Shown in pieces: positions 1-64,000 of a stretch of DNA of 64,000 bases (position 1 is the first letter of the stretch; each line of letters opens with the position of its first letter). Below the pieces are notes generated by a model that was given only the letters and a program-made list of their open reading frames with translations, ran no database searches and was not told the DNA's origin. Source of the DNA: Byssothecium circinans. Its lineage: Eukaryota > Ascomycota > Dothideomycetes > Pleosporales > Massarinaceae. The position numbers were made by a program, and so were the translations under genes. Location of the stretch: the NCBI GenBank assembly GCA_010015675.1, contig ML977006.1, positions 481,958-545,957 on the forward strand, in the 5' to 3' direction.

Positions 1-1414
1 AAATTTCACCTCTATTGGTACGCGTTTGTGCTGCGTTATGACCGGTCAAATACCTCGTCTCTATACAAATTCACGTTGGAGTGGGGTTTCACGTTAGTCT
101 GGGTAGGGCCAAGTCTCCGACTTGGCGCGTGGGGCGAGTAAGGCGTTTGGTGGTGAAATACACAACCACGTGATTAATTTTTAGTGGTAAATAGTAGTCT
201 TATTAAGATGGTTAGTTATAGCTATAGTACAAAACAGAGTAAGCGGCATACCCACATGCTCGCGACGGTACATGAAAATAGAAAGGCTGAGTTGACTGCG
301 AGTTGTCAACGTTTTAGTGAGCAATAGGTGGTTGCCCAGACAGAGGAGGGTAGTACTAAGGCTGCTAAGTCAACGGAGGCGTCCATTGCTAGTGCGGAGG
401 TGGCCAAGGTGGTTGCAGATAAGCGCCTGTACCATACCAGCAATACATTACCCGTCCGCCAAATCTGTATACGGCTAGATGAAACCAGGGTGCGAGCTTG
501 GCCTGCAGTAGCCTCACCACGGGCCACTGCAGTGGTGCTCCCTATTACTTAGTGTGGTGCTCCTTAACTCTTCCCAAGTCTCGGGGGTCGATTGACGGTC
601 CGATGACCCTAGAGAAACCCCACAACCAACCACCTGGTTGAGAATTCGGCAGCTAAAATAGAGCCGATCAATGCCTTCCCACGACTCAGAGGCTCATCAA
701 TCACAGCCCGATTTGAAGTTTGAAAGAGGTTTATGGTGAAGATGGATATCGGCCCGGAGTCTATTCTTGTATTTGCTTTTCCAGATACTTCAAGCACCCA
801 GCCGGTTCAAATGGCCAAATATTCATACTGCTTTTCAGATCGCAGCCGGACGGGGGGTTTTTGTATTGCGGGACGAAAGTGGCTAAAAAGTAAAGGAGCC
901 CGTCGAGCAGATACGAACCGCAGCCAATAGTACGCGAAATCATGATGGTCTAAGTAGATACTTTCACATCCGTCAATCTACATAGTAGTCTTGAAATTTT
1001 TACCCACTTATAGTTGCGCGCCACAGTATACTCTATAAGGCTAGGTCTCTCATAGAGAGTAAGCTACAACGTTTGCGATCAACAAGCAGGTAATGTGTCG
1101 AAAGCAACCCGCCCCCTGTCATACAACATGCGGGGTACCTTGTTATCGAACGAGAATCCATGCCAAGCCGTCTTGGTATCTTGCGGGGTAACTACCGTAA
1201 CGAGAATCCAACGCCAAGGTCGTCTTTCATAGGTATTTCAGCCAGCTACGTATTCCTCACCGTCGGCTCCAGATCTGACTCCTTGCCCAGCCATCGCTCT
1301 TCTTTATCTAAGCTGCGGCCAGTCTGTTGCGCTGTATTTGTCGTGTTTTTTCCTGCGACTTCGAACGAGCGACTTTTAAGCTGGACCGAGCTGGAAGCGA
1401 TCTTCATCGACAAT
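1..1414. other. Intergenic, no supported gene
   Basis: No reading frame here has a recognisable product. Short open frames at 328-552 and 733-930 look random. A small perfect hairpin (GCCAAGTC-TCC-GACTTGGC) lies near 108-126 and could be a terminator-like or transposon-end relic. The 3' part must hold the promoter of the permease gene that starts at 1415. Confidence 0.5.
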
Positions 1415-3282
1415 ATGGGCTCTAAAGATGAGGTGGCGGTGCATGACGAGAACGCAACGAGAGAGTTAGCGGAGCGGGAGAGCGTAGTTAACGAGAAGCC
1501 TGGCATTGTGGAGAATAATGCGGACTACTCAGGCGCGGTTGCGAAGTCGGACCCCCAAGAGATCAAACTCGTGCGGAAAATTGACTGGAGGCTTATGGTA
1601 AGAGCTTACGCACATGACGGGCCATTCACGACATCGCCCTTTTCGATCGCGAGGATAACGCTAACGTATCATCAGCCTACTCTCTGTACCATGTACTGGC
1701 TCAATTACATCGACCGTAATGCCATTGCCCAAGCCCGATTGAATAACCTAGAGGACGACCTGGGCATGACAGGCGTGCAATTCAACACCGCCGTCAGCAT
1801 GTAAGCTTCCCTGTATCCGCGAATACGTTACAAACACTGATATTGCGCATAGACTTTTTGTCGGTTATGTCCTGATGCAAATCCCATCCAACATGCTTAT
1901 AACGCGGATCAAGCCTGGGATGTACATGAGTGTGTGGATGCTTGTGTGGGCCGTGGTATCAATATGCACTGGTTTCGTGCAGAGCTATGGCGGCCTCGTT
2001 GCGTGCCGTTTCTTCTTGGGAATCACTGAAGCTCCCGTAAGTCCGAAGATCTACACGTCGACGAATCACTTGCTCATCGATGAATAGTTTTATCCTGGTG
2101 CTACGTACATGCTTTCGATTTTCTACACCCGCAAAGGTGAGTGCCCAATAGCGTTGTGTATTCGAACAACATTGACAAGGACGCAGAGGTCGCAACCCGT
2201 ATCGCACTGCTATACTGCGCGCAGATTCTCGCGACGGGCTTCTCCGGGTTGATCGCCGCGGGAGTTTTCGCCGGAATGGATGGGCTGAGGGGAATTGCAG
2301 GATGGAGATGGCTATTCATTCTGTAAGCTAAAATCCAATTTGCATTCGTCGCTGAAATGCGGGACCTCTAACTAACAATGATTATAGCGAAGGTTCAATC
2401 ACGGGCGTCGTGGCCATCTTCGGCTTTTTCCTTCTACCAAACACCCCTCTTACGACCTTCTGGCTTACGCAAGAGGAGCGAGAGCTCGCACATGCGCGAA
2501 TGGAGAGGGACAAGATCGGAGACTCGCTCGGCAGCGCGAGTGCTATGGAGGGCTTGAAGCAGGCTTGTAGGGACAAGAGGACTTGGCTCTTCTGCTTCAT
2601 GCAGAATTTCCATTTGAGCGCGTGCTCATTCAACTCGTTCTTCCCGACGTAAGAATCACGAACGAGCCTACTTGATATCGGATGCTAAGACTCAAGATAG
2701 TGTCGTAAAAACTCTTGGCTTCAGCACAACCGTCACGCTGCTCCTAACTTGCCCTCCCTTCATCTTCGCCGGCGCCGCAGGTATCATGACTGGATGGAGC
2801 TCCGGCCGCATGCACGAACGTACCTGGCATATCACTGTGGGATTGGCGGTTGCTGTCGTCGGATTCGTAATAGCAGCGAGCACGATGAACACAGCAGGCC
2901 GGTACATCGCTTGCTTCATTTTCCCTGTGGGCGCATACTCGGTCAATTCCGTTATCATTGGTTGGGCATCTTCCACGTTGAGCCAGACGAAGGAGAAGAA
3001 AGCGGTGAGATTTCGGCAGATACCAATGTTGAAAGATGAGAAGCTGACATCGGATAGGTCGTTCTCGCCATGACGAACGTAGGCGGTCAAATCGGATACA
3101 TTTACGGTGCATACCTGTGGCCTGACTACGATAAACCTCGCTACGGGATCGGATTTGGGGCATCGGCTGGGTTTGCGTTACTTTCCATTGTCTGCGCATG
3201 GATCCTTCGACAGATGTTGATCAAGGAGAATCAGAAGATTAAGGAGTCTACATCTGAGGACGTCAACTTGTACGGATATTGA
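1415..3282 (+). CDS. MFS permease, anion:cation symporter (allantoate/nicotinate permease-like)
   Basis: Predicted plasma-membrane importer of a small organic anion. The family includes Dal5 (allantoate), Tna1 (nicotinate) and Fen2 (pantothenate); the substrate cannot be told from sequence. Eight exons join cleanly, with introns at 1598-1675, 1801-1852, 2037-2087, 2137-2186, 2323-2387, 2649-2700 and 3005-3057. The start at 1415 gives a polar cytosolic N-terminus followed by the family signature YWLNYIDRNAIAQARLN, then LFVGYVLMQIPSNML and a RFFLGITEAP segment. Later segments such as WRWLFIL-EGSITGV and the NVGGQIGYIYGAYLWP loop are typical of the last membrane helices. The protein ends in a short acidic tail. 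No stop or frameshift is seen. The first intron is a multiple of three, so the unspliced frame stays open and could mislead an ORF caller. Confidence 0.88.
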
Positions 3283-4121
3283 GAGGCTCAGGTGGTTTGG
3301 TAAGGCGAGACAGGAGAGAGTTGGAGTAAATAGCACACAGAAGAACGGTGTGTTTGGCTCAAAGAGAAATTGAAGGAACCACGAATTGAACGAATTAACA
3401 TGCATGAACCTCAGGCGCCGTCATCATCCTGGTAGAATTAGACTAAATATCAGAAGGGCATTATCGGAAATATATTTCCCTAAGTACCTAGACTCGTCTC
3501 ATCGCCCCACTCACTCGTGATGCTGGAGTTGCGGCCATCGCGAGTTGGATGGAGGGCCACAGCGGCCAAGTTTGTAGCGGTTATTACAATTGATGCAATG
3601 AAGCAAATTAATTTCCCTCAAGAGCCGAACCGAAAAGCGAAGGTCTTCAAAAGTTTGCTACGTGTGTGCTCGCCTCAACTCATTTCTACGTTCAATCACC
3701 ATCACCTCACCCTCCTCGGATCACACCAAGAAGTTACCCCGCAACAAGCTACATGCCAAGCTTCCATCCCTGGGGTGCGGGGGACTCTCTTGGCACCCTC
3801 TAACTGTCCCGCATTCAGCTCACGCCGTGCCAATCGCAGCCTTCGGCTTCTCATCATCCTTAACAAGAGCCGGATGACATGCAGGGAGGAAACTCTTCGC
3901 TGACGCCGTCTCAACTGCCGGGGTGTTGAGATGTTTTACACGCGGATCAGTGAGTCAGTGACTACTTGCCATCCCGGGCGGTGAGCTATGATCCCTACCC
4001 CTCTCATACAGCTTCGGCTGCGTTAATGTAAGATTTAAATGCTTCGGCATGCTGCAGCGCCTTTGACAACGCGCAGACCCTCTTCCTTTCGCGGGTTCTT
4101 GAAGGTGCACGGCTTATCGTC
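3283..4121. other. Intergenic between two transporter genes
   Basis: About 840 bases holding the 3' end of the permease transcript and the promoter of the sugar porter. The open frame at 3517-3903 has no recognisable features and I do not call it. Confidence 0.5.
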
Positions 4122-6014
4122 ATGGCTGGCGGCACCGTTTCTGCGAATCCGTTGCAGCGCGATTTGAGGAGCCATTCTAAATGCATGTCCATCTGCTTTG
4201 TTGCGACGCTTGCGACGTTTCAGTATGGGCTCGACTATGCGCTCGTGGGAGGATTTTTGTCGATGAAGGGGTTTCTGCAGGTGATTGCTATCCTCAACGA
4301 TCTACCTGACGATGGAAATTGATCAGGACTAGGTGTACGGCTACTACGATGAGCGTCGTGGAACATGGAACATCGACCCAACCGTTCAGCAGCTCATTTC
4401 CTCGCTCATGGTCATCGGCACCTTTTTCTCCTCGCTAATGGTTGGTCCGTTTAGTCAGAAGTTTGGGAGGAAGATGGGGCTCTGGAGCGCTACGATTGTG
4501 AACTTTGTTGCGACGGGAATCATGATTGGGACGACCAGCGTTGGGGCTCTGTACTTTGCACGTTTTTTGCTCGGTAGGTTTACCGGTTATGTGCTGAGCG
4601 TGGTCGCGGTTTGTTGACAACCTGTAGGTATATCAGTGGGATGGTTTCTCACCTTCTCCCAAGTCTATGTCCATGAAGTTGCTCCGGTATGCAAGGCTTC
4701 ATCATCCATGAAACTGCATTCTTAATGCTTGCCTAGGCTCATCTTCGAGGTATCGCATTCGCCGTATACCAGACCCAGCTTTCCATCGGATCCGTGGTAG
4801 GAGCGGCAGTCGATTACGCCACGCACACAATGCCTGACAAACGCGCCTACCAAATTCCTCTAGCTATGTTCTATATAACGCCCACAATTCAATTCATCCT
4901 CTTGTTCTTCCTCCCCGAGACGCCCCGATGGTTGACGGTTCAGAAGCGAGATGAAGAGGCCGAGTTGGCGCTACGTAGACTCCGGAATAACAACATTGCT
5001 GAAACGGAGTTCCAGGTACGCGAAGATAGGGTCTCCCATGCCACTTGGGTTTGGTTGCTGACCGTTGAGCTAGGCGGAACTGAGCGAGATCCGGGAAGGA
5101 ACGCGCAAGCAAATGGAGGGCGGAAAGGCCAACTTCATGGACATTTGGAAGGGAACTAGCCGTCGACGAACACTGCTTTCGATAGCGGTCATCTGCTTCC
5201 ATGCAGGAACTGGTACGCCTCAATCCGTTTCGAGACCAAAACAATTGCTAACAAAGTACCTCAGGCTCATCCTGGGTAGTCTACTACACGACATACTACC
5301 TCGAAAAAGCCAAAGTCCCTGACCCCTTCGGATACTCCATTCTCACCACCTGCTGTGGCATCATTGGCGTCCTGTTCAGCTTCTTCTACGTGCGCAAAGT
5401 GGATAGACGCGACATCATGTTCTGGGGATGCCTGGGCTGCGGGCTGTTCCAAGTACTACCCGCAATCGCGTGGACCGCGGCACCTAACACCCAGGCTGCG
5501 GCGAATGCCGTTGTCGCATCTGTGGCGCTGTTCAAATTTGCTTATACTACAATGGGTGGGTGCTACTCTTTACAACCCTGCCTAATGAAGTTGCATCCTA
5601 ATGACTTTAGGTCCATACTCATGGCTCATCGGCGGCGAATATCCTAACAACCGAGAGCGCGGCTACGTCTTTGGCATCGCATCCGCCCTCAACTTCATGT
5701 TGACTTGGCTAGGCACCTTTACGGCGCCCTTCTTTATCAACCCCGCGGCCCTCAACTGGAACGCGCAGTACGGATACATCTGGTTCGTGTCATGCATAAT
5801 CATGACCATCTTCACGTACTTCTTCCTCCCTGAGACGCGTGATCGCACGTTGGAAGAGATTCACGAGATGTTTGAGGTGGGACTGCCCGCGAGAGAGTTC
5901 AAAGGGTACGTTTGTAGGGGAGTTGAGGAGATGGCTGCGCATGGAATTGGGAAGCAAGTTGATGAAGAAGATGGGCATAAGGATTCCCCGCTGCCGGCTG
6001 GTAAGCAAGCGTAA
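4122..6014 (+). CDS. MFS sugar porter (hexose-type transporter)
   Basis: Predicted plasma-membrane sugar:H+ symporter or facilitator with 12 membrane segments. About seven exons can be joined by GT..AG introns. The order of motifs fits the sugar-porter family: FQYGLDYALVGG in helix 1, GPFSQKFGRKMGLW in the loop between helices 2 and 3 (G-x3-GR-[KR]), the PETPRWL motif before the long central loop, and PETRDRTLEEIHEMFE after helix 12. The centre has SSWVVYYTTYYLEKAKV, and GPYSWLIGGEYPNNRERG matches the usual helix-10 region of fungal members. The C-terminal tail is polar. No broken motif is seen. The specific sugar is unknown; relatives in the family carry glucose, lactose, maltose or quinate. 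Confidence 0.87.
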
Positions 6015-6376
6015 ATTTAAGAACAATGGAGTTGACCACTCGCCCAATCCATCGCGACGAACCCCCGTGCACATCAACACGTCCTCCCATCATGTCTACA
6101 CATTTGAATCGAGATTCATACGTCGCTCATTGGCTGTAGTCTTGCCGCGCGGATTCCGCAGCTGCAGGACGCTGCAGCGTCTCACCGCTCAACACCCTTT
6201 CTCCTCGACACGGCATCAAAAAACGTCGCGAATCAACGTGGGTGTCGGAAGGTTGTAGTAGTAGCGATTGAATTGAACGTTGCCGTTCAAGCTGGAAGTT
6301 CTGCACGGCAGGTTAGACCATAACGCGAAGGAAGGTGAATCTAGACTAAAGACTATGTAGCATTATAAACACACAA
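6015..6376. other. Convergent 3' ends
   Basis: This short stretch lies between the stop codons of the plus-strand sugar porter and the minus-strand kinase. It should hold both transcript ends. I see no gene. Confidence 0.5.
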
Positions 6377-7864
6377 CTAAAACCCTCGAGTAGTATCTAT
6401 GGCATTATGCCCTTGTAGCCTGGCATGCCAGTGTCCTTCGTTGTCCCACTGTCCAGCAACCATAAACGCTCTTGCCTCAGCTGCAGATATTCGGGTCGAA
6501 GGCAAGAATCTCATCAATCCCTGGATGACGGGCAGGAGAGGCATTAGCTCTGGCTCACTCACCATCTCATGGAACTGGCGGTCCAACTTGGATTCCGTTG
6601 CTTCGCTAGTTGGAAAATTGCGCCCTGAGCCGTCCTGAATCGCCTGCCATGTCGTTTGCCACTCCAAGGGCAGTTTTTCGACGAAGTTGATCATCTGCGC
6701 AATCAACACAACCTCATTACCTAGGTACTGGAATGGCCGGGCCGCAAACACCAATGAATATATCTAGCGTCGCAGTAAGTCATGTGAGCACCTCATACTC
6801 CAAACAACTGGGGTGGTACATACCGTGCAGCCGGCTCGCCACAGATCAATCCTGTAGTCAAATCTGCCAGTGAAAAAGATTTCTGGGGCCCTCAAGTCTG
6901 CTGGCTGGGCGAGTTTGGCAGGCTCCGCACCGTGCGGGAAAGCCTCGCCCCAATCCAACAGTCGAATGTCCTCTTCATCTTCGTCTATCCAGTCATCCCA
7001 ACCAACCTTTTGGACGAGCTGTTTTGGCAAGCTGGGGCAGAGAGGTCTGCCGTCTACGCGTGCCAACGTTGTCGAATCAGGAGCTCCAATGACATTGAAG
7101 AGATGCTCTTCTGGCAAGTGAGCCAGCTTTTTGGCCGTAAAGACGATGTTCGCACCGCTAATATCTGTAGATATGGCTGTATCAGTCCTTACAGCCCGTT
7201 CGAGAGCAGAGACCTATATCTCACCTCCATGCCCGTAGTCTGCTTCGTGTACAGATGCAATAGCCTGCAACAGCTGCCTCGATATCTTGAGAATGGTGCC
7301 TGGCTCTAGCCGGTCTCCTCCGGTGCGGTAGTCGGCAACGACTGTATCGACGGATGGCCCAAGAAACTCAGAGACCAGACATTGATGAACGCCGTTTGGT
7401 CCTATATGCGTAAAATAATCGAGGAGCTGTGGAACGTAGTCTGAAGTGCCATGTTGTTGTAATGACTGCAAAGTTGAGACCTCGCGAGATGAGCTCGTGC
7501 TATCTGCAGTTGCAGTCTTCAGGGCTACCCATTTGCCCAGCCTTGCGATTATCAGCATTTGGGCGCGAGATGCAATACGTGTTCTAATATCGACTTACAG
7601 AATGTCCCGGGCTAGCCAGACGGTCGAAAAGCCTCCCCATCCGAACTTGTGGGCAACTCTGTAGCGGCCCTCCTTGAATGTGTCACCCAAGCAGACGGGG
7701 TGGTACCCTCCTGGGCGGTACTGCGCAACCTTTTCCTGGTTATAGAAAAGGTTAGACGGAGGATAGCAGACGAGGGCGGGAAGTGAGGGGTCTAGAGCAA
7801 TAGCGCAAGACGTAGCATTGCTACACGAAGCGTTAGGATGTTCCGTAGATATGTGACTAGGCAT
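6377..7864 (-). CDS. SRPK-like protein kinase with altered catalytic motifs
   Basis: Serine/threonine kinase of the SR-protein-kinase type that is expanded in filamentous fungi. Four exons encode about 400 residues. Visible motifs in order: glycine loop FGWGGFSTVWLARD, the ATP-anchoring lysine in KWVALKTA, a catalytic loop HGDISGANIVF (HRD changed to HGD; Asp and Asn kept), a metal-binding loop LLDWGEAF (DFG changed to DWG), and an activation-segment end LRAPEIFFTGRFDYRIDLWRAGC. The N-terminal peptide YRPGGYHPVCLGDTF is the usual SRPK lead-in. DWG and a weakened HRD are common in these fungal paralogues, so activity is possible but uncertain. The intron in the catalytic loop (plus-strand bases near 7164-7228) must be removed to restore HGD. 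Confidence 0.82.
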
Positions 7865-8772
7865 GGTGAGATGTTTTCGGAAAGGTTTGGTTGGGTTTAA
7901 GGAATGTTGAATTTGCCTCGTTGCAGTTTTCGTCGGCGGAAGTTTGCGATTGAACGAGCAAAGTCACATGACCCCTCACCAATATTTGACGGGCTCGGAG
8001 AAGTAGGGCAGGATTATGAGTTATGAGGTTGCGTTGCGGACGAGCGACGCTTCTATTGACGGCGGACCCCAGATCACGGTGGTCAGGAAAGACACAACGG
8101 ATGGTGGGGTATCCTTGGGGTTTGACATTTCCACGCCCGGGGTTCCCGAGTAGCGGTTCGCGCTCATCTTGTTCATGGGGCATCTTAGAGTGCGAATGCT
8201 TGTATTCCGATTGTTCCTAGGGGCGTTCGGGCGCAGAAGGCGGGTTGATGCGCGTTAACTACCGTAGGTATAAACTGTCGCACTTCACGGACCTCGAGAG
8301 ATTATCATACTGACAAAATGAACGGACGGGGTTGTTTCATCATGTTAAGCACGTCCCATTTCGCTCGGATTCGTGAGGGTGATGCCGTGAAGTTGCTGCG
8401 TCGCGTTGGTGAGGATGGCTCTGCGACGGAAGACCTCGGCACGCGGGGCACGATTTGGTGGCGCCGACGGGAACTTTCCCAGCGGAATGGCGCCTCAATC
8501 TTTGACAACATTGAGCTTTTCTTTGAGAAAGGCGACCATGATTACACTGACAACATTGAGAACCATGGCGTCAACTGGTGCTGAATCGAACTGAAATAAT
8601 ATGTTCTCCAGATTGCACGCACTAGGAAACGAGCCAATAACCTCGCAGATAGTCGTATATATTTAGAACCTGGTTCCCTCGTGGTGAAGTTTTGAACGGT
8701 GGGTTCTATTACATTTCATTGTGAGACTATATAGCTAGAATGCTTGAATTCATATGTGCCAACCCTTTCCCA
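7865..8772. other. Intergenic, no supported gene
   Basis: Holds the kinase promoter and the 3' end of the BBE-like oxidase gene. The open frame at 8318-8584 (plus) and one at 7857-8183 (minus) have no homology I recognise, and I leave them out. Confidence 0.45.
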
Positions 8773-10415
8773 TTATGCACCGACCTTGGAGATCTTCCAG
8801 CCTGATACGACCTTCTTCTGGAAGACTTGGGAAGGATCATATGTCGCTGCGACCTTGCGGATGAAGGCAATATTCTTCGCGCCGTAGCTCTTCAACGGAT
8901 CTTGGGTCTGATCGGCGTAGTTCAGATGTTGCCAAGCAACACCGAGGCCTAGCGATGTCGCATATGCGTTCAAATCGTTGTAGAACGTCGTCAACTTCTC
9001 CCGCATGATCGCTTGGTGCTCAACAGTCTTTGTGGCTCCAGTAATCAGCCACATGAGAGCATTTTGCTTCTCATTGTCAAGCCCCAGTACATTGCCCCCA
9101 CGTTGAAGAGAGCGTTCGGTAAAAAATGTAGGAACGGGCTGAAAGAGACATTGAGTCGAAAAGCTTCCAGACGGTATCACGGTCTTTAGTTCTTCAACTA
9201 GCTCATCATGTAACAGGCCCGCCTTTTTGATGACCCTTACATCGTTCTTGAATGAGAGGGAGAACCAGACTTGCCTGACGTTATGAGTTAGAGTTTTCCT
9301 GGGAAATGATAGGCAAGTATAAGCAACTTACTGTTCGTCACCGGGAAGCAGGTAACTATTCGCCATGTTTGCCATGCTTCTGTTCTTGACATCGTTCAGA
9401 ATGACCGGGATCTGCTGTACCTTCGCAAATGCCGGCGCATTAACAACTCCATCGGTATCAATAACAACGTGAGCGACCAGAATATCCGAAGAAGAGCCCG
9501 GGTTGAAGGTGTAGTTGATTATGAACGCGGCTTCTGGGTTTTTGTTGTTGGTGTTCGTGAAGTCGACCATAGCCTGTGCAAGCGCGTCGCCCTGATCCCT
9601 GGCTGCGGCGCGTATACCGCCCCAAACGTCCTTTGCTGGGAAAGTATACAGGTCAAAGCGGGTCACGATGCCAAAGTTCCCCGATCCTCCTTTGAGTGCC
9701 TTGAAGAGATCAGAATGCGATTTGGGGTTTGCATTAACGATCGAACCATCAGCAAGAACAACCTCAAAGTTGGCCACATTGTCTATACCCCAACCATAGC
9801 GACCGGTATAGTATGAATTTCCACCTCCGGTCAGGTAGCCACCAATGCCTACGTTCCCATCGCGGCCACCGACAACGCACACGCCGTATCCCAGAAGCGT
9901 CTCGTAGACGTCGCCCCATCGTGGCCCAGGTTGAACCGAGGCGAGCTTGGTTTGGGCGTTGTAAGTTACATTTTTCATCCGACCAAGGTCAATGGTGACC
10001 CCATTGCTGATGTCATTGGATCCCGTCCACTGGGTATGGCCACCACTGCGAAGGGCAGCCAAGCCGCTGGATTTGGCAAGTATCTTTACAACGCGTGAGA
10101 CGTCTGCGGTGCTGCGGGGTTGGACGATGCATTCGGGGTGCAGTGCAGCGTTGGTCGCCCAGTACGAAGCTTCGCGGTCCACGTAAGCAGCAGAATCGCG
10201 TAGGAGGACCAGGTCTTGTAACCCTGCGGCGAGGAGTTGGTCACACTGTAGGACATCGTCAGTATCCATAGGCACGAAGAAGTACTGGATGGGCGTGGGG
10301 GCACGAAAGAAGGACTCACGGCGCTACGCGTGGTTGCTGCCCACGCCCTCGCGCCACATAATAATGGCAATAAGCTAGCCGACACTAATGCGAGCCACCC
10401 ACTGTTCCGAGCCAT
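8773..10415 (-). CDS. FAD-linked oxidase, berberine-bridge-enzyme-like, 5' end disrupted by a transposon
   Basis: Predicted secreted flavoenzyme of the PCMH/BBE class, about 500 residues. Visible: PRSTADVSRVVKIL, RSGGHTQWTG with the His that normally links FAD covalently, GGRDGNVGIGGYLTGGGNSY, the LKGGSGNFGIVTRF motif, and the C-terminal BBE domain with WQHLNYADQ and YDPSQVFQKKVVSGWKI. The second flavin-linking Cys of plant BBE is absent, as in many fungal members. Introns: 9275-9331, and probably 10246-10319 (branch CTGAC, acceptor TACAG) rather than a 35-nt alternative. Codons 1-14 (MARNSGWLALVSAS) lie inside the inverted repeat of the neighbouring transposon. The original first codons sit at 13915-13942. 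The present frame still predicts a signal peptide ending near ARAWA. The substrate is unknown; fungal relatives oxidise oligosaccharides or secondary metabolites. Confidence 0.85.
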
Positions 10416-10416
10416 C
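10373..10416 (+). repeat. Left terminal inverted repeat of outer transposon
   Basis: Pairs with 13869-13912 on the other strand. It also supplies an in-frame ATG and 14 codons to the BBE-like oxidase on the minus strand. Confidence 0.85.
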
Positions 10417-10609
10417 CGCCCAGAGCTCAGGCTCTCATCAAAACACGTATTTTCTCTCCACCCACTCGATTAAAATGGACAACCGTGAAGCAACTATTCA
10501 AGCAGCTATTAGTAATCTTGATGCTGGTGTTTTTACCAGTCAACGAGCTGCTGCAAAGGCGTACGGTATCCCTCGAGCCACGCTCTCTGCCCGCATGCGC
10601 GGCAGGCAG

Positions 10610-11188
10610 NNNNNNNNNNNNNNNNNNNNNNNNNNNNNNNNNNNNNNNNNNNNNNNNNNNNNNNNNNNNNNNNNNNNNNNNNNNNNNNNNNNNNNNNNNN
10701 NNNNNNNNNNNNNNNNNNNNNNNNNNNNNNNNNNNNNNNNNNNNNNNNNNNNNNNNNNNNNNNNNNNNNNNNNNNNNNNNNNNNNNNNNNNNNNNNNNNN
10801 NNNNNNNNNNNNNNNNNNNNNNNNNNNNNNNNNNNNNNNNNNNNNNNNNNNNNNNNNNNNNNNNNNNNNNNNNNNNNNNNNNNNNNNNNNNNNNNNNNNN
10901 NNNNNNNNNNNNNNNNNNNNNNNNNNNNNNNNNNNNNNNNNNNNNNNNNNNNNNNNNNNNNNNNNNNNNNNNNNNNNNNNNNNNNNNNNNNNNNNNNNNN
11001 NNNNNNNNNNNNNNNNNNNNNNNNNNNNNNNNNNNNNNNNNNNNNNNNNNNNNNNNNNNNNNNNNNNNNNNNNNNNNNNNNNNNNNNNNNNNNNNNNNNN
11101 NNNNNNNNNNNNNNNNNNNNNNNNNNNNNNNNNNNNNNNNNNNNNNNNNNNNNNNNNNNNNNNNNNNNNNNNNNNNNNNNNNNNNNNN
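10610..11188. other. Assembly gap (579 Ns)
   Basis: A run of N inside the transposon pair. Long frames reported across it are artefacts. The gap falls where two near-identical copies would confuse assembly, so its true length may differ. Confidence 0.95.
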
Positions 11189-12542
11189 TTAAGCGCAACC
11201 CACGCGTCGCATCTGTTGTAGGCAGAAGGATAGAGGCTGCACGGGCTGATGGAGCAACACAAGAGCAGCTACGCGAGTTTCTTCAGCTCTATGAGAGGCT
11301 TCGTACGGAGCTAGGTATACAGGCTGAGGATACGTGGAATATGGATGAGACTGGGAAGGCCCTAGGTGTATGTGCAAACACTAGAGTCCTTGCAGACAGC
11401 CATAAGAGCAAGGCTTATAAGCAGTCACCAGAGAATCGCGAGTGGGCGTTAATAATCGAGTGCGTATCGGCTATAGGGAAGAAACTACGCTGCGCGGTGA
11501 TATTTAAGGGCCAGAGCCTATAGACTACTTGGTTTCCTGCGGTAGTTCCAGACTGGCTTTACGCAACCTCACAGAATGGCTGGACATCTAATGCAATAGG
11601 GACTAAGTAGCTACAGCGTATATTTCTACCTAATACAGCTCCCTCACGTGATCGTTAGAGGATGTTAATTATAGATGGTCACGGCAGCCATATTAGCCTA
11701 GAATTCCTATGGCTCTGTAAGTAGAATAGAGTCTAGCTTCTATTCCTACCTCCTTATTCCTCGCACGTCCTACAGCCTCTAGATCTCTCAGTTTTCTTAG
11801 TAGTAAAGAGATTCTATTAACACCAGATTTAAGAGCTATCTTACCTTGATGACGCAGTACCTGTTAAAAAGGAACGCTTTATCACGGCCTACTATACAGC
11901 TAGAGAGAAAGCAATTACTGAGAGAGTCATACGAGCTGGATGGGCTACTGCAGGCATCTGTCCATTAAATATCGCCCGGGTAGTCAACTCCTTTTAAGTA
12001 GCTCAGAGGCCTGTTACACCACCTCGTCAGAATTAACCTCAACCTGCTGAGAGCTATCTCTCTACCCCCCGCGGCCCTCGTGATCTCTTTGTAGCTTAGA
12101 GAGAGCTCTATAGGAACGAGAGTGTTAGCCGCAAGACTTACCAGCTCTTCTACAAAGCAGGCAAAGCTATTGCACGTGCAAACGTACGGGCAGCAGAGCT
12201 TGAGGCAGAGAATAAAAGACTACACAGTCAACTTGAGGCTCTTAAGCCTCAGCAGCCACGGAAGAGAATTCGAATAGACCTAAATTAACGCTTTGCAGAT
12301 ATAGATACAATCATGGTAGCAAAACAGGCAGCAGATCTTTTAGCGTTACAAAACAACGACAAAGCAGCAGAAAAAGAAGCAGAGAGAGCAGCAACTAAAA
12401 CAGCAGCTAAAACTCTTCAATCTATGTGTACAGAGTGGTAATTGTAACTAGGTTAAGGCAATTACATTGATTTTCTGAAGGGTGGCCGATTTTTGGTGGG
12501 TGACTCGGAACCCCGGGTGACTCGGAACCCCGTCAGCTAGCT
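11189..12542 (+). mobile_element. Inner pogo/Fot1-like transposon nested in the outer one (5' end inside the N gap)
   Basis: A second copy of the same family, clearly similar to 12559-13912 along its length. Its right end at 12542 (CAGCTAGCT) is followed by TA at 12543-12544. Its terminal repeat carries a doubled GGTGACTCGGAACCCC unit, unlike the outer copy's GGTGGCTCGCATCAGT unit. Visible frame: KRNPRVASVVGRRIEAARADG, then ELGIQAEDTWNMDETG with the first Asp of a DDE catalytic core, then VIFKGQSL followed by a TAG. Further stops follow. The left end is not visible. It is probably within the Ns, because only one left-type terminus (10373) is present for two right termini. Confidence 0.65.
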
Positions 12543-13868
12543 TAGATATCCTTCTTTCTTAAGCGCAACCCACGTGTCGCATCTATTATGGGTAGAAAAA
12601 TAGAGGCTACACGGGCTAAGGGAGTAATATAAGAGTAGATACGCGAGTTTCTTTAGCTCTACGAGAGGCTTCGTATAGAGCTAGGGATACAGGCTAAGGA
12701 TACGTAGAATATAGATGAGACTAGGAAGGCCCTAGGTATATGTGCAAACACCAGAGTACTTGTAGATAGCTAGAAAAAGAAGGCTTACAAGCAGTCACTA
12801 GAGAATCGTGAGTGGGCGTCAATAACTGAGTGCGTATCAGCTACGGGGAAGAAACTACGCTGCGCGGTAATATTTAAGGGCTAGAGCTTACAGACTACTT
12901 GGTTTCCTGCGGTAGTTCTAGACTAGCTTTATACAACCTCACAGAACGGCTGGACATCTAATGTAATAGGGACTAAGTAGCTACAGCGTATATTTCTACC
13001 TAATACAGCTCCCTCACGTGATCGTTGGAGGATGTTGATTTTAGATAGTTACGGCAGCTATATTAGCCTAGAATTCCTATGGCTTTGCAAGCAGAATAGA
13101 ATCTAGCTTCTATTCCTACCTCCTTATTCCTCACACGTCCTATAGCCTCTAGATCTCTTAGTTTTTTTAGTAGTAAAGAGATTCTATTAACACTAGATTT
13201 AAGAGCTATCCTACCTTGACGACGCAGCACCTGTTAAAAAGGAACGCTTTATCACGGCCTACTATACAGCTAGAGAGAAAGCAATTACTAAGAGAGTCGT
13301 ACGAGCTAGATAGGCTACTGCAGGCATCTGTCTATTAAATATTAAGCGGGTAGTTAACTCGTCTTAAGTAGCTTAAAGGCCTATTACGCTACCTCGTTAG
13401 AATTAACCTTAACCTACTAAGAGCTATCTCTCTACCCCCCACGGCCCTTGTAATCTCTTTATAGCCTAGAGAGAGCTCTACAGGAACGAGAGTGTTAGCC
13501 GCAAGACTCACCAGCTCTTCTAAAAAGTAGGGAAGGCAATTACAGCAGCAAATATATGCGCAGCGCAGCTAGAAATAGAGAACAAAAGACTACACAGTCA
13601 ACTTAAAGCTCTTAAGCCTCCGCAGCTACGAAAGAAGGTTCGTGTTGACCCAAATCAACGCTTTGCAGATATAGATACAATCATGATTGCTGTACGGGCC
13701 TCACAGCTTCTTGAGGCACAGCGTGATATTAATGCTGAGGAAAAGGCTGCAGAAAGAAGAGCAGCTGAAACAGCAGCTCAAACGCTTTAGTCTATGTGTA
13801 TAGAGTGGCAATTGTAACTAGGTTGAGGCAATTACATTGATTTTTCAAGGGGTGGCTGATCCCTGGCA

Positions 13869-13912
13869 GATGGCTCGCATCAGTGGGTGGCTCGCATCAG
13901 TGTCGGCTAGCT
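13869..13912 (-). repeat. Right terminal inverted repeat of outer transposon
   Basis: Contains two direct copies of a GGCTCGCATCAGTG unit, likely transposase-binding sites, and ends GTCGGCTAGCT before the TA duplication. Confidence 0.85.
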
Positions 13913-13914
13913 TA

Positions 13915-13942
13915 GCAGCCCGCGGATATGGTAAGGTATCAT
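13915..13942 (-). pseudogene. Displaced original 5' end of the BBE-like oxidase gene
   Basis: If the element 10373-13912 and one copy of its TA target are removed, 13942-13915 joins 10372 and leftward in frame. The joined N-terminus begins MIPYHIRGLLLPLLCG and runs on into the signal peptide of the oxidase. The ATG is at 13942-13940 on the minus strand. The transposon therefore entered the TA of codon 10 (CTA). The native promoter should lie to the right of 13942. Confidence 0.8.
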
Positions 13943-14963
13943 GTTGAGCTACTGTCACTCGGTTTTGCTTCGTTTGCGGTCGGGTGTGACACACGAACAG
14001 TCTCAGAATCGAATTTAGAGGCTGACCCGGCGAGACTTCTTTGTGGCAATGCGCGTCAACTATGCGAAACAAACAACTTTTTGTACCCGGATCCCATGGG
14101 CCTGACCAGGTACCAGCACCACTATTGGGGGCGTTATTTGATCTTGTTTGACGAGCTGCTAATGTACATGCGTCTCTCAATGAGGTACGACTACCTAGTG
14201 CGGTCGGGGGATCAGATCTCGTTAAAGGTCTTCGACAAGGGCCGAGCCTTTGATGCGCTAGGGACCCGTACCTAGTTTCTGCGGCACGCATTCTCGCTTC
14301 CGTGCCGCATGAATTCAAGCCGCCCACTATCCGCCTCCCGCGTCCCCACTAATGAAATTGACGAAGTTGAGTTTAAGAGCGATGGACTGATAGGGCGACA
14401 AATGCTGCCTATAGTGCTAGTGTGCTCCTTCCGTGGACCAGGGAGCACCTCCCCTCAACACTCACCACGCGCGTCTCCTCCTTATTTTCGAGCTTTGTTT
14501 TGTTGTGCTCTTCTTTTGCTGTAATTATCGCGGTTTTTAGTTACTGTTTTTGCATGATAAAAGAATCCCAACGGCTGTTCCTCAGAGATTGAAATCCTAC
14601 GCCTCGCTAAGGATGCGGGCATTGCGCCCATTCTAGCAGGTACAATAGTACGTATAACATGAAAAGGTCCGACTCAGTCGCCCCCGGCCCAGCGAGTGGC
14701 CTTTACTCGCTACATCGCTTAACAGGGTAGGTTCGGGGAATAGGAACAGACCCGGGAACTGCATGAGGCATAGGGACCTTTGGCCACGGAACATTCTCAA
14801 GTCGCGGTGGCTGCACTAGCAATGGAGTAGGATACAGCGCTAGGACGATTTCTCCTGAGTTGGCTGAGAACGAGACTGACGATCATACAGTGTCTCATGG
14901 GCCAAAGGGTAGCAACTCAAACACCTCGACCTCAGTTCCGCTCCTCAGTTTTCAATAGCGAGT
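13943..14963. other. Intergenic: original promoter of the oxidase and promoter of the rhodopsin-domain gene
   Basis: This is the native upstream region of the oxidase (leftward) and the upstream region of the next gene (rightward). Open frames on both strands (13928-14275 plus, 13845-14327 minus) overlap each other, and neither has a recognisable domain. Confidence 0.5.
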
Positions 14964-16427
14964 ATGGAGCTGTCTATGACCAAAGGCGTCCTCACCCTCA
15001 TACCACTGCCTGAGGGCTACAATGTAGACTTCGACAACCCCAGGAGGAATGGAGATGTTACGTGCTACTGGCTCACGGGCGTGGGCAGTTTCCTGGCTCT
15101 CCTCTTCCTAGGACAGCGCTTGTACGTGAAAGCTGTTGTGCGCAAGCATTTCAGACTCGACGATTGTGAGTATCGCATGTATCTCACTTTCCTCGATATC
15201 TGCTGAATCAGAGAACCAGACTTCCTCATTGTGGCATGGGTGAGAGGATCCCTATTCTAGCGCCTATGATCTCTCCGACATTCTAACAGCGCTCAGATCT
15301 TTTCCATTGCCATCCAGATTCTGATAGTCCGTCAGTAACGATGATATTTCCCTAGAAGATGTTGGACTGAGAAAGACGCAGGGGCTTTTATCACAAAATA
15401 CGTCGGGGTCCATGTGTGGGAGATGCCCTTCACCAAATACCAAGAAAACCTTTTCGTAAGTCGCATGGAAAGCGGTCGATCATGTCAATTGCTGATCCTG
15501 ACGCTAGTACAGCGTTTACGTGCAAACGATCATCTACGCCCCGCCAACCGCCCTCGCAAAGCTTGTGCTCCTGATGTTTTATCTTGAGCTGCGGAGTCAG
15601 AAAAGCTGGTTTCGATGGGCCACCTACTCGACCATGTTCATCATGGTTGGCGCGAGAACCGGCATCTTCTTCGCCTCTATATTCGCATGCCGTCTGATCG
15701 CGATGGGATGGGATCTTACCATCACCGATGGTATATGCATCGATCGAATAGCCATGTTTGAGGCTACTGCGGCTTTTGGGGTGGTTGTCGACTGTCTTAT
15801 CATCGCGATCCCCATCCCAATGGTCCTCGCCCTCCATATGTCACAGAGCAAGAAAATCGGGCTGATTCTCATGTTTGTTCTAGGCTCTATGTACGTATTC
15901 CCATGTTTCTCAACTCCGATCGCACTGCTTAGCCAGGGTTCCGCTAACAAGTCTTGTGCTCGTGTAGAACAGTGATCACTTCGATCGTCCGCCTCGTGTT
16001 ACTCGTTACCGAAATCGATCAGGTAGACTCCACATGGGTTGGAGGTCCCATCAACTATTGGGTGACAATCGAGGCCAACCTGTTGATCATTTGCGCCTCC
16101 CTTCCAACCTGTCGCCAGTTCGCATGGACTGTGGCCCCCGGGCTTTTCTCCACCGTTCAATCCAGTTACGTTAAAAACTCAAGAGGGGATATAGCAACTA
16201 TTGGCGGCGGAAGTTCTCGCAATAAACACTCCAGGCAGAGGAGGACACACGATGCAGATATCATGATGGACACACTGGTAGAAGGTGCTGGCAGCCCGAC
16301 ACATGCGCGGGACACCGAAGAAGGGATTCGTCGCCATAGTCTCGGTGGAGAGAGTGACAAAGCGGACTCTCAGAAGGGCATCCTGAAGACGCAAACAACG
16401 CATGTGACATATAGTAGGATGGGGTAG
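14964..16427 (+). CDS. Fungal rhodopsin-domain integral membrane protein
   Basis: Seven-helix membrane protein of the fungal 'rhodopsin domain' family, often grouped with PTH11-like receptors. The exons join as: N-terminus with WLTGVGSFLALLFLGQRLYVKAVVRKHFRLDD, then YFLIVAW, IFSIAIQILIV, the GVHVWEMPF motif, YSVYVQTIIYAPPTALAKLVLLMFYL, a Cys-containing RIAMFEATAAFGVVVDCLIIAIPIPMV helix pair, SIVRLVLLV-TEIDQVDSTW, and IEANLLIICASLPTCRQF. These are the family's usual blocks. A long polar Ser/Arg-rich tail follows. At least five introns are needed; one has donor GTCAGT and the others are standard. No CFEM domain is present, so it is not a classic PTH11. The ligand is unknown. Confidence 0.85.
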
Positions 16428-16861
16428 GAAATACGGAAAGAAACAGAGGCAAGAGCTTTGTCTAGTTTAGATTGTGGTTAAGAGGCTAGTTCTTCAACCC
16501 TGCGATAGAGGAAATCACCGACCACCGAGATTCACTACCGATCGAGATAGTAGGGTAGCGGAAAAATCAGGCACCTAATACACGCATAAACTCAGCCCCT
16601 ATAGCCCTCTACCTAACTCGCAATGGCCGCAACTCCACGCCTTTGGCTCGCCTTTCCTCTCCCCCGCCGACGTGGCCGCGGACAGTAAAATAACCCCCAC
16701 GGCGAAAATGAAATACCCTCCCTCCATGGGCAGCTGGGAAAGGAAATTATAATGAATGGCAAGGAAGGCTGTGGGGTATAGGTATGGGGGGTTATTCGCG
16801 AGAACTGAGAACGCAGGAAGGAAGGAAGACGCTCCGAATAAGAAGGAAAGAGACTGCCTTG

Positions 16862-17480
16862 CTACTGCGTGACAAGGCAGGCCCTGAGAGAAGGCTATTG
16901 GTGATGTTTTTTTTTGTAGGGATTCTATTTTTTGTAGTTGTTGCTGAACTGAAGCTCGTGGACGAGGACGCAGTATGTATAATGCGGGATGAGAAGACGT
17001 TTTGAGGGAAAGGGGAAGGGATAGGCCCTTTAAGAAGGGGGATTAGTGATGTGTTTTTTTGTAGGTTTTTGGGTTTTTCTGAGCCTTTTTGCCCTGGCTT
17101 TTCGCTGTCCGTGGAAGCAAATGGACGATTCTGCAGGATGAGAACGCAGGATGATAAGACGCCTTGAGTAAGAGGGAAAGGGAGAGACCCCTTTGAGAAG
17201 TGAATTGGTGATATGTTTTTTTATTAAGAGTGTTTTTGGCGGTTTTCGTCGTGTCATCGGCGTCGAAGCAGACAATCAATTCTGCAGAAAATCATCTGAC
17301 CCCAACAACAACGGTAGACGTAGAAGGGACCCGACCCGGCGTCCTTGAACGGAACCGAGCCCTAATTGACGACGCTGAACGTCTGCCATGGGCTGGGGGT
17401 TATGCTGCCTCCGGGTCGGTGGAGGAGCGAATTGGTGATGTGTTTTCTTGCCGGCCTTTTTGTTTTCTGATATTTCTATA
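16862..17480. repeat. Diverged tandem repeat, units of about 165 bp
   Basis: The phrase ATTGGTGATGT followed by a T-rich run recurs near 16900, 17043, 17205 and 17431. Each of the first units also holds a GATGAGAA...AGACG...TTGAG...GGGAAAGGG...CCCTTTGAGAAG block. Copies differ by substitutions and small indels. Apparent frames inside look like chance products of the repeat. Confidence 0.6.
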
Positions 17481-17678
17481 GGATTTTCTTTCTGGTCGCA
17501 AGGAAGATGCACGGGGTGCTGAGGCGACTCTTCTCTTTCCGAGGGAAGAATCCATGCTTCGCCGCTGTTGGCGATAGTCATCTTTCGTACATGCTGCAAG
17601 TGTGAGTGGATGTGGGGACTCTCGGCTGGTTTTACAACATGCCGTTTATTTTGATGTTGATCTTATCGTTTTGTTGTT

Positions 17679-17935
17679 GTGCCGATATTTGTATCGGTCT
17701 TTTCCGTTCTTCGTGTTTAACGTGTCGGCACCCGGAGTCCCTATCCTTTACACCACAAGTGTAAGTGTAGCGTGCCGGTAGTTATACCGGTCTTTTAGCT
17801 GTCCGTGTTTAACGTGTCGGCACACGGAATCCCCATCTCGTTCTGGTAATGTGCCGATGTTGCCATCGGTCTTTTCAGTTCTTCGTGTTTAACATGTCGG
17901 CACACGGAATCTCCATCCTTCACACTTCCAATGCT
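17679..17935. repeat. Three tandem hairpin-bearing units (about 80-93 bp)
   Basis: Units start at 17679, 17772 and 17851. Each opens with GTGCCG and a short hairpin of 6-bp stem and 4-nt loop: CCGATA/TATCGG, CCGGTA/TACCGG and CCGATG/CATCGG. Stem bases change together while pairing is kept. Each continues with GGTCTTTT, CGTGTTTAACRTGTCGGCAC and CGGARTCCC. On the minus strand this lies just after the stop codon of the gene ending at 17964, so it may be in its 3' UTR. Confidence 0.75.
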
Positions 17936-17963
17936 GAGATAAATCCCGGTGATGCCGCAAAGC

Positions 17964-20176
17964 TCACGTCATATGCGGCAGCACAGAGCGCATCTTGTTG
18001 AGGCCCTGGAAGAACTCACCCCAGTAACCTGTCATGTCCTGGAACTGCATTATCCAGTCCACAAAACTGTGGAACAGCGGCAAGTCCCAATCGTCGTTGA
18101 CGATGTCGGCTGCGTTCAGCTGCTGGCCGTTGCCCTCCGCGTGCTTCATGGCCTCGAGCGCGGCCTCGATGGCAGGACCCATCTGCATGAAGTCGTCCGT
18201 GGTGAGCTTCTCGGGGCTCTTCTCGGGAGTGGAACCCCAGGCGTTGAGCATGTGGCTCAACTCGCGGCCAGCGGCATTGAAGACCCGGCTGGACATGGTT
18301 TCGGCACGGCGTCCTTGGGCCTTTGCCTTTGCCTTCTCCTTCTCCTCGAAAGAGTCTGTGACCTTCAGGTATGCGGCAAAGAGCTCGTTGAGCTCTTTGT
18401 GCACCTCGTGATCCACGTCGGGGGCGTTGGGGAGTACCATGCCAGCCAGCCTGCCCTGCATTTCTACGAATGCATCGAAGGACCAGTACTGCGCCGGGTT
18501 CAGGTCCGGATGGGAGGTCGTTAGGGCATCCAGCGTGAGACCCGCATGCTGGAGGACCCGCACACCCTGAGTTGCCCAGCGCTAATGTTCTCAGCAGTGG
18601 GCAAGGTGGTCACTACGTCCACAGCATTGCCAAAGAACTCCTGGAGCCTGCGCATGTCCATCACGTAGCGCAGCTCAGGAGTACCGCCATCCACAAGCAT
18701 GGTGTCGCAGCCGTAGGTGGCCCACATCCTGCGTCCGAGCCGCGACAGAGTCTCCGTAATGACGGAGAAGATGCGGAACTCCTTCGTGTGCTGCGCGTGG
18801 CTCTCGAGGAACGAGGCGAAAGCAAACATCTGTCCCGCATTCCAGCCGGCGGCGCTCAGACGAGCAGAAGACAAGGTCGCCTTTCGCACCTTGGAAAGGC
18901 AGGACGTCAGCGCCGACAGGAACTTGCTCAGGCGCTGGGATTCTTCCGCTGCCATGTTGCCTCCCTTCCTCAACTGGTCGATGGAGAAGCTGAGGTTGTT
19001 CTCGCGGTAGAAGAGGAAGTAGTCCTTGACTACCTCCCACTGCTTCGCCAGGAACTTCGCCTTCGTGCGCTGTGCCTTTGCGCCATGGGAGACTAGACGG
19101 CGGTGGAGCTGGCGGAGCTTGGGCGCGTGTGTACCCTTCTTGGCGGCGACGTGGGCCAGGAACCGCGTCTGAGTCTTGGACAACGCGGCCATGGTGTACT
19201 TAAACGACTTCTTGTTTGAAGTCCACTCCGCGCTGATCAAGGGGTTTGCGGCGCGGTGGATCGGGGCCTGGCTGCGACGGATGGTGTGGTCGCGGACAAA
19301 GTCGAACTTCTGGCATGCTCAGAAGAATTATTCTAAATTAAGAGAGATGGCGAGCTTACATTGCCACGATGACGGCGAGAGGTGGCCTGAGATGCTGAGG
19401 GGATGTTGCGCAGGGCGGTCGGGTTCACGCCTGCTGCGCTGCTAGTCATGGCCGCAGGGACTCTGTTCACAACGAAGGAGTTGCTGCCAACCATGCCCAT
19501 GCCAGCGTTGGCGGCGGTGGTGGTATTGGCGAGGGCTGGGGAACGGAAACCAGACTGAGCCTGGGTCTGGGTCGGGAGTTGGATAGGAGCCTGCTTGTGC
19601 ACAATGTCAGTGTCCACTGCTTTGACCTCTTAAGCATCATAAGTGTGAGCAGTGAAGGTACATACACTGTCGCCAAAACCAGCGTTGATGGCATTGCTGC
19701 CGAAGGTGCCAGCGCTCGAAGCCGTGCTGCTGTCGCCGAAGCTACCAGCGTTGATGCCATTGGAGGCGCCTCCGCCCAAGCCGCTCGGAGTGGCATTCAT
19801 GCCGGCACCGCTGGAAGGGTCAGAGGCCGAGGCCATGCTGCTGCTTCCAGCTCCGCTGCCTTTACCGCCAAGAAGGTTTATTTGGGACTCGACGGAGGGG
19901 TCCTGAAGTGAATATTAGCATGTAGTCCAACAATGGATTACACTGTGAGGAATTGGGATCTTACCTCCTTGCCCGTACCGAGCTGCCCGAGCACATCGCT
20001 TATGCGCTCTTTCTTTGTCTTCTGCGAGATTGAAGTTAGCACGAGGTACGCGTAGGATTGAGCGAAGCAGTGCGCGCGCTGGGAAATGGAGAGAGCAATG
20101 GCGCAATCACGAGGGAGGGGAGATGACACACATTGGAGCGAGTGGTTGCGGCGCTGCTACTACCGAAACCGTTCAT
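17964..20176 (-). CDS. Unrecognised protein with Gly/Ser/Ala/Asn-rich N-terminal third
   Basis: I do not recognise the family. The start at 20176 (MNGFGSSSAATTRSN, context CAAGATG) fits clean splicing: introns 20022-20131 and 19903-19964, one near 19622-19668, one near 19309-19360, and 18567-18616. The last has donor GTAGTG and acceptor CTCAG, and it removes what first looks like a frameshift. Exon 2 is charged (KTKKERISDVLGQLGTGKE). A low-complexity stretch rich in Gly, Ser, Ala and Asn follows, then a Gln/Pro part (PIQLPTQTQAQSG). The C-terminal two thirds is a helical, ordered-looking region with many Lys, Arg and Leu, from FDFVRDHTIRRSQ to the end. It contains a short coiled coil (EEKEKAKAKAQG). 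A nuclear or RNA-linked role is possible from composition only. Confidence 0.7.
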
Positions 20177-22468
20177 CTTGCAAGATGTCGTTGAGCAAGG
20201 AAGTTGAGGGTTGTCCGGAGTGTGATTTGTCCGTATGCAAAGAGAGAGAGAAAGAGAGGGCTTTTCACTATATGTCGTGAGTGGTGAGCCGGTGTGATCG
20301 CTGTATTCTACGGTCCGATCAATCCGGCTTGTGAGTGGTGGGTGTGGGAGAAGAGACAGGTTGAAGGGCAGCGAGTTTAAACAGCGAAGCGTGGCTCGGA
20401 TCAACGTTGACGCTCCCGGCTCTTGGCGGAGATATAGTCCGTGATAGTTCACGGGCGGCGAAGTGGGGTAAGATGTCTGTGCTGGGGATGAGGGCGTTTG
20501 CGTGTTTGTTAATGTGGCGGGCACGTTCAGAGGAGGGCGGCTGGTGATGCCATATTCTGCCATTTGCAGATCGTGAACCATTCGCGGATTCTAAAGCAGG
20601 CTAAGGCGCTGGGGCGGTTTGAGAACGGGAATCGTTAGTGTGCTTTGGAAATAACTTGGAGTAGGTCGAAGTTTGGGAGACGTCAGATATGTCGAGCATG
20701 ATGAGAAATGCGCTGGCGTGTGTCAGCATAGCTTTTTCAATATTGCAGAAATATATAACAGTGAAACGTAATATACCTGCAGTGAGGCGGCCTTTCACCT
20801 ATCCTTCAAACTAAGAAATGTACAGTACAGTAGCATTGCGTGGTCAACTTGCTTCTAGTATTGTTGCCCGCCGTATCCATAATTTAAGCAAGGAGACATC
20901 CTTCGTTGATTCAAAATTTTAGAGATTATATAAAGGGAACCTCTGGACTTTAAGTTTAGATATCTTGAGGTCAGCTCCTAGTGTGTTGACATTGACATTA
21001 GAGTGGAAGTTAATAGAGAAAGTATGATCTATAGGGGGAAAGGAACTTCATTCCGCTATTGCAATTTGAACATATCCGAGAGGTACACTAACATACCGAA
21101 GCTAGGGGTGAATGAATGTAAATGCTAAGTTTAGTCATGTGATCCTACCCCTATAAGGTTGCGATATCAGGAAGAAATCCTCTAATAAGCGAGCAGGTAA
21201 TTAACGTGGGATTTTGAATTTAGAGTAGGCAGGAGTATTGTAAAGAAGCATTAGTTAGCGATATCAGGGCACTATGCTTTATAGCCGTGTACAACAGTGG
21301 AGCTTTCTTAAGCGTTATTACCTCTCACCGTCTGAAATCATCCAATGAGCAAGCAGTCCTAAACTTCTTATCACAACTCTAGTAAAACCCTGAAACAGAA
21401 TGGGCGAGCAAGTTTGTTGGAGTAGTATGGTGCTACTCTTCTTTGTTAGCAGGTTTCCATCATTGTGAATGCGGTCACTGCCCTGGGAAGAGAAACTTTT
21501 TAATGTGCTATCATTCTAGTATCCTGTCCCTTGATCGACTTCGTGGGCCTGGGCGAAGGATATGGTCTAGTAAGTATTCTGCGTATGGTACTTTAGATCT
21601 GACCTAAAGGGCTTGGAATTACCGTCTCTTAGAGGGATTCGCCTCCGAACCGCCACTCAAACACAACTCAAACACGCGCATGACGGAATGGTGATAATCA
21701 ACAACAACCTTAGGGGGAGTATTAGCACTAATAGGGTATTAGAGTGTAATGGGCATGTAGCAAGCGAAGAAGAAGATCTCAGGAGTCACTCTTGTATCCC
21801 CTGTAGTGCTGATTTCCTTCATTTAGATCTATATTCGCGAGATTATTGTAATCCTACGACGAACCTCGCTCACGGCTAGAGTGATAACTGTGGCCGATAT
21901 TATTAGACGGCCTAAATGCTGCTTTCTAGCACCCAGCATATCTGTTGAAGATTAAGCCTATGATCCTCTAAAGTGGCCGGTCTTGGCTGCTTGCGGCTTG
22001 TTATTTCAAGCGCAAATATAACTTCATCTCTATTTTACAGTTGACGCGTTATGGTAAATTTAGATAAGTCGCTCGCGGAGAGGCGTTTCTACACAATTGG
22101 ACTGATCAATATGCCGTAAAAGTGTAGCTCCCTGTTCTGATTCGCTATACATAAGAAAGGGTGTACTAGAACCACTAGAGGAGATATCACATGCAAGTAG
22201 CTCGGCACTATTTATGTGGCCTTTCATGTCCAACGCGCTATTTGATTCTTTAAGATTAAGATTCTTCGTTTTGATATCCGTAAGGTCTAGTATACCAGAA
22301 AAGGATCTAGTGAACTGTACTAGCCAATGAAAGGCGGCACGGCCAACAGGATTTCTTGAATCAAGAACTTGCTATTTGTCAATCGGTTAAACACACCCTA
22401 GTCCAAGTTACGCTATGTAACAATCATGATGAGGCTCTTCTACCTCATACGATTTCGCCCAAGCTTAG
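20177..22468. other. Gene-poor AT-rich stretch
   Basis: The first 400 bases are the 5' region of the preceding minus-strand gene. From about 20.8 kb the sequence is AT-rich with no long frame. The plus-strand frame at 21613-21879 has no recognisable features. The composition suits an old RIP-eroded repeat, but no element can be named. Confidence 0.45.
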
Positions 22469-23864
22469 TCATATCCCAAAAGATCCCCGCAAGCCATAAA
22501 TACATGCTATTATCCCCACCCTATGCGCAGTAGAGATTCCATTAGAAGCAAATATACATTCGTGATCCCAGACAGGCCGCAAAAGGCCAGGGAAGAAAAG
22601 ATTTGCAGGCACAATCTGTGCAAACGCTCCCATTCGGTCTTGAACACTCACGTTGGCAGGCCAAATAAACCTTTGCATCCACCTTAAGACACCATACCGC
22701 AGGATTCCAGTCTGTTTTTCAATCTCAACCCTCACTTCAATTTCAGTATCCGCCAAGCTCGTATGAAGGCCTATACGAGTCGAACCGACGGTCATAGGTG
22801 TGGTAATGGCTGCTAATCTCACCATTTCGACATGAAGAATCCGAGTAGAAGCTCTCGGAATTTTCACGGAATTGATGACGGCGGGTCATTGGCATCGGGC
22901 TCCAGCCACTCCCATTCACAACAGACATAGCCGATGCTTGTTCAAGGTAGTCTTGATAGCCGTCGCGGGTATCGGCGTATCCTCGAGTTGTCATGCGATC
23001 CAGAAACGGATCCCGCGCCATGCTCTCATCCCTGTCACGCTGTCTGTTCGCTCTGATGGGCAAAAAGCTCCTGTGGGTCGCGTCATCTACCCGTCCATTA
23101 TCCCCATGTATATGGACTTGATTGGTGGCCTGACGGAGAATGATATGCGCGTTGTTGCCATGGACATGCACATGAGCACCATCTCCGTGAAGGCTCAAGT
23201 AAGCATTTTGTCCTTGGATATGCACATCAACACCGTTTCCCTGGAGTTTGACATGGGCGTTGTTTCCCTGGACGTTTACGTGAGTGTCGTGCCCATGAAG
23301 GCTCACATACGCATTGTGTCCATGGATCTGTACATTTGTACCGTCTCCATGGTGGTCCACAGATGCGTTGTGCCCATTAAATTGAAAATTGTCGCGTTGA
23401 TCGATGGTAGGATACAGACTGTGATTCTCGTCTTCATCTCGCATATCCATATCGTCGTGATCGGGATTTGAATCTGCGCGACTTTGCCCAGAGCCGTTGT
23501 CCAAGCAGACACGCTTGCTCCTGGGCTCGCTGTAGCTTCGCGGATTGTATGGTGGTGTGATGTGGCCGTTGATTTCATCATAGGGACGCTTCGTGCCCTA
23601 AGGTCTGTGAGCTTGCATCGGGGAAAAGAAATGTATGCAACGTACCTGGAATTGGTTGGCAGCGGCCTGGGCTTTTTCGGGGAATTCTTTCAGCACTTGG
23701 GTGTAAACGACGTGCAATCTGTCTATAAGTTCTGGGTATGAATTCACATAACCCTTGATGCAGTTCTCGAGCTCGATCTTCGCCTCTTCCAGGGCAGAGT
23801 CAGGTTCCGGTCCTTCATCAGGACCTATGGCGCGGTTGGACTCGGAATCGGCTGGGGAGCTCAT
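22469..23864 (-). CDS. Unrecognised protein with nine-residue His/Gly/Asn tandem repeats
   Basis: No known family. Three exons: 23864-23646, 23597-22823 and 22770-22469, with introns 23598-23645 and 22771-22822 (donor GTGAGAT). Without the second intron the frame would stop at 22743. Residues 1-73 are acidic and helical. Exon 2 starts GTKRPY and has SKRVCLDN, a bipartite NLS-like patch. An acidic linker (DHDDMDMRDEDE) follows. Residues about 143-245 form at least ten 9-residue units of pattern [HQ]-G-x-[NDG]-[AT]-x-V-x-[LIV], for example HGHNAYVSL, HGHDTHVNV, QGNNAHVKL and QGQNAYLSL. After an Arg-rich linker the last exon contains WMQRFIWPANVS and GLLRPVWDHE. The regular alternation suggests a stacked beta structure. 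The neighbour at 24563-26715 shares the intron-KRPY junction. Confidence 0.65.
23082..23390 (-). repeat. Coding minisatellite, 27-bp unit
   Basis: In-frame 27-bp units encode the nine-residue repeats of the gene 22469-23864. Third codon positions vary widely while Gly and the alternating hydrophobic positions are kept. The array is therefore old and under protein-level constraint rather than a recent expansion. Confidence 0.75.
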
Positions 23865-24562
23865 TATTTAGTTATTGTTCGAGCTGTGCACTTGTTGTTC
23901 TCTTTCTTGTTATGCGTTGTGATTGCAAGTTTTAGGTGAAGGATGCAGTATTTGAGCGCTGAAGTAGTAGCGAGGTGCCAAGATGACCGATTGGAATTAG
24001 CGTGAAAGGCGAGTGAAAGAATAACAATTCACTCTTCCGTATTTTGAACAATGACCATAGCCTGTACATTGCTTAGGAAAGAAATGTGAGGTGAAGGTTA
24101 TTGAGTCTAGACAAGTAGTTATTTTCGTTCCCCCGAAATTATAAATCTCAATTATTTGAAGCGCAGGCATAAATTGTTATCGAATTCTAGTGCCAGGCAC
24201 CGCTCGAGACCTCCTGATAGGTTTTCAGAGACGATAGAAAGTAAAGATTATTACATGCTTTCTTTCTCAGTAGTTACTCCTCAATACTTTTTATAGGCCT
24301 GTGAGGACATCGACAACGTCTGAAAGCTTTAAATCCATATCTTCGGTTTGTGGCTATAACACGGAAGCCATAGAAGAGTGTGCATGGCTTAATGGGTGTA
24401 ATGTATAACCGAAAGATGCTAGTATCACAACTAGGTATGGTAGGATGGAACGAAGTCTTGCAATGGAGAGTCTTTTATTGCTCTGTCAACTAAGGACGTT
24501 GTACTCTAGACACGCACAAGCTAGTCAACCACTTTTAGTGGCTTAAGTTCAAACATAATGCA
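23865..24562. other. Intergenic, AT-rich
   Basis: Promoter side of the nine-residue-repeat gene, then AT-rich sequence with no frame worth calling. Confidence 0.45.
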
Positions 24563-26715
24563 TTATTCCTGCACCATAGCATTCCCTGGTTCGCTAAAGA
24601 CCATGAAGAGTGGCCCTTTCTCGGTCAACTCCCGCCCTTCGAATCTGTTTGCCATGTAAAACTTGGAGTTTCGGAGTCGTACCGCGTGGAAGGGATCGAT
24701 CGAAAGCCGTCTTCAAAAATCATGCAAAATGTCACCTCCAAGCCTGGACATCTAGGCCAAGGAAAGTCTTGTGGCTTGGAGTCAAGAGTGGCATCGGCCA
24801 TAACCATCCGCAGGTCGAGTTTAGCAGTCTTGACCACCACCGCAAGGACGAGGATCGCGTCCAAATTCGTCGGTAAGTGGTGTCATGCCTGAGTGAAAGC
24901 TTCCGTAAGTAGTATCGCGTCCACGTCCAGAACCACGTCGTCGATAGCCATCCCTTGACCCAGTCGTCCAATCACTCCTATCCGCACCATGGTTATTCGT
25001 GCCTCGACCGTACTGTTGGCGTCCCTGGCTGACCTGGGTATGGTGCCGGTTGGCAGTACGAGGTATATCCGAATACTGGTGCATGCCATTGGGGTCCTGG
25101 TCCATGTTGCTCCGCTGTTGAAGCTCATGACTGCTTCGGTACATGTTTGAGCCGGCGTTGGCATGTTCGTTGAAGCGATAGTGGCTGTTGTCAGCACGAT
25201 GCGAGCCCTCATCATCTTTGCCCTCGAACTTCCCACTCTCGCGATAAAGGAAACCGGAGTTTTCATGCCTGCCGCTACTTCTCAGTCGATCAACAGCTGC
25301 ATGGTTCTGGTCGTTGCTGTTGCCTAAGCATGTGCGTTTGTTCTTATCCCGGTTGTAACTGTGACCATCAATATCCATAGCAGAATGAGCGGTGAGTTTC
25401 TTGCTGTGACTCGCGTAACTATCATGCGCATGATACGGACGCTTTTTCCCCTATCAAACTGTAAGCTTATTCCGAGAACTAAAGCAGGTGGTCAATACCT
25501 GGGGCTGATGCCTTGAAGTTTGTTCCAGCTTCTTGTACAGGCCATCCGACATTCCGTTGACGAAGTCCTTGAAATAATTTCTACAATCAGGAAAAGCTTC
25601 GAAGCGTGCCCTGGTGTCGTATTCAAACTCTAATATTCCCATATCGTAGACAGAGTGTCCGGTTAGAGATCCTTTTGGCACATACGCCATCGTATGGTCA
25701 ATGTAGACTGTGAATCCAACAAACACGAACGCCTCCTTATGTGGCTCAAACGGGGAAACAGCGGTCACCATCCAAGTGCGCTCTCCTTTGGTCATGTTCC
25801 CATTACCTTCCTTCTTAATTTTCACGCACTGAGAGAGGAATTCGTCGCCCTTTCTCCGGGGACCATCTCCACATGAAGTGTTAATGATGTATGCTTTACT
25901 CGTTTTTGGGCGGGATGAGATGATGATGACGAAATATTTCTTGACGGAAAAGTCGAACCCCAGCGCTTCCATAGCCACCTTACATCCGCTGTCTTCCTGG
26001 AGCTGGGCTACTGGTACCAAGCCAATACTACCCGGAGTAAAGTGGTATTTGTCTCGCTTGCTGTACTGCGATTTGATCGCTATAGGCTTTGACGGTGGGA
26101 GCATCGCCTTCGAATTAGGCAGCGACAGGGTACCCTTTAGCTTCGAAGCATCGTGGAGGGCAATTTGACGCATTGAGCTACATACCTGTTAGCTGTGATT
26201 CAAAAGTTAGTCCTCCAAGCATACCTTTTAATGTCGGAGGGAATAGAGGGATTCTGGCGATATATGGTCGCTATTCTGCCTGCGACTTCCAGTTCAGTCC
26301 CCGCCGATCGATCCCGCTTCTCGGATTCCTTTTCGAGAAGCGCCTTGAGCTCCTCAATTTGAGCTTCCAAGTTCTCAGCTCTAGTCTTGCATTCCTCGGT
26401 GGTGGTCTTGCAAGCGCCGTGGATGTCAACAAGAGCCCGATAGTCTGCAGTAGTCTGGGAATCGATAGCGCGTTGCTTGAAGGCCTTCCAAAGCTGCTCT
26501 GCGTCCATATCTCCATCCGCTTGGTGCTCTGGTTTGTCTTTGCCCATCTTTCCGTCGTTCTGTAGCTCTTTTTCCTTGCCGGGACTGTGACCGCGCTCCA
26601 GGGTCGCCGGGGTATCTACAGTGTTGTTGACGGTTGTCATGTCGGCTTCAGTTCGTGGCTTGAGATTCGCCTCCATGGCCGTGGTGGCTTGTGCAGCGGT
26701 ATTGTCTACGCGCAC
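24563..26715 (-). CDS. Unrecognised coiled-coil protein, partial paralogue of the repeat gene; 3' end possibly frameshifted
   Basis: No known family. Exon 1 (from 26715; an internal Met at MTTVNNTVDT is an alternative start) encodes a polar region and a coiled coil (RAENLEAQIEELKALLEKESEKRD). A 47-nt intron ending near 26173 (branch AGCTAAC) joins IPSDIK to SSMRQIALHD. The second part is an ordered domain of about 230 residues (FVIIISSRPKTSKAYIINTS, VFVGFTVYIDHTMAYVPKG). Exon 3 begins GKKRPYH at the same phase-0 junction used in the neighbouring gene and also has KRTCLGN. The tail is Arg/Gly/Ser-rich. The simple frame stops at 24821. A coherent C-terminus (LEVTFCMIFEDGFRS, then NSKFYMANRFEGRELTEKG) continues in other frames to a stop at 24563-24565, with a break at a CGATCGAT run (24694-24703). 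Confidence 0.55.
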
Positions 26716-27186
26716 GCTACTATGGGCGTTGTAGATGGAAGGGCTGGCTGCTACCTCTCTCCGCTGGGGCGGATGGAGCTTGGAACGGTCGATCTTTCCT
26801 TCTTCTTCATAGGAGGTCCTGTGCCGCTATGGTCAGAGCAGTACCAAGCTATGTGCTGAGCGCGTGAGGGTGGTTCTGGTCGAGGTTGTAAGTTGACGTC
26901 CCGGTGTTGTGGGCGCAAGGTACCAGGAGATAGTCAAGCTTCAAACACACGTCCGTCAACAAGGGAATAAGCGGGGCGCTAATTGAGCAGGTGCATATTC
27001 ATATTTTAAACGCGAGGTTGCAAACGCACGCCAGTTGCTTGGCGAAAGTGCCGTTACTAACTACGTACTAACCCCGCAGCGCACTCCCTTCAGAAGCCCT
27101 ACATCACTTCTTCACACACCCCGAAACAACCCACCACAACTCATACCCTTGCCAAAGTTATCTTTCGGACTATAAGGCCAACCGAC
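26716..27186. other. Divergent promoter region
   Basis: Lies between the minus-strand coiled-coil gene and the plus-strand gene starting at 27187. Pyrimidine- and AC-rich leader sequence just before 27187 looks like a 5' UTR. No gene is seen. Confidence 0.5.
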
Positions 27187-29073
27187 ATGTCACCGACGGT
27201 CCCCGAAACACCACCGGAGGTTCACCCAGTATCGTCCAAAGAGCAATCTTTAGTGGAAGTCATGCAAAATGACTGCCCTAAATTAGAAGAAGTAGCCATG
27301 ACTGGCTCTCTAGAAGTCGTCATAACTCGATTCCAAGGTCAACGCCGCCCTGCTTTGCTACTTAATGAAGCGGTCGTGTCCAACGTGGAAGCATCCCGTC
27401 AGTTGGCTCAGATATGCAGGGCCACAAATAGCCGCCTTGGAAGACAAAGAGAAAAGCTAGTCCAAGCTATAGCCAACGCCAAAGCCAAAGCCCAATACCT
27501 AGACCGTCGGCGTGGAATGGCAAGAGTGTTTGGCAGAAGGACGCGTGAAGGGTCAGAGAGGGAAAAACAAGACGAAGCTATTTTTCTTCTTGACAAAGGT
27601 TACGTTGAAGCGAGAGACGTGTGGAAGGGTCGGAAAGAAGAATTGATAGAGCTGGATTCAACAATGAGGAACGCTGAGCAAGAGCACTATGAAAGCCTCA
27701 AGCGCGTCCAAGCTGCCTGTGACGAAGCCCTCACAAAGGCGGCAATTTTGCCCAAGCATCTTTCAGGTATTTATGCACTCTGCTCCGCTTTTTATATCTT
27801 CAATGAAAATACTAATCACTCTCCAGAGCCAGAGCTCTCGACAGACGAGTCCGAATGCCTTAGTGAATGTACGAATTCCACGCAATATACGCCCTTTGTG
27901 CATGAATTTGTCAGCGTCGAGAAGGATCACACACACCCCACTGAAGTAACGCGGTCCGGGACAACAATAGCTCCGCCTGTAGAGCCAGAGCCAGCCCTAT
28001 CCAAGAATGACCGATGGCGGGAACGCGCCGAAGCGGAGCGCCGTTTGCACATAGAGTATAGGCGGCTTGGTGAAGCTGAAGAAGACCTTTCCATGCACCG
28101 CGAGAGTTATGCGTGTCAATTGGAAGAAGTTACGGACAAGAAACGCAAGCGGACTACAGGCGTTGAATCTGAATTTGGACCCGTGTTCGCGGGGCGTTTC
28201 TTTTACTTGACAGAACAGGTTCGTAAGACGGAGATAAGCCTCGATCAAGCGCGAAAGATCGCCAAAGCCGCAGGCGTCCCCAATCCCCCATGGCAGACGT
28301 CGGAATTTGGGTCAGCGCAGGATGACCCCATCGATGAATCCTATCAAGAGATGGCCATGAGTAGGCTCAATCCAAAGAGAATTAAGCTGTGGTGCGATGC
28401 CACCAATGACGCCCGAGAATTCGATCCAGTCAAAATCGGCTCTCACAATCAGATACGGCCATGTGATTCAGCCAGTCAGGAGGTCGATTCTGCCCTCAAC
28501 GTTCCCTCAGTCAAGCAAGAATCGCGTACCGCCTGTCCGCGTACGCACCTCTCGCCGTCCCCGGAGCCCGTCCGAAGTACGACTCCATATACCGATCTAC
28601 CCGAACAATCTCCCTCAACCCACGAGAATTCGGGGATTGAAAATGTCATTAGTGATCGTAACCTCGATGAAGACGAAAAGAATTTCCAGTTCACATTCCT
28701 CGGCGATGTCGACGCCAGTGACAGCTGGAGCGTTTTCGACGCACTTCCACGTCTCCGAACCAAGATCGATCGCCGCAAGAACGAAGAGGGAACTTTTCGT
28801 GGAATATCCAAGTCCCCGATCAAGAACGTGAGGAAGCGGGTGCGTAGCCGCTCCGTCGACGTCTACCAAGCCATCCCCAAGCCCCGAACCGACCCTGGAG
28901 CCTCTGGCGACCGTCCTGCATACACTCCTATCATAGAGGGTCTTGAGAACCCCACACCCTCCAAGACGACGACCAACGTAGTCGTCGCACAAAGCCCAGC
29001 ATGGAACTGCGAGACCGACCCTACCTGGACGCTCGGCAAGAATATCAACCTCGACGATGACGAAGAGCTATGA
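27187..29073 (+). CDS. Unrecognised coiled-coil protein with disordered C-terminal half
   Basis: About 608 residues after removal of a probable 60-nt intron at 27767-27826 (GTATTT...CTCCAG). The unspliced frame stays open because 60 is a multiple of three. The N-terminal half has helical, charged stretches (RQREKLVQAIANAKAKAQYLD, RWRERAEAERRLHIEYRRL) that suggest coiled coils. The middle has HLSEPELSTDESE, an acidic Ser/Glu patch. The C-terminal half is rich in Pro, Ser, Thr, Arg and Asp with basic RKRVRSRS motifs, and the protein ends in an acidic DDDEEL. The pattern fits a nuclear or cytoskeletal scaffold but no domain is recognisable. No membrane segment or signal peptide is present. Confidence 0.72.
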   Translation: MSPTVPETPPEVHPVSSKEQSLVEVMQNDCPKLEEVAMTGSLEVVITRFQGQRRPALLLNEAVVSNVEASRQLAQICRATNSRLGRQREKLVQAIANAKAKAQYLDRRRGMARVFGRRTREGSEREKQDEAIFLLDKGYVEARDVWKGRKEELIELDSTMRNAEQEHYESLKRVQAACDEALTKAAILPKHLSGIYALCSAFYIFNENTNHSPEPELSTDESECLSECTNSTQYTPFVHEFVSVEKDHTHPTEVTRSGTTIAPPVEPEPALSKNDRWRERAEAERRLHIEYRRLGEAEEDLSMHRESYACQLEEVTDKKRKRTTGVESEFGPVFAGRFFYLTEQVRKTEISLDQARKIAKAAGVPNPPWQTSEFGSAQDDPIDESYQEMAMSRLNPKRIKLWCDATNDAREFDPVKIGSHNQIRPCDSASQEVDSALNVPSVKQESRTACPRTHLSPSPEPVRSTTPYTDLPEQSPSTHENSGIENVISDRNLDEDEKNFQFTFLGDVDASDSWSVFDALPRLRTKIDRRKNEEGTFRGISKSPIKNVRKRVRSRSVDVYQAIPKPRTDPGASGDRPAYTPIIEGLENPTPSKTTTNVVVAQSPAWNCETDPTWTLGKNINLDDDEEL

Positions 29074-31163
29074 GATTGGGGATGAAAATTGCATACAAGA
29101 TACCAGCGCCATATATTCGAGTTTTGTATGGCAGGGAACCGGAGTGCTTTCATAGCCATAAGTGCATGTCACGCTCCGCTTCCCTCACGCCCAACTCTCG
29201 AAGTCTATCCGGTAGAGATGTACATTACGCTTGACAGCAACAATGCATGTCAGGTTCTGGCTCCCTCACGCCGTAAGGCATATGCGACAACATACTTTCA
29301 GACTACAGATGGTAGGGATGCGGGGTGCTTTTGTCACGCCTCGCGTCTCTCACGCCATTTATAGATCATGAATGAATCACATTGCGTGGTACTACCCGAT
29401 TCATGAGAGCAGAGGGTTCAAGTAGGGCGTCAAAGAAAGTGAAGAATGAAAGAAAATAGCCCGTCCAGAGCATGCTAGACAAAGGGGAAGAAACGATAAA
29501 AAGAGGAAACAAAATAAAAAAAGAGAAGGAGCAAAAGGAGCGGGAGAAATCATTGTGTGACTGCACCCTTTACACTAACCGTAACGCTAGGGTCGCCGGC
29601 TCGCTATGCACTTAAAGATGAAGAAAAGTTAGAGACAGGAAGATCCCGTCCATAGGAGGTTGTTTGGCGTTTTTGATTTCACGGTTGGTTTTACCAATTT
29701 CCCCCAGTTTCAGGCGCTACGGTGCCGACTGGGTTTTGGAAATTGAAGGTGCTGTTTATGTATTATGGCGCTTTAGAGAGTTCCAGGTACGACGGCTTCA
29801 TTAGTAGATATGGCAGGCCCTTCGTATAATCAATATTTCAATTTTGTCATGTAATCGATCAATAGTCGTGAAGCGTGATGCTAACATCACTAGTCTAGAA
29901 ATACTAATGACTTGTTAAAGCACATATATATTATGCCTATTGTTTATAATGCGCAGCAGTTTCTATAGCTTGCAGGCTCTTCATTATTATTGCTCTCGGC
30001 TTATCAAGGCATTCCCACGCCAAAAATAAAGTCTTAGGGCATGCCGCAAAAAGACGGTACAATGTTGAAGCAGACAGTGACTTTAACAGTCTTGTTATAT
30101 TTCTCACTAATGAAAAGTATTGACGCGATACTACGTCAGTGAGCGGTCAGAGGTGCGGATGTAGTTCTGATCACGATGGGGTTGACGCCGGCACACCCCA
30201 TCCCAACTCATTACGTTCTAACCTTTAGAGGTCGGAGCGTTGAATATCTTTCCTACGCTTTTCCGCCCCTTGCTAAGCTAAACCTATGCGTGCAGTATGT
30301 AGTTTTATTAGCTTTATTGATGATGCCGCGTCCTATTCTATGCACAGTTTCTACTATATAAACGTTTGTACTACCCATTCTACGGACTTATGTGGACTAG
30401 AAAGCTTATTAGAGTAAAGAGAGTACACAATACCCCAAGCATAACTCGCGTAATATATAAGCTAAGTCTCATATTCCTTCATCGTGGAAACCTTGATACT
30501 CAAGCCATAGCTAACCTTATAAATTTTTTTTCGGAAAGATGAAAGGACTTTTTAGACGTAATGTACAGAGGCAGAAGGTGACACTTTAAACTAGGTAAAA
30601 TCTATTATGATAAGGAAACGCGTCAGGGAAATAGCAAGGAGAAAGGCATTAGCAAAAGTGACTATAAGATCAAGAGGGCGAGATAAAAAGGCTCGCAAGA
30701 TGACGAGTTACACGAATGGAGTGTAAAAACTGGACTTACTACTATTTTCACTTGATGATGGCGTCGTGAAGTATCCCGACTAATTAATTGATTAAACCTC
30801 CGATCAAATATTGCCAAATCATACAGTCCCAAGTACACCTCTGGTCCATACCGCTGCTATTTTCTTCCAAGCATACACTCTAAATCCCCTAGAATGAAAG
30901 AAACTCTAACAAATCAATTAGAAACTCCTCCTGCATACAAAGATCGCCATTTCACTCCCAAAAATCCACCAAAAATCCACCTACAAACACGGCGTCTTGG
31001 AGTCAAAATTTCTTGCACGCTTTGATTTTGCGCGTCTGTCTTCTTGCGCGCTCTTTCGCGTGTCTTTTTCTTTCTCGTTTTCCATTCATGATAGTGTCCG
31101 CATCCACTCTCTTCACTCATTCCATTCCATTCCCTCGTGTCACTCTCCAACACAAGCGAGCGC
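29074..31163. other. Gene-poor region
   Basis: The first 300 bases repeat a motif (ATGTCA-N-G-Y-TC...SCTCCCTCACGCC) near 29165 and 29250. From 29.7 to 30.9 kb the sequence is AT-rich with no frame, consistent with an eroded repeat. The last part holds the 3' UTR of the minus-strand gene ending at 31164. Confidence 0.45.
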
Positions 31164-34100
31164 TTAAAGCTCATCGCTATCACCCTCACGGAACCTCACC
31201 AACGCAAACGGGAAACCCTTATTTGCATCCTTCTCCGGCTCTTCGGCCAGCGGGGGTGCATTGGTGCCGTTTGACATCTGCGAATAGGTTAGCTGGGGCT
31301 CACCATACATAAATTCAAAATTCAACAAAGATTTTAGCGAAGATGAGGTGGAGTGTATAGCAAATTTATAATTCGACGCATGACAATATTATTACGATCG
31401 TTGGCGCTGGCATTGCTGTTGTTTTGTAATGGACTCACCTGTGAGTGAGCGTGGGCGTTTCCCAATTGCCTGGGGCCCGTTGGTGGCTGCCGGCCTCGTT
31501 GGAAGTGGTTGGCGATTGAGAAGGGCGAGGCGGGCCCGGCGGGAGGCTGATGGGTGCCGAAGTTGGATTGGCGAGGGGCGTGGATGTTTGGCTGCTGTCG
31601 AGCACCAAAACCAGGCTGTTGAGGAACGCCGAAGCCAGACTGCTGGCGGGCACCGAAGCCGGACTGCTGCTGAGCACCAAAGCCAGACTGCTTCTGGACA
31701 CCAAAGCCGGATGGCTGACCACTGGCGAAGCCAGACAGCTGATTAACATCCCTGCCTCCCACAGTTGCATTCTGCGCAGCAACTCTATGCTGGCGCGAGG
31801 TGATCTTGGTAGCAATCTTCGCCGTGACCTGCGTAACCCGATGTAGATAGGCAGGCAGGCGATGTGTCCGCGGGTTCGCGCGACCAGACTGAGCACACCA
31901 TTTCTTGAAGTCCTTAGCGAGGGACTCGAATGATGGACCAGACAGATTGCTAGCCACCACATCGGCTAGAGAAGACTGATTGATGATTTCCACGACCGCG
32001 TTGCCGCGCTTGAATAACTCGTCGGCGATCCTGTTGTCTTCCTCGGGGGAGGGGTTGCTTGTCAATAGGGCGCGCAGAAGGTCGGCGAAGTGTTTGCTGC
32101 TACCGTTGAGGGCTTCAGTGGCGGTGGAGGCTTGGGTGGGCGTCCATCGGGTGCCCCAGACTTGCGTCAACTCTGGCGCATAGTGCCGATGATTGAAGTT
32201 TACGGGAGGCGTGCTGTTGGGAGAGGCATTCAGGACGCCGAAACCGCCTTGAACAGCTCGCTGAATAGGAACTTTTGGAGCTCCAAAGCCTCCCTGAGTT
32301 ACGGACTGGCCAAAAGCCGGCTGGGTTGTGGTTGGCTGGGCGGCAATTTGGGTCGTCGCAGTCGCAAGAGTCACCTGGTCGGGATGGATGAAAGGGCATT
32401 GGGCCCCCTTACGGCAACCGTGCGGCGTGTCAAAGAAGCGGCAGGTCTGCGTATGACGTTTATCCCGCGGATTTACATTTTGAGGGCCGGAGGGAGGTGC
32501 CGTGACGTTGGCAGGCTGGTGGTTACCCAGGATCTGATCCAGTCTTGCATTGAGATTCGGGGGTTGGCACTGCTGCTGCTTCTGGATAGGGGCCTGGAAG
32601 GGCGATGGTTGGCTAGCAGCGTGGAATGGGGACGCCTGATTCGTTACTGGGAACGGCGAGGACTCAATGACAGGCTCTATAATAGAGTCCACCTCCATCT
32701 CCACGGCAGGGTCTGGGACAGCAGCAGCGGATGGCTGCTGGAAGGGTGAGACCTGGGTGTGCTGCCAGCCTTGCGCTGACGAAACCTGGAACGGGTTCTT
32801 TAACTGCGCGGCAGCTTGGAATCCAGTCGGCTGCACAGTTGTGGTAGGCGCCGAAACCTGGAACGGGTTCTTGAGCTGAGCTGCAGCTTGAAACCCAATC
32901 AGCTGCGCAGTTGTCGTAGGCGCCACAGCATTCGTCGGCTCTTCCTGTTGCTTCTGGATCGTCTCATGGCCCGGTGCAAGCGGGGCAGACGAAGCCAATT
33001 GAGCCTTCTGCTGCTCTTGCTGTTGCTTCTGCTGTTGATGGGCTTCGTAATGTACCTTCATAGATTGCAACATATCCTCGACATCGTAGCCTTGTTCGCC
33101 GATTTGGAGGATGAATTGGGCGAACTCCTGGCAAGCGGCCTCGGCGCCAACTTCCTCCTCTGCGGCTTGGTATAGCTTCTCAAGCTTTTCCTTGTCTTCC
33201 TTAGTGACCGGAGATCGAGGAGGGGTTCTAGCAAGTTGAGGCGTCTGGGCCGGCGTCACATAAGTCTGGATGGGTTGTGGGGCGGTAGAGAAAGTCTGAA
33301 GGATCTGCGGCTGTGGAGTAGGAGGTCGGGCCGCAACTTGCACCGGCTTTGCAATGGGAGTCGTAGCCGTCTGTAGTATGGATTGCGTCGCAGTCTCTTG
33401 GGCGCTATCTGTGCTGCCGTTCGCGGAGGCACGTATAAGATCGGGAGCAACAACTTTAAAAATCTCCATGATTGTAGCAAAGTTTGAGTCGGTTGACTTC
33501 TTCAACTCTGCAAAAGCCGCCGCTGTCTGCTGACCATGAGCTTCGGTCATCTTTTGATGAGACTCGGCGAAGGTCTTCATGGCAGCGAGAGCGAAATCGG
33601 CTGTCACTGTGTTTTTCGGAGGCGTGACAAGCGTTGAGGGAGACGGGGCAGCCGAAACCACAGTGAAAATTGGGCTACCGGTGGGAGTCGTGGATGCGAC
33701 GAGGGGCTCAAGACAATTGTTGCGAGGGATTACGACGCTCGCATTAGGAGTCGCCGGTGTGACCACTTCACTAGTCTTAGTGCTGGAAGTGGCACTATTC
33801 TTCTCTTGCTCTGCGTATGCCTGGCTAGTGGTCATAGGCATAGCCTTGTTGCTATTCTGACTCAAGCGAAAAGCTTTGGTGTCCGTTGGACTGCCACGGG
33901 CCTGCTCGGCTTTCCAAGCGCGATAATCTCGCATCTCCTTCTTAATTTTTTCGTCCCGGGCTTTCTGCTCTGCTGTCTTTGTTGTTGTTGGGACTGGGAA
34001 TATGGACTTGGTCTTCTTGGGGTGACTGTCACGGGTGGCAGAAGAGTTGGCAGCAGCCGGTTTGTCCGTGGTATGGGTTGGCTTGGCCGGGGCATGGTGA

Positions 34101-34852
34101 AGTGAAGCACTGGAGTTCTTCTGCTCGTCGAAGGGGCCTTGAGGCGACTTTTTCTTTTTTACCATGGACAAAGGCAGACCAGCGGCGTCACGGCCGGCGA
34201 ACGTGGACCTCGGTAGGTCATTGACCAAAGATGGCATGGGTGCCACATTTGACGGGGGTGTTGTAGTCTGGTCGCGACGAGACACAGGTGTTAACCTGCG
34301 ACGGTTGGAACGAGGTGTCGGAGATGAAGTCATGGTATTTGAAGGTCCAGCAGAGTCCGCGTTGACGGCAGTTGTGTCCTTTGACACATGATCAGCACTG
34401 TCTTCACACCCGAAGATGGGAATGGAAACACCTACTTGGTCCTCAGGAAACGGCAAGTTCATGATCAAATACTTGGGTGACTCCATGTTCTGCTTGTCTG
34501 GACGCTGTATAAAACAATCAGCATCCCGCAAACACATCGCACAACAAGCAGAAGTACGTACCTCACGCGCAACAGGAGCGCTCGTCTCTCCATCATCTCC
34601 AACACGACGACGACCAGTCTCGCGCTCATTTCCACCGTAATCGTCTTCGCCGCGGGGCCGCTTGTCTCCAACATGAGCGGCTTGATGGGTCTCGCAGATG
34701 ATGCTGATGGGGTTGCAGGCGTACATGGCAACACCGATAGTCTTCATCCAGGAGGCCGTGGTTATGATGGCGCGGGGAGTAGCGCGGAGGATGTGAGAAG
34801 TACCGCGTGCGGCGCGGTGGGTGTAAGGATAGAGGGAGGTCATGAACGGCAT
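31164..34852 (-). CDS. CCCH zinc-finger protein with FG/GFG repeats (nucleoporin- or mRNA-export-like)
   Basis: A large low-complexity protein of about 1,150 residues. From the N-terminus: a basic KRPRGEDD patch, a long Ser/Thr/Pro/Gln-rich region, a charged helical piece (KEDKEKLEKLYQAAEEEVGAE), and repeats of GFQAAAQLKNPFQVS. One CCCH finger follows (CRFFDTPHGC, then CPFIH), then a folded-looking segment around ELTQVWGTRWTP and LADVVASNLSGPSFESLAKDF. The C-terminus has tandem QSGFGAQQ-type repeats. A 161-nt intron (31278-31438) joins HAHSQ to a last exon MSNGTNAPPLAEEPEKDA ending at 31164; an unspliced frame would stop at 31334. A second intron likely removes about 60 nt near 34505-34564. 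The finger plus FG repeats recalls Nup42/NUPL2, but the finger is internal, so assignment is tentative. The start codon is uncertain. Confidence 0.7.
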
Positions 34853-36065
34853 TTTGAGATGCTCGTGGAGGTTTCCTTGTGTTAGGATTAGGTAGTGAGG
34901 ATTTGGCGCGCTCGAAGCCGAGGGTGCGTGGGTTCGTGGGTGAAAGGTACCACAGATAGCGAAGACAGAGATCTTGTGCTCTAAGCTCTGCTGGAGGAAA
35001 TTGACGGAAAGTCTTCACGTCCGACAGATGGATGCTGGTCTTGGTGACGTGTTTGAAATGTACTCGCGCTTGCTGAGTTGCAGGCGTACGTAATTGCGAA
35101 GTTTCGGTTGTTGTTTGTGTTGGGGTGGACGTAACTAAAACGCGAGGAAGCGGAGCGGGCTCGGGCGCGCGAACGCGGTCAGCGCGTTCTCGGCAGTGAG
35201 TTGCGCGACACGTGCGGATTTGAAATGGGATAACGCACGTAACTAGGCCAAAGTTCTGCGATGAATCCAGTTCGTGGTTTGGGATAAGGATTATTTGAAG
35301 ACTTCAAATGCGCGGGAATGATGGTGGGCAGTGATGTTTGCGTCAGTAAGGCGGTGCGCGCGCGAACCCGAACCGAGGACCATGAAATCCGCAAATAGTC
35401 GTGATAGTTGACTATAAGTTTGGAATCAACAGACTTTTGCGGGGTCGATCACATACAATGCGGTCGCGAAGAGCGGAAGGTTGTTTCTTTTGCAAATCTA
35501 GGACGTTGGTCGGGTGTCGGTTCAAAATAAACGCCCGTCGTGATATACTGTACGCACAAGATGCAGTTCGGGAATTTTGCTGAGCTCCCGGTGGTATGGT
35601 ATTGTCAATGCCAAATCGTTCGACAATCCCTTTTTAATGTGAAGAAGTTGGCTCTCACGCAATGATGTAGTCAAAGCAAGGCGTGGGGTGAGACTGTCTA
35701 GGTTTCCTCACTGAGCCTTATATGCATGTCTAACAAGTTGTCTTTGAAATCGCAGTATATACGAATAAGAGTAAATGAGTAATTATATTACTATATTATA
35801 GAAATACTATTCCACTCAAACATTCACGTTCCGTCGCGATACTATAAAGCAGAAGGGGCAAACACGATACAAAGAGCCACGCACACTCACCATCAAACTT
35901 TCGTTTCAAATCTATCACGTAGCTTCAGAATACTACATTTCTCATAAATGCGATAACTATACATTATTCGTACACGACATAATTACCACGCTATCACCTA
36001 AAAATCCCCCGTCACCACATTAACTAGGAGACCGTCACAAAAGCCCCCCGTCACATCGTCCCATA
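34853..36065. other. Intergenic, no supported gene
   Basis: Promoter of the CCCH/FG gene, then sequence without long frames. 35.7-36.06 kb is AT-rich and should include the 3' UTR of the 5'-nucleotidase gene. The short frame at 35401-35583 is not supported. Confidence 0.45.
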
Positions 36066-38726
36066 TCACAGAGCCCCCCACAGCACAACCAACCCCGCCA
36101 CAAGCGCAACCCCAACCGCCGCCATTGCACCCAGCGGCCCCACAAAACTCCTCTCCGCAGCACCCGTAAACTCAGTCAGTCCAGGGGACGTAGTGTTCGG
36201 CTTGTCTCCGCCTACTCCAGTCCCTGTGGCCGTGGCCGTGGCGACGGGGTAATGCGGCGCAGTGCCGTTGATGGGTGCAGTCGAGTGAAGGACGCCGGTA
36301 GTAGCTGGAAGGATGGGTTTCGCGGTGCTCGCGGGAGGGACATTGTACGAGGGGGTTCCGGAGCTGGGAACGCTGGGTTTGCTTGGGGTGTTTGCGGTGC
36401 CTACGGGAGGTGCGTTGTACGACGGGATACCAGAGCTAGGGACGCTGGGCTTGCTCGACGGATTCACACTGCTTGCGCTGGCCGTTCCGTATGGTGCTGA
36501 AGGTGCCGAAGAGACGGACGGCACTGAAGTACTCGACAGACTGATGGAAAAGCTAGGCACACTGTAATAAACCGACGAGACTGGTTTGCTAGAGCTTGGG
36601 ATCGCGGGCGTCGATGAAGGTTTCACGCTACTCGCTGTAACGGTGCTGTAGATGCCTCCCGGAACGCTTGTTGTTGACGGATGAGGTTTGCCGGAGGTCG
36701 ATGGAACAGGTTGGCCTGGAGTAGGTGAGGCGGTAGAGCAGGTTGAAGACGATGAAGAAGAGGCGCTGGGCCATTGGAAGGCCGAGGAGTAAGAGGGTGC
36801 AAGACCAGTGGAATACGAAGGAGGAGCGGCTGTGGAGGAGGAGGGTGCGATGCCCGTAGAGTACACAGCAGATGAAGCCCCAGCTGTCGAGTATCCATGC
36901 TTCGAGACAGATATCGTGGGATACGGCACACCAGTGCCCTGGCCATAAGACAGCGACGTGCCCACAGACCGCGAAGCAGAGCTTCCAGTCGGATAAGGAG
37001 GCAGCACAGTGCCCGTGGGGCTCGGCAGTGAAGTTCCGCCACTCACACCGGGCGTTGACGTCAGTGTACTAGAAGGACCAGCAGTCGAACTACTCGACGG
37101 CCCCGCCGTCCCATTAACAATCTGAATCCTACCATCTAGCTTGATATCCACCGGCGTCTTAACCTTGATATACTCCGTGAGCACTTCATCCTGCGTATCT
37201 AGCGTAATGAAGTTAGTCGTTGGTTGAAAAAAGTTGTCGCCGCCGGTAGCCAAGAAATCCAAGGTGACGAATTGATACTCCTTCGCTTTATCGAGGGGAC
37301 TGTTGCCAATAGTGACGGCAGTGAGTTTCGTTCCGTTAGTATTGGCGGGGTTATATTCGATCTTGATTCCCTTGCTGACTTGCAGAAAAGAAGTAACGGC
37401 TTTCCCATTGACGACGTTGACTTTCGACAAGATCCCTTCCAGGACGTCCCAAAGGTCGGCGCCCGAGAGCGTGAGTTCGACGATAGCGTTGCCGAAGGGG
37501 AAGGAAGTGAGAACCTCTCCACGAGTGATATCTCCCACATCGATGGTAGCTCTGACGCCGCCAGCGTTGATGATTGCGAAAGCCACATTCTCAGACGCGT
37601 TTTTACGGTACTCGTACATGGCATCCGCCATGAAATCTCCCAGTAAGCACTCTTTTTGCTGACACGTCGTCTGATCAAGCTCCACATTCGTCGAACCCAA
37701 AACCTCGGCCGCAAATTCTTCGAATGGTTTCCGCCACTCATCAATCTGTGCCTGCAGCCCCTCGTCTTGCTTCGTCGTGTTGGTGAGATGCTGGGGCGCA
37801 CCATGGTACGCCAAGATCTTTCCGTTCTCGTCATAGGTGACGTCGATGTAACCTACGTATTCACCCCAACGATACGCAGTGACGATAAAGACCTCATCCC
37901 CGTCTTTATTCTTGACAATGGTGGGATATTTGCCTGCGGCACCTGCCATATCGCCGAGCAAAGTGTGGCTGTGGCCGCCCATGATGAGTTGGAGGCCAGA
38001 GACTGCGGCCGCCAGTTCTTGGTCTTTGTCGTAGCCGATATGTGTGATTGCGGCAATGCGAGTTATATTTGTCGTGGACCTGATTTCATCGATAGCGTTT
38101 TGCACCGCTTCGACGGCGTTCGAGAAGGTAGTCTCTTTTCCAGGTTTCGAGATTCCAGGGGTCGTGTCCGTAGTAACTCCAATGATCGCGAGTTCCTTGT
38201 CCGGGAAAATATGGTACGGCTTGATCGTCTTGTTCAGTTTCGGGTTCGTCGAGTGGATGTTCGCCGACACAATCGGAATATTGGTCAGATTCGCAAGGAA
38301 GTCGCCCAATTTGTCGTCGCCGCCGTCAAATTCGTGATTGCCGAGTGTCATTGCGTCGAAACCGAGTTGATTCAGCGTCTGGGCAATCTTTTCGCCGCCA
38401 TAGTAGGAGTAGAAGAGCGTGCCTTGGAACTCGTCGCCGACATTGAGCCAAAGACTGTCCTCGTACTTTGCACGCTGCTCGTCAATGACGGTTTTGATGC
38501 GCGCGTAGCCACCGAAACAACCGCGTTCGGGACGTGTGCAGTCGGTGCCCGAGCTGCTGTACTCATCGAGATGTGCGTGTACATCATTGACGTGGAAAAA
38601 CGAGATGTTGTAGTGCCCCTGAGCATCGATCCCACGTTTCTGCAACCGCTGACTGTACAATACATCTTCCGCTAACGCGAGGCCAGACGCCGTGAGAGCG
38701 AGCGCTGCTGTCGTGGAAACCTTCAT
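36066..38726 (-). CDS. GPI-anchored 5'-nucleotidase / calcineurin-like phosphoesterase
   Basis: Extracellular hydrolase of nucleoside 5'-phosphates or 2',3'-cyclic nucleotides; it likely supplies phosphate and nucleosides. The start at 38726 (MKVSTTAALALTASGLALA) gives a signal peptide, 15 codons inside a longer frame. Catalytic metal-site motifs are in order: FFHVNDVHAHLDE, NVGDEFQGTLFY, TLGNHEFDGG, ITHIGYDKDQ and MGGHSHT. The C-terminal nucleotidase domain follows (LGDFMADAMYE, NAGGVRATIDVGDITRGE, ATGGDNFF). A Ser/Thr/Pro-rich stalk of about 280 residues with degenerate SKPSVPSSGTPSYN repeats leads to a hydrophobic end (GAMAAVGVALVAGLVVLWGAL, read in two pieces), a GPI-anchor signal. It is intronless and intact. 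The one substitution of note is DEFQ where many bacterial members have DxxQ. Confidence 0.9.
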   Translation of the reverse strand: MKVSTTAALALTASGLALAEDVLYSQRLQKRGIDAQGHYNISFFHVNDVHAHLDEYSSSGTDCTRPERGCFGGYARIKTVIDEQRAKYEDSLWLNVGDEFQGTLFYSYYGGEKIAQTLNQLGFDAMTLGNHEFDGGDDKLGDFLANLTNIPIVSANIHSTNPKLNKTIKPYHIFPDKELAIIGVTTDTTPGISKPGKETTFSNAVEAVQNAIDEIRSTTNITRIAAITHIGYDKDQELAAAVSGLQLIMGGHSHTLLGDMAGAAGKYPTIVKNKDGDEVFIVTAYRWGEYVGYIDVTYDENGKILAYHGAPQHLTNTTKQDEGLQAQIDEWRKPFEEFAAEVLGSTNVELDQTTCQQKECLLGDFMADAMYEYRKNASENVAFAIINAGGVRATIDVGDITRGEVLTSFPFGNAIVELTLSGADLWDVLEGILSKVNVVNGKAVTSFLQVSKGIKIEYNPANTNGTKLTAVTIGNSPLDKAKEYQFVTLDFLATGGDNFFQPTTNFITLDTQDEVLTEYIKVKTPVDIKLDGRIQIVNGTAGPSSSSTAGPSSTLTSTPGVSGGTSLPSPTGTVLPPYPTGSSASRSVGTSLSYGQGTGVPYPTISVSKHGYSTAGASSAVYSTGIAPSSSTAAPPSYSTGLAPSYSSAFQWPSASSSSSSTCSTASPTPGQPVPSTSGKPHPSTTSVPGGIYSTVTASSVKPSSTPAIPSSSKPVSSVYYSVPSFSISLSSTSVPSVSSAPSAPYGTASASSVNPSSKPSVPSSGIPSYNAPPVGTANTPSKPSVPSSGTPSYNVPPASTAKPILPATTGVLHSTAPINGTAPHYPVATATATGTGVGGDKPNTTSPGLTEFTGAAERSFVGPLGAMAAVGVALVAGLVVLWGAL

Positions 38727-39244
38727 CTTGACTGAGGTAACTTCGCCGTTGAACCTTTCACGACCAGGCACACAATTAAACGAGACAGGACGACGTCAAA
38801 TCTCACTCCTAAGCAGCAGTCAGCTCTCTTATATGAATGCTGGGCCGGGGTGCACCGAGGAGACCGTGGTCCTCCGGCCTTGGCAATGCTTGCGACTTGC
38901 CTGTTTGGGAATCGCGTATCCAGATTGTTGATAAACAACCTGGGAACGGACCAATCAGATAAACACGTGCAAGGCGCACAGATGAATGCAGGTACAATTG
39001 ACGGGAGCCTGGGTGTTGGGTCTGTTGCAATTGTGGCGCAAGAGAACGACGATATTATTGACACGATGGGGAGATAAGTGGGAGTTCGTGTGGTATGCAT
39101 GGTCTTAGGAAGGGCGACAAACACAAGGTCCAATAGTCGACATACTATAACGCTAGGGGACCATCTTCGAGGTGAAGAGGACCTTGTGTAGAGAAACGGG
39201 GTATATCTATAAGTGTTTCGCTGGAAGGATGCATCACCTCACCT
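38727..39244. other. Intergenic
   Basis: Promoter of the 5'-nucleotidase gene and 3' region of the BUD22-like gene. An inverted pair (GTTGATAAACAAC) near 38926-38938 is probably chance. No gene is seen. Confidence 0.45.
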
Positions 39245-40606
39245 TCAATCGAAGACAATCTTCTTCGCCGCTCCCTGCCCCTCTTTCGCGATCTTGAACG
39301 CACTCTTCTTCTCCTTTGCCGCCTTCGCAGCCTGCCAACTGGGATGTAAACTCCCAATATCATCTCTCTTCGTCGTCACTTTCTTATTTCCCAGCGGGAT
39401 GGCATTCTCCCCACTCTTCTCCGGCCCGAATCCACGTGGCTTTGCTCCCCTTCCACCCCGCCGGTCATGATCCACAGCCCCCTTCTTCGCATCCCAACCT
39501 TTGCTCCGATCTTCTTGCTGTTTGTGCTTTGCCTTGTCGCCAAACTTCTTTTCCCAGATCTTTTGTCGCGCTCGTTGACCACGTCGGTTTTTGCGCGGTG
39601 CGAGATCGGCGTCGAGATCTGACGCTTCGGACTCGCTGCCGGAGTAGTAGGCGGCCTGGCTGAGGGCAGGGAGAAAGCTGGAGTGGGAAGGGATTTCTAA
39701 GGGAGGTGCTTTGCGTTTTGCCTTTGGGGGAGGTATTGATGCGGAGTCTGAGTCCGAGCCAGAGTCCATATCAATGTCAGAGTCCTGTAATGCGCCTGAG
39801 TCCGAAGCGTCTTCTTCACTCTCGAATTTGTGGAATGGTATTGCATCTGAGCCGGCTTCGCTGTCAGATATTTGCTGTTCCTCCTTTTCTTCTTCGCTCT
39901 CACTGTCTTTAACACTGGGTGGCCGGAGACCCTCCGAAAGAGAGCCATCGCTATCTTCGTCTGCCGAAGATGGTGCCGCGATGCGCATATCAAATGCTGC
40001 CAGCGCATCGCTATCAAGCACTTCGCCTTGCACTTCATGCTCGACCTCCTCCTCTTTTGCGTCTTCCTTGATCTTCTTATTCTTCCCTGAGTGCTCGCTC
40101 TTCTGCACCTTCTCGGCCTCCACAGCTGGCGTCCCAGCACCCACAATAATCTTCAGATCCTGCACAACCTCATCCACCACCATCCTCACCCCATCCACCT
40201 TGAACAACCGAGCCTGCACATTAAGCAACGCCGGATCCTGCTCTCCCTTCTCCACCACCTTTGCGCTTTCTGGTATCGCATCGCTCTCCCTCAAACTCTT
40301 CACCCTGCCCATGATCTTCCGCAGATGCTGTTCCGCGACCTTTGCCAAATCCAGCGCTTTCAGTTTCGCATACTCGGCTTCTAATCGCAATGCGGCTTTG
40401 TCGTCATTTGAAGACTTTGCGCCTTTCTTCCTGCGGCTGAACTTTTGGCGCTCGAGGAGGGCGGCATGACGGAGGGCAGAGAGGAGGGGTTTTTGCGCGG
40501 CGGCGATGCGTTGGGCGCAGAGTTTCTTTTGGCGCTTTAGAGGGAGGGATAGGGAGGCAGCGGTATCGGGAGAGATGGAGGGCTCGTCGCGCTTTCTTTT
40601 CGGCAT
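39245..40606 (-). CDS. BUD22-family ribosome biogenesis protein
   Basis: Nucleolar protein needed for 18S rRNA maturation in yeast (SSU processome, Bud22/SRFBP1 family). The start at 40606 (MPKRKRDEPS) was chosen over the upstream Met at 40741 because the extra 45 residues have no family character and look like a 5' leader. Features: N-terminal helical region rich in Lys/Arg (ERQKFSRRKKGAKSS, KVAEQHLRKIMGRVKSLRE), a central acidic Ser/Asp/Glu tract (DSDIDMDSGSDSDSAS), GSESEASDLDADLAPRKNRRGQRARQKIWEKKFG, and the C-terminal family signature SLHPSWQAAKAAKE. About 453 residues, no introns, intact. Confidence 0.85.
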   Translation of the reverse strand: MPKRKRDEPSISPDTAASLSLPLKRQKKLCAQRIAAAQKPLLSALRHAALLERQKFSRRKKGAKSSNDDKAALRLEAEYAKLKALDLAKVAEQHLRKIMGRVKSLRESDAIPESAKVVEKGEQDPALLNVQARLFKVDGVRMVVDEVVQDLKIIVGAGTPAVEAEKVQKSEHSGKNKKIKEDAKEEEVEHEVQGEVLDSDALAAFDMRIAAPSSADEDSDGSLSEGLRPPSVKDSESEEEKEEQQISDSEAGSDAIPFHKFESEEDASDSGALQDSDIDMDSGSDSDSASIPPPKAKRKAPPLEIPSHSSFLPALSQAAYYSGSESEASDLDADLAPRKNRRGQRARQKIWEKKFGDKAKHKQQEDRSKGWDAKKGAVDHDRRGGRGAKPRGFGPEKSGENAIPLGNKKVTTKRDDIGSLHPSWQAAKAAKEKKSAFKIAKEGQGAAKKIVFD

Positions 40607-40971
40607 TGTGGGCGCTGTTGGGGGATTTGGCGTGCGTTGTAGAGATGTTCGAGAAATTTTGAGGTGTTCGGTGATGCCTCGGCTACATTTGTCGTGGTGG
40701 AAACGGTCTGTGCGTGCGCTTAAAGACGGCGAGTTCACCAACTCTCCTCCACTAAATTGCTTTCACACGTCGACCTCAGCTTTCTCTCATATAAGTCTAT
40801 ATCATAATGGGCCTATATACGTATTATAGGTAATAGCCTTCTCTTACCCGGCTTCTTTCTCGAACTACGAATACACTGCCCATTCATTCCTCAGTTTCTT
40901 TCATACTTCGCACCTGCCTGTCCAGTTCTCCTTACTCCTATCTTCCAAATAAAACTACAAACGTTCTACAC

Positions 40972-41812
40972 CTAATTTCTCCTCGTCTGAGCAGCCTGAA
41001 ACTCCTCCGTCCCCACATGCCACGGCACCTTCCCATCACCCCCCTTCCCCCTCCCTCCTCCTTTCCCATCATCTCCGACTTCATTGCCCCCTTCGTCCTC
41101 AGGCTCACTAGCATACACCGTATCCCCCTCAAAACCCCTGACCCTCTCTCCCCTCCCAGTCATCCCTCCCCTCCGCAAATGCTCCGCCGCCTCGCCCGCT
41201 CCATTCCTATTCCCGAATCCCAGCCCAGGCGATCGCTGTGTAGACGGAGGACGGCCGAATCCTCCTCTACCATTACCACCCGCTGCTGCTGCTTCCGCGG
41301 AAGTTTCGTTTCGCAACCCTGGGGGAATGTCAGCAAGACTTAGAAGATGGGAAGGGCGCGGGGATGCTTGCGTAAGTCCATTCGTTCTGGCTGACGAACC
41401 TGATTGTGTAGCGCGCGCTTGCGATGTAATGCGCGATGGACCTGTATATGATGTCTGGCCGAAATTCCCCCCTCCACTTCCTCCAACACTGCGGTTTTGG
41501 CTGCCTGAACTGAAGATGGGCTGCTGGTTGGATCCACTCCCTTGGCCGCTGCCGTTAGGGTTGACTGTCGATGTATTAGCATCTACGCACTATGGTACTC
41601 TTTAGATTTCCCCATCTGCTTGTGATATGATCTGGTATGTTTATGGGAGCCTTGACTAGATAGGACTTACAAACAGGCGCGCCTCCGTCCTGGGAATCCT
41701 TCTTCGCTCCCCGCTTCTCCTGCCACTTCTCCTTCCACCCTTTCCAGTACGAATCATGGTGTTTGCGGACAAAGCCTGGACGGCGATCCTCCTTCCAGTC
41801 CTTGGAGGGCAT
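40972..41812 (-). CDS. Small Gly/Ser/Arg-rich protein, unrecognised
   Basis: Two exons joined by a 106-nt intron (41565-41670; donor GTAAGT, acceptor CGACAG). Exon 1 is highly basic and aromatic: MPSKDWKEDRRPGFVRKHHD, then YWKGWKEKWQEKRGAKK. Exon 2 is low-complexity, rich in Gly, Ser, Asn and Gln with FGRPP, GFGNRNG and GRGERVRGFEGD. It ends with EPEDEGGNEVGDDGKGGGRG and VPWHVGTEEFQAAQTRRN. About 245 residues, with no membrane segment. The acidic patch next to a GRG/RGG-like region suggests nucleic-acid or ribonucleoprotein contacts, by composition only. Confidence 0.65.
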
Positions 41813-42289
41813 GTTTACTGGACTACTAGGCCTACGATGCGAATTTCCTACGTGCTTTGTTGATAGGAGCAGACAATGACGTTTCTACGATTCGAGGGAT
41901 TTGATTCGCGATGTTTTACTATGTTGGTAATAGAGCTCACGGTATCTAGCTCGCCGCAATCTTGCAGAAGAAGACGGCGAGTATCGCCGGGAGTGTCTCT
42001 GTTTTATAACTTCCACAGTAATTGAAGAGTGAACGTGTTGTTGCCTCAAACTTCACGATCACGTCCATGACAAGACCACATCACTAACAAGACTCAGCGC
42101 AACAAACTCAACTCTTCGTTCACACAAATGCTAGATTGACCAAGTCAGCGAAACAAGTGAAATCTCCGCATTCTCATCCATACCTCAATTTCACAAACAG
42201 CAATCTACGCCCTTCCACTACTCCCACAAGCATCCATCCACCTCTCCGTCTCCCGTCTCAGCACCTCGTCCCCTCCTCCGTTAACGCCA
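41813..42289. other. Intergenic
   Basis: Promoter of the small Gly-rich gene and the 3' side of the aldolase relic. No gene is seen. Confidence 0.45.
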
Positions 42290-43143
42290 CCACGCCCAAC
42301 CTCCCAGCATTCTCCCGCAATTTATTCCCGTTCAACTTGACCGCGCCGTGCTGTGCACTTCTTCGCAAACTCCGGGCGGAAATCATTGAGCGCGATCCGG
42401 ACTCTGGGGTTGATAGAGTTGATTTGAGCAATGGAGGACAGACGCGTAAAGCGAGTTAGTACCGACCGGGACCGTGGGGCCCGTAGGAGCCGTGGATTTT
42501 GCCGATGCTGGGGGTGAGGATGTCGATGTTTGCGGAGAGGAAGTTTGAGACGTCCTGGGGTGTGGTGCTGTGTGCTTTGATGGGATCAGCATTAACGTAT
42601 TAACGATCAACCACTCACCGGACAGCCAGACAGAATACAAGTAGGCACCGTAAAAAAAAAAAGGTACAAGCATCACCAGCATCACAGAGAAGACAAAAAG
42701 GTTAAATCATACAATACCTTCAGGCCCCCCGTATCCTTAATCCCCTCCTCACCCCCCTCAATCCTCCCACTCTCCGCCTTTACAGCAATCTTCCTCCCAT
42801 GACATTCCTCCGCTAAATCCCTCGTCTTCTTCAGATTCTCCACCTCGTCCTAATGCGACATATCCACCATGACCGAGTCAACATGTAACGTGGCGATGAT
42901 TTCGCGTATGCGGTCTACATCTTGCGCGTGATCGATGTGTAATGAGAGAGGCAATGGCGTTTTTCACCGCGGCTGCTACCGTGTGGGCGAGCGTGGGGAA
43001 GAGTTGGATTATTAGGTGGGAGCGCTTTGTTTCGGCGGCGAGGTGTTCGATGTTGTAGCTGGGGGATTTTGTTGGTGAGTGTACGCCATGGTAGCAAGGA
43101 CGCCGTAGTTTCCTTCTGCGACTGCGTTTAGGATGCGGATGGT
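42290..43143 (-). pseudogene. Class II (ketose-bisphosphate) aldolase relic
   Basis: Frames on the minus strand pass through a whole aldolase in order: TIRILNAVAEGNYGVLAT, YNIEHLAAETKRSHLIIQ, PTLAHTVAAAVKNAI, the metal-binding LHIDHAQDVDRIREII, SVMVDMSH then TAG, ENLKKTRDLAEECHGRKIAV, KAESGRIEGGEEGIKDTGG, TPQDVSNFLSANIDILTPSIG, KIHGSYGPHGP, RLSSIAQINSINPRVRIALN, and GAVKLNGNKL. Keeping these together needs at least three frame changes, an intron near 42570-42720 and passage through a stop. The catalytic region is recognisable but the gene cannot be read. The families split or condense sugar bisphosphates with Zn2+; the fungal class includes divergent paralogues outside glycolysis. Two more relics of sugar or polyol metabolism lie to the right. 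Confidence 0.75.
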
Positions 43144-43151
43144 TCAGTTCT

Positions 43152-43478
43152 CGCTTAATGCATGGTTGTTTAGTAATGATTTACGTCCTGGAAACCGGGC
43201 CGAAGGCCTTTATTTACATGAGCCTCCCCTGGGGCATAATGGACGTGCTAAGCACACAGGGGTGAAGGTACTTCTTGTGGTGGCTGCCTCCCTTAAAGGG
43301 GAGGCCTGTTGGTCCCCTATCCCCCTCTACATAGTATACGAGGATACGAAGGAAATAATACAGTCTAATTTAGAAAGTGAGAACAGTGCAGTGATGTCGA
43401 TGGCTTGTGAGACCTGGGATGTGGCTTCAAAGAGCCTTCTGTGATGTGCCCTTCGCGGGCTTGGTTCACGCTTAATGC
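43152..43478. repeat. Short insertion bounded by direct repeats (possible solo LTR)
   Basis: CGCTTAATGC occurs at 43152-43161 and 43469-43478, each preceded nearby by GGTTCA. The interior starts TGTTTAGTAATG (43167) and resembles fungal copia LTRs in style only. It sits just before the first coding block of the aldolase relic and could have split it. Confidence 0.35.
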
Positions 43479-44130
43479 GGGTATGGTGGACTGATTTTTC
43501 GTCATTAGAGGGCGTTGTTTGTTTTGTGATAATTGTCAACCGGGTTGATGTAAGTGGATTGCAGCTTCTTTAGGAAGATGGCGGTGATATCACGTTGTCG
43601 GAACGAATGTAGGAATGGAAAGTATTCGGAATTCGGAACCCGCACTTCTCAGCGAGATATAACGTTCAAGTCTGGGAGCACATCTACAAAGGTTATCTGA
43701 AAAAGTTAAGATCTCAGCAGAGATCCGAGAGACGCCTCGAGACGAGGGCGTATTATGGGTGGCACGCCATCTAGCAAGTGGTTGACGACGTCATTACCCC
43801 TGGGTCAGATATGCGGATGCGGGCCGAACCCCGCTCTTCCCTAGAAATGTTAAGATCTCTGTCGCGATCATAACGTGATTGTGAAACGTTGACAGCGCTT
43901 AGCTTGCATAAGTTCTCTTACGGCTAACGTCATGGCGTGACCCTGACCGATAACGCAAAGAGCCCTAGCGCTCTTGTACATGGCCAAATCGTGATGAACT
44001 GCTTCGATGGCAGGTTGAATTGTTATGCGCGCTATATGAGATGTGAAAAGGTGAGCTGAAATCTATCAATCCGCTTCAACAGCTCCCAGTGCTAATCCCA
44101 CAAGCGAGAATAGCTAGTTGAAATCCCACC
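43479..44130. other. No supported gene
   Basis: Lies between the aldolase and regulator relics. A palindromic segment (ATCTCAGCAGAGAT, near 43711) is noted. Otherwise there are no frames. Confidence 0.4.
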
Positions 44131-45855
44131 TCATGATCCTGGTCTCCAGTAGCTAGTCAGATCATCCAGGAGTGTCTTCGGAGGAAACTTTGTAATCTCC
44201 AGCGTTTTCTCTAGAAGTCGCAATATCTCAGCTTGTTTGACGGGCTGTTGCACAGAGACCCGCTAAGGATTGGTCAGTTTATGCTGTTGTGGAAGCTGAA
44301 CCCGCAGTTGATAACTTACCGGCGTACAGCGCTTGATAATTCACGAAGGCGCTGGGTAGGTCCCTCCCCTGCTGTATCATAGAAATCCCACATATCGTCT
44401 CAACGCTCTCGTCGGGAAAGCGCTGCCGATGTCCGAAATCGTGCATGCCACCCATAGAAGGCCAGTTGATTAGGACAATGATTCGAGCAAAGTGGAACGT
44501 TTGGATCGCCGCAGCATATGATGGCGGATGTATCTAAATGGGCACGAACAAACCCGATTCAGGCAGAGGAAGTGTGTATCGGCTGGAAGGATGCTGGGAG
44601 TACGTGATATCAATCATCAAGCGCTTGTAGTAGTTTACCTCCTTGTTCAACACGAATTGGCATGTCGTACTTCTTCTCATTCGCCGCGAAATCAACGCAT
44701 CTTGCGCAGATGTATATTATGCGTGTCGCCAATTCATCAGGATTGAGGTCCGTCAGTCGTTTGTTCGGTCTCCATATTGTCAGGACTCGTCGGCTCTCTC
44801 GGAATGCAACCCAGATGTCTTGTCACAGCCACGACCACCAGGCAGCTCGACGCAATCCATCCTTGGATTCGCCATTATTATCCTGGGATTTCTGAATACA
44901 AAAGATGCCATACAGGTGCCGTTCCCACGCTCCATTGCTGTATCGTCCGGAGGCATCACACATTTCGTAGGTACTGATGAGCAAAGCCGTCGCAATGATT
45001 TCTTTGGACTTTAAGTAGTAAGGATAGAGGAAATCTTGTCTCAGGTAAACAAGTGTCTCGTAGTAGTACTTCGTCGCCGTTTCAAGGAGTGGGTGGATGA
45101 CGCTGCTCGAAGTGGTTGAGCCTGGTGTTTGGACATTGAGACAGTCCTGCTTGGCTTGAGCATCTGCATGAAGGAGTGCCATGTGTCGAGCCGCAACAGC
45201 GAGGAGGGACCAGAGCAATCCAACATGATGGACGGCTAATCGAGGGACAGCATTGGAAAACTGTCTGGAAGGATCGAAAAGATCCAGGATTGGTCCTACT
45301 GTACTCACAAAATGTTGGAATAGGCCCAATTGCTCATTGTTCATTGGTATAGGATCCGATGACTGCCATGGTTCTTCGATAGGCCCTTCAGAAAGGTCAC
45401 CTCCTGACGACTGTAGCGTGTCTTGCGCCTCGGGAATTGGACTTCGTCGTCTTGAAAGGCCGGTTTGGTCGAAGCCCAGGTTGTGCTTCTGGATGTTGTT
45501 GATAGCATATTCAGCGAGTAGCTCATACCATTCGATAGGCCCTGAGTTAGGAGACGGCACAGAATTCGTCAAGGTCAACGGCGACAGATCGAATCGCGGC
45601 TCTGGAGACTCAGCGGACAGTTTAGGGTCGATGTCTCCACCGATAGGCTTTCGCGTCAAAGGAGGCTTAGTCGCATACAAGGGCAAGACATGCGCTGAAG
45701 AACTCCTCTGTCGAGTCGCATCTTCTCCGTCCGCGCTAGATGAGGTTGTCGCATCGGAAACCTGTCCGTATACACACTCTCTTCCTGATCGACTGCATTG
45801 ACCGCAATATGGCTTGCATTCATCGCACTTAACGCGTCGCTTCCGGCAAGTTAAG
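44131..45855 (-). pseudogene. Zn2Cys6 transcription factor relic
   Basis: The minus strand encodes a binuclear zinc cluster (LTCRKRRVKCDECKPYC, then QCSRSGREC), read after an acceptor at 45856. A long factor body with no stop follows to RRAAWWSWL, where TGA at 44823-44825 interrupts a frame that continues QDIWVAFRESRRVLTIWRP. Further on, TGA and TAG replace what should be Trp codons (ALDD-stop-YHVLPASFQ; LFVPI-stop-IHPPSYAAA) and a one-base shift occurs between them. The C-terminus QQPVKQAEILRLLEKTLEI is recognisable and ends at 44131. The first exon with the first Cys of the cluster was not found. CGA to TGA and TGG to TGA/TAG are the changes RIP makes. It probably once controlled the neighbouring aldolase and dehydrogenase. 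Confidence 0.78.
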
Positions 45856-46544
45856 CTGGGCTATGTTAGCTATTGTTAAATTTATGGGATGATCGCATTA
45901 ATGCACATCAATTGAAGTCACAGTGCGCAGTCAGTGTGCAGTCAGTGTGCACGCGAACATCCGCAGCCGAGCTATTAAGGTCGGGATATGGGGGCGGCAT
46001 CTTGTTGTCTCAAAACCACATGGTGTGGTGGCGGAATGATTTCGCATCGAGGAGAGCGATGTTTTTGTTTCGAGGAAGATAAGGAGGATGGAGGGGATCT
46101 GATGTAGGACAGTGTGTGCGTTTCCTGGGCATTGATTCGGAGGTTGGCCAAGACCGACCTCCGCAACTCGCCGGCACTTCATCTGATCAAGCTGGAGGGG
46201 TGGCAATTGTGCCAGCCTCGAATTGGGAAGATACAAATTCGGAGAGGAGGCGCTTGAACGTATGGGATGAGATCAGATGGATCTGCAAAGTGATGACATT
46301 GAGCTGAGAAGGGACACGGTCGTCTCGTAAAAGGAACTGAGGTCTGATTGGAACGAAACATGATTACTCAGCCCTGCAATCTCTTTCCATCCTCGCTGCA
46401 ACGACGACCATGTTGATTCCATCATAACCATCCGCGGATATCAGCACATGCTGGCAGAAATGTTGAAGCATAATCAGTGGTCTTCGTTTTATCGTCATGC
46501 ACCCGCCTCAAAAAGCCACCGGAAATTCACTTGGGCAGTCTTGG
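45856..46544. other. No supported gene
   Basis: Upstream region of the regulator relic. It holds a short tandem duplication (CAGTCAGTGTG) near 45929-45953. The missing first exon of the regulator may lie here but cannot be identified. Confidence 0.4.
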
Positions 46545-47330
46545 CTACCATGCACCAACAATACCAGCAACAGGAATATTAATACCCGTGGTGTAGCTCG
46601 CGCCGTCTGCATGAGGGTACACATAAGCACCACCAAGCTCCTTGGGATCTGCGAGACGCGGCATGTCGCCATAGTATTGCATCCCATGGTCTTCAAGCTT
46701 CAATCGGCCGCTCTCTCGACATAGTATGTCATCTGTGTCCTGACAAAACCAGGCGAGATGGAGTTTACACGAATGCCTTGTTTCGCCCACTCCATAGCGA
46801 GAGTGTGAACCATGTTTCTCACAGCGCCTTTTGTGCCGCCAAATGGTGCAGAGGGAGCAGCGCGGTTTGGGACGAAGTCATGCACGCAGTGAAGACGACG
46901 GAGCCCTTGATACTGAGCTCGATGAACTCCTTCGCGGCAGCCGTCCCGAGAAGTACGCGCCGAAGGCATCCAGGTCGAACATCTGTTCTAACCATCGTCG
47001 ATCGAAGTTGAGTGCTGGTTGATGTTTCGTCATTCCGGCATTGGCAATCATCCCGTCGATACGGCCCGATTGTTAGACTATCTGGTCAGCAACCTTGATA
47101 ATGCTTTCCTCCGAGGCAGTTGGAAGTAGACTAGTGCAGGCGCTTGGAGTTTGCTGCCGCAAGGGTCTAGAACTCCTCGCCGGGCTCGAAGAGGTCGAGA
47201 GAATATGCCTCCGCAGCTTCGTTGGCGAGGGATACTATTGCGAGACACAACCCAATTCCACGGTTTGCGCCGGTGATGGCGATAACTTTACCGAGCAGGG
47301 TAATCTTCCAGTCGTGGTCGGGTCCTGGTT
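46545..47330 (-). pseudogene. Short-chain dehydrogenase/reductase relic
   Basis: Frames on the minus strand pass through an SDR: DWKITLLGKVIAITGANRGI with the TGxxxGIG cofactor loop, then stops and shifts around 47050-47200 (EEF-stop), GSVVFTACMTSSQ, PFGGTKGAVRNMVHTLAMEW, AKQGIRVNSISPGFVRTQM, and YVYPHADGASYTTGINIPVA near the end. The position of the catalytic Tyr (YxxxK) reads Phe (FGGTK). It resembles sorbose or mannitol-2-dehydrogenase-type SDRs, but it is too decayed to specify. Together with the aldolase and Zn2Cys6 relics it suggests a lost sugar or polyol pathway. Confidence 0.78.
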
Positions 47331-48666
47331 CTGTTGAAAGGTAGACGGGACTTGGTATTGCTTGGTCAACTTATGTATGTGTCATTGGTGCTTGCACCTG
47401 TAACGGGAGCGGTGCCGACATTTTGCCGGGTGAAAGCTGCAGGAGACATTTTAGAAGGTTTATCGAAGGTATCGTACAATGAGCTCAGAGCTTCGATTGC
47501 TGTGGGAATGTGGGAGCAAGAGTGGAGATCAGGAACACCAGCAATGGCCTCGCGACTTTTTAACATTAACGCAGAACAGCTCTTTGCCCAATCCACAATT
47601 ATGAGAAACTTATGTATTCGGCAAGATTCCCACTTGGGCGGGCCCAACAATCAACGTTCCCGACTGGACGCTCGCCTACCAGGAGAACTCAAGAGCGCAA
47701 TCGTTGACGTCCAGCCAACGTGTTTGATGCGAGCACCTGCCGGTATACCTTGGAAGCCGTCGAGCTACCTGTGGCGAGTTCAATCTTACAAAACTAACTT
47801 TCTTGAACCTCCACCAAAAGTCAGTGCCTCGAGACGAGGCACACTGTCGGGTAGCGTCCCTGCCCTCGTTCAACCCAAAGTGCCACAAATGGGAAACCCA
47901 AAAACATGTGCACACGAGCCCATCATCTGCTTAGGAAAGGTGAAACTAATACATGAGTCGCGACACGCTGTGAAGAATGCGGAGGTGGACACCAAAAGGT
48001 GAGGTAAGAGCATGAATAGGGCCGAGAAATCTGGGGAACTTAACCCCTTTGAACAATAGCCACTAAAGCCTAGCCCCACGGAATACGATCATGCATACTC
48101 ATTCAGCCTGGTTCCATCATCGCGGGGCATCAAGCCAGCAGTCAGAGAGCCCTCAACTTAACCGTGCCAGCCTCGTCTCCCTTTTGTGCTACATTCCGGG
48201 ATTTCGTCCAAATAAGCTGTTGGAGGAAGCAGCAGCGCCATGTCGGCAACACAACGGTCATCTGAAGCTGTAATTATCGATAGTAAAGAATGGATACTGC
48301 AAGGCATGTCGAGATCACGGAGGGTGGTATCACTTGGACGCTGGAAGAGAAGAAGAAGCTTTGAGGGAGATTGATACATTTTTGCTGCTTATTATGTGGC
48401 TAATACCTCCGACCAACTGATCTCGCCCGACTTCCTCTTTTGATTAGCGCCGTATCCCATGTTTGTTACCAAAATTACACCCGGCTCAACTTCGGCTCAG
48501 CCGCTTCTCAGGTCGCACCGCCACTGCTCAGGATGCTCACCTCCAACTCACTTTTCTATCCAAACTCCGTTAGCTGCGCCTATTATAGAGTACATAGGTG
48601 CCATCCATGTTAGAATTTTCTGTCAACTCTACCCGAAAGATAGCACCAGGGGTGAGCTGGCGATGA
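47331..48666. other. No supported gene
   Basis: A 222-codon frame at 47334-48002 (plus) starts with a hydrophobic stretch but otherwise has no domain or coding character that I trust. From 48.0 to 48.66 kb nothing is seen. Confidence 0.4.
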
Positions 48667-48748
48667 GGCCCAGAAGTGGACCTCTGCATGAAAGTTGTCG
48701 CAATGGTCCATTTCTGGACCACCTTGTAGGATGGCCCGAAACTGGGCA
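48667..48748. promoter_or_regulatory. Palindrome cluster 1, upstream of the recombinase gene
   Basis: Three 16-bp inverted repeats of form GGYCCR-N4-YGGRCC: 48667-48682 (GGCCCA GAAG TGGACC), 48705-48720 (GGTCCA TTTC TGGACC, perfect) and 48733-48748 (GGCCCG AAAC TGGGCA). They lie 160-240 bases before the ATG at 48908. Confidence 0.7.
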
Positions 48749-48907
48749 ATTCAGGCAGGCTGGTCCCGTTGGCTAGCCCGTAGCCCTTTGGCTCCTCTTG
48801 CTATGATGTTGCCTCGATGTTGAGCGCAGCAGGCCTTTTTCTCTCTCCTCCTTTCTCTCGTTCTTCTGTCCCATTCTTCATTCCCTATCCTCTTGCGCCA
48901 ACCCATC

Positions 48908-51900
48908 ATGCCAAGGGCTAAAAAGGACTTCATCCGGCTGGCGGAAGAGAGAGGTGGCTCTGAATTACCTCCCTCTGTCAACGGACAGCGAATTCTCAAA
49001 CGACTTGAAGATGGGACACTCAGATCATATCAAGACAAGGTAGACGAATGGGAGCGGTTAGAACATATTCATTCCGGTCGACATTTCAATGGCTGACTTC
49101 TGAAATAGTTTCGTTGAATCGGAGCGCATAAAACATCCTGATCAACCACCTCCAACTGTCTCTGATTTGAAGGCTCTCAAAAAATTTGTCCGCATGATGG
49201 CGCTTGCCATCGACGGAACGAAGGGGTTGAATGCCTGCGTAGAGACCGTTAGGAACTATTGTAATCGATTCACAGCAGGTTGGAAGAGAATACATGAAGC
49301 AATACGGCAGGATCTCGCCGAGAGTGTCACAAACGTCAGCGTAAAGCCCACCCCTTCCATAGACCAGCACACTGATTTTTATGCAGTATATCTACGGTGA
49401 GCTGATGGAAGAACTCCGATTACTGAGAGAAAAGAAGCCGCGAAGATATGCCAACAGCAGCCATATCACAAGCTTCGGAAAGCGTTATTGGGGCGGTGAT
49501 TGGAAGGAGTATGATAGCCCTGCGACTAGGCTGAATGATTGGGATCTGTTCTTGGTAGACGTCTTCTCCTCGGCCCGTATTTTGGATTATATCGAATCTA
49601 CTTGCAGAAGAGGCACCAACCGAGGACTGAAATTCAAAGTGAGTCGCTAAGGCTTGAGGACTTGGTCCGGTGTGTTAACCGCCCCATTTGGAGCAGGACG
49701 TGATGTTCATATGCTTCTGGAACAAATATGGGAAGCCCGAATTTGCCGTTCAACGGACGAAAGACGCAAAAAACTTTTCTAGAGTTGCCCAAAGCAAAAA
49801 GTATCCACCACTGACAAGCTGTCGCCGAGAGATTTACTGACACAGTCCTTTGTAGGCCGAAGAACTCTATCGCAGAAGGTTGCGAAGAAGCACCACTCCT
49901 TACCAATTCACTCCTCTTTACTTTAGCAAGGCTTCTTAGCAAGGGTGCATTCCGCGATTACAGTACTATTGAGGATTTACTGCACATCGTGCCTCCAACC
50001 GGTACCAAATCGTTCCATATTGCATGGAGAGAGGATGTTCTTGAGCATGCCTTCTACCCGAATGCGAGCCAGAATGGCTCTATCGAAACAGCAAGTGCCT
50101 TTCACAAGAGACTTATGGAGGCGGGCATTCGTGCTGGTTTCCCAGAGCCTCCAACTATACATGACTGGAGAGCAAACGCTCTGTTCTTGATAGATACATG
50201 AGTAAAATTACCCTATCCTTTGCAAAGTTGCTAATATATCTACTCATAGACAAGCATTACTCCGAATCCGACCGAATGCGAGCTGGAGCTCACGAGAACC
50301 CGAACACATATGGTCAAAGCTACCAATCAAGCGAAAGCCGCGTCGATGGTCAAAACACCTTTCTTGGGAACGAAAGGAGAGAAAATGTGAGCGATGCTTT
50401 CCTTGAGCTAAGCGTCCATTACACGCCAAATCTCGCCCAGCGACTTCCCGCCGAGGAGAGGTACAACCTCCAAAGGAGACAGGACTATCTTGAGCTTGAA
50501 GATGAAATTGAGGCTTTGCGAGATGATAAGAATGCAGAGGCGAAAGACCGCTTTAAAGAGCTTCAGCGAATGAAGAGTCGGTTGATGGACGAGGCTTTTC
50601 AAGAATGGTAGAAAGCGCAACCGTATCGGCCAGAAGAACCGCCGCTGTACCATTACGAAATTTTCGATCGTTGCTGGTTCATGATGCCGGAACGAGATCG
50701 CCTAGCAACTAATCTCTTCAAAAGTGCTAAGTTACGAGACCCTTTGGGACTTTCGGTCTTGCGCGACTTGATAGCCCTACTTGAGAAGAATGCGGAGGTT
50801 GAGTTCAGGCCAGGCTTAGAAGAGGACAAATGCGTCTGCCCAAAGGTGAAGAAGGAACCACAAGACGAAGCTAATGTGACTCCCAGCAAATACGACTGGA
50901 GACACATATACAACTGCTACAAGAAGGATCGCTGTAGTAAGCATGGCTTTGCAGAGCTGTGCTTTAGATGCAACGAATAGATCTTTTCAGAGCAGGGATG
51001 GAGAGGTCACTGTCTCGGTCACCTGAAGGATCTGAGTTCCTTTCCAACTCACTTTGACCCTCTAACTACCCGCAGCGGAGTCCTCGCCACTCCAGGACAC
51101 TGCCCTTACTGTCTCAGAGACGAAAGGCTGCCACCTGAGAAGCGGATGTACCAGTACCTGAACCGAGCGATGTGGCTGTCCTATATCCAGAAACACATAG
51201 AAGGCTTAGAGAGGTGTGAGAGAGAAGGAAAGAATACTGTGCGATGCCCTCATCCCCACCCGCGTTGCCCAGAATCCTTCGACACCATTCTGCATTTACG
51301 GTTCCATTTGGAAGATGTCCACGGTATCCCTATGGCCAAAGAGTCGAAGGTGAAGAAGAGGTCGAGACGGGGAGGTGAACAGGCACGACAGCCTCCCAAG
51401 AAGCAGCTCAAGAACGAGTGTGGCTCGTTTATCAACGTTACAGCAGCAACGATGAAGGCTCGTTTAAGGAAGGCATCCAAGGCTCCATCGGGTTGTTCGA
51501 CAAATTATCAACACTCAGCTGATAGCGTTTGGGGTGAGGATTGGTATTCCGGTTCTGACCCGCCACCTTCATCGACATCTAGTGATGCACAACTTGATCC
51601 GGTACCAGATATCGACTTTGTTCTGATAGATGAAGTTGAAATCTCTACACAACCACCTCTTACCGATGGTCCGATACCCTTCTTGGATCTCACTTCGGCA
51701 AACTATGGGTTTCAGGAAGGGCTTTTGGAAGCCAATGTCATGCCGGAACATGAGTCTGTCAGCTCCGGGAGTTCCTCCGGTCTGTCTACCCCTTTTTGCA
51801 GTTCAAACAGTAGCCCATTGTCATCAGTGTCCAATGGGGATCTGATTGATTCCCTGAACGACATTGAACTCGGCGCTGTCGATGTCATGAACCTCGCCGC

Positions 51901-52285
51901 CTCAGGGGAGATTCCTCAGTCGACAATCTGCAAAACAACAAAGAAGAAAAGTGCGTATTAACCGCCTGGAGCTCTTATCATAAAAAACTGACCAAGGACA
52001 GATGATTCATGTGCAGAAGCTGCGGCAACTGCTATTGAGGTGAACACGCGGCAAGTTGAAGAGCTGGCTCCTTTGACTTCTGCGATTGCTCAGCCGCCTG
52101 CTGTAGACCCAGGAGACAACCAATGGGAAGTTGAGGAACTGCAGGGAAGGCGAAAGGTTGGGAGAGGTTTCATGTATCTTGTGAAGTGGTTGGGATATCC
52201 CGAGACAGAAAGCACCTGGGAGAAAAGGAAGGACATCAGCGCTGAGCTTGTGATGGCCTACGATGCGATGCATCCTTTAGATTAG
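48908..52285 (+). pseudogene. DUF3435 tyrosine recombinase (Starship-captain family) with C2H2 finger and C-terminal chromodomain; damaged
   Basis: DNA strand-transfer enzyme family that mobilises giant fungal Starship elements. Introns: 49057-49108, 49335-49386, 49639-49696, 49801-49855, 50194-50249 and 51951-52001. The joined protein begins MPRAKKDFIRLAEERGGSEL. It has LKALKKFVRMMALAIDGTKG, FSSARILDYIE, the HxxR box in IHDWRANALFLID, and SESDRMRAGAHENPNTYGQS with the likely nucleophile Tyr. The conserved C-terminal region follows, with HCPYCLRDERLPPEKRM and a C2H2-type CPHPHPRCPESFD. An acidic Ser-rich linker comes next, and a chromodomain ends the protein (WEVEELQGRRKVGRG, FMYLVKWLGYPETESTWE). 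Damage: TAG at 50609-50611 and 50978-50980, and intron 5 starts AT instead of GT (50194). All three are single transitions as made by RIP, so this copy is probably dead but recently so. The chromodomain exon is intact. Confidence 0.82.
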
Positions 52286-52403
52286 TCCGAAATAATTACA
52301 ACGGCGTTTTACAGAGTGGGTTAGACACGCATCTGGCCTTCGACGGCATTCAGTCATCTCATCTGAGTGGCCATTATCACGTGGATCAATAGACTACTTT
52401 TTC

Positions 52404-52433
52404 GGTCCGAAATATGAAGCCCAGTTTTGGGAC
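52404..52433. promoter_or_regulatory. Palindrome cluster 2, between two convergent genes
   Basis: One good site at 52418-52433 (AGCCCA GTTT TGGGAC) and a half-site GGTCCG at 52404-52409. The cluster sits between the recombinase stop and the stop of the small coiled-coil gene. It is the only one not clearly upstream of a start codon. Confidence 0.5.
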
Positions 52434-52543
52434 AGTGCAAAGTTAAAGTTGCAATAGCCCATGCTACACACCTTTAAATTGGTACTCCAGGCGTGCCATT
52501 CATTATGAAGGAATATTTAACGAATCTAATAGAGTCGACCATT

Positions 52544-52855
52544 TCAACGCCTCCTTGCACTCTTCAGTGACACTGTGTCTGCTCTGGTGCTCTTTCTTTT
52601 GCGTTTCTTGAGCTCCCGTACTTCCTCTTTGACAGTATGCATCTCGTCTTTCATCTCAACCATAGCGTCGTTCATTTCCTTAAGATAGGCAACATAGCCG
52701 AGCAGTTGCTCAATACTGGTGGTTATCATATCGAAGTCTTCTTCCACCAGGTCGGGCATCTCTCCGTCATGCTCATCAAGCCAGTCTGTATACCAGCTCC
52801 AAATATCGTCTAACTGCTCAGAGTGTAGCTTTTGTGGCGGAGGATTTTCCCACAT
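52544..52855 (-). CDS. Small coiled-coil protein, 103 residues, unrecognised
   Basis: Single-exon frame MWENPPPQKLHSEQLDDIW, ending in a basic tail (ELKKRKRKSTRAD). A Leu/Met/Val heptad pattern over residues about 45-85 (LLGYVAYLKEMNDAMVEMKD and on) predicts a coiled coil, preceded by an acidic stretch (DEHDGEMPDLVEEDFD). The KKRKRK patch could be a nuclear signal. It is convergent with the recombinase gene. The next palindrome cluster lies 75-143 bases before its ATG, which supports it as a real gene of the accessory block. Confidence 0.6.
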   Translation of the reverse strand: MWENPPPQKLHSEQLDDIWSWYTDWLDEHDGEMPDLVEEDFDMITTSIEQLLGYVAYLKEMNDAMVEMKDEMHTVKEEVRELKKRKRKSTRADTVSLKSARRR

Positions 52856-52929
52856 GATTTGGAGGGATTGCGAATATTTACAATAAAGGAAGAGCAGCTA
52901 TGCTCGTCTTTTATGTCAACACGTTGAAG

Positions 52930-52998
52930 TGCCCAAAATTGGACCACGTTCCATAGTGGCCAAAGTTTGGGTGAATGCTAGTGGCCTGATTTCAGTCC
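52930..52998. promoter_or_regulatory. Palindrome cluster 3, upstream of the small coiled-coil gene
   Basis: Three sites: 52930-52945 (TGCCCA AAAT TGGACC), 52958-52973 (GGCCAA AGTT TGGGTG) and 52983-52998 (GGCCTG ATTT CAGTCC). All have the 6-4-6 layout. Confidence 0.65.
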
Positions 52999-53169
52999 AC
53001 AAGTTCCAGTATACCGCATTGGCTCTTGGCTCTCCTCCTGCCGATGGTCCGGGAGAAAGTACTGCGAATGACGCTGCTGCCTCCCAGACTGCTGTCCACT
53101 CTATGGCGACAACGAGCCGGAAGACTCCCCTTGACTCCGGTCTTTACGCCCTACGCTGCATCAGGAACA

Positions 53170-53293
53170 GCCCCAAGTCTGGGCCTCCATGTCTTATTCC
53201 ATGGCCCATTAGGCATAAAGTCTGTCCTGCTAGCTTTACTACTGCGTTGGCGGAAGATAATTCGCGTCTTATAGCAGGCCCAGCCATGTGAGG
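53170..53293. promoter_or_regulatory. Palindrome cluster 4, upstream of the ankyrin gene
   Basis: A full site at 53170-53185 (GCCCCA AGTC TGGGCC) and two GGCCCA half-sites at 53203 and 53278. They lie 240-350 bases before the ATG at 53522. Confidence 0.55.
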
Positions 53294-53521
53294 CTAACCC
53301 TGGCGTTGGCTGCTTAATCGAGGTTCTTCAAGTGGCAAAGTCTGTATGCATAAATTTTCCTAGGTTTAATTGCTAGCTGATGTCATGCGCAGGTCTCTTT
53401 CCGCCTATATATATCCCTCGGCACCTCCGCTCCAGTCCTCATCACTTCTCTCCATCTCTTCGATTCTCTTATCACGGCAACGATATCAAGCAACCAGCAA
53501 CGCTTCGTATGTACACCCAAC

Positions 53522-54580
53522 ATGGACATCATCATCCGAAATATCGCCTTGATTGCGGCATCGAACGGGTACGAGCTAGAGATCGAATATTTGCTCTCTA
53601 CTAGTTACTTTCAAACCAACTGGACGGACGACAAAGGTCGAACGCTGCTCTATTTAGCCGCAGATGGAGGTCACGATGAGGTGGTATATCTATTACTACA
53701 GCAGCCTGATATTAAGACCGATACGAGAGACGAATCGGGCCGCACACCGTTGGCTATAGCCGCATTCAAAGGTCATGAAGAGGTGGTTAAGCTTTTGCTA
53801 GATCATGGCGTTGATGTCAACCCGGGGGACAAGGACGGCCGGACACCATTGGCTTTGGCTGCACACCAAGGCCACTACCGCTCAGTTTATGAGCTGATTG
53901 ACCGAAAAGATGTTGAGATGGAGACAACGGATGAAAAAGGCAATACACCGCTGGCACTCGCCGCCTCTGAAGGGTGCTGGAGAGCGGTAGTGCGTTTCCT
54001 GGACCGGCCTTGTATCGATGTGGATAGAAAGAATGAAGATGGTCAAACGCCGCTCTCTTTAGCCGCTCAAGGAGGCCATAGCTGCGTGGTCGAGGAAATC
54101 CTGCGGCAAAAGAGGATCGACCTCAACTCAAAAGATAAGAATGGTCGAACGCCACTCTCTCACGCTGCTACCTCAGACGATGCCACGACAGTCAACTTAT
54201 TACTCCAGCGGAGAGGAGTTAAGGCAGATCTAAAGGACAACAATGGTCGAACACCTCTATCCTGGGCAGCTACCATGGACTCTGACAATGTGGCCGCACT
54301 ATTCCTCCATCTAGGCAACGTCAAAACCGAATCAAGGGATAAAAATGGTTACACGGCGTTGGATTTAGCCAGGTCACATGGCTCTTCGAAAGTCATCAGC
54401 TTGTTGTCTGATTGGGATGATATTCAATCCTACGTTGCAGACTGTTATTCCAAATATGCACTTTCCGACATTCTAAAGAAAGCAAGAAAGAAGCAAGGAA
54501 ACCATCTAAAGCGTGTAGGTGGAAGAAAGGAGTTTGTCAGCAAGGGAGGAAAAGCGCCACGCACTGAAAGGGAAAAGTGA
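53522..54580 (+). CDS. Ankyrin-repeat protein, 352 residues
   Basis: Single-exon, intact protein of about eight ankyrin repeats (residues 20-300), for example GRTPLAIAAFKGHEEVVKLL, DGRTPLALAAHQGHYRSVYE, NGRTPLSHAATSDDATTVNL and NGYTALDLARSHGSSKVISL. Each starts with a DxxGxTPL turn. A short helical C-terminus rich in Lys follows (ILKKARKKQGNHLKRVGGRK), possibly a nuclear signal. There is no kinase, NACHT or PNP-UDP domain upstream, so it is a free-standing repeat protein rather than part of an NLR. Ankyrin repeats bind partner proteins; the partner is unknown. A palindrome cluster precedes it. The start is the first Met after a short pyrimidine-rich leader. Confidence 0.85.
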   Translation: MDIIIRNIALIAASNGYELEIEYLLSTSYFQTNWTDDKGRTLLYLAADGGHDEVVYLLLQQPDIKTDTRDESGRTPLAIAAFKGHEEVVKLLLDHGVDVNPGDKDGRTPLALAAHQGHYRSVYELIDRKDVEMETTDEKGNTPLALAASEGCWRAVVRFLDRPCIDVDRKNEDGQTPLSLAAQGGHSCVVEEILRQKRIDLNSKDKNGRTPLSHAATSDDATTVNLLLQRRGVKADLKDNNGRTPLSWAATMDSDNVAALFLHLGNVKTESRDKNGYTALDLARSHGSSKVISLLSDWDDIQSYVADCYSKYALSDILKKARKKQGNHLKRVGGRKEFVSKGGKAPRTEREK

Positions 54581-54599
54581 TGAAGCTATCATCGGCATC

Positions 54600-55607
54600 T
54601 TATTCTTCCTCCCCGAAATTGCTTCTCGTCAATGGACAAGCCAGCTCTTTCTCCGGGTTTGTCAAGTAGTGTTCAATGTCTTCAGATAAGAAACAGTTTT
54701 CATCGAATTCCGGAACTTTGATGTGCCAAAATTCATTCATTGCCCCAATTGTTCCAGCTACCTCAGCCCTCTTAAGAGCTAGACACTCTCGCATCTCCTG
54801 CAGAGTTTCTATCCAAGAACCTGAGTGAAGGAAGCAGTTCCTCAGCGTCAGACTTTTGAGTGTCGCGCTATGGCATTCAAGAAAATGTAAGAGTTCTTGT
54901 GCGGTGCTATCAATGCCGGTTAAGTGCAGACTCTCAAGACGCGGCCAGTTTGTTGCTGTGTCCAGCGCATATTCGAAAGGAGCGCAAGACCATATCATGT
55001 CGTCCTCGGAAAGCCCTGAGTAGAAATTCAGATTAAGATGCTGAAGTATCCGAAACTGGTTCAGGAATTTCCTTAGCTCGCACGTTAATAGGATTTCCCG
55101 ACACTTCAATTGGTCTTCAAGTGTGTCAATCGTCAGGCTAAGAGTGATGTTTCTTAATGGTAGCCATGCTTGAGTCTTAACTAGGATTATCCTGTGGAGG
55201 AGTCTCCAAGTTATATCCTTAGTCCAGAATTCCTGTAAGCATATTCCCGAAGATCCTTCGACGAGGTTTGTAAGCGGTCGTGGTGAGATTAGCTCGTAGC
55301 TAAGCCCTCCAGTCAATTCGAATGACGCTACTATAGACCTAACCGGGAATGGTTCTACAGCCCTGATGACCGATGTAGCATCAAAATTACCATCCACCAC
55401 GATAGCCGTCACGAAGTCATCCTCGTTTGGCATGTCTGATTCCCAAATAAACACTTCGATGTATCCAACTCCATGCTCGGTCGGTCTCTTGATAGTAAGC
55501 CGAAAACCATCAGTAGTCTGTGCCTTTCGAGTGTTGATCAGTATATTGAGTACTTCTTCGGTGGTAGCGTCCATATTGGTGGATGTGTCAGTCAGAGGTT
55601 TCGGCAC
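54600..55607 (-). CDS. LRR-like protein resembling the C-terminal half of fungal F-box proteins
   Basis: Single-exon, intact, 335 residues. The body has a degenerate leucine-rich pattern: RILQHLNLNF, WPRLESLHLTGID, TLKSLTLRNCFLHSGSWIET and LQEMRECLALKRAEV. The run 'ATLKSLTLRNC...SW.ETLQ' followed by an acidic end (EDIEHYLTNPEKE) is the usual tail of ascomycete F-box/LRR proteins. No F-box is visible at the N-terminus, which instead reads MPKPLTDTSTNMDATTEEVL. The neighbour on the other strand (55902) does have an F-box, so the pair may be halves of one rearranged gene or two unequal relatives. They share the palindrome cluster between them. Confidence 0.65.
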   Translation of the reverse strand: MPKPLTDTSTNMDATTEEVLNILINTRKAQTTDGFRLTIKRPTEHGVGYIEVFIWESDMPNEDDFVTAIVVDGNFDATSVIRAVEPFPVRSIVASFELTGGLSYELISPRPLTNLVEGSSGICLQEFWTKDITWRLLHRIILVKTQAWLPLRNITLSLTIDTLEDQLKCREILLTCELRKFLNQFRILQHLNLNFYSGLSEDDMIWSCAPFEYALDTATNWPRLESLHLTGIDSTAQELLHFLECHSATLKSLTLRNCFLHSGSWIETLQEMRECLALKRAEVAGTIGAMNEFWHIKVPEFDENCFLSEDIEHYLTNPEKELACPLTRSNFGEEE

Positions 55608-55740
55608 CTGGAGATCAAGTTAAGTAGTCTATTGAACTTTCCCCCAGTGAGGAGAATCTGCTAGAGTATATGCGGAAGTCTTGATCTGCTGTGTCACTTT
55701 GAAGGGGTCGAGTTGACGGATCAAAGCTGTTAACCGTTGT

Positions 55741-55820
55741 GGACCGAAAACGGGCCCTTTGGGTGGCCCAGATATGGGAAGTTCAATCAGCCCCTTGCTG
55801 CTCTGGCCTGAATTTAGGCC
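55741..55820. promoter_or_regulatory. Palindrome cluster 5, in a divergent promoter
   Basis: Three sites: 55741-55756 (GGACCG AAAA CGGGCC), 55765-55780 (GGCCCA GATA TGGGAA) and 55805-55820 (GGCCTG AATT TAGGCC). They lie between the divergent starts at 55607 (minus) and 55902 (plus). Confidence 0.7.
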
Positions 55821-55901
55821 AAGCTGGCTCGGAAGCGGTTTATTTATCCTTGAAAGGGAGGTCCAAGCATTGATCATGCAAAAAGATCTTTTGGTGCCAA
55901 A

Positions 55902-56921
55902 ATGTCCCGCTCACGGGATGATCGTGGGAACGTGTTAGATGAAATGACAGATCTCAAGGCTCAACTCATCTTTCTAATAGACATGGAGCCAGACCAAGTA
56001 AGCCGGACTCTTGTAAGCGCCAAAGAAGAAACGCGACTTTCCATTTTGGAAAGAATTCCAGTGCTCTATCGTCGAGAAATGGACCGTCAAATCGCAGCTT
56101 TCATCAAGGTTAGCAACGATCACAATCCCCAATTCCGCCTGGATATGTTACCTTGCGAAATTTTCTCCACTATCGCCGGGTATTTGCCACTTGAATATAT
56201 CAAAATATTCAGATTATATTCGCAGACTCATCAATTAGCCGAATATGCACTAGGACAGTACTACCGGATAGCTACAGTCGATCTTCGTTTTGAAGCAGTT
56301 GAGAAACTCCGAACTTTCTTTCAATATACTATCTCGCAGTATACCCAAACGCTTATTCTCCTGGAGCCACCCCTCATTGAGGACTGGCCTGATTGTTTGC
56401 CAGTCCTAAAATCCTGTCGAGATATACTTGAGGACGTTGGTCGCAATATTAGAGTTGTATTTCGAAGCTGCAATAGGGGTTGTCCGGACTTCTTTCTCCG
56501 CCAATTCAATCAATATAAGGGGCCAATTGAGCTTGAGAATATTCGACCACATCAGCTAGAATTGGACTTCCTGAACCTAAGATCTGTCCGATCTCTCGAG
56601 CTAGTGCTCCCAAAGCCTTTTAGTCTTTGGTCTAAGGGAACTGTACTTGAGGCGCCAATTCTACGTTCGTTTTTATCAAATCAGAGCCCAAAAAAGGAGC
56701 TTTAAGTAGTACATGAGCGCGACCTGTCGGCTGAGGAGGAACAATTTCTGGACAATCTCGCAGAAAGCGGAATCAAAATAAGAAAAACATATGTCGATTC
56801 CGAGGACGCTCTGGAACAGTCTAGTCAGAAGTGCTACGTTGAAATTACGAAGCGACCGAGAAATATGAATGTATTTAGAAAGCGCGCGAGTAGGATGAAA
56901 TGCCAGAACGCCTCGAGATGA
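55902..56921 (+). pseudogene. F-box protein gene with an internal TAA
   Basis: Frame from MSRSRDDRGN to a TAA at 56703-56705 (267 residues). It then continues in the same frame for 71 codons (VVHERDLSAEEEQFLDNLAE to a TGA at 56919-56921). The F-box is at residues about 80-120: FRLDMLPCEIFSTIAGYLPL, EYIKIFRLYSQT. F-box proteins bind Skp1 and bring targets to the SCF ubiquitin ligase. The body then has a short degenerate LRR-like region (LRSVRSLELVLPKPF). CAA to TAA is a direct RIP product, so the TAA is probably a recent nonsense mutation. A 267-residue product remains possible. Confidence 0.65.
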
Positions 56922-56992
56922 AGGAAGAATTTACTGCTACTTGTCTAAAGAGAGGCTTGTGCACAGCTCTTCTACCATAGGCAATAGTTTAT

Positions 56993-57628
56993 CTAAGCCG
57001 TGAAGATATTTTGAAACGTAGTAACTGCGTAGTGCTGAACTTGCTTTTGAAGTGTTTGTTGCGTTCCATGCAGTTGATGTACTTCCTCTTCCAGAGTCCA
57101 CCGTCGTTCAGACTCGGCGACCGCGTGTGCCTTCCACTCTTGTAACTGTCGTAGGAGACTAGCGTTTTCTTCCTCCAGCTGACCAATTTTTGCGGAGAAG
57201 CTAATATCTGGATATAGCTGCTTATTCGTTAGACGGTTCGCTTGCAAATTGTATCTTTTCTTACTGAAGTACCCGCGCTCGGCGGATTTTCTGTATGACT
57301 TGTAGCAGGTATAGCCTCAAAGCTGACTCCGACGCCTTCAGAAAGCTCTCTGTAAGCGTTGATTGAGTGATCACTCATATTCTTAGAGAAAATGCCTGAA
57401 AAGAGCTCTTCCTTTTCTGGTAGAACTTTCCATGCATACGGATCGTTCGTGTTAGGAATAAGCCGGACTTGGGACGGTTTTACCACAATACCCAGTCTGC
57501 TTTCTTCAATCTTGTTAGCTCATTCCTACGTGTGGGAATTCTTACTTACGAATATGCTTAGACAGCTTTTGTCGGCACTGTTCGCGTAGCTTTCGCCGTT
57601 CAACATTACTTTGTCGCGTTGGAGCCAT
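56993..57628 (-). CDS. Small coiled-coil protein, unrecognised
   Basis: Three exons: start at 57628 (MAPTRQSNVERRKLREQCRQ, very basic), a short intron of about 46 nt (donor GTAAGT, branch GCTAAC), and a middle exon with GIVVKPSQVRLIPNTNDPYA and FSGIFSKNMSDHSINAYREL. A second intron of 44 nt ends before QLYPDISFSAK, and the final exon is a coiled coil (IGQLEEENASLLRQLQEWKA, then RRWTLEEEVHQLHGTQQTLQ) that ends at 56993. About 170 residues. The basic N-terminus followed by a coiled coil loosely recalls bZIP layout, but no bZIP basic signature (NxxAAxxCR) is present. It is divergent from the hydrolase gene, and both share a palindrome cluster. Confidence 0.6.
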
Positions 57629-57692
57629 ATTGATTGTGACTTACGGATAGAGACCATGGTGCCTTCAAGCCATTTTGAAGGTATCCTGAGGT

Positions 57693-57761
57693 GGCCCAGT
57701 TTTGGGACTCATTGAGTGAGCCCACTTCTGGGATGACCTTGAAGTGGTACGGATCTGGGCC
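57693..57761. promoter_or_regulatory. Palindrome cluster 6, in a divergent promoter
   Basis: Three sites: 57693-57708 (GGCCCA GTTT TGGGAC), 57719-57734 (AGCCCA CTTC TGGGAT) and 57746-57761 (GGTACG GATC TGGGCC). They sit 65-133 bases before the minus-strand start at 57628 and 21-89 bases before the plus-strand start at 57782. Centre-to-centre spacing is 26-27 bases. Confidence 0.72.
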
Positions 57762-57781
57762 AGTATTATTTTTGGAGGAAT

Positions 57782-59200
57782 ATGCCAAGGAACCACATGC
57801 TCGGCCGAATTGCCTCTACTTGGAGAATGATTCGGACAGTCAAATTGCTTGCGATTGACTCAACAGATAGTAACCTCTCTTTTATGGAGAAAATGCGCTA
57901 CCTAGGAATTGCCCAGAGGTTTAAAGAGAGCTTTAGCTATTGGTGGGCTGGATTATCGTCCGAGGTATCTGAGCAACGCATTTTATCTTCCATACCGCAG
58001 GTCCAACAAACTCCTACGCACGATGCCAGAGCCGTAGATCACAAGACCATTCCAACTGAGATATCAGAGCATTGCAACCGACAGTGGCATCTACACCGCG
58101 TTAAATTGCACGGTAAGAACTGTGTTTTGAACGAGTTTTCGATAGAACGCCTTAATGAAGAAGTGGAGAACAACCATGTTATGCTACACGGCTATGGAGG
58201 CGGGCTCTGCTTCTTCTACTAGAACTTTGAAGCACTATCTCGAGCACATGGTTGGCGTCTATACGCCTTAGATCTACCGGGCATGGGGCGCAGCTCCCGC
58301 CCTCCCTTTAAGATCAGTGCTAAGAATCCAGAAGGACAAGTCGCTGAAGCAGAGCATTGGTTCATCGACGCAATAGAGGAATGGCGAGTCGAACGAAAGA
58401 TTGAGCGTTTCACCCTTCTCGGTCATAGCTTTGGAGGATACATTGCTACAGCATATGCGCTGAAGTATCCGGAGCATCTAACAAAGCTAATACTAGCCTC
58501 TCCGGTAGGAATATCTGAAAATCCCTACAAAGCAAGGAGAATGGCATTAAACGGTAAAGCAGCCGATGTACAAGTTCCCAGAGAACCTCTTCCGAAGTGG
58601 CTGAAATTCGTATGGGCTGTCAAAATCTCACCTTTTACTTTGCTCCGGTGGTCTGGACCTCTCGGTCGAAAGCTCTTTTCCATTTGGTTCAAAAAGGAAT
58701 TCAAGCAGCTCCCACCAAAAGAATTACAAGCTCTTCACGACTATACCTATAGCATATTCAATCTACCGGGGAGTTCCGAGTATGCACTTACTTATATTTT
58801 CGAGCCTGGGACATTTGCCCGTCTGCCACTGATTCGGCGTATTCAAGATGTAGGCACCCAACGCTATGATTGCCTTGCCAATCCTCAGTTGTGTAAACAA
58901 TTGGGTGATACGGCTCAGCACCACTGGGTAAATGGTTTTTCATTTGTTTTCATATATGGTGAAAATGACTGGGCTGACATAGAAGGTGGGTATGCCACAG
59001 CGCGGATTATGAATAAGCATGAAGGGCAGAATTTGGATGGGACCATCAAACAGGAAAGACGGGAGAACAGGAGTAGTGGAAAAGTAATAATTCTGCCTGA
59101 TATTGGGCATTACGTCTGCTTCCACCCTCAGTTTAACAGAGTCGTACTAGATGAGATGAAAGGCATAGCCACATCTACGGCAAAGGACAGCTTATATTAG
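57782..59200 (+). pseudogene. Alpha/beta hydrolase (CGI-58/Ict1/Cld1-like) with one internal TAG
   Basis: Lipid-acting serine hydrolase or acyltransferase family, related to yeast Ict1 and the cardiolipin lipase Cld1. The frame runs from MPRNHMLGRIASTWRM through VMLHGYGGGLCFFY to a TAG at 58220-58222, and resumes without shift as NFEALSRAHGWRLYALDLPG, MGRSSRPPF. The nucleophile elbow is intact (TLLGHSFGGYIATAYALKYP). YGENDWADIEGG carries the usual acid-residue region, and IGHYVCFHPQ carries the catalytic His. The HxxxxD acyltransferase motif of CGI-58 relatives reads HYVCFH, so the Asp is lost. CAG to TAG (Gln) is the likely cause of the stop. Translation could restart, but a product lacking the oxyanion-hole strand would be inactive. 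The end at 59200 looks natural. Confidence 0.8.
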
Positions 59201-59503
59201 AGATCATCGACTCCTTTCCCTGTTGAATCTTTTTGGAAGGCGATTGGTGATGAACGAACTCTCTTCGCTAGACCTACAAATTGGAGTGATGTATTAGTTC
59301 AACTCCCATTGGAAGGGCTCAACCACGAAACGCCTCCGGAAGGCGAACGCCATCTCATCAGATAGAGAATCCATTTGACTACAGACTAATAGAGCCCGAT
59401 TTTCGATTACGTATTGACGGTGAGGAATCAGTAGAGCCGAAGTAGAACAGAAACTAAGTTACTCAATTTGGTGTTTCTGCCACTCCAGATTAAGCCTTGC
59501 CAA
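59201..59503. other. Intergenic
   Basis: Lies between the hydrolase relic and the convergent NmrA-like gene. No gene and no palindrome cluster are seen; it marks the right edge of the accessory block. Confidence 0.5.
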
Positions 59504-60529
59504 TCATCGCTCGCCAACCAACTTGCCGCTCAAAGCAACCCTAACGGATTCTTCTAGATCGTCCTTCTCAAGCCCCAACTTCTCATTCCACAACCCCGCC
59601 AGCCTTAAGTCGCCAAGCCCTTCACCACCGAAACAACTGGCCTTAATGAGTTCGACAATGCCGCTGAAATCTCCCCTCTTAAGCTTTTCGTTTCCGAGTT
59701 GAATCATCTCCTTGCTCGTAACATTCTTAACAGTCCACTTCTGACCCGACACCTTCTCAACCCAAGATAGAAGCTCGGCTTGCGAAGTTTCGAAGGATGA
59801 AACGTATATGTATTTGTTCCTCGTCTCAGCGGCGTTTTCCAGCACCTTGACGAGAGCACGACCGATGTGGCGCAGGTTCGAGGCGCTGAAAACTCCTTTG
59901 CCATCGTCAATGAGAGTTGCCGTTTTGGAAGTGCTGTCGAAGCCCATAAAACCGGTTTTTATACTCTAGCAGAAGTTTAACAATTGTATTCACGAGACCC
60001 TTAATGTATAAGAAGGGAGAGGTACTTACCCAGTCGAAAAATGCGCCGCAGACGACGCTACTCCAGCTGATCACATCTTCTTTACTCTTCAGGTAATCAA
60101 CTGTCCCCATTTTCGCACTGGAAATGGGAACGATCTCCCGCAGTCGCGGGTCCACAGTGTTGCTTCCGTACTCTGATGGCAAGAATCGCTTCACGCCTGC
60201 GGCTATAGCAGCGTCGATAAGCTTGTTTTGATCACCAAGAGCTGTCCCACCGACAATTGATAGTACCGCATCCTGGCCCTGGAAAGCTGACTTGAGGGAG
60301 TCCACGGAATCATAGTCAGCTCGAATAACCTTGGCCGCAGCCGGGAAGGTGGAGTTTGAGCCCTCCCGAGAAAGTACTGTCATGGTGAAAGACGATTCAT
60401 TGAGTAGGATATTGAGGATGGAAGGGCCGAGGTTTCCACCGGCCTACCAGAGATCGTCAGCTTCCAGCGCATTCGAGCGTATTTTGAGAGACTTACCCCA
60501 ACAACGATGACGTTTTTAATCTCAGACAT
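59504..60529 (-). CDS. NmrA-like / isoflavone-reductase-like NAD(P)-binding protein
   Basis: Cytosolic Rossmann-fold protein of the NmrA/PCBER type. Members are reductases or redox-sensing regulators. The start at 60529 gives MSEIKNVIVVG. Intron 60444-60496 joins it to AGGNLGPSILNILLNESSF and so restores the GAGGNLG nucleotide loop. VLSREGSNS follows, then VKRFLPSEYGSNTVDPRLRE, and SIKTGFMGFDSTSKT after intron 59966-60029. The C-terminus (GLGDLRLAGLWNEKLGLEKD) matches the family's usual ending. About 300 residues, intact, no stops. A hAT transposon begins only 94 bases before the start codon, so the promoter has been separated from whatever lay upstream. Confidence 0.87.
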
Positions 60530-60622
60530 TGTGAAGATTTCAAAACAAGATGTGACGACCAGTACATGTGGAAGGAAGGCGTCAAGATATATACTTCGTG
60601 CGACTAGTCGATTGAGCGGTTG

Positions 60623-63600
60623 CACTGTCCGCAACAAGCAAGTCAATCAATCTTGGGGTCGTCGATTGGCTTGCTTGTTGGCGACGTTGTCGTCGCTTGA
60701 TTGTAGCTTGATTGTTGGTGTTTTCGGGCGGCTTAATTGCGACTTGATTGGTAGATTGATTAGATTAGACGCCAAGAGATTAAAGTTATATACAACTACA
60801 GTGGCTCGATAATCCACTCCTGTATATTGTAGTCTTGTACAATATCCTCGTCTGATACGTCCTCCCTATTGTTCCCCTCTGTACTCTTGTTGTATTGAGT
60901 CTTAAAGCCTGCTCTTGTCCACGATCGTATTAGTTAAAGAGCAGCTAGTAACTCACTGCCAATAGCTCATCTTTTAGGCTCGAGTAAGTCGCTAAGCTCA
61001 CTGAAGAGCCTCTCACACTCGCAGCTTGATGCTGGGATTGTCAGTATATCGATCGCAAACTGGCTTAAACACGGGTATTTTGAGCGCATTTGAATCCAGT
61101 AGGCGACTGGGTGACTATCACCTAAGTACTGCTCTCTGCTCTACTCTGGCTCTTGTGTCCTCCATCGCTCGTACTCGTCGTCGTGAGCTGCCTTGTCTCT
61201 GGTGTTGTTGCGGCGTACAAAGGCGCCAATTACGTTATCTATCCCGCTTGTAATTGTTGTTGTATGAGGATGAGGTTAAGGGCGTATACGCTGAGGTTTA
61301 TACGTCTGCTAGAGTCGCTGAAACCCAGCGTTGGCAGTAGTGAGCCACTCTGGCTTGTCAGCCCAGCTGTTCTCGCAGTAATACTTGTAGTAAGGATGGA
61401 GGCAGACAGCAGCGTAGTAGGCAGGCGATCTATCAAGCTTATTATAGTACTCGTTGGCCTTGCTCTAGGCAGCGCGTAGGTTGATATGAAGGTGGTCCTC
61501 TGGCGCGTCCGTGTAGTTGAAATTGACTTACTCGTATAGCCGCGTGCGCGCTTTGAGCGCGCTGAGTACGTACTCAAAGACGGGTATAACCTCGTATATA
61601 GCACTAAACTTGCCTGCTTTACCGCGACCCTTAAGCCGCTCTATAGCAAGTTTTAGCGGCTCTAAGCAGTCCTAGTACTCTGTTATTACTGCCTAATCAG
61701 CAGCTATAAGACCAGTTGATCTCATCCAACTTGGAGCGTCTAAGAGCTTATTGCCAACTTGGTTTGCGCGCCTATCGTCAAGAGAGACGCGGCTAATATA
61801 GTGCTCGGCGTAGGAGTTATAAGCAGCTTAAAGTTAAGTTGCGCGTGTAAAGGCAGCGTAGTACGAGTTCCAGCGAGTAACAACAGGCTTAACTGGCTCG
61901 AGTACTCGGAGACGCTCTCCAGCAGGCAACTCAGCGTTTGCAGCTCGCTGAAACTCTCTGAAAAGCTCATACTGCTGTGGCGTTTTAATGTAGTTGATAA
62001 CGTTAATGAGCACGCCTAACGGCCTATCTTTACGCTATTCGCGCAAGTACAACTCCTCTTTATCAAGCTGCTCAGCAGCGTTGTTGTATGCCTCTTTGTC
62101 CTTGCCAAATATAATTGCCTGGCCGATAAGACTAAGCGTGTAAAGGCCGCAGCGGAGGCGTCGATAAGTAGCGTCAAAGTCGTATACGCGAGCGAGCGCA
62201 GCGATTGCAGTGTCGTTATTCGTAGCGTTATCGAGTACGAAGTAGCCTAGCTTATCACTAGTAATACTGTACACCTCAAGCGTTTTGACGATAGTACTTG
62301 CAATAGCTTCGCCTGTATGCGAGCCTGCCAGCTGTAGTAGAGCGATAGGCAAGTCTTGTATTACTCTAGAAGCATCAGCAAAGTGCGCAACAATTCTAAA
62401 GAACCCGCGCTTGCCGCCCCTTGTCGTCCAGCCGTCGAAGCTTACATGTATTTTACCTGCAGCTTCTAATAGGGCCTGGACAACTTAGGGCTGTATATAG
62501 CGGAAAAGGCGCATCGCGTATATAGCAACACTGCGAGGACTCACCCACAACGCTGCCTCAGCCTCTGGGTTTGCAAAGTTTATTATCTCTCGGAAGGATA
62601 GCCTTGCAAGTAGCTCCATTGGCAGGTTATTGTCGAGTAGGCAGAGTACTGTAGCTTATTGAAACTGCTGTATATTGAAGTTGCCCATCGCGTTAGCGGC
62701 GTGTTGAGAGACCTCAACACTAGCCTCGAAGGCTTGTCGTAGAGAGAGCTGCCTACTAGACTGTTGCTGTTATTTTATACCGCTCTTTGTAAGCCGATGG
62801 CCATGTCTCTGCTGGCCGAGATAAGTAGCTGCAGCTGTTGTGGCTCTTGTAACGTTAAACATGCCGCTGCTGCCAGCGTTAATAGCCTTGTGAGTATGGC
62901 AATACTTGCATACAAACCATACTCGACTTAGGTATTTACGCTCAACAACGCGATAGCCATGTCGATATATCCAGCTTTTGACGCGCCGCTGAGTTGTAAG
63001 AGGCTTCATAAAGCGTCTTAACCGCTCCTAGTTAATGCCCTTAAAGTTATCGCTATCTCTATTATTATTATCTCTATCGCCACTTTTAGCTTCAGTAGTT
63101 GCTGCTGTCCCAGCCTGGCTGCCCTTAGTAGGTGCGACGATCTCTGCCTCTGGTTGCGACTCTAACAACTGCGACTCAAACGTTGTAGCCTGGCTTGCAG
63201 CAGCTAGAGCTTGCCGGGGTGATAATGATTGTCGAGAAACGCGTTGAGATGAGGGCTCCGATGAGCGCGTACGTTTAGTGGCGGGCGCAGCAGCCGTGCT
63301 AGTAGAGGGAGCTCGTGAGCGTTTAGCCATTATAGGCAACTCGAAACACTAAAAAAAACTCATTAGTATAGGCAGTAGAGTCGAGAGAAAAGCTCTGTAA
63401 ACGTACTGTCGAGCACAGTAGAGATCGGTGCAGCAGGCAGTAGCGTGTAGGCGCACAGACGGGTCTAATACAACTTGGGATAAGCTAACTGCAACACCAA
63501 GAAAGTATCGTGAGATCAAAGATCTCCTACAATTTGCAAGCAAGACAAGCAAGTCAATCAAAAATTACTAGTTGGCTTGACTTGCTTGCAAATTTGAGTG

Positions 63601-63682
63601 AGCTCGGATTGGATTGATTAAATTGATAAACTCAAGCAAGTCAAGCAAGCGAACCAATCTGGATTGCTTGTTGCGGACTGTG
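60623..63682 (-). mobile_element. hAT-family transposon, full length, RIP-damaged
   Basis: Cut-and-paste DNA transposon of 3,060 bases. The ends are short inverted repeats CACWGTCCGCAACAAGCAA, bounded by a perfect 8-bp target duplication AGCGGTTG at 60615-60622 and 63683-63690. Minus-strand transposase pieces in order: MAKRSRAPSTSTAAAPATKR near 63330, a BED-like finger (WFVCKYCHTHKAINA, then H-x-H in QQRHGHRL), SFDGWTTRGGKRGFFRIVAH, the hAT core YFVLDNATNNDTAIAALARV, RRLRCGLYTLSLIGQAIIFG, VLEPVKPVVTRWNSYYAAF, and C-terminal traces of the dimerisation domain. At least a dozen TAG/TAA/TGA codons interrupt it. Subterminal CAAGCAAGTCAA repeats occur at both ends and may be transposase sites. Confidence 0.85.
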
Positions 63683-63690
63683 AGCGGTTG

Positions 63691-64000
63691 AGCGATGGTG
63701 TAATTGTTCGTAATCTCAATTTCGACACGGAGAACATCTGTGCTTAGAAATGCATTCCTCTCGTCCACCGATGCTTCGGTGCCGAGATCAGCAGACAATA
63801 GTTGAATCAAGGTTGCTTATTGGTAACGACGGTGTGGAAGGAGCGACCTGAGATAATAACGGCGTAAATCTGATAGATCGGCCGAAAGGGCAATGAACAT
63901 GGCGGCGATCAGGCAATCGATGTCTCGGGCATCTGTTCTTCGGATACGCTCCACTTCCGGATTCCCGCCCCGTATTCTTGAGAGTGGTTCCATTTGTCAT
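63691..64000. other. Right edge; sequence originally joined to 60614
   Basis: Before the hAT insertion this joined the region upstream of the NmrA-like gene. A minus-strand frame (GTEASVDERNAFLSTDVLRV) looks partly coding but stops and shifts. It could be the end of a gene to the right of the window. I cannot name it. Confidence 0.35.

Follow-up and report, generated by a model that had tools for sequence, protein, structure and literature searches.

The same grouped palindrome before genes of a Starship-like block and of a second locus in Byssothecium circinans suggests joint control of mobile-element genes

Introduction

Why should one short palindrome stand, again and again, before the genes of a single accessory block? 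The question arises in Byssothecium circinans, in a 64,000-nucleotide stretch of contig C30 that was analysed as a whole and is here called the window, where the block includes a captain-like tyrosine recombinase gene. Starship giant transposons carry a DUF3435 captain along with DUF3723, FRE, PLP and NLR genes, and a passage of PMC12134995 counts DUF3723, FRE and PLP among the genes that are prevalent or notable in Starships. In Aspergillus fumigatus, Starship-specific co-expression modules consist mainly of Starship cargo (PMC12153272); the section of that paper on modules reports expression, names no cis-element and states that captain expression 'remains to be elucidated'. The literature that we searched describes neither the motif reported here nor any promoter motif shared among Starships.

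Results

A palindrome in groups before seven genes

A sequence-only reading of the window had proposed the palindrome GGYCCR-N4-YGGRCC, with a free centre, clustered before every gene of the block. The 6-4-6 letters are present at all 14 coordinates that it gave, and these sites share a 16-base palindrome whose consensus approximates GGCCCARWWYTGGGCC. Its four central bases, far from being free, show a preference for RWWY. Although the sites are real, the proposed form is too loose as a consensus: it occurs exactly at only two places in the window (48667 and 48705), with one mismatch at 6 further places and with two at 21, and three of the 14 sites (52958, 52983 and 57719) depart from it at three or more positions. 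A matrix captures a strong signal. Matched variation between half-sites, also proposed, is weak, with p = 0.034 for columns 5/12, 0.095 for columns 6/11 and 0.47 or more for the six remaining pairs (24 sites, those of contigs C79 and C5 included). A motif-blind count of gapped palindromes gave no clear 6-4-6 peak and is uninformative.

Groups of sites precede seven genes of the window. Group A (sites 48667, 48705 and 48733; 48667..48748) lies 160-241 bases 5' of the ATG (48908) of the recombinase gene, which occupies 48908..52285 on the forward strand with introns inferred by hand; its scores with held-out matrices are 15.6, 13.4 and 17.5. The single site at 52418..52433 (16.4, with a half-site nearby at 52404) is the exception to the claim that every cluster precedes a gene, since it falls between the 3' ends of the convergent recombinase and first coiled-coil genes and is not in a promoter position. 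The first coiled-coil gene, an open frame at 52544..52855 on the reverse strand that matches no Pfam family over its cut-off, has Group C (52930, 52958 and 52983; 52930..52998) 75-143 bases 5' of it. Group C, scoring 17.1, below 8 and 9.4, also lies within the divergent promoter of the ankyrin-repeat gene, a 352-aa open frame at 53522..54580 on the forward strand (Ank_2, 264.6 bits). A further site at 53170..53185 (13.1) stands 337-352 bases 5' of the ankyrin gene, with half-sites read nearby at 53203 and 53278.

Group D (55741, 55765 and 55805; 55741..55820) occupies the divergent promoter of two genes that the earlier reading named leucine-rich/F-box-like and F-box-like, and scores 12.1, 15.0 and 15.0. 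It lies 167-246 bases from the start of the first (54600..55574, reverse strand, open frame), which has no Pfam match and is matched weakly at one other place in the genome, on C11 (28.3 bits), and 82-161 bases from the start of the second (55902..56705, forward strand), whose stop looks early. Group E (57693, 57719 and 57746; 57693..57761; 18.9, 8.7 and 12.9) is likewise in a divergent promoter, 65-133 bases from the second coiled-coil gene (56993..57628, reverse strand, introns inferred by hand) and 21-89 bases from an alpha/beta hydrolase gene (57782..59200, forward strand; Abhydrolase_1, 64.1 bits) with a stop interrupting its frame. The second coiled-coil gene has relatives in other fungi (Zopfia, Xylogone and Cadophora) and, in this genome, on C65, C29 and C54; C65 and C29 also have DUF3723 and FRE.

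These sites stand out from background when the group in question is withheld from training. With leave-one-group-out matrices, 11 of the 14 reach at least 12 bits within the intergenic stretches that had been withheld, compared with 0-2 sites in window positions 1-48000. When sites were left out singly, 11 of them scored 12.5-19.2; 52983 and 57719 reached 8.4 and 8.8, and the doubtful site 52958 only 3.5. Outside the block, the full matrix finds two window sites of at least 12, at 18480 (12.1) and, within the hydrolase frame, at 59094 (12.6). The 9.2 kb block holds 11 sites of at least 14 by the full matrix, a count hence not independent of training, against 221 in order-3 Markov sequence of genome size (48.4 Mb). 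When flanks were compared between groups, the longest match was 15 bases and was the site itself; the groups are not copies of one dispersed repeat. An operator regulon of a transcription factor would show one motif, in excess of background, close to the starts of its genes, and that is the pattern seen here.

A Starship-like block in decay

The window recombinase is a relative of DUF3435 captains. With exons 1-6 joined by hand it reaches 50.7 bits against PF11917, for which the cut-off is 25.8, while exons taken singly reach just 17.9 and 20.8 bits, and a six-frame DUF3435 search of the genome at E<=1e-3 missed the gene. Next to the captains of known Starships it is divergent, and it appears to have a C-terminal Chromo domain (48 bits at 51992-52285). 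At least two in-frame stop codons interrupt it that are absent from its relatives P0001 and P0002, and several of the block genes are broken. For the accessory genes the genome gave 16 matches to DUF3723, 4 to FRE and 6 to PLP, and not one of these falls on the window contig. We describe the block as Starship-like, a decaying transposon block of that type. Scans of viral contigs confirmed no relative of the PLP or the recombinase.

Recurrence at a second locus

Outside the window there are 52 GGCCCANNNNTGGG rows, and the window-trained matrix was run around 50 of them, representing 49 distinct places. At three of these places a second site of at least 12 lies within 100 bases; two are on C79 (L076 and L077) and one is on C5 (L042). 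The C79 places were found via the motif itself, and the adjoining genes were not chosen for. There the sites lie upstream of DUF3723, kinase-like, FRE and PLP genes, at about 18-183 bases from start codons whose positions are assumed. Four non-seed sites on C79 score at least 14 (19.1, 15.7, 15.3 and 18.3), compared with about 0.04 per 8 kb in Markov simulation, although those at 15.7 and 15.3 form a 27-base tandem with the seed (L077) and are not independent. In 48.4 Mb, GGCCTRRWWYYAGGCC occurs exactly just twice, once in Group D (at 55805) and once in the promoter of the C79 PLP gene; Markov sequence of equal length has none. That the window held nothing comparable outside the block is true by matrix, but the earlier remark fails for the genome, given C79.

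C79 carries three genes typical of Starships, DUF3723 (483.5 bits), FRE and PLP. The FRE, a ferric reductase, exceeds the cut-offs for FAD_binding_8 (44.6 bits) and NAD_binding_6 (26 bits) and falls below that for Ferric_reduct. The PLP, a patatin-like protein, was recognised by a GGGxRG motif seen by eye and by relatives 38-65% identical to it, its Patatin score of 13.4 bits being below the cut-off. Because the FRE frame is open through its three sites, with in-frame ATGs there, both its start and the promoter position of these sites are assumed. No DUF3435 match was found on C79 (93.9 kb, possibly cut) in a best-candidates-only search that also missed the window gene.

Element genes and genome background

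The earlier reading had proposed a test for enrichment near DUF3435 loci, and none was seen at those covered here. No matrix site of at least 11 was found at 23 DUF3435 loci, and there was no enrichment upstream of six other DUF3435 genes (on C40, C60, C42, C91, C33 and, open, C35) or of two damaged DUF3723 genes (on C29 and C65). Each of these eight stretches has 0-2 matches to a RIP-surviving purine/pyrimidine pattern, a background level, with a pattern that recovers just 15 of 24 known sites. The motif is therefore not a general Starship feature in this genome. At the C1 PLP, whose matched pieces have no stops, there are two weak sites only (6.7 and 7.2, 25 bases apart); a RIP-tolerant scan gave 3 matches there against 0.5 expected, which lie off the weak matrix sites and were not counted. 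A DUF3723 match on C9 lies beside a P450-like frame, seen by eye, in a stretch with one weak site (6.8).

Genome-wide pattern counts are just 0.7-2.7 times the Markov expectation (55 vs 79, 115 vs 91, 31 vs 14 and 32 vs 12). We did not rely on reversed-pattern controls (1437 vs 1154, 55 vs 16, 115 vs 40, 31 vs 11 and 32 vs 10) because the reversed motif has another dinucleotide make-up; Markov counts, which are less favourable, were used in their place. Strong forms of the motif are uncommon in the genome, GGYCCARWWYTGGRCC with at most one mismatch occurring at 31 places compared with 14 in Markov sequence of genome size. A close pair of sites also lies on C18 (380890-380982).

Discussion

The same palindrome, in groups, stands before the genes of the window block and of C79, which suggests that one DNA-binding protein controls mobile-element genes together. 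We consider it likely that a dimeric transcription factor coordinates one class of Starship-type elements and that the palindromes are its operators. One such protein would bind the sites. Most of these form groups of two to four, spaced 24-40 bases from start to start, and a few stand alone; their distance from the start codons of element genes is about 20-350 bases. Binding would then set transcription of these genes as one regulon, by activation or by repression. The putative regulator may be carried by the element class, or may belong to the host and have been co-opted by the element. Two sites 5' of a homologue of Abp2 on C5 make this DNA-binding protein a candidate, and our searches of the literature on half-sites and on Abp2 found nothing relevant. 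The sequence-only reading had a dimeric protein governing the whole block; with C79 as replicate this is the best-supported reading, and as an interpretation it is supported in part.

It is unlikely that the palindromes instead serve a host factor whose regulon is an ordinary one, with the block and C79 genes as mere members and Starships incidental to it. In favour of this, the Abp2 homologue looks like a host gene (163.3 bits) and has two strong sites (18.3 and 18.7), and 26 of the 31 places within one mismatch of GGYCCARWWYTGGRCC lie away from contigs C30 and C79, in a total somewhat above the Markov count. However, among the 47 distinct places outside the window and C79, only the one on C5 has a second site of at least 12 within 100 bases. 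The strong single sites L046, L070, L071 and L064, the four loci viewed, each fall inside an open frame, as chance would give, and were set aside; L064 is near a transposase-like frame, seen by eye.

We regard it as very improbable that the recombinase itself binds the palindromes, as arm-type or accessory excision sites, or that they are bound by a complex silencing the element. One group does precede the recombinase gene, but groups stand before one gene after another and are not confined to one or two places, they sit in the promoters of two loci, C79 gave no DUF3435 match in the best-candidates-only search, and six other DUF3435 upstream stretches lack the motif. The spacing of recombinase core sites is also unlike the N4 here, and recombinase binding, which the earlier reading had entertained, is weakened. 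Chance clustering or a dispersed repeat is hardly credible: the literal consensus is exact at two places only, motif-blind palindrome counts are unremarkable and L077 is a tandem repeat, but the held-out matrices, the C79 replicate and the flanks, which match over no more than the site itself, all stand against it.

Returning to operators of a dimeric factor, a fuller version is less probable, and we hold it only tentatively. A class of Starship-type elements may have its own regulon, with the operator GGCCCARWWYTGGGCC, mostly grouped, before recombinase, DUF3723, FRE, PLP and accessory genes. One regulator, possibly an Abp2-family host protein with the same operator before its own gene, would wake or silence whole elements, letting separate elements in one genome respond together. 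If so, the palindrome would be a sequence tag on unlinked element genes that predicts which of them respond together, and it would allow pulldown of the regulator and scans of every sequenced fungus.

Temperate phages and integrative elements have multi-operator regulons, with repeated palindromic operators before their own genes. In contrast, the genes here are eukaryotic, separately transcribed and scattered over kilobases. Modules of the kind described in A. fumigatus, as far as that section goes, are such as a shared operator could produce. A direct repeat of the Tardis element may be a transcription-factor site, according to a passage of PMC12153272. Its letters as given there, CTACGGAGTA, are unlike the palindrome here.

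The CCA-N4-TGG core of our motif resembles the CArG site of MADS-box factors, and the GGCCCA half-site resembles the site of TCP factors. CArG sites read CC(W)6GG; the TCP site, from plants, reads GGNCCCAC. Many sites here do not fit a CC(A/T)6GG core, their positions 7 and 10 being G or C; half-sites of the form GGCCTR break the CC...GG core, and the outer GG/CC arms do not resemble CArG. TCP factors, for their part, belong to plants, a difference from the fungal motif described here.

Results

We read each of the 14 listed palindromes (48667 to 57761 in the window) directly and built a symmetrised matrix from them, because the literal consensus of the sequence-only reading is exact at only 2 places in the window, with one mismatch at 6 more. 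The matrix consensus is GGCCCARWWYTGGGCC. Its middle four bases, described before as free, prefer purine, A/T, A/T, pyrimidine, and the matched variation of the half-sites is present only as weak co-variation. In leave-one-out scoring, 11 of the 14 sites score 12.5 or more, those at 52983 and 57719 are modest (8.4 and 8.8 bits), and that at 52958 is unsupported (3.5 bits). No 6-4-6 peak emerged when palindromes were counted without reference to the motif.

With start codons picked and distances worked out by hand from the sequence letters, nearly all sites fall in promoters. Group A (from 48667; start-to-start spacing 38 and 28) lies 160-241 bases before the recombinase ATG. Group C (from 52930; 28 and 25) is 75-143 bases from the start of the first coiled-coil gene; together with the site at 53170 it also occupies the promoter of the divergent ankyrin gene. 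Group D (from 55741; 24 and 40) separates two divergent F-box-like genes; group E (from 57693; 26 and 27) also has a gene start on either side, that of the second coiled-coil gene at 65-133 bases and that of the hydrolase at 21-89. The exception is 52418, flanked on both sides by the 3' end of a gene.

With one group left out at a time, 11 of the 14 sites kept at least 12 bits in the held-out intergenic stretches, and the same matrices found 0-2 such sites in window positions 1-48000. With the full matrix, 48.4 Mb of order-3 Markov sequence holds 221 sites of at least 14 bits and 42 of at least 16; the 9.2 kb block holds 11 and 9, counts that are not independent, as the matrix was trained on these sites. 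Across the assembly (G000; 48.4 Mb, 109 contigs, a filamentous fungus judged by its genes), pattern counts were 55, 115, 31 and 32 versus 79, 91, 14 and 12, respectively, in Markov sequence. The motif by itself is therefore not strikingly enriched genome-wide; its grouping before element genes is the standout feature. A subtelomeric-looking repeat accounts for part of the excess of 32 over 12. One 16-mer, AGCCTAAATCTAGGCC, is found unchanged close to contig ends, at C1:2096778, C3:1711056, C4:52879, C5:1485, C8:1402239 and C8:1406047, and these copies therefore probably belong to a subtelomeric repeat that resembles the GGCCTR form of the motif by accident.

That the groups might be copies of one dispersed repeat was checked by comparing the flanks of ten stretches (six from the window, three from C79, one from C5). 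There was no common match longer than 15 bases, and the only 15-base match was the motif site itself, so the groups are not such copies; the one exception is a triple on C79 (L077), a 27-base tandem.

The pattern GGCCCANNNNTGGG occurs in 55 rows in the genome, 3 of them inside the window. For 50 of the other 52 rows (all but a single row on C53 and another on C70; 49 distinct places) we read the neighbouring sequence, and a second site of at least 12 bits lies within 100 bases at 3 places, two on C79 and one on C5. On C79, which was absent from matrix training, a first group (scores 13.7, 9.1, 16.7 and 18.3) precedes a patatin-like (PLP) gene and L077 (17.7, 15.7 and 15.3) a ferric reductase (FRE) gene, at 57-183 and 18-87 bases, respectively, from where each gene is assumed to start. 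A single site (19.1) sits between a DUF3723 gene and a divergent kinase-like gene, 106-121 bases from the start of the former and 130-145 from that of the latter. DUF3723 is recognised at 483.5 bits; FRE is backed by FAD and NAD domains, with Ferric_reduct below cut-off, as are Patatin (13.4) and Pkinase (22.7). No stop interrupts the FRE frame across its three sites, and it contains in-frame ATGs there; because damaged FRE relatives align from residue 57 onward only, a later start, with the sites ahead of it, is favoured, without amounting to proof. Exact copies of GGCCTRRWWYYAGGCC number two in the genome: one belongs to group D, the other to the PLP promoter on C79. DUF3723, FRE and PLP are among the genes named as prevalent or notable in Starships in PMC12134995.

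At the C5 place (L042, C5:1582226-1585239), two strong sites (18.3 and 18.7) are spaced 52 bases apart. They precede an Abp2 (ARS binding protein 2) homologue (163.3 bits) by 734-801 bases, counted from the first ATG of its frame; earlier exons are possible. A further pair of sites, with a spacing of 77 bases, is found on C18 at a distance of 44 kb from a DUF3723 relic. By simple arithmetic, about 0.002 pairs within 100 bases are expected among 32 such sites.

The arrangement is no general rule. The stretches upstream of two damaged DUF3723 genes and six DUF3435 genes (five carry stops; the one on C35 is open) gave 0-2 purine/pyrimidine matches each, equal to background, with a pattern that recovers 15 of 24 known sites and could miss some; no matrix site scoring at least 11 was found in the stretches scanned at 23 DUF3435 loci. 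The C35 captain (C35:37420-38747) has three matched pieces, all without stops; no matrix site of at least 9 occurs in the 1.5 kb leading up to the first of them, and its upstream purine/pyrimidine matches number two versus 0.8 expected. In the 801 bases upstream of a C1 PLP gene, the matrix picks out two weak sites at a spacing of 25 bases.

Discussion

Grouped palindromes near gene starts, in divergent promoters and before unrelated mobile-element genes fit operators of a dimeric factor, which would occupy them with either activation or repression as the effect. This agrees with the earlier proposal of a dimeric protein that controls the whole block. The binder may be a host factor that the element has co-opted, and Abp2 is a possible candidate because of the sites 5' of its own gene. 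Element-encoded candidates would be the coiled-coil proteins, in which no DNA-binding family was recognised (pieces of both, and two relatives of the second). The alternative offered alongside, that the recombinase itself binds the palindromes, is unlikely.

No published report of such a motif was found in the literature on Starship motifs, promoters, captains and transcription factors or on the half-sites, a search with bioRxiv and most subscription papers outside its scope. In PMC12153272, expression modules are described that consist mostly of Starship cargo, and the control of captains is left open.

With its exons joined, the recombinase is a DUF3435 protein (50.7 bits; cut-off 25.8); single exons fall below the cut-off, and a six-frame genome search for DUF3435 missed it. 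A Chromo domain (48 bits; 51992-52285), downstream of a canonical intron, seems to be the gene's last exon. The window frame, read on into the intron, gives the residues with which the relative P0003 ends, a match that points to conservation of the gene structure.

The recombinase has at least two in-frame stops, absent from its metagenomic relatives P0001 and P0002, and the hydrolase and second F-box-like frames seem to stop early. With apparent in-frame stops in 48908-52285, 55902-56930 and 57782-59200 and an open ankyrin frame, the block looks like a decaying element. Relatives of one recombinase exon occur on eight further contigs, and each of the eight contains stops. The second coiled-coil gene has relatives on C65 (without stops), C29 and C54, and C65 and C29 also hold DUF3723 and FRE copies with many stops; genome searches found no DUF3723, FRE or PLP on C30, the contig whose positions 481958-545957 form the window. 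Given a DUF3435 recombinase and relatives on contigs with DUF3723 and FRE copies, the block is thus, by its genes, part of the Starship world. At C54:7199-10655, damaged relatives of the recombinase and the second coiled-coil gene lie 3 kb apart, which suggests that the two travel together. To the right of the block, at about 62000-63350 on the minus strand, are frames that, by eye, we take to resemble a hAT-type transposase.
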